DNA of 37,283 nt from Phycisphaerae bacterium. GTDB lineage: Bacteria > Planctomycetota > Phycisphaerae > Phycisphaerales > SM1A02. The translations under genes and the position numbers were made by a program. Under the pieces are notes generated by a model that ran no database searches, was not told the origin of the DNA, and worked only from the letters and a program-made list of their open reading frames with translations. The stretch covers positions 1 through 37,283 of the forward strand of contig VGXO01000030.1 of assembly GCA_016873275.1 (NCBI GenBank). The letters are read 5' to 3'. Below are positions 1 through 37,283 of this stretch, piece by piece (within the stretch, counting starts at the first letter, position 1; every line of letters begins with the position of its first letter).

Positions 1-1624
1 CCTCCACCCGCTGGGTGCCAAGCCCGAAGACGGTGACCCCTCGTCCGCACTGGGGGCAGTGCCGGGGCATCCGCTGCTCGGTCCCGCAGTGATGGCAGCG
101 GAGGAACTCTGGTCCGGGCGCATCCCGTCGCTCTGGGCGGTGACAGACCATGCCGGCGTCGCACTCGGAGCAGGTCCGGATCCACCCGCAGCGCTGGTCG
201 CTGCAGGCGATGTAGTTGGCATATCCACGGCGGTTCAAGAGAAGGATCGCCTGGCCCTGGTCGGCGAGGCACCGCCGGATCCCGTCAGCCAAGGTCGGAC
301 CGATCAGATGCACCCGTCGATCCGCGAAGCGACGCCGCTCCTGAGCAAAGTCGACCACCTCGACCTTGGGAACGGTGAGGCCGGGAGCCCTCTGGGGCAG
401 GCGGTGGAGCGTGATCAGGCTCCTCCTCGTGGCGTTGAGCCAGGTCTCGAGGCTCGGTGTCGCGCTGCCAAGGACCACCGGGCACTTCGCCTGCTGCGCC
501 CGGCGGATCGCGACGTCCCGACCGTGGTAGCGGGGCGCCTGGTCCTGCTTGTAGGACGCATCGTGCTCCTCGTCGACGATGACGAGTCCGAGCGACTCGG
601 TCGGCAGCGGGGCAAACACCGCCGAGCGGGCGCCGGTGACGATGCGGGCGCCGCCCTCGACGACGAGCGACCACTGATGGTGCCGCTGGGCGGCGGTCAT
701 GCCCGAGTGGAGGATCGAGATCGGAACGCCGGGGAAGCGGCGGAGGAGGCGACCGATCGTCTGGGGGGTCAGGGCGATCTCCGGAACCAGGAAGAGCGCG
801 GTCTTGCCCGCGGCGACCACCTGCTCGATGAGCCTCAGGTAGACCTCGGTCTTGCCCGAGCCGGTGACGCCGAACAGGAGGTGCCGGCTGAAGCCCGCAC
901 CAAGCGTGGCCGCGATCGACTCGATCACCCGGGCTTGGTCCGCCGTGAGCTGCGGGCGGTCGCCCGCAGAGGGGAGTCCCGGATCCGTGGCGTGTCCGAC
1001 CACCCGCCGTCTGGTGGTCGCGGTCAGAAGCCCCTTGCGGATCATGCCGCGGATCGACGCGGAACTGACCAGCCCGGTGCGCTTCGCGAGCTCGCCGACC
1101 TCGATCGGGCGATGAAGGGGATCGAGCGCCCCGACCACCGAGAGCACGCTCCGCTGTCGAGGTCCCAGCCGCGCGACCGGTGGCGGCTCGACCGGAAGAT
1201 CGACGAGGGTCTCGACGACGAGTCCGACCTCCCGCCGCACCGCCGCGGGCAGCATCGCGGCGAGCGTGAGCCCGATCGGGCAGCAGTAGTACCGGCTGAT
1301 CCAGCGGGCGAGCTCGAGGAGCTCGGAGGGCAACGGCGGTCGCCCGTCGGCGATCTCGAGGATGGACTTCGTCCTGGTCGGATCGATGCCCGGAGGAGGC
1401 TGCGTGAGCCGGGCGACGACCGTTCCCCGGGTGGGTCGATCCCCTTTGCCGAGCGGCACGGAGACGCGATGACCCTCCGCGACGTGGGCGAGTTCCGGCG
1501 GGATGGAGTAGGTCAAGCCCTCCGGGAACCGATCGACGCCTCGCTCGACCGCGACCATCGCCCAGCCCGCGACGGGTCGCGTCCCGCGGTCATCGATCTC
1601 GCTGCCGGCAAAGAGGCTCGACAC
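1..1624 (-). CDS. priA: Primosomal protein N' (PriA replication-restart helicase), C-terminus cut by window edge
   Basis: PriA is a DEAH-type 3'-5' superfamily 2 helicase that recognises abandoned replication forks and reloads the replisome. Reading leftwards, the protein shows the N-terminal DNA-binding region (FPEGLTYSIP, then GHRVSVPLG), a Walker A motif GVTGSGKTE (near base 855), DEEH as Walker B, and GSATPSLET as motif III. Next come the zinc-binding cysteines in CSDQRCGWIRTCSEC, CHHCG and CPQCG close to the edge. The last part, including helicase motifs V and VI, lies outside the window. The start is uncertain. A GTG at 1624 is the furthest upstream start after an in-frame stop, and an ATG at 1558 (MVAVERGVDRF) is the alternative. 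Neither has a clear Shine-Dalgarno. The gene diverges from carA across about 200 bases. Family assignment is secure. Confidence 0.95.
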   Translation of the reverse strand, partial: MSSLFAGSEIDDRGTRPVAGWAMVAVERGVDRFPEGLTYSIPPELAHVAEGHRVSVPLGKGDRPTRGTVVARLTQPPPGIDPTRTKSILEIADGRPPLPSELLELARWISRYYCCPIGLTLAAMLPAAVRREVGLVVETLVDLPVEPPPVARLGPRQRSVLSVVGALDPLHRPIEVGELAKRTGLVSSASIRGMIRKGLLTATTRRRVVGHATDPGLPSAGDRPQLTADQARVIESIAATLGAGFSRHLLFGVTGSGKTEVYLRLIEQVVAAGKTALFLVPEIALTPQTIGRLLRRFPGVPISILHSGMTAAQRHHQWSLVVEGGARIVTGARSAVFAPLPTESLGLVIVDEEHDASYKQDQAPRYHGRDVAIRRAQQAKCPVVLGSATPSLETWLNATRRSLITLHRLPQRAPGLTVPKVEVVDFAQERRRFADRRVHLIGPTLADGIRRCLADQGQAILLLNRRGYANYIACSDQRCGWIRTCSECDAGMVCHRPERRDAPGPEFLRCHHCGTEQRMPRHCPQCGRGVTVFGLGTQRVE

Positions 1625-1821
1625 GTCGCGAGTGTAAGGCTCGGACGAGGCGTCTCACGGATTGCCGCGGTTCTGCCGGAGCGGATCGGAGGGGTGCTTC
1701 GGGACGGCTGCCGAGTCCCGACCTGCGAGGGGTTGGTCGTCGGAGGTCGTCGTGCTCGGACGAGCGATCGGAGCGCCTGGGCACTCGCGCACCGACGCGT
1801 CGTCTCGTATCATCGCCGGCG

Positions 1822-3051
1822 ATGCGGGAGAAGCTCACTGAGGCAAGGCTCGTCCTCGAGGACGGAACGGTCTATCGAGGCGTCGGGTTTGGCGCGGCGG
1901 CGTCCGGCCCGGTCATGACCTTCGGGGAGGTCGTCTTCAACACCGCGATGGCGGGGTATCAGGAGGCGTTCTCCGACCCGAGCTACCGCGGGCAGATCCT
2001 CGCCATGACGGTGCCGCACGTCGGCAACTACGGGATCGCGCCGGAGGACGTCGAGAGCGCCGGTCCCTCGGTGGCAGGCGTCGTGGTCCGGGAGTTGTCG
2101 AGGATCGTCTCGAACCATCGGGCACACGGCGACCTCTCGTCGTGGCTCGCCGCGGCAGGCGTGCCGGGCATCGAGCGGATCGACACCCGGTCGCTCGTGC
2201 GGAAGTTGCGCATGCAGGGAGCCCTGCGTGGCGTCGTGTCGAGCGATCCGGCGCCGAGCGACGCGGCACTCATCGAGCAGGTCCGTTCGAGCCAGCCGAT
2301 GTCCGGTCGGAACCTCGCGGCGGAGGTGAGTCCCCGCGGCATGGGTCGGTTCGACGAGGACCTCGGCGAGTGGACCTCGCGGAAGGTCGCCCACGGCGGA
2401 GGACCTTGGCGGGTCGTCGCGCTCGACTGCGGGGCGAAGCGGAACATCTATCGCCACCTCGTCGATCGGGGCTGCGAGGTCGTGTTCCTCCCGCATGACG
2501 CGACCGCCGAGCAGATCGTGGCGGAACGTCCCGATGGGCTGCTCGTCTCGAATGGTCCAGGCGACCCTGCGGCGATCGGCGAGACCATCGCGACCCTTCG
2601 GCGGCTGGCCGGACGGATCCCGACCTTCGGGATCTGCCTCGGGCATCAGCTGCTCGCCTTGGCGATCGGGGCGAAGACGTGGAAGCTCAAGTTCGGCCAC
2701 CGCGGCGCGAACCAGCCGGTCCGCAACCTGCTGACCGGACGGGTCGAGATCACGAGCCAGAACCACGGCTTCTGCGTCGACGAGCCCTCCCTGATCGCCG
2801 CGGGCGGCGAGGTCACCCATCGACACCTCAACGACGGCACCGTCGCCGGCTTCCGGCATCGGGAACTGCCCATCTTCTCGGTGCAGTACCACCCCGAGGC
2901 TTCTCCTGGACCGCACGACTCGGCGTACCTCTTCGACTGCTTCATCGAGGCGATGAGGACCCGTCGGCCGATCGAGGCGGACGGCTTCCGCCGCGCGCAG
3001 TCCGGATCGGGCGCCGTGATCGAGTCGATGCCGCGTCCGGTCTCGGTCTGA
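1822..3051 (+). CDS. carA: Carbamoyl-phosphate synthase, glutamine-hydrolysing small subunit
   Basis: CarA hydrolyses glutamine and channels ammonia to CarB, which makes carbamoyl phosphate for pyrimidine and arginine synthesis in the cytoplasm. The 409-residue protein has the CarA-specific N-terminal domain (ARLVLEDGTVYRGVGFG, then FNTAMAGYQEAFSDPSY) to about residue 190, then a class I glutamine amidotransferase domain. The nucleophile Cys272 lies in GICLGHQ, and His357 and Glu359 in QYHPEAS complete the triad. A short tail after about residue 380 makes it slightly longer than the usual 380 residues. carB is not in the window, so the two subunits are unlinked here. No Shine-Dalgarno precedes the ATG, and a TATCAT hexamer ends 8 bases before it. 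Confidence 0.97.
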   Translation: MREKLTEARLVLEDGTVYRGVGFGAAASGPVMTFGEVVFNTAMAGYQEAFSDPSYRGQILAMTVPHVGNYGIAPEDVESAGPSVAGVVVRELSRIVSNHRAHGDLSSWLAAAGVPGIERIDTRSLVRKLRMQGALRGVVSSDPAPSDAALIEQVRSSQPMSGRNLAAEVSPRGMGRFDEDLGEWTSRKVAHGGGPWRVVALDCGAKRNIYRHLVDRGCEVVFLPHDATAEQIVAERPDGLLVSNGPGDPAAIGETIATLRRLAGRIPTFGICLGHQLLALAIGAKTWKLKFGHRGANQPVRNLLTGRVEITSQNHGFCVDEPSLIAAGGEVTHRHLNDGTVAGFRHRELPIFSVQYHPEASPGPHDSAYLFDCFIEAMRTRRPIEADGFRRAQSGSGAVIESMPRPVSV

Positions 3052-3360
3052 CGCCATCGCGAGGCAAGGTCGGCCCGCGTGCGGGAACTGAAAAACTCCG
3101 GTCCTTGGTCACGCGTCGCGCTCCGCAACCGGACCGCCGGACCGAGCGGATGGGGGCGTCCGAAGTCGATGGAGACGCTTGCGTTGCCTGAGGGTTGCTC
3201 TTAGTCTCCGCCCCCGGTCTTCGCCGTCGGACGCGTCGGTCGATCGGTGCCCCGTCGGTCTGGAAGATGGTGCTCGCGGGCGATCCGATCCGCGGCGAGG
3301 GATCCGCACGACGCCTCGAGAACCACACTCATGTCCACCCAGCAAGTCAGGGAGTCGAGC
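3052..3360. other. Intergenic region between carA and the secretin gene
   Basis: No convincing gene is visible in these 309 bases. Directly after the carA stop there is a short hairpin, CCCGC-GT-GCGGG at 3074-3085, followed by an A-rich stretch; it is a weak terminator candidate at best. A promoter-like pair lies at 3179-3207 and is listed separately. The secretin frame is open upstream to 3247, but the composition there does not look like secreted protein. ATG 3361 has the only good ribosome-binding site (AGGGAG at 3349-3354, six bases upstream). Confidence 0.6.
3179..3207 (+). promoter_or_regulatory. Candidate sigma-70-type promoter of the secretin operon
   Basis: TTGCGT (3179-3184) and TAGTCT (3202-3207) are separated by 17 bases. 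The predicted start of transcription near 3214 would give a leader of roughly 150 bases before ATG 3361. The -10 hexamer matches a TANNCT pattern seen upstream of other genes in the window. This is sequence resemblance only. Confidence 0.35.
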
Positions 3361-6300
3361 ATGCATCGGGAGTCGTCCCGCGTCGTCCTTCGGCGGAGTG
3401 GTCCTAGGACCTTGACGTCCTTGACCTACGCGGCGCTGCTCGCGACCGCCACGTCTGGCGCGACGTCTGCCGCGGCGCTCGCCGCGATGCAGGCGCCTCC
3501 GACGCTGCCACCTGACCTTCCGAGTGCGCCGCCCAACGGCGGCGGTCAGCCTCCGGCGCCCTCCGAGCCCACGCCTCCCGCCGACGAGCCGGTCGCTCCG
3601 GCGCCCTCCGAGCCGGCGCCGGCGGCTCCTGCCCCATCCGAACCAGCGCCGGCAACTCCGGCGCCGTCGGAGCCTGCGCCGCCTCCCGCGCCAAGCGAGC
3701 CAGCGCCGCCCGCGCCGAGCGAGCCGGCGCCTGCTGCACCGGTCGCGGCCGACGAGCCTGTCGAGGCGCCTTCGGCGCCGGCGACCGACACCTCCGCGGT
3801 TGATGCCGCCCGAAGCGACGCCCGTGCGGCGATGAAGGCAGGTCGATACGACGCGGCGATCGCCTCGTGGACGGCGGTCCTGCGCGAGGTTCCCGACGAT
3901 CAGGAGGCGCAGCAGGGGCTCCGCCGAGCGTCCGCGATGATCGATCAGGGAGACGTCGCCGACCAAGTGCAGCAGGACCGGGCAGTCGTCCGGCAGCGTG
4001 CGCAGGCGGAGTACCTCGACGCGGTGAAGCGGGCGAACGAGTCGCTCGCGAAGAACAACTTCCGCGATGCCGAGACGACGGTGGTGAAGGCGCAGGTCGA
4101 CCTCCGCCGGGTCCAGCAGTCGATCCCCACCTCCGAGTGGGAGCAGATGATGGACCAGCTGAACGCCCTCTCGACGACCATCGACCAGTCGCGGAATGCG
4201 GCGCTTCGCGCGCAAGCCGACCAGGAGCGCCTCGAGGCGGAGGGTGCCAAGCTCCGCACGCAGCAGCAGGAGCAGGAGGCTCGCCAGAAGATGGTGACGC
4301 AGAACCTGATCCGCGTCCGCCAGCTGCAGCTCGAGATGAAGTACCAGGAGGCGCTCGAGGTCCTCAACGCGACGCTCTTCCTCGACCCGTACAACCCGGC
4401 GGCGCTCGCCCTCCGCGACGTCATCCAGTCGGCGATGAGCTACCAGGAGTACTCGCAGATCCTGCGGCGCCGCTCCTTCGCGATCGACCAGATGTCCGTG
4501 GAGGCGCAGGAGGCGCTGGTGCCGCCCTCCCGCAACATCGACGGTCCGGGTCCGAAGTCGGTCAGCGGCGTCATGGTCTATCCGGAGGACTGGCCGGAGC
4601 TCAGCGTCCGCCGCGACGGCGCCGCAGGCTGGAACGAGCCGATCGTGAACCGCGAGACGATCGCGACGCTCGAGAAGTCGATCTCGGTGAGCTTCAACAA
4701 CAACGAGCTCGAGGAGGTCGTGCGGTTCCTCGGTCAGGTCACGGGCTCGCAGTTCTATCCCGACTGGAAGGCGCTCGAGGCAATCGGCATCCGCAACACC
4801 TCCGAGGTGACCCTCGACATGAATGGTCCGGCGGTGAACGTGCTTCGCCGGGTCCTCGAGCAGGTCGGCGATGACTTCGAGCGGCCGCAGTTCTCGGTGG
4901 AGGAGGGGGTCGTGGTGATCTCCTCCGACGCAGCGCTTCGCAAGAAGGTCGTCACGGTCGTCTACGACATCCGTGACCTCCTCTTCGAGGTGCCCTACTT
5001 CGACAACGCACCCGACTTCAACCTGAACTCCTCCATCCAGCAGGGCAATCAAGGTGGTGGCGGTGGTGGTGGCGGCGGCGGTGGCGGTGGCGGCGGCGGC
5101 TTCGGTGGCGGCGGTGGCGGCGGCGGCTTCGGCGGCGGCGGCGGTGGCTCCGGAGGCGGCGGTGGTGGTGGCGGCGGCGGCATCTTCGGCGACCCGGGCG
5201 AGGAGCCCGAGCGTCGCAGCAAGGAGGAGCTGATCGAGCAGATCACCACGATCATCCAGGAGCAGGTCGATCCCGAGGGCTGGCGCGACCTCGGCGGCGA
5301 CACCGGCATGATCCAGGAGCTGAACGGCAACCTGATCATCACCAACACGCCGAGGAATCACCGCGAGATCGAGGGCCTCCTCAGCCAGCTCCGCACGATC
5401 CGCGCCCTCCAGGTGAACATCGAGACCCGCGTGATCAGCGTGAACATGGAGTGGTTCGAGCAGATCGGCGTCGACCTCGACATCTACTTCAACACCAACG
5501 ACGCGATGTACAACCAGGGTCTCGCGGCCGACCAGAATTTCGCGCTCAGCGACTTCTTCTACTCGGGACAGCCCGCCGACAGCGCGAACCGAAACGGCAC
5601 CCTCAAGAACCCGGTCATCTTCGATGCCATCGGTCAGAACGCGGCATTCGCGAACACCACCGCGACCGGTGCCGCGTTCGGCGTGCCAGGCGCCGACGGC
5701 ACGACGATCGAGTACGTCACTGGTCCGGTCGGGACGCCGGTGGGTCGGCAAAAGCGGGGACAGAACGGCTCGAGCGGCTGGGCGCCGATCGGGATCGTCC
5801 AGGACTCGACCGGCATCGTCGACTCGGTCGCCCGCGGAACCTTCAAGACCGGCGTCGCCGCGGCGTCGCTCGTGAATCCGGCGCTGACCGTCGGCATCAG
5901 CTTCCTCGACGACATCCAGGTCGACCTGATCATCAACGCGACGCAGGCGGACCAGCGGAGCGTGCTGCTCACCGCGCCGCGGCTCACGCTCTTCAACGGT
6001 CAGCGGTCGTGGATCAGCGTCGCGAAGCAGATCTCCTACATCGCGCAGCTCATCCCCGTCACCGGTGACTCGGCGGCGGCGTTCAACCCGGTCCCCGGCG
6101 TCGTCTACGAGGGCTTCGTGCTCGACGTCGAGGCGGTGATCTCCGCGGATCGCCGCTACGTGACGATGACCGTGCAGTTCGGTCAGAACAGCGACGTCCG
6201 CTTCCGCGACTTCCGGATCACGGGTGCCGCGGGCGGCGGCGACTTCGGCGGCGGTCGGGCGTCCCAGTTCGAGGGCACCATCCAGCTCCCGAACTTCACG

Positions 6301-6579
6301 GGCACCGAGATCGCGACGACCGTCTCCGTCCCCGACAAGGGCACGATCCTGCTCGGCGGTCAGCGCTCGGTGAGCGAGATCGAGATCGAGGCGGGCGTCC
6401 CGGTGCTCTCGAAGATCCCGTGGGTCAACCGGTTCTTCACCAACCGGGCGAACGACAAGCAGGAGCTCACCACGCTGCTGCTGATCCGCCCCGAGATCAT
6501 CATCCAGAACGAGGAGGAGGAGATCCTCTTCAAGGGCATCACCGACCGGATCGGTTCGGGCGCGTACGTCGGCTATTGA
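3361..6579 (+). CDS. Secretin (GspD/PilQ superfamily) with TPR-like and Gly-rich regions
   Basis: Outer-membrane secretins form ring channels for type II secretion or type IV pili. This 1072-residue protein has a signal peptide (to about residue 42), a Pro-rich linker with six APSEP copies (about 44-140), and a TPR-like or coiled-coil region (about 144-367). An STN/N0-like domain follows (about 441-544; SVSFNNNELEEVVRFLG), then a nearly pure glycine tract (565-607). A secretin N domain starts near 681 (QVNIETRVISVNMEWFEQIG). The secretin core ends with VPVLSKIPWVNRFF (about 1013) and LLLIRPEII. A loop of about 100 residues separates the last N domain from the core. The start at 3361 is chosen for its AGGGAG site; ATG 3331 is possible. 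No ATPase, pilin or inner-membrane platform gene is nearby, so the system it serves cannot be named. STAS and RsbW-like genes follow within 42 and 61 bases. Confidence 0.9.
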   Translation: MHRESSRVVLRRSGPRTLTSLTYAALLATATSGATSAAALAAMQAPPTLPPDLPSAPPNGGGQPPAPSEPTPPADEPVAPAPSEPAPAAPAPSEPAPATPAPSEPAPPPAPSEPAPPAPSEPAPAAPVAADEPVEAPSAPATDTSAVDAARSDARAAMKAGRYDAAIASWTAVLREVPDDQEAQQGLRRASAMIDQGDVADQVQQDRAVVRQRAQAEYLDAVKRANESLAKNNFRDAETTVVKAQVDLRRVQQSIPTSEWEQMMDQLNALSTTIDQSRNAALRAQADQERLEAEGAKLRTQQQEQEARQKMVTQNLIRVRQLQLEMKYQEALEVLNATLFLDPYNPAALALRDVIQSAMSYQEYSQILRRRSFAIDQMSVEAQEALVPPSRNIDGPGPKSVSGVMVYPEDWPELSVRRDGAAGWNEPIVNRETIATLEKSISVSFNNNELEEVVRFLGQVTGSQFYPDWKALEAIGIRNTSEVTLDMNGPAVNVLRRVLEQVGDDFERPQFSVEEGVVVISSDAALRKKVVTVVYDIRDLLFEVPYFDNAPDFNLNSSIQQGNQGGGGGGGGGGGGGGGGFGGGGGGGGFGGGGGGSGGGGGGGGGGIFGDPGEEPERRSKEELIEQITTIIQEQVDPEGWRDLGGDTGMIQELNGNLIITNTPRNHREIEGLLSQLRTIRALQVNIETRVISVNMEWFEQIGVDLDIYFNTNDAMYNQGLAADQNFALSDFFYSGQPADSANRNGTLKNPVIFDAIGQNAAFANTTATGAAFGVPGADGTTIEYVTGPVGTPVGRQKRGQNGSSGWAPIGIVQDSTGIVDSVARGTFKTGVAAASLVNPALTVGISFLDDIQVDLIINATQADQRSVLLTAPRLTLFNGQRSWISVAKQISYIAQLIPVTGDSAAAFNPVPGVVYEGFVLDVEAVISADRRYVTMTVQFGQNSDVRFRDFRITGAAGGGDFGGGRASQFEGTIQLPNFTGTEIATTVSVPDKGTILLGGQRSVSEIEIEAGVPVLSKIPWVNRFFTNRANDKQELTTLLLIRPEIIIQNEEEEILFKGITDRIGSGAYVGY
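5053..5181 (+). repeat. Glycine-codon (GGN) low-complexity tract inside the secretin gene
   Basis: Forty-three consecutive codons, of which 40 are glycine (GGC, GGT and one GGA), are interrupted only by two Phe (5101, 5128) and one Ser (5149). It joins the STN/N0-like domain to the remaining N domains. The near-repetitive DNA is prone to in-frame slippage, so its length may vary between strains or be an assembly weak point. Confidence 0.95.
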
Positions 6580-6621
6580 CCGGTCAGTCCGCTCGTCGCC
6601 TCAGCAGGGAGTCCTCCTTCG

Positions 6622-6981
6622 ATGTCCGCCGCCGCCGCCCGCATCAACGTCCGTCACCGCGACACCGGCGTCCTCCAGATCGGCTTCGCCGAGAAGCGGA
6701 TCAGCGACGCGCTGCTGATCCAGCAGATCGGCGACGAGATCGGCAAGGCGGTGGACGCCGAGACGAAGCCGCGGGTGCTGCTCTCCTTCCGCAACGTCGA
6801 CTTCCTCTCCTCGGCGGCGCTCAGCATGCTGATCGGGGTCAACACCCGCGTGCGTGCCAAGGGCGGGAAGCTCCGCCTCTCCGAGATCAAGCCCGAGATC
6901 TACCAGATGTTCAAGATCACGAAGCTGCACTCGCTCTTCGAGATCTTCGACTCGGTCGACGAGGCGGTGAAGGGCTTCTGA
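6622..6981 (+). CDS. STAS-domain anti-sigma-factor antagonist (SpoIIAA/RsbV-like)
   Basis: STAS proteins of this size switch partners. Unphosphorylated they bind an RsbW-type kinase and free its target; phosphorylated on a conserved serine they let go. The 119 residues are a single STAS domain (GVLQIGFAEKRISD, then PRVLLSFRNVDFLSSAALSM, then KLRLSEIKPEIYQMFKITKL). The predicted phosphosite is Ser64, aligning with the Ser of the classical DS(S/T)G motif. The preceding Asp is replaced by Ser63, and the following residues are Ala-Ala. The gene lies 42 bases after the secretin and 61 before the RsbW-like gene, so the three are probably co-transcribed. A GGGAG lies about 10 bases upstream. No PP2C phosphatase or sigma factor gene is in the window. 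Confidence 0.9.
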   Translation: MSAAAARINVRHRDTGVLQIGFAEKRISDALLIQQIGDEIGKAVDAETKPRVLLSFRNVDFLSSAALSMLIGVNTRVRAKGGKLRLSEIKPEIYQMFKITKLHSLFEIFDSVDEAVKGF

Positions 6982-7042
6982 CGGGGAGGCGGGGTCGCGC
7001 TCGCCGCGATCGATCCGCCGCCGTCGCCTCGGATCCACGGCG

Positions 7043-7465
7043 ATGACCTCCCTTCCGCCCTACCGCGCCGAGGTCGAGTTCGACGTCCACGCGACCGGAC
7101 TCGCCGACTTCGAGGCGGAGGTCGATCGCGCCATCCAGTCCCACGGATACGAGGAGGCGGTCGCGTTCGCGGTGCGCCTCGCCATCGAGGAGGCGGTCGC
7201 CAACGGCATCAACCACGGCAACCGCCGCACGCCGGGCAAGGTGGTCAAGGTGCAGTGCCGCATCGACGACCGCGAGATCTTCGTGGCGGTCGAGGACGAG
7301 GGCGAGGGGTTCGATCCCTCCTCGGTTCCTGACCCGACCGACGAGGCGAACCTCTCGATTCCCTCCGGTCGCGGGCTCATGCTGATGGGTGCGTACATGT
7401 CCGAGGTGCGGTACATCCCTCCCGGCAACCGCGTGGAGATGACCTACCGGCGACCGGTGTCCTGA
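7043..7465 (+). CDS. RsbW-type ATP-binding anti-sigma factor / serine kinase
   Basis: A GHKL-type HATPase_c protein of 140 residues, the size of RsbW/SpoIIAB proteins, which phosphorylate STAS antagonists and sequester a partner, usually a sigma factor. Visible motifs are the N box EEAVANGINHGN (49-60), G1 EDEGEGFDP (84-92) and G2 SGRGLMLMG (108-116). The order and spacing are typical. It directly follows the STAS gene, which supports a kinase-antagonist pair. Because no sigma factor is encoded nearby, the output is unknown; it could act in trans or regulate the adjacent secretin. There is no strong Shine-Dalgarno before the ATG. Confidence 0.9.
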   Translation: MTSLPPYRAEVEFDVHATGLADFEAEVDRAIQSHGYEEAVAFAVRLAIEEAVANGINHGNRRTPGKVVKVQCRIDDREIFVAVEDEGEGFDPSSVPDPTDEANLSIPSGRGLMLMGAYMSEVRYIPPGNRVEMTYRRPVS

Positions 7466-7488
7466 CCGCGGTCGGATCTCGACCACGG
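7466..7488. terminator. Imperfect hairpin between convergent genes
   Basis: CCGcGGTCG (7466-7474), loop GATCT, CGACCaCGG (7480-7488) forms a nine-position stem with one mismatch. It starts just after the RsbW-like stop and lies 20 bases before the end of convergent rlmE. There is no T-run on either strand, so intrinsic termination is only suggested. Confidence 0.35.
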
Positions 7489-7507
7489 GACGCACTCGCC
7501 ATCCCGT

Positions 7508-8185
7508 TCAGGCACGCCCCGCGTGCTCGCCCCCGCCGGCGCCCCAGCCACGAGGGCGGGACTTGGCGATCGGCTCCTCCGGCGTCGGCTCCGTCGGTCT
7601 CGGCTCGCCGCGGAAGCCCTCGGCGATCACGAACATCTCGACCGACTCCGCGCGGGAGGCGGTCGGCTTGTAGCCCTTCGACCGCTCGAACATGCCGCCC
7701 GTGCGGCGGAGGAGCTCGGGGTAGTCGCCTCCCTCGAAGACCTTGTAGACGAGCGTGCCTCCCCGGCGGAGCCACGTCGCGAGATGGTCGAGGAGTCCGT
7801 GGCAGAGCCTCGCCGACCTCGCCTGGTCTCCCGAGGGATCGCCGGTCGTGTCGGGTGCCATGTCCGAGAGCACCACGTCGAAGGCGCGTCCGCCGAGCTC
7901 CGCGAGGGTGACCTCCCGCAGGTCGGCGACGAGGCTCCTCACGTTCGGCGGAAGTCCCGCGGGATCGATCGACTTGAGGTCGAAGCCGACGACCTCGCCT
8001 CGCCCGCCGACCGCCTTCGACGCGACCTGCAGCCACGATCCCGGCGCTGCGCCCACGTCGAGCACCCGCTGCCCCGGTCGAAGCACCCGTCGCCGCTGGT
8101 CGATCTCGAGGAGCTTGAACGCCGCCCGGGAGCGGTATCCCTGCGCCTTCGCCTCGCGGAACCAGTGGTCCTGGACTTCCTTCAC
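7508..8185 (-). CDS. rlmE: 23S rRNA (uridine-2'-O-)-methyltransferase, RlmE/FtsJ family
   Basis: RlmE methylates the 2'-OH of a uridine in the peptidyl-transferase loop of 23S rRNA (U2552 in E. coli) using S-adenosylmethionine. The 225-residue protein has the FtsJ Rossmann fold with VLDVGAAPGSWLQVA (SAM-binding, 41-55) and the catalytic tetrad Lys24 (SRAAFKL), Asp108 (LSDMAP), Lys148 (VYKVF) and Glu183 (ESVEMF). A Pro/Gly-rich tail of about 30 residues is an extension. The start codon is GTG at 8185 with no clear Shine-Dalgarno; the N-terminus fits the family. It converges with the RsbW-like gene. Upstream, at 8199-8213, CGGCGG-AGT-CCGCCG forms a small hairpin. Confidence 0.95.
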   Translation of the reverse strand: MKEVQDHWFREAKAQGYRSRAAFKLLEIDQRRRVLRPGQRVLDVGAAPGSWLQVASKAVGGRGEVVGFDLKSIDPAGLPPNVRSLVADLREVTLAELGGRAFDVVLSDMAPDTTGDPSGDQARSARLCHGLLDHLATWLRRGGTLVYKVFEGGDYPELLRRTGGMFERSKGYKPTASRAESVEMFVIAEGFRGEPRPTEPTPEEPIAKSRPRGWGAGGGEHAGRA

Positions 8186-8240
8186 GCGGGCAGGGTAGCG
8201 GCGGAGTCCGCCGGGTCCGCCTCTGGATCGAGGCGATCGC

Positions 8241-9080
8241 TCAGCGACCGAGCAGGAACTCGCCGGCGCCGCGGGGATCCGGCACGACCTCGATCGAGAC
8301 GTCGCCGTTGGTGGAGCGGATGACCACCGGGTTCTCGCCGCCGTTCAGGACTCCCCTGAATCGATGGTTGCGGTTTCCCTCGTCGACCGCGAGCACCCGG
8401 CTGTAGCGGCAGCGGTGGCTGACCTCGCCGTTCTTCGTCTCCACGTCGAACGCGGCGGTCGACTCGCCCCGCACCATGTACTCGACGTCGCCGTCGCGGG
8501 TGACGATCGAGACCGCGTCGCGCGCCGGCCAATTCGTCGCCACGCGGACGTCGCCGTCGGAGGTGACCACGTCCACGCCGCCGCGGAAGTCGTAGACCTG
8601 CACGTCGCCGCGGGTCGTGCGGATGCGGACGCGGTCGAGCTCGGGAGTCTCGATGATGACGTTCGCCCGGGTCATCGCCGTCTCGGCATCGCCGTTGTCG
8701 GTCCTGATCGAGACGATCTCCTCGCCGCTGTCGCCTCGACGGAGATCGACCGTGTAGGTGATCTCGGCGAGGGCGTCGCCTGCCTCGTCGTAGCGGGAAA
8801 AGCCGTGGACCGCCGCGCGCTCGACCCGCACGATGGTCTCGGTCAGGTGCGATCCGGTGGTCACCAGCACCGAGCCCGCGAAGGAGTCGACCTCGACCGC
8901 GATGGGACCGGTGGTGGCGAGCCGGATGGCGTCATCCGACTCCCACCGCTCGCCGGAGGTCGCCCGCCCGATCCTCGAGACTGATCCGAAGACCGCATGG
9001 TCGCCGGCGTTCGGGGCACACCCGACGATCGAGGCGAGGGGAAGGAGGGCGAGGACCGGGAGAAGGCGTGGAAACGGCAT
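8241..9080 (-). CDS. Putative lipoprotein with DUF4097-like beta-helical (adhesin-type) repeats
   Basis: A 279-residue protein beginning MPFPRLLPVLALLPLASIVG followed by Cys21, a clear lipoprotein signal (lipobox IVGC). The mature part is a series of short beta-strand repeats rich in D, G and V, such as VRIRTTRGDVQVYDF, VDVVTSDGDVRVATN and VSIVTRDGDVEYMV. This is the pattern of the DUF4097/'putative adhesin' beta-solenoid family, whose function is not established. ATG 9080 is preceded by GAGGAG nine bases upstream, which decides the start over the longer open frame to 9464. A GCCTC-N6-GAGGC hairpin (8219-8234) just past the stop is a possible terminator. It diverges from the esterase-like gene at 9304. 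Family is inferred from pattern only. Confidence 0.8.
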   Translation of the reverse strand: MPFPRLLPVLALLPLASIVGCAPNAGDHAVFGSVSRIGRATSGERWESDDAIRLATTGPIAVEVDSFAGSVLVTTGSHLTETIVRVERAAVHGFSRYDEAGDALAEITYTVDLRRGDSGEEIVSIRTDNGDAETAMTRANVIIETPELDRVRIRTTRGDVQVYDFRGGVDVVTSDGDVRVATNWPARDAVSIVTRDGDVEYMVRGESTAAFDVETKNGEVSHRCRYSRVLAVDEGNRNHRFRGVLNGGENPVVIRSTNGDVSIEVVPDPRGAGEFLLGR

Positions 9081-9303
9081 CGGCGGAAACTCCTCGGACG
9101 CCTCTGGGGCGCCCGCGATCGACTCGGACGGGTCTGTATCGGCACGTGGGCAGCGGCGTTCGAACCTTTGCCGATGAGCACTGTGCCGGTCGATGCCCTC
9201 CCTATGGTCTCGCGCGTCCTGCGACGATATCGGACCCTGACGGTCCGCGTCGCCGACCGAACTCCCGACTCGCCCGCGCCGCGAGCGGGCTCCTCGAGGT
9301 CCG

Positions 9304-10923
9304 ATGCTCGCCGAACTCTCCCTCGCCGCCATGCTCTTCGCGCAGTCTCGGGACCTCCCTCCCGGCGATGCAGGGACGTCCGCCGTCGGCGAGGCGCGCT
9401 CGAGGGACGAGATCGTGCTGCAGGTCGCCTCGGGCACGATCGGCGAGGTGGAGGCGCCCGGCATCGTGATGGTGCTCCTGCTCCCGGCGACGCGCCGCGA
9501 GGAGGCACAGCCGGCGGACGGACCCTTCTTCGCCCGACCCCATCCCTTCGCGTCCGCGTCGATCGGACTCAGCGACGGTCAGGTCGTCCGTCTTGGGGGC
9601 GCGGTCGAAGACTCGATCGAGCCCCGTTGGCATCCGGCGCCGCTCGAGGACCTCGATGGCACCTTCCGGGTGCAGGCGGTGTTCCGCCCGGCGCGGGTCG
9701 ATCCGACTCCGGGAGCCGCTCCGGAGATCCGCAGCGAGGTGGTCCTCGTGGACCTCGATCCGCAGCGCGAGGATCGAATCGATCTCGAGCTGCTTCCCGC
9801 GCCCGAGCGCATCATGCCGCCGCGACGCATGACCATGGATGCGGCTCCGCCGACCTGGACCGCGGTGGAGGAGCCGAGCGTGCTCCTTCGAGACGCCGCG
9901 AGCTCCGATCCGGTGCATCGGGCGTGGGTCGTGTTCCCCGCGGGCTACCACGACCTCGCCGCGCCGCGGCGGGTGTTCCCGACCATCTACGTGATCCCGG
10001 ATCAGGGCGACGGCGTCGCCGAGGCGGCATCGATCCGCGACGCCATCGCGCTCGAGGAGACCCTCGCGACGATGCCCCAGGCGGTCTGGGTGGTGCTCGA
10101 TCCATCGAGCCGCTGGGGGCATCACGGCTTCGCCGACTCGCCGGTCCACGGTCCTCGCGCGACGGCGCTCGTCGAGGAGTTCATTCCCTCGCTCGAGCGG
10201 CGGTTCCGCCTGCTTCCCTCCGGCGATGCGCGGTTGCTCATGGGGCACGGGGCGGGTGGCTGGACCGCGCTCTGGCTGCAGAACGAGTTCCCGCGGGAGT
10301 TCGCGGGCGCGTTCGCGACGAGTCCGGAGACCGTGGACCTGAGCCGCCTCGGGTTCGTGGACGCCTACGGGGTCGATGCCTTCGTCGATCAGGAGGGCTC
10401 GCCGCTTCCGGCGTTCCGCGAGCCGGTCGCGGCGGGCGAGGCGGTGCGCACCATGATCGACGTCGAGTCGGCGATGGCGCGGACGGCGGATCCCTTGGGC
10501 CGGTCGGGCGACCGGTGGGATCGCTGGGCGGCGAGGATGAGCCCGCTCGACTCCACGACCGGTGCTCCTCGCCGCCTCTTCGACGAGGAGGGTCGCATCG
10601 ACCGCGACCTCTCGGAGCAATGGTGGCTGCGGCAGGACCTCGCCGCAGCGGTCGCCCGCGAGCCGCGGAGGCGCATCCCGCTCTGGGACGAGAAGATCCA
10701 CGTCTGGGTCGGCAGCCGAGACGAGTTCTTCAACGACCGGGCGTGTCTCTCGCTCCGCTCGCTGCTCGCGGACCTTCGTCGCGGGCTGATGATCTCGAAG
10801 GAGGGTCGGGGCGGGATCCGGCTCGTCCCCGGCGCCACCTTCGAGACCGTGGTGCCGAAGAGCCGCGTCGAGATGTACGACGCGATGATCCGCACGCTCC
10901 GCGGCCGGGGCGTCCACGACTGA
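9304..10923 (+). CDS. Esterase-family alpha/beta-hydrolase protein lacking the catalytic Ser and probably His
   Basis: A 539-residue protein with a short hydrophobic N-terminus (MLAELSLAAMLFAQS), a beta-rich N-terminal half and a C-terminal alpha/beta-hydrolase domain of the putative-esterase (Fes/esterase D-like) type (RRVFPTIYVIPDQGDG, then ALVEEFIPSLERRFRL). At the nucleophile elbow, where the family has GHSxGG, the sequence is GHGAGGW. Residue 316 (codon ggg, 10249-10251) is Gly instead of Ser. The acid is probably Asp473 in GSRDEFF. The expected His after the last strand is missing; LVPGATFETVV stands where PGxDH would be expected. It may be a binding or scaffold pseudoenzyme. Start at 9304 is tentative (GAGG only four bases upstream). 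A DUF4139 gene follows after 109 bases. Confidence 0.8.
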   Translation: MLAELSLAAMLFAQSRDLPPGDAGTSAVGEARSRDEIVLQVASGTIGEVEAPGIVMVLLLPATRREEAQPADGPFFARPHPFASASIGLSDGQVVRLGGAVEDSIEPRWHPAPLEDLDGTFRVQAVFRPARVDPTPGAAPEIRSEVVLVDLDPQREDRIDLELLPAPERIMPPRRMTMDAAPPTWTAVEEPSVLLRDAASSDPVHRAWVVFPAGYHDLAAPRRVFPTIYVIPDQGDGVAEAASIRDAIALEETLATMPQAVWVVLDPSSRWGHHGFADSPVHGPRATALVEEFIPSLERRFRLLPSGDARLLMGHGAGGWTALWLQNEFPREFAGAFATSPETVDLSRLGFVDAYGVDAFVDQEGSPLPAFREPVAAGEAVRTMIDVESAMARTADPLGRSGDRWDRWAARMSPLDSTTGAPRRLFDEEGRIDRDLSEQWWLRQDLAAAVAREPRRRIPLWDEKIHVWVGSRDEFFNDRACLSLRSLLADLRRGLMISKEGRGGIRLVPGATFETVVPKSRVEMYDAMIRTLRGRGVHD

Positions 10924-11021
10924 CGACGCCCTCGCCGGCTCGCCCGAGTCATCCGCCCGCGTGGAACCGCCGTCGACCCTCGGTGGTACCGTGACCCGAC
11001 GCTCGCGTGCCGCGGGCGATG

Positions 11022-11035
11022 AAGGAGGTCCCATG
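11022..11035 (+). promoter_or_regulatory. Strong Shine-Dalgarno deciding the DUF4139 start
   Basis: AAGGAGGT (11022-11029) lies three bases before ATG 11033. It is the most complete ribosome-binding site in the window and rules out the in-frame start at 10961. Confidence 0.75.
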
Positions 11036-12547
11036 GGAACTCTGCTCCTCTTCTGCCTGATCGCGTCCGCGCTCGGCGCGCCGCCCGAAGTCTCGGCGTC
11101 GTCCGACTCCGTCTCGCTCACCGTCTACTCCTCCGCGGATCCCGCCGGATTCGATCCGCAGCGCTTCGTCGCGCAGCAGCGGATGGGCGCCGACCCCACG
11201 TTCGCCTGGGGCGTGCCGGGCTTCGGCGTCGTGCGCACCGAGCGGACGATTCCTCTCTCCGCGGGGATCAACGAGGTGACCTTCACCGACGTCGCGGCAT
11301 TCATCGACCCGACGAGCGTCGGGGTCGTCGACCTCACCGACGCCTCGACGACGGTGCTCGAGCAGTCCTTCCGATTCGACCTCGTGAGTCCCTCGAAGCT
11401 CCTCGAGCGCTACCTCGACCGCGAGATCGAGCTCGTTCGGCAGGGGCCGCAGAAGATCGAGTCGATCCGCGGCACGCTCCTGTCGGCGAACCAGGGGCAG
11501 GTGGTGCTTCGGGGATCCTCCGGCGTGCAGATCGTCCCGATGGACGGCACGCAGGTCGTGCTGCCGGAGCTGCCGGGCGGTCTGCTCACGAAGCCCGCGC
11601 TCGTGTGGCGCCTGCAGTCGAAGACCGGCGGGGACCATCGCCTCCGCGCGACCTACCAGACCGCGGGCATGACCTGGCGGAGCGACTACAACCTCGTGCT
11701 CGCGGACTCCGAGGCGAGCGCCGACCTGACCGCGTGGGTGAGCCTCATGAACCTCTCGGGGATCTCCTTCGAGGGCGCCCGCCTCAAGCTCGTCGCCGGC
11801 GACGTGCAGCGCATCGAGCCGCGCGGCGGGGGCAGGATGCTCCGCGGCACGCCGCAGGTCGCGGCGATGGCGGACGCCGCGGGCTTCGAGGAGCAGGCGT
11901 TCTTCGAGTACCACCTCTACACGCTTCCGCGGACCACCGACCTCCCCGCGAACAGCACCCAGCAGCTGACGCTCTTCCCGCCGGTCGCCGGATTCGAGGT
12001 CGCGAAGGAGATCGTGTTCGACGCCCTCGCCGGCTACGGGGTCTTCGGCGAGCCGATGCGAGAGCGGGGCGTGACCATGCAGGGCGAGTCGAAGCCGAGC
12101 GTCTTCCTCCGCTTCGAGAACAAGGAGTCGAACCGCCTTGGCATGCCGCTTCCCGCCGGCAAGGTCCGCGTCTTCAAGCAGGATCCGAAGGACGGCACGC
12201 TCGAGTTCATCGGCGAGGACCTCATCGACCACACGCCGCGCCACGAGACCGTGAGGCTCCGCCTCGGCGAGGCGTTCGACGTGCGGGGCACCCGCACCGT
12301 CGAGGACTTCTCGGTGGACAACGCCCGCAAGCAGATGTCCGAGACGGTGACCTTCGAGGTTCGGAACCAGAAGGCGGTGCCGCAGCGGGTGATCGTGCGG
12401 GAGCGGCTCTACCGCTGGAGGAACTGGACGATCCCTCAGAGCGATCCGGCGTTCCGGAAGATCGACGCCTCGACCGTCGAGTGGACCCTCGACGTGCCCG
12501 CCGAGGGCACGACGACGATCCGCTACCGCGTCGACTATTCCTGGTAG
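11033..12547 (+). CDS. Secreted DUF4139 domain protein
   Basis: A 504-residue protein with signal peptide MGTLLLFCLIASALG (cleavage probably near residue 16-23). It has the arrangement of DUF4139 proteins: an N-terminal segment with ERTIPLSAGINEVTFTDVA, then a central region around TYQTAGMTWRSDYNLVLADS and LTAWVSLMNLSGISFEGARL. The end is a C-terminal beta domain, VTFEVRNQKAVPQRVIVRE, finishing in TTTIRYRVDYSW. The W-x-SDY/W-x-SLMNLSG pattern is characteristic of the family. Biochemical function is unknown; homologues are mostly described as mucoidy-inhibitor-like or hypothetical. It sits 109 bases after the esterase-like gene and 15 before rsmA, so all three are likely co-transcribed. Envelope location is inferred from the signal peptide. 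Confidence 0.85.
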   Translation: MGTLLLFCLIASALGAPPEVSASSDSVSLTVYSSADPAGFDPQRFVAQQRMGADPTFAWGVPGFGVVRTERTIPLSAGINEVTFTDVAAFIDPTSVGVVDLTDASTTVLEQSFRFDLVSPSKLLERYLDREIELVRQGPQKIESIRGTLLSANQGQVVLRGSSGVQIVPMDGTQVVLPELPGGLLTKPALVWRLQSKTGGDHRLRATYQTAGMTWRSDYNLVLADSEASADLTAWVSLMNLSGISFEGARLKLVAGDVQRIEPRGGGRMLRGTPQVAAMADAAGFEEQAFFEYHLYTLPRTTDLPANSTQQLTLFPPVAGFEVAKEIVFDALAGYGVFGEPMRERGVTMQGESKPSVFLRFENKESNRLGMPLPAGKVRVFKQDPKDGTLEFIGEDLIDHTPRHETVRLRLGEAFDVRGTRTVEDFSVDNARKQMSETVTFEVRNQKAVPQRVIVRERLYRWRNWTIPQSDPAFRKIDASTVEWTLDVPAEGTTTIRYRVDYSW

Positions 12548-12562
12548 CGGGCGCCGCGCGGC

Positions 12563-13393
12563 ATGCAGACCCTCGCCGAGATCAAGGCGATGCTCGCGGC
12601 GAGGGGGCTTCGTCCGCGCCACCGCTTCGGGCAGAACTTCCTCGTCGAGCCGGCGCACCTGCGCCGACTGCTCGAGGCGGCGGCGATCGCGCCGGGCGAC
12701 CTCGTCCTCGAGGTCGGTCCCGGCACCGGCACGCTGACCGAGGAGCTGCTCGCCGCGGGCGCGGAGGTCATCGCCTGCGAGATCGACCGCGACCTCGCCG
12801 CCCTGCTGCGGGAGCGGCTTGGACCCAGCATCCATCTCGTCGAGGGCGACGTCCTCGACCGCAAGCGATCGCTCTCGGCGGAGGTCCGGCGGGCGATTGC
12901 CTCGCGATCCTTCCGGCTCGTCGCGAACCTGCCGTATCAGGTGGCGTCGCCGCTCCTCGCACTCCTCGCGGGCGATGAGTCGTGCCGCGGCTCCTTCGTC
13001 ACGGTGCAGCGCGAGGTCGCGGACCGCCTCGCGGCGCCGCCGGGCGGTCGCGAGCACGGACCGCTGAGCGTCGCCGTGCAGTCGCGGGCGACGGTGAGGC
13101 GGATCTCCGACCTGCCGCCCGGCTGCTTCTGGCCGCCGCCGAAGGTCTCGAGCGCCATGATCGCCGTCGAGCCGCGAGCCGACCCGCCGGTCGGCGCCGC
13201 CGAGCACGACGACTTCGGTCGCTTCGTGACGTCGGTGTTCTCCCGCCGCCGCAAGCAGCTCGGGTCGATCCTCGGACGCGGCGCGGCGCTGCCCGAGGGA
13301 ATCTCGCCCGACGCGCGTCCCGAGGCGGTCCCGACCGACGCGTGGGTGGCGCTGTGGCGCTCGCTCGGCAAGCCGACCGCGATCAGCGGGTGA
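12563..13393 (+). CDS. rsmA: 16S rRNA (adenine1518-N6/adenine1519-N6)-dimethyltransferase RsmA (KsgA)
   Basis: RsmA dimethylates two adjacent adenines in helix 45 of 16S rRNA during late 30S assembly. The 276-residue protein carries FGQNFL (22-27), the SAM site LEVGPGTGTLTEEL (49-62), acidic Glu73 in ACEIDRD, and the catalytic NLPY (122-125), followed by the C-terminal domain (PPPKVSSAMIAVEPR, then FVTSVFSRRRKQL). Length and motif order are normal. The gene starts 15 bases after the DUF4139 stop without an obvious Shine-Dalgarno, suggesting coupling to upstream translation. Its 3' end overlaps the end of convergent dapL by 11 bases (13383-13393). Confidence 0.96.
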   Translation: MQTLAEIKAMLAARGLRPRHRFGQNFLVEPAHLRRLLEAAAIAPGDLVLEVGPGTGTLTEELLAAGAEVIACEIDRDLAALLRERLGPSIHLVEGDVLDRKRSLSAEVRRAIASRSFRLVANLPYQVASPLLALLAGDESCRGSFVTVQREVADRLAAPPGGREHGPLSVAVQSRATVRRISDLPPGCFWPPPKVSSAMIAVEPRADPPVGAAEHDDFGRFVTSVFSRRRKQLGSILGRGAALPEGISPDARPEAVPTDAWVALWRSLGKPTAISG

Positions 13394-14621
13394 GGTCGGT
13401 CGTCGCGAGGCGGCGAACGATCTCCTCGACGTTCGCCCGCGAGTTGAACGCGGAGATCCGCACGAAGCCCTCCCCGCTCGGGCCGAAGCCGACGCCCGGC
13501 GTCACCACGACCGCGGCGCGGTCGAGCAGGCGGTCGAAGGTGGTCCAGCTGTCGAGACCGGGCGGGCAGGAGACCCAGACGTAGGGCGCGTGCATTCCGC
13601 CCCACGCCCGCAGGCCCATCGACTCCGCGCCGTGGCGCAGGCGCTGGGCGTTCCCGCGGTAGAGCTCGATCAGCGCGCGGACCTGGGCGCGTCCCTCGGG
13701 CGAGTAGACCGCGGCGGCGGCTCGCTGCACGGGCCAGCTCACGCCATTGGACCGCGTGGACCATCGCCGCGTCCACATCGGATGGACCTGCGTCCGCTCG
13801 CCGGAGGGAAGCCGCCCCTCGAGCGCCTGCGGGCAGACCGTCCAGCCGCAGCGGAGCCCGGTGAAGCCCGCCGACTTCGAGAAGCTCCGGAACTCCATGG
13901 CGCAGCGTCGAGCCTCCGGGATCTCGTAGATCGTCCGCGGCAGCGCCGGATCGCCCACGTAGTCCGCGTAGGCGCCGTCGTAGAGGATCGTCGCGTCGTG
14001 CGCGATCGCCCAGCGGACCCATCGCTCGAGCCCGGCGCGGTCGATCATCGCGCCGGTCGGATTGTTCGGGAAGCAGAGGTAGACGAGGTCGAGCGGGCGG
14101 TCGGGCGGCTCCGGCACGAACCCGTTCGCGGCGTTCGCCCGCAGCGGGAACAGACCCTCGAAGAAGCCGTCGGCGCCAAGCGGACCGGTGCGACCGGAGA
14201 GCACGTTGGTGTCGACGTAGACCGGATAGACCGGATCGGCGATGCCGACCCGGTTCCCCTCGGCGAAGACCTCGAGGGCGTGACCGACGTCGCCCTTCGA
14301 ACCATCGGAGAGGAACACCTCCGAGGGATCGATGCCGAGCCCGGCGTACTCGCCCGCGACGATCGCCTCGCGCACGAACGGGTGCCCGGTGTAGGGCCCG
14401 TAGCCTCGGAAGGTCTCGTGGCGGGAGAGCTCGTCGGCGCCGGCGTGAAGTGCCGCGACGCATGCAGGGGGCAGCGGCTCGGTGACGTCGCCGATGCCGG
14501 CGCGAAGCAGACGCGATCCGAGCGAGGGGTCGGACGCCACGCGCTCCGCGACCCGGCGCTCGATCTCGCGGAAGAGGTACTGCGCCGGCAGCCGGCGGAA
14601 GTTCGGGTTCAGGATCGCCAT
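13383..14621 (-). CDS. dapL: LL-diaminopimelate aminotransferase
   Basis: DapL converts tetrahydrodipicolinate directly to LL-diaminopimelate using glutamate, a one-step route to lysine and peptidoglycan precursors known in plants, Chlamydiae and several other bacterial phyla. The 412-residue fold-type I PLP enzyme begins AILNPNFRRLPAQYLFREIE, typical of DapL. It has GIGDVTEPLP (binding loop), GYGPYTGHPFVREAI, DPVYPVYVDTNVL, and LCFPNNPTGA. The PLP Lys249 is in SFSKSAGFTGLRCGW. ATG 14621 fits the family N-terminus; an in-frame GTG at 14648 is the alternative. Neither has a Shine-Dalgarno. A methyltransferase gene ends 62 bases upstream on the same strand. Confidence 0.95.
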   Translation of the reverse strand: MAILNPNFRRLPAQYLFREIERRVAERVASDPSLGSRLLRAGIGDVTEPLPPACVAALHAGADELSRHETFRGYGPYTGHPFVREAIVAGEYAGLGIDPSEVFLSDGSKGDVGHALEVFAEGNRVGIADPVYPVYVDTNVLSGRTGPLGADGFFEGLFPLRANAANGFVPEPPDRPLDLVYLCFPNNPTGAMIDRAGLERWVRWAIAHDATILYDGAYADYVGDPALPRTIYEIPEARRCAMEFRSFSKSAGFTGLRCGWTVCPQALEGRLPSGERTQVHPMWTRRWSTRSNGVSWPVQRAAAAVYSPEGRAQVRALIELYRGNAQRLRHGAESMGLRAWGGMHAPYVWVSCPPGLDSWTTFDRLLDRAAVVVTPGVGFGPSGEGFVRISAFNSRANVEEIVRRLATTDLTR

Positions 14622-14683
14622 AGGGGGCGGGGAGTGTCGCGACCGCACGCCGAGGCGTCCAGCGACCGCGCCCCCCGACGCGA

Positions 14684-15382
14684 TCAGCCCACCGGCAGCG
14701 GCTGCCGAGGTCGTGCGCCCGGCGACGCCGCGAGCGAGGCATCGACGAATCGGCGGGGGAGGGAGCCCTTGCGCCTCAGTCGGATCGCGACCGCCGGGGG
14801 GATGTTCCCGAGGATGATCTCGCGGCGCCCCTGGAACCGCCGGCTGAGCAGTCGACCCACCGCCCCGATCCGGCGCAGGCGTCGCCGCGTCTCCGGACCG
14901 GTCACCCCCGAGCGCATGATCCGCACGCCCGCGTACTCGAAGTAGGTGAGGGATCCCTGCTCGGAGAGCAGCGAGAGCATCCGTCGGAAGATCCGCCGCA
15001 TCAGCGGCGGCGGGAAGTTGTTGAAGGGCAGCCCGCAGACCACGAAGTCGAAGGGACCACGAAGCGGCGCCTCCTCGATCGGCTTGGCGTGCACCTCGAT
15101 CTCGACCCCCGGCACCTCCGCCCGCCGCTGGGCGGCGAGCCTCTCGAGCGTCTCGCAGAACACCGGATTGAGCTCGACGACCGCCAGCTGATCGCCGGAT
15201 CGGAGCTGCGGAAGGATCGCCTTGGTGATGGCGCCGGTGCCCGCCCCGACCTCAAGGATCCGCCGGGGACCCGACATCTCCCGAAGGGGTCGAGTCAGCG
15301 CCTTGGCGAGAAACGGCGAGGACGGCCAGACCGCGCCGACATGATGGAAGTTCCGGACCGCTTGACCGAAGAAGGTCAGCAT
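14684..15382 (-). CDS. SAM-dependent methyltransferase, phospholipid/ornithine-lipid N-methyltransferase type (PmtA/OlsG-like)
   Basis: A 232-residue class I methyltransferase starting MLTFFGQAVRNFHHVGAVWP and continuing with SSPFLAKAL. This N-terminus is typical of the PmtA-like family, which methylates phosphatidylethanolamine or, for OlsG of planctomycetes, ornithine lipids. The SAM motif is LEVGAGTGAIT (43-53), followed by VVELNP (acidic ribose contact) and VVCGLPFNNFP in the catalytic region, resembling the NLPF/NLPY motif of the rRNA dimethylase superfamily. The basic C-terminus may contact membrane lipid. ATG 15382 has a GGAG about ten bases upstream; a TTG at 15409 would add nine residues. 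The lipid substrate cannot be read from sequence. It may share a transcript with dapL. Confidence 0.75.
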   Translation of the reverse strand: MLTFFGQAVRNFHHVGAVWPSSPFLAKALTRPLREMSGPRRILEVGAGTGAITKAILPQLRSGDQLAVVELNPVFCETLERLAAQRRAEVPGVEIEVHAKPIEEAPLRGPFDFVVCGLPFNNFPPPLMRRIFRRMLSLLSEQGSLTYFEYAGVRIMRSGVTGPETRRRLRRIGAVGRLLSRRFQGRREIILGNIPPAVAIRLRRKGSLPRRFVDASLAASPGARPRQPLPVG

Positions 15383-15508
15383 CGACTCGCCACTCCGAGG
15401 GTCGGTCAAGGGGGCACGGGGTCGTGCCGGGGGTCGGGCGAGCTCGCCCGCGGGACGCGTCGGATTGTACGGAACGACGAGTCGCGGCGTGCACGTTGAA
15501 TCGAGAGT

Positions 15509-15793
15509 TCAGCCAGTTCGACCAAACGGGGCGCGGAGCGCGTCGAGGAACTTGGGCTTCGCCTTCGCGCGGGGCAGCGAGTCGGGACCGGGAATGTCGC
15601 GGCCGTGACCGGCGGCGCCGGCGGGACGTCCGGGCGAGACGGAGCCGGCGATCGGCGACGCGGTCGTCAGGCGCGGCTCGCTTCCCGCGGTCCGCCGACT
15701 CTTGGCATCGACCACCGCGCGCTCCATGGTGCGGAGGATCGAACGAAGCTGCTGGATTCGCTGCTGAGGCTCGCGGTGGTCGCGTCGGTTCAT
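15509..15793 (-). CDS. Small hypothetical protein, 94 residues
   Basis: I do not recognise this protein. The first 35 residues (RDHREPQQRIQQLRSILRTM, then ERAVVDAKSRR) look like an amphipathic, possibly coiled-coil helix. The rest is Gly/Pro/Ala-rich and ends in a basic stretch (RAKAKPKFLDALRAPFGRTG). Codon third positions are almost all G or C, as in neighbouring real genes. ATG 15793 has GAGG seven bases upstream. It lies alone between the methyltransferase (same strand, 127 bases downstream) and the divergent tricorn homologue. Overlapping open frames on the other strand look like compositional artefacts. No signal peptide or membrane segment is visible. Confidence 0.5.
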   Translation of the reverse strand: MNRRDHREPQQRIQQLRSILRTMERAVVDAKSRRTAGSEPRLTTASPIAGSVSPGRPAGAAGHGRDIPGPDSLPRAKAKPKFLDALRAPFGRTG

Positions 15794-15933
15794 GGGGTGT
15801 CCTCGCTCTCACGGCCGGCATCGGCGCGATCGATGGGGGACTTTCGTCGGTCTGCCGGGTTTCCGCGGATCGCGGGAGCCGTGACCCGACGAGTCGGGCG
15901 GGCACGTCGAGCCTCGGCGCATCAGGGGACCAG

Positions 15934-15939
15934 TACACT
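15934..15939 (+). promoter_or_regulatory. Candidate -10 element of the tricorn-like gene
   Basis: TACACT lies 47 bases before the preferred start (15987). No good -35 hexamer is visible at 16-18 bases spacing. The identical hexamer precedes tRNA-Lys on the other strand. Confidence 0.25.
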
Positions 15940-15986
15940 CGCGCTCCCCCGGTCCGCCTTCAGGGCGGCGGGTCATGGAGACGCCC

Positions 15987-18900
15987 ATGCTTCGATCGTC
16001 GAGGTTCGACTCGATCGACCGCCTCCTCGCCACGGTGATCCTCCTGGGAACGACCGGAGCGGTCGCCGCGGGGACGACCGTCGACCTGCCGCGGTTCCCG
16101 AGCATCAGTCCGGACGGATCGACCGTGGTGTTCTCCTGGCGGGGAGATCTCTGGAAGGTCCCGATCGCCGGAGGGACCGCGGTGCGCCTCACCAGCCATC
16201 CGGCGATGGATGGAGCCTCCGCGTGGAGTCCCGATGGATCGCTGATCGCCTTCGAGAGCGACCGCGATGGCTTCCGCAACATCCATCTCATGCGGTCCGA
16301 CGGGTCCGACCTGCGCCAGCTGACTCACGGCGACCTGTCGCTCTCGCTCATGTCCTTCGGAGTCGATGCCTCCGGTCAGCCGGTCGTGCAGGTCGCCGCG
16401 GCGATCGAGGGCGATCTCTACCGCGCGCCGCGTCCCTACGAGATCCCGATCGACGGCGGTGCGCCTCGTCGCATCCACGACGCCTTCGGCACCGAGCCGG
16501 TCGCCTCGCCGGATGGCGCCCAGGTCGCCTTCACGCGGGGCGGGTCCGCGTGGTCGCGGCGTCACTATCGAGGATCCGATCAGCGCGACCTGTGGCTGCA
16601 TGACCGCGGCGACGGCTCCTTCCGGCGCCTGACCGACTGGACCGGCAACGACGGTCGGGCCCGCTGGCTCGACCGCGACACGCTCATCTTCCTCTCGGAC
16701 CGCGAGGGCGACGTCGTCAACCTTCACCTCCTGCGCATGGACGGCGAGGGGAATTCCTCGACGACGCCGCTGACCCGCTTCGAGGCGCAGGACGTCCTCG
16801 GCTTCGACGCAAGCACCGACGGCTCGACCGCGGTGCTCTCCCGGTGGAACCAGCTCTGGCGGCTCGACCTCCGCGACGCGGACGCCGTGCCGGAAGCCAT
16901 CGAGATCGTCGCGGCGGAGGACCTTGCCTCGCCGCTGGAGGTGCAGGACCTCTCGCGCGACGTGAGCGAGTGCGCCCTGAGTCCGGACGGCAAGGTCATG
17001 GCGATGGTCGCCTTCGGCGACGTCTGGGTGCGCCCGATCGAGGAGGGTCGTCCGGCGCGCCGGGTCACCTCGACGCTCGCCCGCGAGCAGGACCTCGCGT
17101 GGAGCCCGGACGGGCTGCGGCTCTACTTCACGAGCGAGCGCGAGGGCACCGCAGGGATCGATCGCGCCAGCGTGGTCCGCACGCGGAAGGAGCTCCGCGC
17201 GGGGTACCGCGAGCGCACCGCGCCGCGAGCCGTCGAGGTGACCGAGCCTGCCGGCGACCCCGCGACGACGCCAAGCCCGACCGAGCCAGCCGCCCCGACG
17301 GATCCGGCGGCGCCTGCGTCCGACCCGACGCCATCCACTCCGCCCACGACCGAGCCGCCGCCGACCGAGCCGCCGCCGACCGCGCCGCCGAAGGTCGATC
17401 CGCCGAGCGAGCCTGCGGGAGCTCCCCCGACCGAGCCGGCGTCCGCTCCGGCGGTCGAGCCCGCCGCCGCGTCGACGCCGCCGGCGAACGAGGCGACTGC
17501 GCCGCCCGAACCGCCCGCGAGGAAGGACCCTGCCTTCGACCCCACTCGCTGGCAGGACGCGGTGACGTTCGAGGTCGAGGGCGTCGTGCTGGGCGAGACC
17601 GAGGACCGCGGTCCCGTGCCGTCCCCGGATGGCTCCCGCCTCGCCTTCCGCCGCGGTCTCGGCGATCTCTGCGTCATCGACCTCGCGAGCGGCGAGGTCT
17701 GCTCGCTTCGACCGGGATGGGACGCCTCGCTCGGGGTCGCGTGGAGTCCCGACTCGAAGTGGCTCGCCTACTCGGTGTCGGACCCCGACTTCAACGCGGA
17801 CGTCCACGTGATGCCTGCGGATGGATCGTCGCCGGCGGTCAACGTGACCCGGCACCCGGACCTCGACGTGCAGCCCCGCTTCTCCGCGGACGGCAAGGTG
17901 CTTGCCTTCATCTCCGATCGCACCGCCGACGAGCGCGACGCGTGGATGGTGTTCCTCGACCGCGACCTCGAGCAGCTCTCGCGCCGCGACCTCGACGCCT
18001 ACTTCGATCAGGCGTCGAAGGAGGCGAAGAAGCGGAAGCCGCTCCCGCCCGTGGGGGCGCCCGAGGATCCCAAGAAGGCGGAGAAGGGAGGCCCCAAGAA
18101 GGACTCCGCGGCGGAGGGCGAGTCGGGCGGCGACCTCCCGGAGCTCGAGCCGGGCTTCACGGTCGAGGATCTCGAGGACGCGTGGCGACGGCTTCGGCGC
18201 GTCACGTCGATCACGGGCGACGAGGGTGGACTCGGATTGCTCCCCGGCGGCGATCGGCTGATCTTCTCGGCGAGCGGCGGACCGTCGGAGGGGCGAGGTC
18301 TCTACTCGATCAAGTGGGACGGCACCGACCTCAAGCGGATCGGCGCCGCCGCGGACCTGCAGGGAATCTCGCTCGACGGGGCGACGCTCTCGCTCGTGCA
18401 GGGAGGGCAGGCGCGGACGATGCCCTCGGCGGGCGGGACCATGACCACCATCGAGCTGCCCGAGCGGATCGAGGTCGATCGCGCCGCGAAGAATCTCGTC
18501 CTCTTCGACGAGGCGGCGCGGATCCTCGGCGAGGGCTTCTACCTCGATCCGGCCGAGAAGGGGCTCGACTGGAGCTCGCTGACCGCGCGCTACCGCGAGC
18601 TCGCCGCGGCGAGCCGCACGCCCGAGGAGCTCGAGTGGGTCACGAACCTCCTGTTCGGCGAGCTCAACGGCTCGCATCTCGGCATGCGGGCGCGGGACTC
18701 CTCCGAGCCGCTGCGCCCGCCTCAGGGTCGGCTCGGCACCGTGCTCGAGCCGGTCGAGGGTGGGTTCCGCGTCGCGGAGGTGCTGCCGAACTCCCCGGCG
18801 GAACGCTCCCCGACGCCGCTCGTGGTCGGCGACGTGATCGTCGCGGTCGAGTTCGCGCCGCTCGAGCCGGGCGACACCGTGGAGCGGCGCCTCCGCGGTC

Positions 18901-19646
18901 GGATCGGTCGGGAGACGGCACTCACCGTCCGGAGGACCCGCTCGGATGGCGAGGCGGTCGAGATCGACTGCCTCGTGGTGCCCGTCTCGGCGGAGGCGCT
19001 CCGCGACCTCCTCTACGAGGAGACCTCGCGCCGGGCCGCGCGGCTCGTCGACGAATGGTCGGATGGTCGGATCGGCTACGCGCACATCCGCTCGATGGAC
19101 ACGGCGTCGCTCGAGCAGTTCGAGGGAGACCTGTTCGCCGCCGCGGAGGGTCGGGACGGGCTGATCATCGACGTGCGGAACAACGGCGGAGGCTCCACCG
19201 CGGATCGCCTGCTCTCCTCGATCATGGTGCAGCCGCACGCCTACACCGTGCCGCGCGGCGGCGATCCCGCCATTCGAGACGGCTACCCGCGCGATCGGCT
19301 CTTCATCCAGCGCTACGAGCTCCCCATCAACATGCTCTGCAACGAGAAGAGCTTCTCGAACGCGGAGATCATCTCGCACGCGTTCAAGACGCTGAAGCGC
19401 GGCACGCTCGTGGGCATGCCGACCTATGGCGGCGTGATCTCGACCGGCAGCCATCGACTGCTCGACGGCAGCACCATCCGCATGCCGTTCCGAGGGTGGT
19501 ACCTCCCCGACGGCACGGACATGGAGAACCACGGCGCGGTCCCCGATCTCCAGATTCCCCAGACTCCCGAGGACGAGGTGGAAGAGTTCGACCGGCAGCT
19601 CAAGGTCGCCGTCGAGGACCTTCTTCGACGGCTCGATGTCGGCTGA
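15987..19646 (+). CDS. Tricorn protease homologue (beta-propellers, PDZ, S41-type serine peptidase)
   Basis: Tricorn-family proteases cut peptides into short fragments. Bacterial homologues with signal peptides are probably periplasmic. The 1219-residue protein has a signal peptide (LLATVILLGTTGAVAAG), a first beta-propeller of PD40 repeats (SPDGS motifs, about 35-400) and a Pro/Thr/Glu-rich linker (about 425-515). A second propeller (about 520-830) contains a charged KKRKPLPP-type insertion. Then come the C1 helical part, a PDZ domain (about 912-998) and the C2 catalytic domain. By family alignment the active residues are His1033 (GYAHIRSM), Ser1124 (EKSFSNAE) and Glu1180 (DMENHG). ATG 15987 is preferred for a GGAG six bases upstream; ATG 15975 adds four residues. 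The linker is the unusual feature. Confidence 0.92.
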   Translation: MLRSSRFDSIDRLLATVILLGTTGAVAAGTTVDLPRFPSISPDGSTVVFSWRGDLWKVPIAGGTAVRLTSHPAMDGASAWSPDGSLIAFESDRDGFRNIHLMRSDGSDLRQLTHGDLSLSLMSFGVDASGQPVVQVAAAIEGDLYRAPRPYEIPIDGGAPRRIHDAFGTEPVASPDGAQVAFTRGGSAWSRRHYRGSDQRDLWLHDRGDGSFRRLTDWTGNDGRARWLDRDTLIFLSDREGDVVNLHLLRMDGEGNSSTTPLTRFEAQDVLGFDASTDGSTAVLSRWNQLWRLDLRDADAVPEAIEIVAAEDLASPLEVQDLSRDVSECALSPDGKVMAMVAFGDVWVRPIEEGRPARRVTSTLAREQDLAWSPDGLRLYFTSEREGTAGIDRASVVRTRKELRAGYRERTAPRAVEVTEPAGDPATTPSPTEPAAPTDPAAPASDPTPSTPPTTEPPPTEPPPTAPPKVDPPSEPAGAPPTEPASAPAVEPAAASTPPANEATAPPEPPARKDPAFDPTRWQDAVTFEVEGVVLGETEDRGPVPSPDGSRLAFRRGLGDLCVIDLASGEVCSLRPGWDASLGVAWSPDSKWLAYSVSDPDFNADVHVMPADGSSPAVNVTRHPDLDVQPRFSADGKVLAFISDRTADERDAWMVFLDRDLEQLSRRDLDAYFDQASKEAKKRKPLPPVGAPEDPKKAEKGGPKKDSAAEGESGGDLPELEPGFTVEDLEDAWRRLRRVTSITGDEGGLGLLPGGDRLIFSASGGPSEGRGLYSIKWDGTDLKRIGAAADLQGISLDGATLSLVQGGQARTMPSAGGTMTTIELPERIEVDRAAKNLVLFDEAARILGEGFYLDPAEKGLDWSSLTARYRELAAASRTPEELEWVTNLLFGELNGSHLGMRARDSSEPLRPPQGRLGTVLEPVEGGFRVAEVLPNSPAERSPTPLVVGDVIVAVEFAPLEPGDTVERRLRGRIGRETALTVRRTRSDGEAVEIDCLVVPVSAEALRDLLYEETSRRAARLVDEWSDGRIGYAHIRSMDTASLEQFEGDLFAAAEGRDGLIIDVRNNGGGSTADRLLSSIMVQPHAYTVPRGGDPAIRDGYPRDRLFIQRYELPINMLCNEKSFSNAEIISHAFKTLKRGTLVGMPTYGGVISTGSHRLLDGSTIRMPFRGWYLPDGTDMENHGAVPDLQIPQTPEDEVEEFDRQLKVAVEDLLRRLDVG

Positions 19647-19736
19647 TGTCGCCGCGGTCGACCTGATCGCGATCGCCGTTCGCGACGACCGGACCGAGAA
19701 AGTCGCCCCAAACAGAGCCATCTTCGACTCTTCAGG

Positions 19737-19764
19737 TTGCCTGAGGCGGATCGCCCCCTATTTT
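19737..19764 (+). promoter_or_regulatory. Candidate sigma-70 promoter of the 258-residue lipoprotein gene
   Basis: TTGCCT (19737-19742) and TATTTT (19759-19764) are 16 bases apart and lie 29 bases before ATG 19794. The -35 lies partly in a TCAGG-TTG-CCTGA palindrome (19732-19744), a possible operator. A/T content here is clearly above the surroundings. Confidence 0.5.
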
Positions 19765-19793
19765 GCGAGGGTCTCGGATTGAAGGGGTTGCAC

Positions 19794-20570
19794 ATGAAAG
19801 CGTGGCGGAAGGCAGTCATCAGCGGGGTCGCTGTGACCATGTTCGGACTTGGGGTTGGGCTTGGCTGCGGGCGGTCGGATGATGCCTCCGAGGCGTCCTC
19901 CACGCCGTCGCTGCCCCCCGAGGTTCGGGCACAGATGACCGCGCTCGAGGAGGCGATGAACCAGCGCCTCTTGGATCGGGTGTCGGCGGTCTACGACGAG
20001 AAGGCTCAGGTTCAGGTGGCGTCGCTGCTCGGCTACGCGGGCAAGGTCCAGATGATCGAGGCGATGCGTGGGTCGGCTCCCTCGCGGATCACCTTCGGCG
20101 AGACCGAGGTGGTCTCGGTCAAGCCGACCAAGGTCCGTGCGATCACCGAGGTCGTCCGGCAGCAAGGCGATGCGCGGACCGCCGAGAAGGTGTTCTTCGA
20201 GTGGATCCGCGTCGGCGACGCGTGGCTGATCAAGGAGCAGAGCTTCCCCGACTGGTCGCCGCTCGTCGGCGAGTGGTGCCGTGGCGAGGGCGCCGAGCAG
20301 GTGACGATGCGGCTCCATCCCTCCGGCAACGTCGAGATGACGATGACCGAGTCGAAGGTCCCGGTCCGTCGTGGAGCGTTCTCGGGAGGCACGGAGTCGT
20401 TCTCGCTCGTGCCCGATGCCACGGGTGCGGGCGCGACCGGCGAGGGTCGCCTCGAGTACGCGTTCAAGTTCGAGTTCGACGGATCGCTCGGAGTCTCGCC
20501 GACCTCCGGTCGCGAGAAGGACGGGGTGCCCTCCGTCGCGGGAACCTGGAAGCGCTGCGCAATCAACTGA
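19794..20570 (+). CDS. Putative lipoprotein, 258 residues
   Basis: Not recognised at family level. The N-terminus MKAWRKAVISGVAVTMFGLG, followed by VGLGC, is a lipoprotein signal with Cys25 as the lipidation site. Residues of about 40-155 (MTALEEAMNQRLLDRVSAVY, then IRVGDAWLIKEQSFPDW) resemble an NTF2-like fold, where helix pairs precede a curved sheet. The C-terminal part (VGEWCRGEGAEQVTMRLHPS) looks like a beta-sandwich of the 'lipocalin-like/extract protein' type. Both suggestions are weak. AAGGGG lies about seven bases before ATG 19794 and a promoter-like pair lies just upstream. The stop overlaps the end of the convergent SWIM gene by 8 bases. Confidence 0.75.
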   Translation: MKAWRKAVISGVAVTMFGLGVGLGCGRSDDASEASSTPSLPPEVRAQMTALEEAMNQRLLDRVSAVYDEKAQVQVASLLGYAGKVQMIEAMRGSAPSRITFGETEVVSVKPTKVRAITEVVRQQGDARTAEKVFFEWIRVGDAWLIKEQSFPDWSPLVGEWCRGEGAEQVTMRLHPSGNVEMTMTESKVPVRRGAFSGGTESFSLVPDATGAGATGEGRLEYAFKFEFDGSLGVSPTSGREKDGVPSVAGTWKRCAIN

Positions 20571-21534
20571 CCGCGGGGGGACGGGTGGTCTCAGGTCGGC
20601 GTCGCTTGGCGACCGCCTTGCCGAGCACGTGGGCCGCCGTCGGCGCCGCCGGAGCGGGGACGCCGACGGGGGGCGTCTCCTCGACGGTCTCCGCGGGGCT
20701 CGACGAGGTCCGCGCGACTGCCTCGTAGGCGCTCGCGAGCAGCCCGACGAGCGGGAAGCGACCGTTGATCGGCGACGGGCCGAGGCGGCGGAGCAGCGCG
20801 AGCGGCGCGTGGGCAGGCGCAGGCGACTCCTCGAGCTGCCCGAGCGACGCGGAGGGTCGCCAGAACTCCTCCACGCTCATCGAGAGCGGCGCCCCGGGCG
20901 TCAGGCCTGAGGCACCCTCATCGACCGCCTCGATCGCCCGCCGCGCGAGCCGCACGCGGTCCTGCAGGTCCTCCCGCTCGATGCCCCTCAATCGCATGAG
21001 CAGCCACGGATCCTCCGCGGTCCGCTCCGCGAGCAACCACGCGAGCGCGACGAGGTGCCGGCAGGGCTGCGGGCGGTCGCAGCTGCAGCGGGCACGCCAT
21101 GGTGGGGGGGTGCCGGGGCGGAAGGACTCGCCGCGACGGGCAAGGTGATCCTCGACCGATCGCGGAAGGTCTCCGAGCAGCACCGCCGCCGACGACGCGG
21201 AGTCCGCCGACAGGTCGGCGATGAGGTCTGCGACGGTGCCGGAGTGGAGCGTGGGCCACTCGATGGTGGCGGCGTAGGGGCGAGGTCGTCGTCCCTGCAC
21301 CGAAGCCTCGACGACGCCCGGTCGGATGGAGAGCGTGGCGATCTGGCCCGACCTGGCGTAGGCGAGACCTTCCTCGAGCTCCGCGCCTTCGACGCCTCGG
21401 AGCGCATCGAGCCAGCCTTCTCCGGGCCATCGCCACGGTCCGACGTCGTCGGGACGCCGCAGCCGCTGACCACCGACGACCCGACGCGGTCCCTCGACGC
21501 GGGGCTTCGCTGGACGCGGGACATCGCCGGTCAT
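20563..21534 (-). CDS. SWIM zinc-finger domain protein
   Basis: SWIM domains are CxCx(n)CxH zinc fingers found in bacterial proteins linked to SWI2/SNF2 helicases. Here Cys150, Cys152, Cys158 and His160 form CSCDRPQPCRH, after a beta-rich region (GLAYARSGQIATLSIRPGVV, then ASVQGR) typical of the family. The 323-residue protein continues with a helical part (RTAEDPWLLMRLRGIEREDL) and an Ala/Pro-rich tail. Its ATG (21534) overlaps the TGA of the upstream SNF2 gene (21531-21533), so translation is probably coupled and the two act together, perhaps with the finger giving nucleic-acid or protein contact. The true cellular role of such pairs is not established. Confidence 0.85.
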   Translation of the reverse strand: MTGDVPRPAKPRVEGPRRVVGGQRLRRPDDVGPWRWPGEGWLDALRGVEGAELEEGLAYARSGQIATLSIRPGVVEASVQGRRPRPYAATIEWPTLHSGTVADLIADLSADSASSAAVLLGDLPRSVEDHLARRGESFRPGTPPPWRARCSCDRPQPCRHLVALAWLLAERTAEDPWLLMRLRGIEREDLQDRVRLARRAIEAVDEGASGLTPGAPLSMSVEEFWRPSASLGQLEESPAPAHAPLALLRRLGPSPINGRFPLVGLLASAYEAVARTSSSPAETVEETPPVGVPAPAAPTAAHVLGKAVAKRRRPETTRPPAVS

Positions 21535-24500
21535 GCCGCGGACTCCTCGAACGCCTGCTGACGAAGCTGCAGCAGGTCCCGCAGCTGGTTGGTCGAGAGC
21601 TCGGTGAGCCACGCCTCGCCGGCGCCGACGACGGTCTGGGCGAGCTCCGTCTTCTGCTCGATCATCTGGTCGATCCGCTCCTCCAGGGTGCCCGCGGAGA
21701 TCATCTTGTGGACGTGCACCGTGCGGGTCTGCCCGATGCGGAAGGCGCGGTCGGTCGCCTGGTTCTCGACGGCGGGGTTCCACCAGCGGTCGTAGTGCAC
21801 CACCTGGCTCGCGGCGGTGAGGTTGAGTCCCACGCCGCCCGCCCGCAGCGACAGGACGAAGGCGGGACAGGAGGGATCCCGGGACTGGAACCGCTCGACG
21901 ATCTGCTCGCGGCGGGCGCTCGAGGTCCCTCCGTGCAGGAAGAGCGGCTCGATGTCGAACGCGCGGCGGAGGAGCACCGAGAGCAGGTGACCCATCTGCC
22001 GGTACTGCGTGAAGATCAGCACGCGGTCGCCGGTGGCGAACATCTCCTCGAGCATCTCGAGCAGGCGGGTCGCCTTGCCCGACCGCGCCGCCACCGACTC
22101 CGCCGACGCGCCCTCCGCGAGCTCCTCGCCGAGGAACTGCGCGGGGTGGTTGCAGATCTGCTTGAGACGCACGAGTCCCGCGAGCACGAGTCCACGCCGC
22201 CGCATTCCCTCGGACTGGTCGAGCTGCCGCAGCATGCCTGCCACCGTCGCCTCGTAGAGCCGTGCCTGCTCGTCGGTGAGCGTGACGGTCTGGCGGCTCT
22301 GGAGGAGCGGGGGCAGGTCGGAGATGACGGTCGGATCGGTCTTCAGGCGGCGCAGCACGAAGGGCCGCACCAGGAGGCGCAGCCGCTCCGCCGCGTCGCG
22401 GTCGCGGAGGCGCTCGATCGGCATGGCGAAGCGCCGGCGGAACTCGCCGGTGGTGCCGAGGAATCCGGGGCAGCAGAACTCGAGGATCGACCACAGCTCG
22501 CCAAGCCGGTTCTCGACGGGCGTGCCGGTGAGGGCGATGCGCTGGTCGCACTCGAGCGTGCGGATCGCCGTCGCCTGCTTGGTGGGAGGATTCTTGATGT
22601 GCTGCGCTTCGTCGAGCACCACGCGGCGCCAGCGGCGCCGCTGCATCAGGTCGAGGTCGCGCCCCACGAGCCCATAGGTGGTGAGCACCACGTCCGAGGT
22701 CGCGGCGACCTCGAGGAAGCGGTCGCCCATCGGTCGGTCGAGCCCGTGATGCCGATGCACCACGAGCTCGGGCGCGAACCGGGAGAGCTCGCGCTGCCAG
22801 TTCGACACCACGCCCATCGGCGCGATGATCAGCGTCGGTCCGGGCGAGGCGCCGACGCGCTCTCGCTCGTGCTGCAGGAGCGCGATGAGCTGGATCGTCT
22901 TGCCGAGACCCATGTCGTCGGCGAGGCATGCGCCCATGCCGAGGCGGTCGAGGAACGCGAGCCAGGAGAGACCGGAGCGCTGGTAGGGGCGCAGCTCCCC
23001 GAGGAACCGCTGGGGCGGCTCCAGCAGCTCGATCCGCTGCGCGGTGGTCCCCTCGAGCAGTTCCTGGATCCAGCCGGTCGACTCGAGCCCCGCCCGCGGA
23101 AGCCCGACCTCGCCCGAGTCGAGCCCGTGCGCCATGCGAAGCGCCTCGCGGAGGCTCGTCGTCCCCGCGACCTCCCGCTCGAGGAATCGCCGTGCGGAGG
23201 CAAGATCCTCGGCGCGGATCTCGACCCAGCGGTCGCCGACCTTGACGAGCGGGACGCCGTCTGCCGCAAGCTCGCGGAATCGCTCGAAGGAGATCGACTC
23301 GCCCCCAAGCACGAGCTCCCAGCGATAGGAGACCAGCCGATCCAGCCCGACCCCCGAGCCTGCCGCGACCGGTCCGTTCGGATCGGTCGGATCGAGCCGC
23401 AGCCTCACGCCCACCCGCGAGGAGTGGAGTCCCCACCACGACGGCACGTCGATCGAGAAGCCGGCCTCCTCGAGGACCGGCTTGTGCTCGCGGAGGAAGG
23501 CGTGCACCTCGGCGGTGTCGAGGTCGACCTCGCTCGGCGCCGCGTCGCGGAGGACCGGCTCGAGGCGGGACCAGATCCGCGCCGCCTTCGCAAGCTCGGT
23601 GAGCAGGATCTCGGGCAGGCTCTCCGAGCCAGCGCCGCCGGGGATCGAGACCTGGCCCGCCCAGACGTCCCGCGCATCGAACCACGCGGCGTCGGCGTCG
23701 CGCGACGCGGCGAGACCGAACCGCAGGCGCCAGCGGGTGGCGGTGCGGTCGATCGGTCCGTCGTCTCCCGACGGCGCATCCTCGGGCTCCTCGAGCAGGA
23801 AGCGGAGGTGCAGCCGACCCTGCGCAACGTCCTCCTCGAGGCGGGCGAGCCAGCTGCGGACCCGCCGCGGCAGCTCGAGCATCGAGGCGGCATCGCCGGG
23901 CAGTCGACCGTCGGATCCCAGCAGACCGCGGAGCCACTCGACGTGCGGATCGCGGGGATCGCTCCATGACTCGATCGACTCCGCGAAGCCCTCGCGCAGG
24001 AGCGAACCTCGGATCAAGGCGTCTCCCCAGCTCGCGAGCGCCTGCTCGACCGCCACGCCGGCGTCGGCGGGACCGGACCTGGCGCAGCGGGCGACCGGAG
24101 GCATGGACGCCGCGAGCCGGGCGACCCGCTCGCGGGCGTCGGCGTCGCCGGTCCAGGGGATCCACCGTGCATCGTTGAAGCCGCGGGGATCGGTCGCGAG
24201 GGTGGGAACGAAGCGCTGGTCCCCGATCCATCGCCCGATCGACTGGGCGAGCAGGCTCCAGAAGCGCAGGTCATGCCCCGCGTTCGCCGCATGCTCCTCC
24301 TCGTCGAGGCGCCGGAGCAGGCGGACCGCGGTCTCGGGAGCGAGGCGGAGCGAGGGGACGGCGAACGCCGCGAGCAGGATCGCGTCCTCGGCGGGATCCT
24401 CCGCGAGCAGCGCCTGCAGGCGGGGACTGGGAACCGGCAGACCGTCGGTCGTCGCCGGGAGCACGAGCTCCAACGCGACCACCTCGACGTGGGGTGCCTC

Positions 24501-24665
24501 GACCGCCTCGCCAAGGAGCGAGCGGAGCGAGTCCGCCAACGCGGGACCGGTCGCCGCGCCGGCATGGGGGCGCACGTCGGCGATCGCCTCGCTCGTCGAG
24601 GGCCTTGCGACCTTCTCCGCCCAGAGATGCAGGGCGCGGTTCGTCCAGACGGCGTGGAGGATCAT
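21531..24665 (-). CDS. SNF2-family DNA helicase/translocase
   Basis: A 1044-residue SWI2/SNF2 ATPase. Residues 1-450 form the bacterial SNF2-associated N-terminal region. The helicase core has motif I DDMGLGKT with Lys589, motif II DEAQHIKN (about 684), motif III LTGTPVENRLGELWSIL, the second RecA lobe with FTQYRQMGHLL and LSLRAGGVGLNLTAA, and motif VI QATDRAFRIGQTR (about 970). All residues needed for ATP hydrolysis are present, so it should translocate on duplex DNA; whether it remodels protein-DNA complexes or assists repair is unknown. ATG 24665 is preceded not by a Shine-Dalgarno but by a GGGCC-N4-GGCCC hairpin ending five bases upstream. tRNA-Lys lies 56 bases upstream on the same strand. 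Coupled to the SWIM gene downstream. Confidence 0.95.
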   Translation of the reverse strand: MILHAVWTNRALHLWAEKVARPSTSEAIADVRPHAGAATGPALADSLRSLLGEAVEAPHVEVVALELVLPATTDGLPVPSPRLQALLAEDPAEDAILLAAFAVPSLRLAPETAVRLLRRLDEEEHAANAGHDLRFWSLLAQSIGRWIGDQRFVPTLATDPRGFNDARWIPWTGDADARERVARLAASMPPVARCARSGPADAGVAVEQALASWGDALIRGSLLREGFAESIESWSDPRDPHVEWLRGLLGSDGRLPGDAASMLELPRRVRSWLARLEEDVAQGRLHLRFLLEEPEDAPSGDDGPIDRTATRWRLRFGLAASRDADAAWFDARDVWAGQVSIPGGAGSESLPEILLTELAKAARIWSRLEPVLRDAAPSEVDLDTAEVHAFLREHKPVLEEAGFSIDVPSWWGLHSSRVGVRLRLDPTDPNGPVAAGSGVGLDRLVSYRWELVLGGESISFERFRELAADGVPLVKVGDRWVEIRAEDLASARRFLEREVAGTTSLREALRMAHGLDSGEVGLPRAGLESTGWIQELLEGTTAQRIELLEPPQRFLGELRPYQRSGLSWLAFLDRLGMGACLADDMGLGKTIQLIALLQHERERVGASPGPTLIIAPMGVVSNWQRELSRFAPELVVHRHHGLDRPMGDRFLEVAATSDVVLTTYGLVGRDLDLMQRRRWRRVVLDEAQHIKNPPTKQATAIRTLECDQRIALTGTPVENRLGELWSILEFCCPGFLGTTGEFRRRFAMPIERLRDRDAAERLRLLVRPFVLRRLKTDPTVISDLPPLLQSRQTVTLTDEQARLYEATVAGMLRQLDQSEGMRRRGLVLAGLVRLKQICNHPAQFLGEELAEGASAESVAARSGKATRLLEMLEEMFATGDRVLIFTQYRQMGHLLSVLLRRAFDIEPLFLHGGTSSARREQIVERFQSRDPSCPAFVLSLRAGGVGLNLTAASQVVHYDRWWNPAVENQATDRAFRIGQTRTVHVHKMISAGTLEERIDQMIEQKTELAQTVVGAGEAWLTELSTNQLRDLLQLRQQAFEESAA

Positions 24666-24670
24666 GAAGG

Positions 24671-24684
24671 GGGCCAGTCGGCCC
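24671..24684 (-). terminator. Hairpin between tRNA-Lys and the SNF2 gene
   Basis: GGGCC (24671-24675), loop AGTC, GGCCC (24680-24684) is a perfect five-base stem. It lies 37 bases past the tRNA 3' end and five bases before the SNF2 ATG. It lacks a T-run, so it may end the tRNA transcript, or cover the SNF2 ribosome-binding region. Confidence 0.35.
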
Positions 24685-24721
24685 GTCGAGGAGACCGTGT
24701 CGGAGGGAGGGACGCCACCAG

Positions 24722-24794
24722 TGATTGCGCTGGGACTCGAACCCAGGACCTAGCGATTAAAAGTCGCTTGCTCTACCAACTGAGCTACGCAATC
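24722..24794 (-). tRNA. tRNA-Lys (anticodon UUU)
   Basis: On the minus strand the 73 bases fold into a full cloverleaf. The acceptor stem is GATTGCG/CGCAATC, the D stem GCTC/GAGC, the anticodon stem AGCGA/TCGCT with loop CTTTTAA (anticodon TTT), and the T stem CTGGG/CCCAG with TTCGAGT. Base 73 is A, as in tRNA-Lys. CCA is not encoded. A TACACT hexamer (24806-24811) lies 11 bases upstream of the 5' end and is a plausible -10 element; no convincing -35 is seen. The SNF2 gene lies downstream on the same strand. Confidence 0.98.
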
Positions 24795-25104
24795 GCGGAT
24801 CGGTGAGTGTAGGGGGAAGCCGACCGACCGAGGACCTCCACGCCCGATCGGGACGGGAAACTTCGCCGCCGAGCGGGCGGCGCGGCCTTTGGAGGGCGGG
24901 ATCTCCACCGCCGCGGATCAGGCGCCCGCGGCGGAGCCGCCGCCCCTTTGGCGAAACTTGCAGCGGTTTTCGTGGTTGCCCGATAAGCAGTGCTCAACAC
25001 TGGTCCGGTTTGGACCGATAGCGGGGTGGGCGAGAGCCCCTCGGACCCGCGCGGGCGACGTGCCCGGCGGACTGCGAGCTCTCGAGGACCTCGAGGCCGA
25101 AGAC
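24795..25104. other. Intergenic region between tRNA-Lys and the xer gene
   Basis: No gene is supported in these 310 bases. On minus they hold the tRNA-Lys promoter candidate (TACACT, 24806-24811). On plus they hold TTGCAG (24958-24963) and GATAAG (24982-24987) 18 bases apart, then two adjoining inverted repeats (listed separately). Two similar strings, GGGAAACTTCGC near 24855 and GGCGAAACTTGC near 24950, flank a G+C-only block. The xer frame is open through here but loses recombinase character before 25105. Confidence 0.5.
24988..25016 (+). repeat. Two adjoining inverted repeats downstream of the xer promoter candidate
   Basis: CAGTG-N5-CACTG (24988-25002) is followed by GGTCC-N5-GGACC (25002-25016); the two share base 25002. 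They lie just after a TTGCAG/GATAAG promoter-like pair and about 90 bases before ATG 25105. They could be an operator pair, a leader structure, or a recombination-type dyad; nothing in the sequence decides. Confidence 0.6.
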
Positions 25105-26103
25105 ATGAGCGACCACCTCCCGATCGTCGCGAAGTTCCTGACCTACCTGATCGACGAGCGGCACTTCAGCCCCTATACGAGCCGCTGCTACGGGCTTGAC
25201 CTGCGGCAGTACCTCGAGTTCGTGAGCGGGGAGTTCGGGATCGAGGACGACGCGGCGGCGGAGCAGGCAGCGCTCGACGCCGGTCCCGAGTCGTCGGCTC
25301 GCTTCCAGCACACCCTCACCGGTCGCCTCATGGCGGCGGACGCGGAGGCCATCCGGGCGTTCCTGGTCCGGATGAGCGAGCAGAACTACTCCGCCGCGAC
25401 GATGGCGCGGAAGATCGCCACGCTGCGGTCCTTCCACAAGTGGGCGGAGCGGCGCGGGTTCGTCCGCACCAACCCGATGGTGATGATCCGCACGCCCAAG
25501 CAGGCGAAGCGGCTCCCGCGGGCGATCAGCGTGGACGAGATCGAGCGGCTCCTCTCGGCGCCCAACGACCGCGAGCTCCTCGGCGCCCGCGACCGGGCGA
25601 TCCTCGAGACGCTCTACTCGACCGGCATCCGCGTGAGCGAGGTGGTCGGCATCAATCGGGGCGACCTCGACGACTCCGGGGAGGCGATCATCATCCGCGG
25701 CAAGGGTCGTCGCGAGCGCCTGGTTCCGCTGGGCTCGCATGCCCTCGCGTCGCTCCGCAACTACCTGCACATGCTCGACGCGGAGCTCGCGAAGGCGGGC
25801 AAGACCGCCGCGCCGAACTCGCCGCTCTTCGTGAACAAGCATGGCGGACGGCTGAGCAGCCGCTCGGTGCGCCGCAAGGTGTCGAAGTATCTCGGCGAGG
25901 TGGGGCTCGATCCCGCGATCAGCCCGCACACCATCCGCCATAGCTTCGCGACGCACCTCCTCGACAACGGCGCGGACCTCCGCTCCGTGCAGGAGCTGCT
26001 CGGGCACCAGTCGCTCTCGAGCACCCAGGTCTATACCCACCTCACCACCGCCCGGATGCGCGAGGCGTACGACAAGTCGCACCCGCGGGCCGAGGCGTCC
26101 TGA
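25105..26103 (+). CDS. XerC/XerD-type tyrosine recombinase
   Basis: Xer recombinases resolve chromosome dimers at dif; related enzymes integrate mobile elements. The 332-residue protein has the SAM-like core-binding N-terminal domain (FLTYLIDERHFSPYTSRCYG, to about 125) and the catalytic domain. Arg176 (STGIRVSE), Lys200 (RGKGRRE), His275 and Arg278 (PHTIRHSFATHL), His301 (LLGHQSLSS) and the nucleophile Tyr310 (TQVYTHL) are all present. LLGHQSLSSTQVYTHL is closer to XerC than XerD. An acidic/Ala-rich insertion (about 45-75) makes it longer than E. coli XerC. ATG 25105 has GAGG eight bases upstream. A DNA methyltransferase follows with no gap. Whether it is the housekeeping Xer needs a dif site, which I did not find here. 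Confidence 0.9.
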   Translation: MSDHLPIVAKFLTYLIDERHFSPYTSRCYGLDLRQYLEFVSGEFGIEDDAAAEQAALDAGPESSARFQHTLTGRLMAADAEAIRAFLVRMSEQNYSAATMARKIATLRSFHKWAERRGFVRTNPMVMIRTPKQAKRLPRAISVDEIERLLSAPNDRELLGARDRAILETLYSTGIRVSEVVGINRGDLDDSGEAIIIRGKGRRERLVPLGSHALASLRNYLHMLDAELAKAGKTAAPNSPLFVNKHGGRLSSRSVRRKVSKYLGEVGLDPAISPHTIRHSFATHLLDNGADLRSVQELLGHQSLSSTQVYTHLTTARMREAYDKSHPRAEAS

Positions 26104-26186
26104 GCCGATCCGCATCGCTCGCCACGCACGCCCCGATCCTCGACGGATCGAGGGCGTGGTCGCTTCGGCAGGGCGACGCCGCGCGG

Positions 26187-26975
26187 GTGCTCGGGACGAT
26201 TCCCGATCGATCGATCGACCTCTGCTATCTCGATCCGCCCTTCGGGACCGGGAGGCGGCAGGTCGCGCGGCGCGGCTCCTACGAGGACCCGACGAGCGAC
26301 GCCGCGTCGCACCTCGCGATGCTCGCGCCGTGGATCCGCGAGATCCATCGAGTCCTCCGACCGCACGGCTCGGTGCTCCTTCACGGCGACTGGCGCCATG
26401 CCCATCGGCAGCGACTGCTCCTCGAGGAGGTCTTCGGCGCGGACGGGTTCGTGAACGGCCTCGTCTGGAGCTACGGGCTCGGCGGCAGCTCGCCCCGCCG
26501 CTTCGCCCGCAAGCACGACGACATCCTCTTCTTCGCGAAGGGACCGTCGTACTTCTTCGAGGCTCCGCGGGTGCCTGCCCGAAGCCGGCGCCTGCTGGGG
26601 CGCACCAAGAAGGCGACCGACGTGCTGGAGGTCGCCGCGATCAACAACATGGCGCGGGAGCGCTGCGGCTGGCCGACGCAGAAGCCGCTGGCGCTCCTCG
26701 ACCTGCTGATCCGCGCCTGCGCGCCGCCCGGGGGTCTGGTGCTCGATCCCTGCTGCGGCAGCGGAACGACGCTCGTCGCGGCGGTCGCGGCGGGTCGGCG
26801 GGCGATCGGAATCGACCTGAGCCCGCGGGCGATCGCGCTCGCGCGGCGCCGGCTCGACGGTCCGGAGGCGAGGTCCGCGGGGGAGCCGGCGGTCAGAAGG
26901 CGTACCGCAGACCGGCGTAGTAGCGGAAGTCGTTCCGCGTGCCGGAGCCGATCTGCGACTGGTACTGGTCGGTGA
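26187..26975 (+). CDS. Orphan site-specific DNA methyltransferase (N6-adenine/N4-cytosine type)
   Basis: An AdoMet-dependent amino-methyltransferase of beta-class order: motif IV LDPPFGTG (15-22) near the N-terminus, a central target-recognition part (GLVWSYGLGGSSPRRFARKH), and the SAM motif LDPCCGSGTT (186-195) near the C-terminus, preceded by WPTQKPLALLD. Start is problematic. GTG 26187 is the only standard start, but family-like sequence (WSLRQGDAARVL) continues upstream in frame to a CTG at 26100, which overlaps the xer stop. The last 28 or so residues are Arg/Ser-rich and antisense to the neighbouring outer-membrane gene, so the domain proper probably ends near residue 224. No restriction endonuclease is adjacent, so a regulatory or orphan methylase is likely. 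Target sequence unknown. Confidence 0.85.
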   Translation: MLGTIPDRSIDLCYLDPPFGTGRRQVARRGSYEDPTSDAASHLAMLAPWIREIHRVLRPHGSVLLHGDWRHAHRQRLLLEEVFGADGFVNGLVWSYGLGGSSPRRFARKHDDILFFAKGPSYFFEAPRVPARSRRLLGRTKKATDVLEVAAINNMARERCGWPTQKPLALLDLLIRACAPPGGLVLDPCCGSGTTLVAAVAAGRRAIGIDLSPRAIALARRRLDGPEARSAGEPAVRRRTADRRSSGSRSACRSRSATGTGR

Positions 26976-27792
26976 CCCCCGCCTCGAAGGCGAGCCCCTC
27001 GACGCCGTCGATCTGCATGATCCACTTCGCGCCGGTGTCGAAGCGGAACTCGCCGATGTCCGCGACGTCGGGATAGATCGTGAAGTACGCCTCGATCTTG
27101 TGCTGCTCGGTGAAGCGGTACTCGGTCGCGATGCCCGCGAGGACTTCGGGCATCAGCCGCACCGGGGGACCGAGCTCGTAGCTCACGCCGGCGCCGAGCC
27201 GACCCGTGAGGTCGAACTTCTCAGTTCGGTAGAACTTGTAGCCGACTCCGCCCCACGCGCTGAAGCGGTTCTCCCAGGACTGGAACTCGTCGTACTCGTA
27301 CTGACCGGTGGCGAAGATGAGCCACTTCGAGTCCTTGATGAACCACTGCTGGTCGATCGTCGCCTGGAAGTTGTTGTTCTGCTTCGTGTTGTTCTGCACG
27401 CCGAAGAAGTAGCGTGCCGAGAGGGTCAGCTGGTCGTCGTCGGTCTTCCGCGTCAACGAGCCGGCGGCGCGGATCTCGATCGCCGAGTTGACGTTCTCGT
27501 AGCCGGCGATCGCGAGCGAGAGCGTCCCCGACCACGGGCTCGGCGGCGGCGCCGGCTCGAGCGAGGGCGTCTCGACCGTGGTGACGCTCGACTTCTCGAG
27601 CACCAGCTCGCCGAGCACCGGATGCTGCACCTTGTAGGAGCCGGGCTGCTCCTCGATCACGGTCGCCTCGAGCACCTCGCCGGTGGTGAGGGTGATCTTC
27701 GAGGGCGGCGGGGGCGGCGCGGCGGTGGGATCCTCCACCGGCGGCACCTCCTGCATGGAGAGGCCCAGAAGCAAGGCTGCGGCGACGTTCAT
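26893..27792 (-). CDS. DUF481-like outer-membrane beta-barrel protein
   Basis: A 299-residue protein with a short hydrophobic N-terminus (MNVAAALLLGLSM), then a Pro-rich spacer. A small beta domain (SKITLTTGEVLEATVIEEQP, then VQHPVLGELVLEKSSVTTV) follows. The C-terminal barrel has alternating strands ending in Phe (NDFRYYAGLRYAF), the usual outer-membrane insertion signal. Phrases such as WSGTLSLAIAGYENVNSAIE and LSARYFFGVQNNTKQNNNFQ match the DUF481 (YdiY-like) pattern of salt-induced or uncharacterised outer-membrane proteins. ATG 27792 has CGGGAG seven bases upstream. It follows mscL with a 38-base gap and is likely co-transcribed, linking two envelope-stress genes. Function not known. Its 3' end overlaps the methyltransferase frame by 83 bases. 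Confidence 0.82.
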   Translation of the reverse strand: MNVAAALLLGLSMQEVPPVEDPTAAPPPPPSKITLTTGEVLEATVIEEQPGSYKVQHPVLGELVLEKSSVTTVETPSLEPAPPPSPWSGTLSLAIAGYENVNSAIEIRAAGSLTRKTDDDQLTLSARYFFGVQNNTKQNNNFQATIDQQWFIKDSKWLIFATGQYEYDEFQSWENRFSAWGGVGYKFYRTEKFDLTGRLGAGVSYELGPPVRLMPEVLAGIATEYRFTEQHKIEAYFTIYPDVADIGEFRFDTGAKWIMQIDGVEGLAFEAGVTDQYQSQIGSGTRNDFRYYAGLRYAF

Positions 27793-27830
27793 CTGCGATC
27801 TCCCGTGTGCGGCGAGGCGGAGCTGGTGGA

Positions 27831-28187
27831 CTACGCGCCCGGCTTCGGTCGGGCGGCGATGATGCGGTTCATCGCCTTCACCACCATGAAGGCGCTGAAG
27901 GCAATGATGACGAACTGGATGCAGGTGTCGATGAAGTTGCCGTAGGCGACGGCGACCTCCGGCTGCGCGGCGACGCCTTCCGCCGCGGCGACCGGCGACT
28001 GGATGACGAGCCTGAGGTCCTTGAAGTTGACCCCGCCGATCAGCAGTCCAAGGGGCGGCATCAGCAGGTCGCTCACGATCGAGTTGACCACCTTGTTGAA
28101 GGCAGTGCCGACGACGATGCCGACCGCCATGTCGATCGCGTTGCCCTTGACGGCGAAGTCGCGGAACTCCTGCAGAAATCCGGCCAT
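27831..28187 (-). CDS. mscL: Large-conductance mechanosensitive channel
   Basis: MscL is a homopentameric inner-membrane channel that opens under membrane tension to release solutes during hypo-osmotic shock. The 118-residue protein has the N-terminal amphipathic segment ([13 protein letters not shown]) and TM1 ([20 protein letters not shown]), with the Gly/Ala constriction pattern and Val gate residues. A periplasmic loop (INFKDL-like [12 protein letters not shown]) follows, then TM2 ([20 protein letters not shown]) and a short basic tail. The tail is shorter than in E. coli MscL (136 residues), lacking much of the cytoplasmic helix bundle. ATG 28187 has GGAGAA six bases upstream; longer in-frame starts lack such a site. 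Confidence 0.96.
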
Positions 28188-28305
28188 CCATGCTTCTCCA
28201 GAGAAAAGGTGCGGGGGCGTCCGCACGCGGTGCCGGGAGTTGTATGGGGCGTTCCCGCGGTTCAGGGCGGGTGATCGCGGCGCCGTCAGGTTGTCCACAG
28301 GGGTC

Positions 28306-29411
28306 CTACCCGGCGATCCGGGCGGCATCGACGAGCGACTCCAGCCGCTCGACGGACGCCTCGATCTCCCGCGGCGACGCGCCGACCACCGTCACGTGCC
28401 CGAGCTTGCGACCCGGTCGCGGCGACTTCCCATAGAGATGGACTGCCGTCCGCTCGACCGCGAGCAGGTCATGAAGGTCGGGCGTCTCCCCGATCAGGTT
28501 GATCATGACGCCGTGACCGGCGGACTCGGTCGAGCCGAGCGGCATCCCCGCGATGGCGCGGAGGTGGTTCTCGAACTGGCTCGTGCGGGCGCCCTCGATG
28601 GTCCAGTGACCGCTGTTGTGGACCCTCGGCGCGAACTCGTTGGCGAGGAGCCGACCATCGCGCGTCTCGAAGAGCTCGAGGGCGAGGACGCCCACGTGGT
28701 CGAGCCGCTCGGCGAGCCGCGCGGTCCACTCGCCCGCGAGCGAGGCGATCGCGGGCGAGGTCCGCGGCGCCGGAGCGATCGAGCGGCGCAGGATCCCGCC
28801 GCGGTGCAGGTTCTCGACGAGGGACCACCCGCGGGTCTCGCCGTCGAGACCGCGCACGAGAAGCGCCGAGACCTCGCGGGCGAAGTCGATCCTCGCCTCG
28901 AGGATGCAGGGCGCTCCGCCGAGCGCCCGCCACGCGGACTCGAGCGACGCCGCGTCGGCGATGACTGCCTGTCCCTTGCCGTCGTAGCCGAACCGGCGGG
29001 TCTTGAGGATCGCCGGCACGGCGACCTTCGCGATCGCCGGACGCAGATCGCCCTCCGTCTCGATCGACGCGAAGCGGGGGACCTCGATCCCGCAGGCGAC
29101 GAGGAACTCCTTCTCGACGAGCCGGTCCTGCTTCATGCGGAGGGACTCGACGCCAGGACGCAGCGGCACGGCGCGGGCGAGCCGCTCGAGGCTCTCGGCG
29201 CCGACGTTCTCGAACTCGAAGGTGGCGAGGTCGATCTCCCGGGCGAAGCGGTCGATCGCGGCGTGGTCGTCGAAGGAGGCGACCTCGTGCGCGCGGAGGC
29301 GCCCCGCGGGCGCCTCGGGCGATGGGTCGAGGAAGCGGAAGTCGAGCCCGAGCGGCTCGCCCGCCTCGGCGAGCATCAATCCAAGCTGCCCGCCGCCGAG
29401 GACGCCGATCC

Positions 29412-29415
<4 letters not shown>
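28306..29415 (-). CDS. purK: N5-carboxyaminoimidazole ribonucleotide synthase
   Basis: PurK uses ATP and bicarbonate to carboxylate aminoimidazole ribonucleotide to N5-CAIR, which PurE then rearranges in purine synthesis. The 369-residue ATP-grasp protein begins [20 protein letters not shown] and carries [31 protein letters not shown] (nucleotide-binding loop) and [20 protein letters not shown] with [10 protein letters not shown] (metal and substrate site). Order and length are normal. The start is GTG at 29415, overlapping the TGA of purE in GTGA (29415-29412), so translation is very likely coupled. Confidence 0.97.
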
Positions 29416-29927
<512 letters not shown>

Positions 29928-30084
29928 GCGAGTTCCCCTGCGACCGGAGGAGGGTCGCGGTCTGCAGAGACTATCCGCTCGATGACCCCCTGCGGCGCAG
30001 CTAGTCGGGCGGGGATCCGGCGTGGAACGGCGCGGCGGTGGTAAGGTTGCGGACCTCGCCCACGCACCCTCGGGAGAAGCTCCG

Positions 30085-32628
30085 ATGCGCCCCATCCTTC
30101 CGCCGATCCGGCTCGTCCTCGTCTCGTGCCTGCTGCCTGCCTTGGTCGCGGCGATGCTTGCCTGCGTGCCGAAGCCGCAGCAGTCAGGCGGCGCGAGCTC
30201 CACCGCCTCGCCGAGCGGACCGACGAGCCCCGCGCCGGACGCGGTCGAGGCGACCTGGCCTCGCGTCTTCAGCGTGCAGGACGGCGAGATGACCGTCTAT
30301 CCGCCGACCTTCCAGTCCTGGGACGGTCGGACCCTCACCGGCACCTGCCCGTTCGGGCTCGCCGCGAAGGGCGGCAGCTCGCAGACCTACGGCACGCTCG
30401 CCTTCACCGCATCGACCGAGGTGAACAAGCTCAACCGCATCGTCACGCTCACGGAGATCCAGGTCACCGGCGTGTCCCTTCCCGAGAATCCGGCGCGGCA
30501 GTCGGCGATCCAGGGCGAGCTGCAGTCGTCCGGACAGGGCAAGACGCTCACCGTCTCGCTCGATCGGCTGCAGGCGTCGGTGCCGGGCATGACGCAGGCG
30601 CCGACCGCGCCCTCGGCGCCGCTCCTCAACAACCCGCCCGCGCTCTCGATCGTCACGACCCCCACCGTGCTCGTCCCGATCCAGGGCGATCCCGTCCTGC
30701 AGGCGGTGGCGGGCACCTCGCTGACGCGGGCGATCAACACGCCGATGCTCCTCGTGAAGGACGCCGCGTCGAACTGGTACCTGAAGATCGCGGACGGCTG
30801 GATGACCGCCGCGTCGCTCGCCGGTCCGTGGTCGGTGCTGGCGTCGGCGAGCTCCGACCTCGCGACGGTCGCGGCGTGGGCACAGTCGCAGCCGAGCATC
30901 AACCTGCTCGCGCCGTCGGCGCAGGACGCCGCCGGCAACGCGAGCACCGCGCAGACCGTCTCGCTCTCCTCGGGGGCGCCCGCCATCGTGGTCTCGACCA
31001 CGCCCGCGGAGATCCTGGTGATCGACGGGGCGCCGACGTGGCAGGCGCTCGGGACCTCCGGTCTGCTCTCGCCGACGAACACGAGCGCCAACATCTTCCA
31101 GCTGCAGTCGACCGGCGCGATCTACGTGCTCGTCTCGGGTCGCTGGTTCACCGCGCCCTCGACGAGCGGCCCGTGGACCTACGTGCCGGCGGCGACCCTG
31201 CCGCCCGCGTTCCTGATGATCCCCGCCGACTCGCCGCGCGAGAACGTGCTCGCCTCGATCCCCGGCACCGCGCAGGCGCAGGAGGCGGCGATCGCGAACG
31301 CCGTGCCGCAGATGGCGCAGGTCCCGCGCTCGCAGGTCATGCCGAAGCCGGAGCTCGTGGGCAGCTCGCCGGTGCTCACGCCGATCGCGGGCACGGGCGT
31401 CTCCGTCGTCTCGAACTCGCTCACGCCGGTCTTCGTGATCGGCAAGAACGACTACTACGCGGTGAAGGACGGGATCTGGTTCCACTCGACCTCGCTCGGC
31501 GGGACGTGGAAGGTCGCGACCTTCGTCCCGCCGGCGATCTACTCGATCCCGCCCTCGAGCCCGTACTACTACGCGACCTACGTGAAGATCTACGACGTCA
31601 CGAGCGACCTCGTCCTCGTCGGCTACACGCCCGGCTACTTCGGCGCCTACATGCAGGATGGCGTCGTCGTCTACGGCACCGGCTACGCCTACGTGCCCTA
31701 TTGCTCGACGGTGTGGGTGCCGGCGCCCGCGACCTACGGCTTCGGCGCCGCGATGACCTACAACCCGTGGGCGGGATGGGCGTTCGGATTTGGCACGGGC
31801 ATGGCGGTGGGGTGGGCGATCGGCGCAAGCACCTGGAGCTGCGGGCCGTATCCCTACTGGGGTCCCTACGGCGCCGCGTACGGTCCGCACGGCGCGTACG
31901 CGTGGGGTCCGGGCGGTTGGGCCGCGACGACCGGCAACGTCTATCACCAGTGGGGCGACGTGACCACCATGTCGCGGACGAGCGAGGGCTACAACGCCTG
32001 GACCGGCAACCAGTGGGCGACCCACACCGGCGCCGCGTACAACTCGACGACCGGGGCGCGCGCCGCCGGTCAGCGAGGCTACGTGCAGAACGCCTACACC
32101 GGGAACTGGGCGGAGGGCGCCCGCGGCGCCGGCTACGACCCGACCACCGGCAACTACGCGGCGGCGCGGGGCGGCGTCGAGGGAACCCCGAGCGGCGCCA
32201 CCGCCGCGGCGGGCGAGGCGACGGTCGGCAACACGAAGACCGGTCAGAGCGCGACCGTCGCGGGCGTCAAGACCGACGACGGCACGTGGGGCGTCGCCCA
32301 CGGCAGCGACGGCACCGCGGTCTCGACGGGGAACAACGTCTACGCCACCCACGACGGCAACGTCTACAAGTACGACGGCAGTTCCGACTCGTGGCAGCAG
32401 CACGACGGGGGAGATCAGTGGTCGCAGGTGAACGACCAGAACACCCGCAACTCCCTCGATCAGCAGCAGGCGATGCGGCAGCAGGGCGACGACCGCTCGC
32501 AGAGCGCGAGCCGTTGGCAGCCGGGCGGCAGCGGCTTCGACTCCCGCGGCGGAAGCTCGTGGGGCGGCAACTGGGGCGGGCAGGCGCGAGGCGGCGGCAG
32601 CGGCCTCCGCGGCGGTGGTCGTCGCTGA
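30085..32628 (+). CDS. Large Tyr/Gly-rich surface lipoprotein with three internal modules
   Basis: The 847-residue protein has signal peptide [20 protein letters not shown] and lipobox MLAC. An N-terminal region of about 190 residues is followed by three related modules (about 190-270, 303-380, 423-495). Each has a 'value' strand such as [14 protein letters not shown] or [14 protein letters not shown], then [20 protein letters not shown] or [21 protein letters not shown] Tyr/Pro/Gly-rich segment ([31 protein letters not shown]) follows, then [28 protein letters not shown]-type repeats and a Gly/Arg tail. The plan resembles proteins annotated elsewhere as 'carbohydrate-binding family V/XII'; no binding activity is evident from sequence. 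ATG 30085 has GGGAG eight bases upstream. It converges with another low-complexity lipoprotein. Confidence 0.82.
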
Positions 32629-32672
32629 TCGAACCGCGCTCGCGCGTCGCTCGATCCCTCCGGCAACGCAAC

Positions 32673-32700
32673 GCACGCGGCGTCGTCGGACGCCGCGTGC
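32673..32700. terminator. Perfect 12-bp hairpin between convergent lipoprotein genes
   Basis: GCACGCGGCGTC (32673-32684), loop GTCG, GACGCCGCGTGC (32689-32700) is an exact inverted repeat, the strongest stem seen in the window. It lies 44 bases after one gene and 29 bases past the other, where a bidirectional terminator would be expected. It lacks a U-run on either side, so it may work as a T-less or Rho-assisted stop, or as an RNA-end protector. Confidence 0.65.
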
Positions 32701-32729
32701 TCGTGGGGTGATCGGTTCGCGCGCCTCGC

Positions 32730-33590
32730 TCAGGGCGAGGCAGGCGCCGAGGGCGGCGGCGGGGGCGCCGTGGGAGCCTGCGGCGGGGCTCCATAGAAGT
32801 GGAAGTGGTAGTTCACGCCGCCCGCGTTCGGTCCGCCGCCATATCCGGCGCCGTTGCCGGCCCGCGCGGGCATGCCGTAGTTGTTGCCGGAGGTGTTCCA
32901 GCCGCCGGCCTGCCCGACGCCCGCGCCGGTGCCGTCGCCCTCGCGGGCAGGCTGACCGTAGTTGTTGCCGGAGGTGTTCCAGCCGCCGGCCTGCCCGACG
33001 CCCGCGCCGGTGCCGTCGCCCTCACGAGCGGGCTGGCCGTAGTTGTTGCCGGAGGTGTTCCAGCCGCCCGCGGCGCCAGCGCCGGCGCCGGTCGCGTTGC
33101 CTTGGCTCGCCGGCAGGCTCATGCCGCCACCGCCGCCGTAGAAGTGGAAGTTGTAGCCGCCGCCCCCGCCACTGCCGCCGGTCGCCATCGGCACCGTCCA
33201 CACCGGCGGCGCGTATCCGCCCGGCGGGCTGCTCGGTCCCGGCGGTCCGGGGACGTTGCTGCCATCGGGCGCGGTCCCAGCAGCCGAGGCAGCCTGGGCG
33301 GGCGAGCCGCTCGCGGCGCCGCCGTAGAAGTGGAAGTGGTAGTTCACTTGGTTGAGCGCCTGACCCTCGCTCGCGTAGGGGTTCTCCTCGCCGCCGACCT
33401 GATTGAAGCCGACGCCCTGTGGCTCCGCCTCCTCGTCGACCGCCTCGGGCTTGCCGGGGATCTCGTAGGACTGGTCCTGCGGGTCCGCGACGGCGCCGGG
33501 GGAGATCACGCCGCTTCTTGACGTGCCGTTCGTGGCGGAGCAGCCGACCGCGGCGAGCGCGGCGGCGGTGATGAGCAGGGTGGAACGCAT
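32730..33590 (-). CDS. Gly/Asn-rich lipoprotein with HFHFYG motifs and 27-residue repeats
   Basis: Not recognised. The 286-residue protein has a lipoprotein signal MRSTLLITAAALAAVGC (Cys17). A short acidic part is followed by a low-complexity body. The motif NYHFHFYGG occurs after about residue 80, a variant YNFHFYGGG follows near 150, and NYHFHFYGAP comes near the C-terminus. Between the last two lie three tandem 27-residue units (GAGVGQAGGWNTSGNNYGQP plus AREGDGT), encoded by an 81-bp DNA repeat. The end is a Pro-rich tail. Alternating His-Phe-His-Phe strands could stack as beta or bind metal; this is inference. ATG 33590 has AGGAG nine bases upstream. Confidence 0.8.
   Translation of the reverse strand: MRSTLLITAAALAAVGCSATNGTSRSGVISPGAVADPQDQSYEIPGKPEAVDEEAEPQGVGFNQVGGEENPYASEGQALNQVNYHFHFYGGAASGSPAQAASAAGTAPDGSNVPGPPGPSSPPGGYAPPVWTVPMATGGSGGGGGYNFHFYGGGGGMSLPASQGNATGAGAGAAGGWNTSGNNYGQPAREGDGTGAGVGQAGGWNTSGNNYGQPAREGDGTGAGVGQAGGWNTSGNNYGMPARAGNGAGYGGGPNAGGVNYHFHFYGAPPQAPTAPPPPPSAPASP
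32878..33120 (-). repeat. 81-bp tandem repeat within the HFHFYG lipoprotein gene
   Basis: Three in-frame units of 81 bases start at 32878, 32959 and 33040, recognised by TAGTTGTTGCCGGAGG at the start of each. The first two are nearly identical; the third diverges after about 35 bases. Each encodes 27 residues (WNTSGNNYG core). Exact 81-base spacing indicates recent duplication. Confidence 0.93.
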
Positions 33591-33792
33591 GCGCGAGGTC
33601 TCCTGTGGGGGGATCGATCGAGGGTCGAGGGCGAAGGTCAGGGCAACGATCCAACGACCGATCCGGCAGCCCGGGTTCATCGGTCCCTCGCCGTCGGTCA
33701 TCGCAGGCGGCGCCGCGTCGCGCCGCTTCCCGGACCTACGCCTCTCCGCGGCGCCGGGTGCGCGTCTTCTCGGACCATCTCCGAAGTTCCAC

Positions 33793-33798
33793 TAGACT
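33793..33798 (+). promoter_or_regulatory. Candidate -10 element of transketolase
   Basis: TAGACT ends 27 bases before ATG 33826, a fitting distance for a short leader. No good -35 hexamer is seen at the usual spacing. It matches the TANNCT pattern found at other starts in this window. Confidence 0.25.
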
Positions 33799-33825
33799 TC
33801 GACGCTCGCCTTGGGAGCCGAACTC

Positions 33826-35979
33826 ATGCCCGACGCCGCGATCCGAATGCCCCGCCCGAACGCCGGTCTCCCGAGTGACGCGTCCGAGCTCGACTCGCTC
33901 GCGGTCAACACCATCCGCACGCTCTCGATGGACGCGGTGCAGGCGGCGAAGAGCGGACATCCCGGCACGCCGATGGCGCTTGCGCCGGTGGCGTACGCGC
34001 TCTGGCAGCAGGTCCTCTCCTACGACCCGATGGCGCCTCGGTGGCTGAACCGCGACCGGTTCGTCCTGTCGAACGGACACGCGTCGATGCTCCTCTACTC
34101 GCTGCTCCACCTCGCGGGGGTGCGGCAGCTTGATGCCGCGGGTCGTCCGACCGGCGAGCCGGCGGTGCGGCTCGAGGACATCAAGCGCTTCCGGCAGATG
34201 GACAGCCGCTGCCCCGGACATCCCGAGCACGGCTGGACGAGCGGCATCGAGACCACCACCGGGCCGCTTGGTCAGGGCGTCGCGACCTCGGTCGGCATGG
34301 CGATCGCCTCGCGGTGGCTCGCCGCGAGGTTCAACCGTCCGGGCTTCGAGCTCTTCTCGTGGCGGACCTGGGCGATCTGCGGCGACGGCTGCCTGATGGA
34401 GGGCATCTCCTCCGAGGCGGCGTCGCTCGCGGGGCACCTGCAGCTCTCGAACCTCTGCTGGATCTACGACAACAACCGCATCACCATCGAGGGGCACACG
34501 GCGCTCGCCTTCACCGAGGACGTCGCCACCCGCTTCATCGCCTACGGCTGGAACGTGATGCGGGTCGGCGACGCGAACGACCTCGACCGCCTCGGCGACG
34601 CGCTCCGCGGGGCGATCGCGGAGACCCGCCGCCCCACGCTCGTCATCGTGGACAGTCACATCGGCTGGGGCGCCCCGCATCGTCAGGACACCAGCGCCGC
34701 CCACGGCGAGCCGCTCGGCGACGACGAGATCCGCCTCGCGAAGCAGTTTTATGGATGGCCGGAGGACGCCACGTTCCTCGTTCCCCCGGAGGTGCCGAAG
34801 CACTTCGCCGCGGGGATCGGCGCCCGCGGCGCCGCCGCCCGCGCCGCGTGGGAGGCGATGTTCGCGAGCTATCGCGCCGCGTTCCCCGACCTCGCGAAGG
34901 AGATCGACTGCATCGCCGCGGGCACGCTGCCCGCGGGATGGGAGAAGTCGCTGCCGCAGTTCCCCGCCGACGCGAAGGGCATGGCGACCCGCGCCTCCGG
35001 CGGCAAGGTCATCAACGCGGTCGCGAAGGCGATTCCCTGGCTCGTCGGCGGCGCGGCGGACCTCTCGCCCTCGACGAAGACCCGCCTCGAGTTCGAGGGC
35101 GCGGGCGACCAGCAGGGCCCCGCGTGGATCGACGCGATCCCCGAGGGCGTCGCGCCCGCGAGCACGACCTGCTCGCCGGGCGGGCGCAACCTGCACTTCG
35201 GGATCCGCGAGCACGCCATGGCGGCGATCTGCAACGGGCTCGCCCTCTCGGGGCTCCGCCCGTTCGGCGCCGGATTCCTGATCTTCTCCGACTACGCCCG
35301 CGGCTCGATCCGCCTGAGCGCGCTGATGGAGCTGCCGGTCGTCCACGTCTTCACGCACGACTCGATCGGCCTCGGCGAGGACGGGCCCACGCACCAGCCG
35401 GTCGAGCAGGTCGTCGCGCTGCGGGCGGTGCCGGGACTCCTCGTCTTTCGCCCCGCCGACGCGAACGAGGTCTCGGCGTGCTGGCAGACCGCGGTCGCCC
35501 TCGGGCAGCCCTCGGTGATGGTGCTCTCGCGCCAGGACCTGCCGACCGTGGATCGATCGAAGTTCTCGCCGGCGAGCGGCTGCGCGAGGGGCGGCTACGT
35601 GCTGGCGGAGGCGACCGGAGGCGCGCCGAAGGCGATCCTCATCGCGACGGGCAGCGAGGTGAGCCTCTGCATGACCGCGCGGGAGGCGCTCGAGAAGGGC
35701 GGCGTGCCGACGCGGGTGGTCAGCATGCCCTGCACCGCGCTCTTCGACCGGCAGGACGCCGCGTATCGCGAGTCGGTGCTGCCGCGCTCGGTGAAGGCGA
35801 GGGTCAGCGTGGAGGAGGCGTCCACGCTGGGCTGGCACCGCTACGTCGGCGACGGCGGCGCGGTGATCGGCATGCACACCTTCGGCGCGTCGGCGCCGAT
35901 CAAGGAGCTGATGAAGAAGTTCGGGTTCGAGCCGCAGGCGATCGTCGACGTGACCAAGCGCCTGCTGCAGGGCGGGTGA
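33826..35979 (+). CDS. tkt: Transketolase
   Basis: Transketolase moves two-carbon ketol units between sugar phosphates in the non-oxidative pentose phosphate pathway, with thiamine diphosphate and Mg2+. The 717-residue protein begins after a short leader with [20 protein letters not shown] and [15 protein letters not shown]. It has [20 protein letters not shown], the ThDP/metal motif [13 protein letters not shown] with [10 protein letters not shown], the pyrimidine domain [14 protein letters not shown], and [19 protein letters not shown] with FRPADANEV. The C-terminal domain includes [14 protein letters not shown]. Length is slightly above the usual 660. ATG 33826 has GGGAG eight bases upstream; an in-frame TTG at 33811 is less likely. 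rpiB follows after 34 bases, forming a pentose phosphate pair. Confidence 0.97.
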
Positions 35980-36013
35980 GCCTCGTCCGATCTCCGCACC
36001 GAGGAGCGACCAG

Positions 36014-36487
36014 ATGAAGGTGGTGATGGCGTCCGATCACGCGGGGTTCGACCTGAAGAAGACCCTCGTCGAGAAGGTGAGGGCGGCGGGGCACGAGGTG
36101 ATCGACGTCGGCACGAACTCGACGGATCCCGTCGACTACCCCGACTACGCCGCGCGGCTCGCCGCGGAGATCCTCGCCGGTCGCTGCGAGCGGGGAATCC
36201 TCCTCTGCGGCAGCGGGATCGGCGCGAGCGTCGCCGCGAACAAGATTCCCGGCATCCGTGCGGGGAACTGCGAGGACCACTACTCCTCGCATCAGGGCGT
36301 CGAGCACGACGACATGAACGTCCTCGTCCTCGGCGGACGCATCATCGGACCGATGCCCGCGGAGGAGATGTGCCTCGCCTTCCTTGCGGCGCGGTTCACC
36401 GGCGAGCCGCGGCACCTGCGGCGGCTCGAGAAGGTGCGGGCGATCGAGAAGGATCCGCTCGCGGTCGTGCGGACCGCGCGGTCCTGA
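36014..36487 (+). CDS. rpiB: Ribose-5-phosphate isomerase B
   Basis: RpiB interconverts ribose 5-phosphate and ribulose 5-phosphate. The 157-residue protein starts MKVVMASDHAGFDLKKTLVE (substrate-binding DHAG). It has GTNSTDPVDYPDYA and the catalytic Cys in ILLCGSGIGASVAANK. The loop HDDMNVLVLGGRIIG corresponds to the family's (N/D)xxNVLxLGxR segment. NCEDHYSSHQGVEHDD replaces the commoner CHDxYSAxMSxEHND. GAGGAG lies seven bases before ATG 36014. Together with tkt it supplies substrates for transketolase. The stop lies within a small CTGAC-CCCC-GTCAG palindrome (36484-36497) that also contains the stop of the convergent gene. Confidence 0.96.
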   Translation: MKVVMASDHAGFDLKKTLVEKVRAAGHEVIDVGTNSTDPVDYPDYAARLAAEILAGRCERGILLCGSGIGASVAANKIPGIRAGNCEDHYSSHQGVEHDDMNVLVLGGRIIGPMPAEEMCLAFLAARFTGEPRHLRRLEKVRAIEKDPLAVVRTARS

Positions 36488-36493
36488 CCCCCG

Positions 36494-37283
36494 TCAGTTC
36501 TCCGTCGAGAGGAGCTCGACGTCGAAGACGAGCGTGGCGTTCGGGGGAATCACCGGCGGGCGACCGCGCGGACCGTAGGCGATCGCCGCGGGGACGATCA
36601 GCTTCCGCTTGCCGCCGACCTGCATCGACCCGACGCCCTCGGTCCAGCCCTTGATCACCTGACCGAGGCCGAACGACGCGGGCTCGCCGCGGTCGACGCT
36701 CGAGTCGAACTTGGTGCCGTCGAGGAGGTAGCCGGTGTAGTGGACGGTGACGCGGCTCTGCGGACCGCTCGGCGTCGCGCCGGTGCCCTCGGTGATGTCG
36801 AACCACATCAGACCACTCTCGCTCTCGTGGATCTCGCCGCTGACCATGGTGCCGGGAAAGCGACCACGGGTGGTCTCGGAGGTCACCTCGCCGGTCACCG
36901 CGTTGATGACGAGGTCGTGGACGAGCTGGTCCTTGTAGACCGTCGCCGCGATCGTCGGTGGCTCTGCGGAGGGGTCGAAGGCGATCCGCTCGACCACGCC
37001 GGGGACCTTCGCGAGGGCGACCTTCGTGCCGTCGGCGAGGGTGAGCCGGGCGCCGCTGCACTCGCCCGTCGCGGCGTTCACCGAGACGCGCCGCATGAGC
37101 CCGCCTGAGGAGACGAGCACCTCGTAGGTCACCGCTCCATCACCGATCCGCGCGGCGGCATCGACCGCGGCGCCCGCGGCGAACTTCTCGGCGGCGCGGA
37201 TCGCGTCCGCCATCGTGAGCTTCGCGGCGGTGAGCTCCTGCTCGACGACCGCCGGCTCGGGCGGAAGCACGGAGTAGTCCTGT
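36494..37283 (-). CDS. PepSY-like plus FKBP-type peptidyl-prolyl isomerase, N-terminus beyond window
   Basis: The frame stays open to the right edge ([20 protein letters not shown]), so the real start, probably with a signal peptide, lies outside. Two PepSY-like repeats follow ([11 protein letters not shown] to [34 protein letters not shown]; about 36880-37240). A C-terminal FKBP domain comes next (about 36494-36790): [55 protein letters not shown] and [12 protein letters not shown]. These are the core residues of active FKBPs. PepSY domains are often linked to protease inhibition or metal/stress responses. An envelope folding role is therefore inferred. It converges with rpiB with only six bases between stops. 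Confidence 0.88.

Follow-up and report, generated by a model that had tools for sequence, protein, structure and literature searches.

A lineage-restricted family of probably exported proteins with a His-x-His segment beside sugar-phosphate genes in Phycisphaerae

A frame at positions 32730-33590 of the window, which is the whole analyzed stretch of 37,283 nucleotides, encodes a Gly/Pro-rich protein in which a short alternation of aromatic and histidine residues recurs at three separate sites. This raises the question whether these segments are retained for a function, and which function this would be, or whether they simply follow from the composition of the protein.

The protein of the window and its congeners

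The gene (32730-33590 including the stop codon, minus strand) was delineated by its reading frame and its relatives. It starts with the ATG at 33590, the coding part extends from 33590 to 32733 and the stop codon occupies 32730-32732, so that a His-aromatic protein of 286 residues is predicted, which is probably exported. The N-terminus, MRSTLLITAAALAAVGC, resembles a signal peptide and includes a lipobox-like AVGC (33540-33551, minus strand; Cys17), and the same expression marks all three members of the genus. This agrees with the lipoprotein nature assigned in the preliminary description.

The latter had also listed three NYHFHFYG-type motifs. All three sites are present, but the middle one deviates. 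Site 1 (33321-33341, minus strand) reads YHFHFYG and contains His85 and His87, the His-x-His segment found throughout the family, and site 3 (32790-32810, minus strand), placed by sequence and by alignment to the congeners, has the same letters. Site 2 (33135-33155, minus strand) reads YNFHFYG with Asn instead of His as second residue; in both congeners YHFHFYH is present at this position, and in genus g56 WHLY is aligned to it. Between sites 2 and 3 lies an 81-bp tandem array (32845-33068, minus strand), for which the repeat search returned a period of 81, 2.8 copies and 90% matches. By reading, it encodes three 27-residue units as originally described, two of them with identical protein sequence. 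The mature protein comprises 270 residues with 5 His, 7 Phe and 13 Tyr. The pattern [YF][HN]FHFY occurs three times in it and in none of 200,000 shuffles of these 270 residues, and a query built from the three sites gave no additional match elsewhere in the same genome at E up to 10.

The gene is present in two further genomes of the genus, with 61 and 56% identity, and both congeners retain all three sites: YHFHFYG, YHFHFYH and YHFHFYG in G002, and YHFHFHG, YHFHFYH and YHFHFYH in G001. Thus, over the three genus members FHF is found at 9/9 sites and His-x-His at 8/9. The number of array units, for which a comparison between relatives had been proposed, does differ, being three in the window protein versus two in each congener, as read from the alignment. 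For the whole gene, dN/dS is approximately 0.36 and 0.39 in the pairs of window and congener, and 0.23 when the two congeners are compared. Restricted to 55-56 codons including site 1, it ranges from 0.09 to 0.22, where synonymous sites are close to saturated. The gene is under purifying selection within the genus.

On the other side of the gene, a Tyr/Gly-rich lipoprotein is encoded at 30022-32628. The convergence of the two lipoprotein genes noted before is true in the window, but it is not found in the congeners. Compared to the window, the Tyr/Gly-rich gene is inverted in G002 (L007, 6896-9361), and in G001 it is missing between the His-aromatic gene and purE. As a conserved partner it was rejected, being co-directional in G002, missing at this place in G001 and present in 1/14 regions of other genera. 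A relative with 32% identity is located approximately 5 kb from the His-aromatic gene in G017 (L122, 1206-3158). Inverted repeats, considered as a possible cause of the flipped gene, amount to 28 pairs, which are imperfect and GC-rich. Elsewhere in the window, ORF 3247-6579 encodes a large protein that appears secretin-like by reading; in this ORF, GGC is repeated 41 times with period 3 at 5059-5181, coding for a Gly-rich stretch.

Extent and sequence features of the family

With the single protein as query, matches were confined to the genus (3/61 genomes), and an exact DNA pattern was found in 2/301 genomes, its backward control matching in 1 other genome. The reading as an orphan was overturned by a three-row profile (A1), which matched in 42/181 genomes of the family at E up to 1 and in 21/181 at E up to 1e-5. 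A 25-row profile matched in 50/400 genomes of the order, all within one family and distributed over 12/163 genera, as well as in 4/392 genomes of the phylum, all four again in that same family. Since few candidates were scored per genome (at most seven among the matches listed), the absence of a match is no proof of absence.

Matches of profile A1 beside the transketolase gene tkt were retained at any E-value, and G178 (L041) was retained for its genus likeness and its place. G032 (L038), having two internal stops and no tkt, was dropped as a member. The alignment behind the 25-row profile contains 25/30 references, from which the near-copies L026, L039 and L043, the second copy of L041 and L033, which contains a masked residue, were omitted. 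The final set comprises 56 proteins from 55 genomes: 49 from 48 profile-matched genomes, one from G339 and six found by reading upstream of tkt (L097, L099, L100, L103, L104 and L108). The latter six are circular for any statement on synteny, since they were located through tkt. Thus, 48/50 matched genomes entered the set; outside it are G197 and G184, with three matches placed beside tkt. In genus g55, two genomes (G178:C100, which is L041, and G184:C8) harbor a tandem pair of the family gene next to tkt, of which the G178 pair was read.

The proteins share a core of roughly G-V-G-F-N-Q-x-G-G-E, A-L-E-x-x-A, V-H-Y-H-Y-Y-G and G-Y-A-P, in this order. Within it His85 is kept in 53/56 members (Arg in three, all of g56) and His87 in 52/56 (Asn in four, all of g26), and the putative strand is flanked by Gly67 (54/56), Gly125 (54/56) and Tyr126 (56/56). 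The window protein carries these marks, namely the His-x-His at site 1, G-x-G-(F/Y)-N before and G-Y after the strand. The preliminary description had named a lack of conserved HFHFYG segments in homologues as a refuting observation. In distant relatives the exact letters are indeed lost, but the alternation of His and aromatic residues at site 1 is kept. Beyond residue 25, 49/56 members contain one or more His-x-His; by a second definition, the pattern is found in 48 and absent in eight. The motifs are conserved, as already proposed, and they are not a by-product of composition, as the shuffles, the congeners and the near-constant His85 and His87 all indicate.

Most relatives contain one aromatic-His segment according to a regular expression. 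Two are present in 8/9 members of g56, and three occur outside the genus in 4/53 members (L045, L085, L103 and L104). The combination of three His-aromatic sites with the 27-residue array is, judged from the alignment, the form found in the genus of the window. The C-terminal residue is D or E in 52/56 members, often within G-F-(N/T)-D, which is common and was not taken as defining. The exceptions are one frame truncated at a contig end (A) and the three genus members, the window protein included, which all end in P and carry the array and site 3 instead of the acidic end. The alignment places the array over a G-S-G-A-F-V-G-N-W-D-P-Y stretch of the relatives, a hint that it may have grown from there.

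A lipobox-like match was obtained in 22/56 members using a rough expression over 40 residues, which misses L108 and probably miscounts L080; lipid anchoring is hence no feature of the family. In other members, for example in g56, inspection by eye shows an ordinary signal peptide ending in A-x-A.

The statement that no described family has such a plan is borne out for the window protein by Pfam (no match at E up to 10), NCBIfam (0 families at E up to 1, including NF033704) and PHROGs (no match), and none of the known repeat families was matched. A plasmid search gave no match, and among PDB sequences three chains appeared at E 0.21 to 0.96, which is not significant. For 25 members, Pfam returned 0/25 at E up to 1 and PHROGs one weak match to a spanin family (E 0.08). 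In NCBIfam, the Hpn-like nickel-binding model NF033704 weakly matched 4/25 members (best E 0.0019), and four other weak matches of single members at E 0.017 to 0.99 were taken as chance. In a limited literature search, covering the sources in part, no account of such a family was found. The window protein is an elaborate member of a larger, lineage-restricted and apparently undescribed family of exported proteins.

Genomic place of the family

In the window, the gene is separated from its divergent neighbor by 33591-33825, which is 235 bp if tkt starts at the ATG 33826. This neighbor, the transketolase gene tkt (33826-35979, plus strand; Pfam PF00456, PF02779 and PF22613), is followed by rpiB, encoding ribose-5-phosphate isomerase B (36014-36487, plus strand; PF02502), and by a gene for a PepSY and FKBP-type peptidyl-prolyl isomerase (36494-37270, minus strand; PF00254 and PF03413), which may actually start outside the window.

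Including the window, 46/56 members are divergent from tkt with a median gap of 129 bp (tkt start extrapolated). Another 8/56 are divergent from rpiB, seven of them in g26, where rpiB is the divergent neighbor, with gaps of 39-42 bp, and one in g7 with 357 bp. The remaining 2/56 are tandem copies beside tkt on a stretch cut within the tkt start. Without the six members found via tkt, 40 tkt-divergent, eight rpiB-divergent and two tandem genes are left (n=50). The FKBP gene lies beyond rpiB in 14/14 regions from 11 other genera, whereas purE, purK, mscL and xerD are present in 0/14 (each at E up to 1e-15, some regions being cut by contig ends). The FKBP gene is convergent to rpiB in the window and variable in orientation among genera. 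The constant neighbors are tkt, rpiB and the FKBP-type isomerase gene.

Such a tkt gene, at E up to 1e-40, is present in 98/181 genomes and 22/45 genera of the family, including all 12 gene-bearing genera; in the other 10 genera with this tkt the His-aromatic gene was not found. The presence of the His-aromatic gene is patchy, even within g53, since it was not seen in 14/20 additional tkt upstream regions, a count based on the two best frames per region with some regions being short, in which a diverged gene could be missed. For L115 and L116 (G289 and G287), a more distant tkt of approximately 50% identity was observed, and the frame located divergently upstream of it resembles a sugar kinase by reading rather than a member of this family.

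High G+C content leads to long open frames on both strands, and a spurious or functionless frame had to be considered for this reason. Conservation at the protein level in 12 genera, dN/dS below 0.4 within the genus and the constant adjacency to tkt or rpiB contradict this explanation, which is rejected as extremely improbable.

A family of exported proteins without a Pfam match (25 members) thus adjoins a housekeeping pair of sugar-phosphate genes in 12 genera, while the genes on the other side change. For a surface protein of low complexity such a fixed position would not be expected, and it offers a clear handle for studies of co-regulation and function. The region shared with tkt suggests that expression may be co-regulated with sugar-phosphate metabolism. 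A simple promoter and terminator scan of the intergenic DNA was empty, with almost no hits to be expected in such GC-rich DNA.

The linked isomerase could itself be the clue, if the His-aromatic protein were its partner or client. It would then be an envelope protein, rich in Pro within its linkers and folded with the help of the isomerase, for which the strand would serve as docking site. The position of the FKBP gene beyond rpiB in all 14 regions of 11 genera and a signal peptide seen by eye in about 10/16 FKBP frames would fit to this. However, linkage to rpiB alone may account for the position of the FKBP gene, whose orientation varies, and such a partnership is considered very unlikely.

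Possible function and comparison with known systems

The reading tentatively preferred here, with somewhat less than even confidence, is an exported and probably disordered linker protein, whose His-aromatic strands act as assembly sites, probably assisted by metal. Each His-aromatic segment would form a short beta-strand. By geometry, the alternation in an extended chain would turn both histidines to one face and the aromatic side chains to the opposite one. Strands from several molecules might then stack or pair, and a metal ion or a changed protonation of the His residues would bridge the His face. Flexible spacing would be provided by the stretches rich in Gly, Pro and Ser together with the 27-residue array, and a lipid-anchored protein of this kind could build up a layer or network on the cell surface that responds to metal.

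In the parts of the sources consulted, disordered repeats rich in His and Tyr are described to phase-separate (PMC6884462), and gp37 of phage T4 to bind iron by His-x-His pairs (PMC11705849). Together with the strand geometry, these precedents led to the judgment that metal-helped assembly sites are most likely. This reading is supported by the retention of His85 (53/56) and His87 (52/56) across 12 genera in otherwise very divergent proteins, by the sites kept within the genus and by the steady adjacency to tkt or rpiB. Counted against it are the His pair not being universal, the single aromatic-His segment of most relatives, the lipobox in 22/56 members, the patchy presence, the empty promoter scan and an AlphaFold model from a two-sequence alignment, in which the mean pLDDT is 32 and none of the three sites forms a strand.

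Aromatic stickers and spacers might also act without metal, through Tyr/Phe stacking and His-Tyr hydrogen bonds, resulting in a pH-dependent condensation or a surface gel like that of squid beak proteins. The Gly/Pro/Ser-rich linkers, 13 Tyr and 7 Phe per 270 residues and the variable array, with three units versus two and two by reading, are in line with this idea. On the contrary, a near-invariant His-x-His register at one site in 12 genera would not be needed by stickers alone, and the window protein lacks GHGxY-type modules, which are a feature of squid beak proteins. The mechanism as such is described for beak proteins in the part of the account consulted (PMC6884462), and this alternative is regarded as possible but unlikely.

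Less likely still is an exported metal buffer or chaperone, in which the His strand captures metal in the envelope without self-assembly. His runs such as HYHYHTHHHYH in g33 and g154 and the four of 25 members matching the Hpn-like model (best E 0.0019) would be explained by this, although the match may reflect composition. Moreover, only 5 His are left in the window protein once the signal peptide is removed, NCBIfam yields no match for it at E up to 1, and no metal transporter is seen among the named genes of the window, few of which were family-searched.

Extending the preferred assembly reading, the family could represent bacterial surface proteins whose His-x-His aromatic strands build a network switchable by metal or pH. 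Their expression would be coupled to the pentose-phosphate genes by the shared upstream region, and the genus of the window would tune the material by multiplied strands and spacer units. As a whole, this picture is improbable and is put forward as speculation.

Among known systems, the His-rich beak proteins of squid resemble the window protein in being disordered and in an assembly driven by His and Tyr of modular repeats, as far as the consulted part of the source describes them (PMC6884462). They are animal proteins and are likened here by mechanism, not by sequence, whereas the window protein is bacterial, presumably exported and contains few His, placed in His-x-His segments. Tail fibers of the phage T4 gp37 type share His-x-His motifs repeated along the chain, again according to the part of the account consulted (PMC11705849). 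In contrast, the window protein has no PHROGs match, the one weak match of a member (E 0.08) being to a spanin. The Hpn-like nickel-binding protein (NF033704) is similar in the His-rich runs of some relatives, with 4/25 members matching weakly. The window protein itself is unmatched, and the His of the family are found for the most part in a single strand, within exported proteins rich in Gly and Pro. Lineage-restricted exported repeat lipoproteins, a kind rather than a family, have in common the lipobox signal peptide, Gly/Pro-rich spacers and a variable tandem array; here, the near-invariant His-x-His segment and the constant linkage to tkt or rpiB are different. If the strands do assemble with metal, this family would be a bacterial counterpart of both the His/Tyr materials of the squid beak and the His-x-His iron sites of phage fibers.
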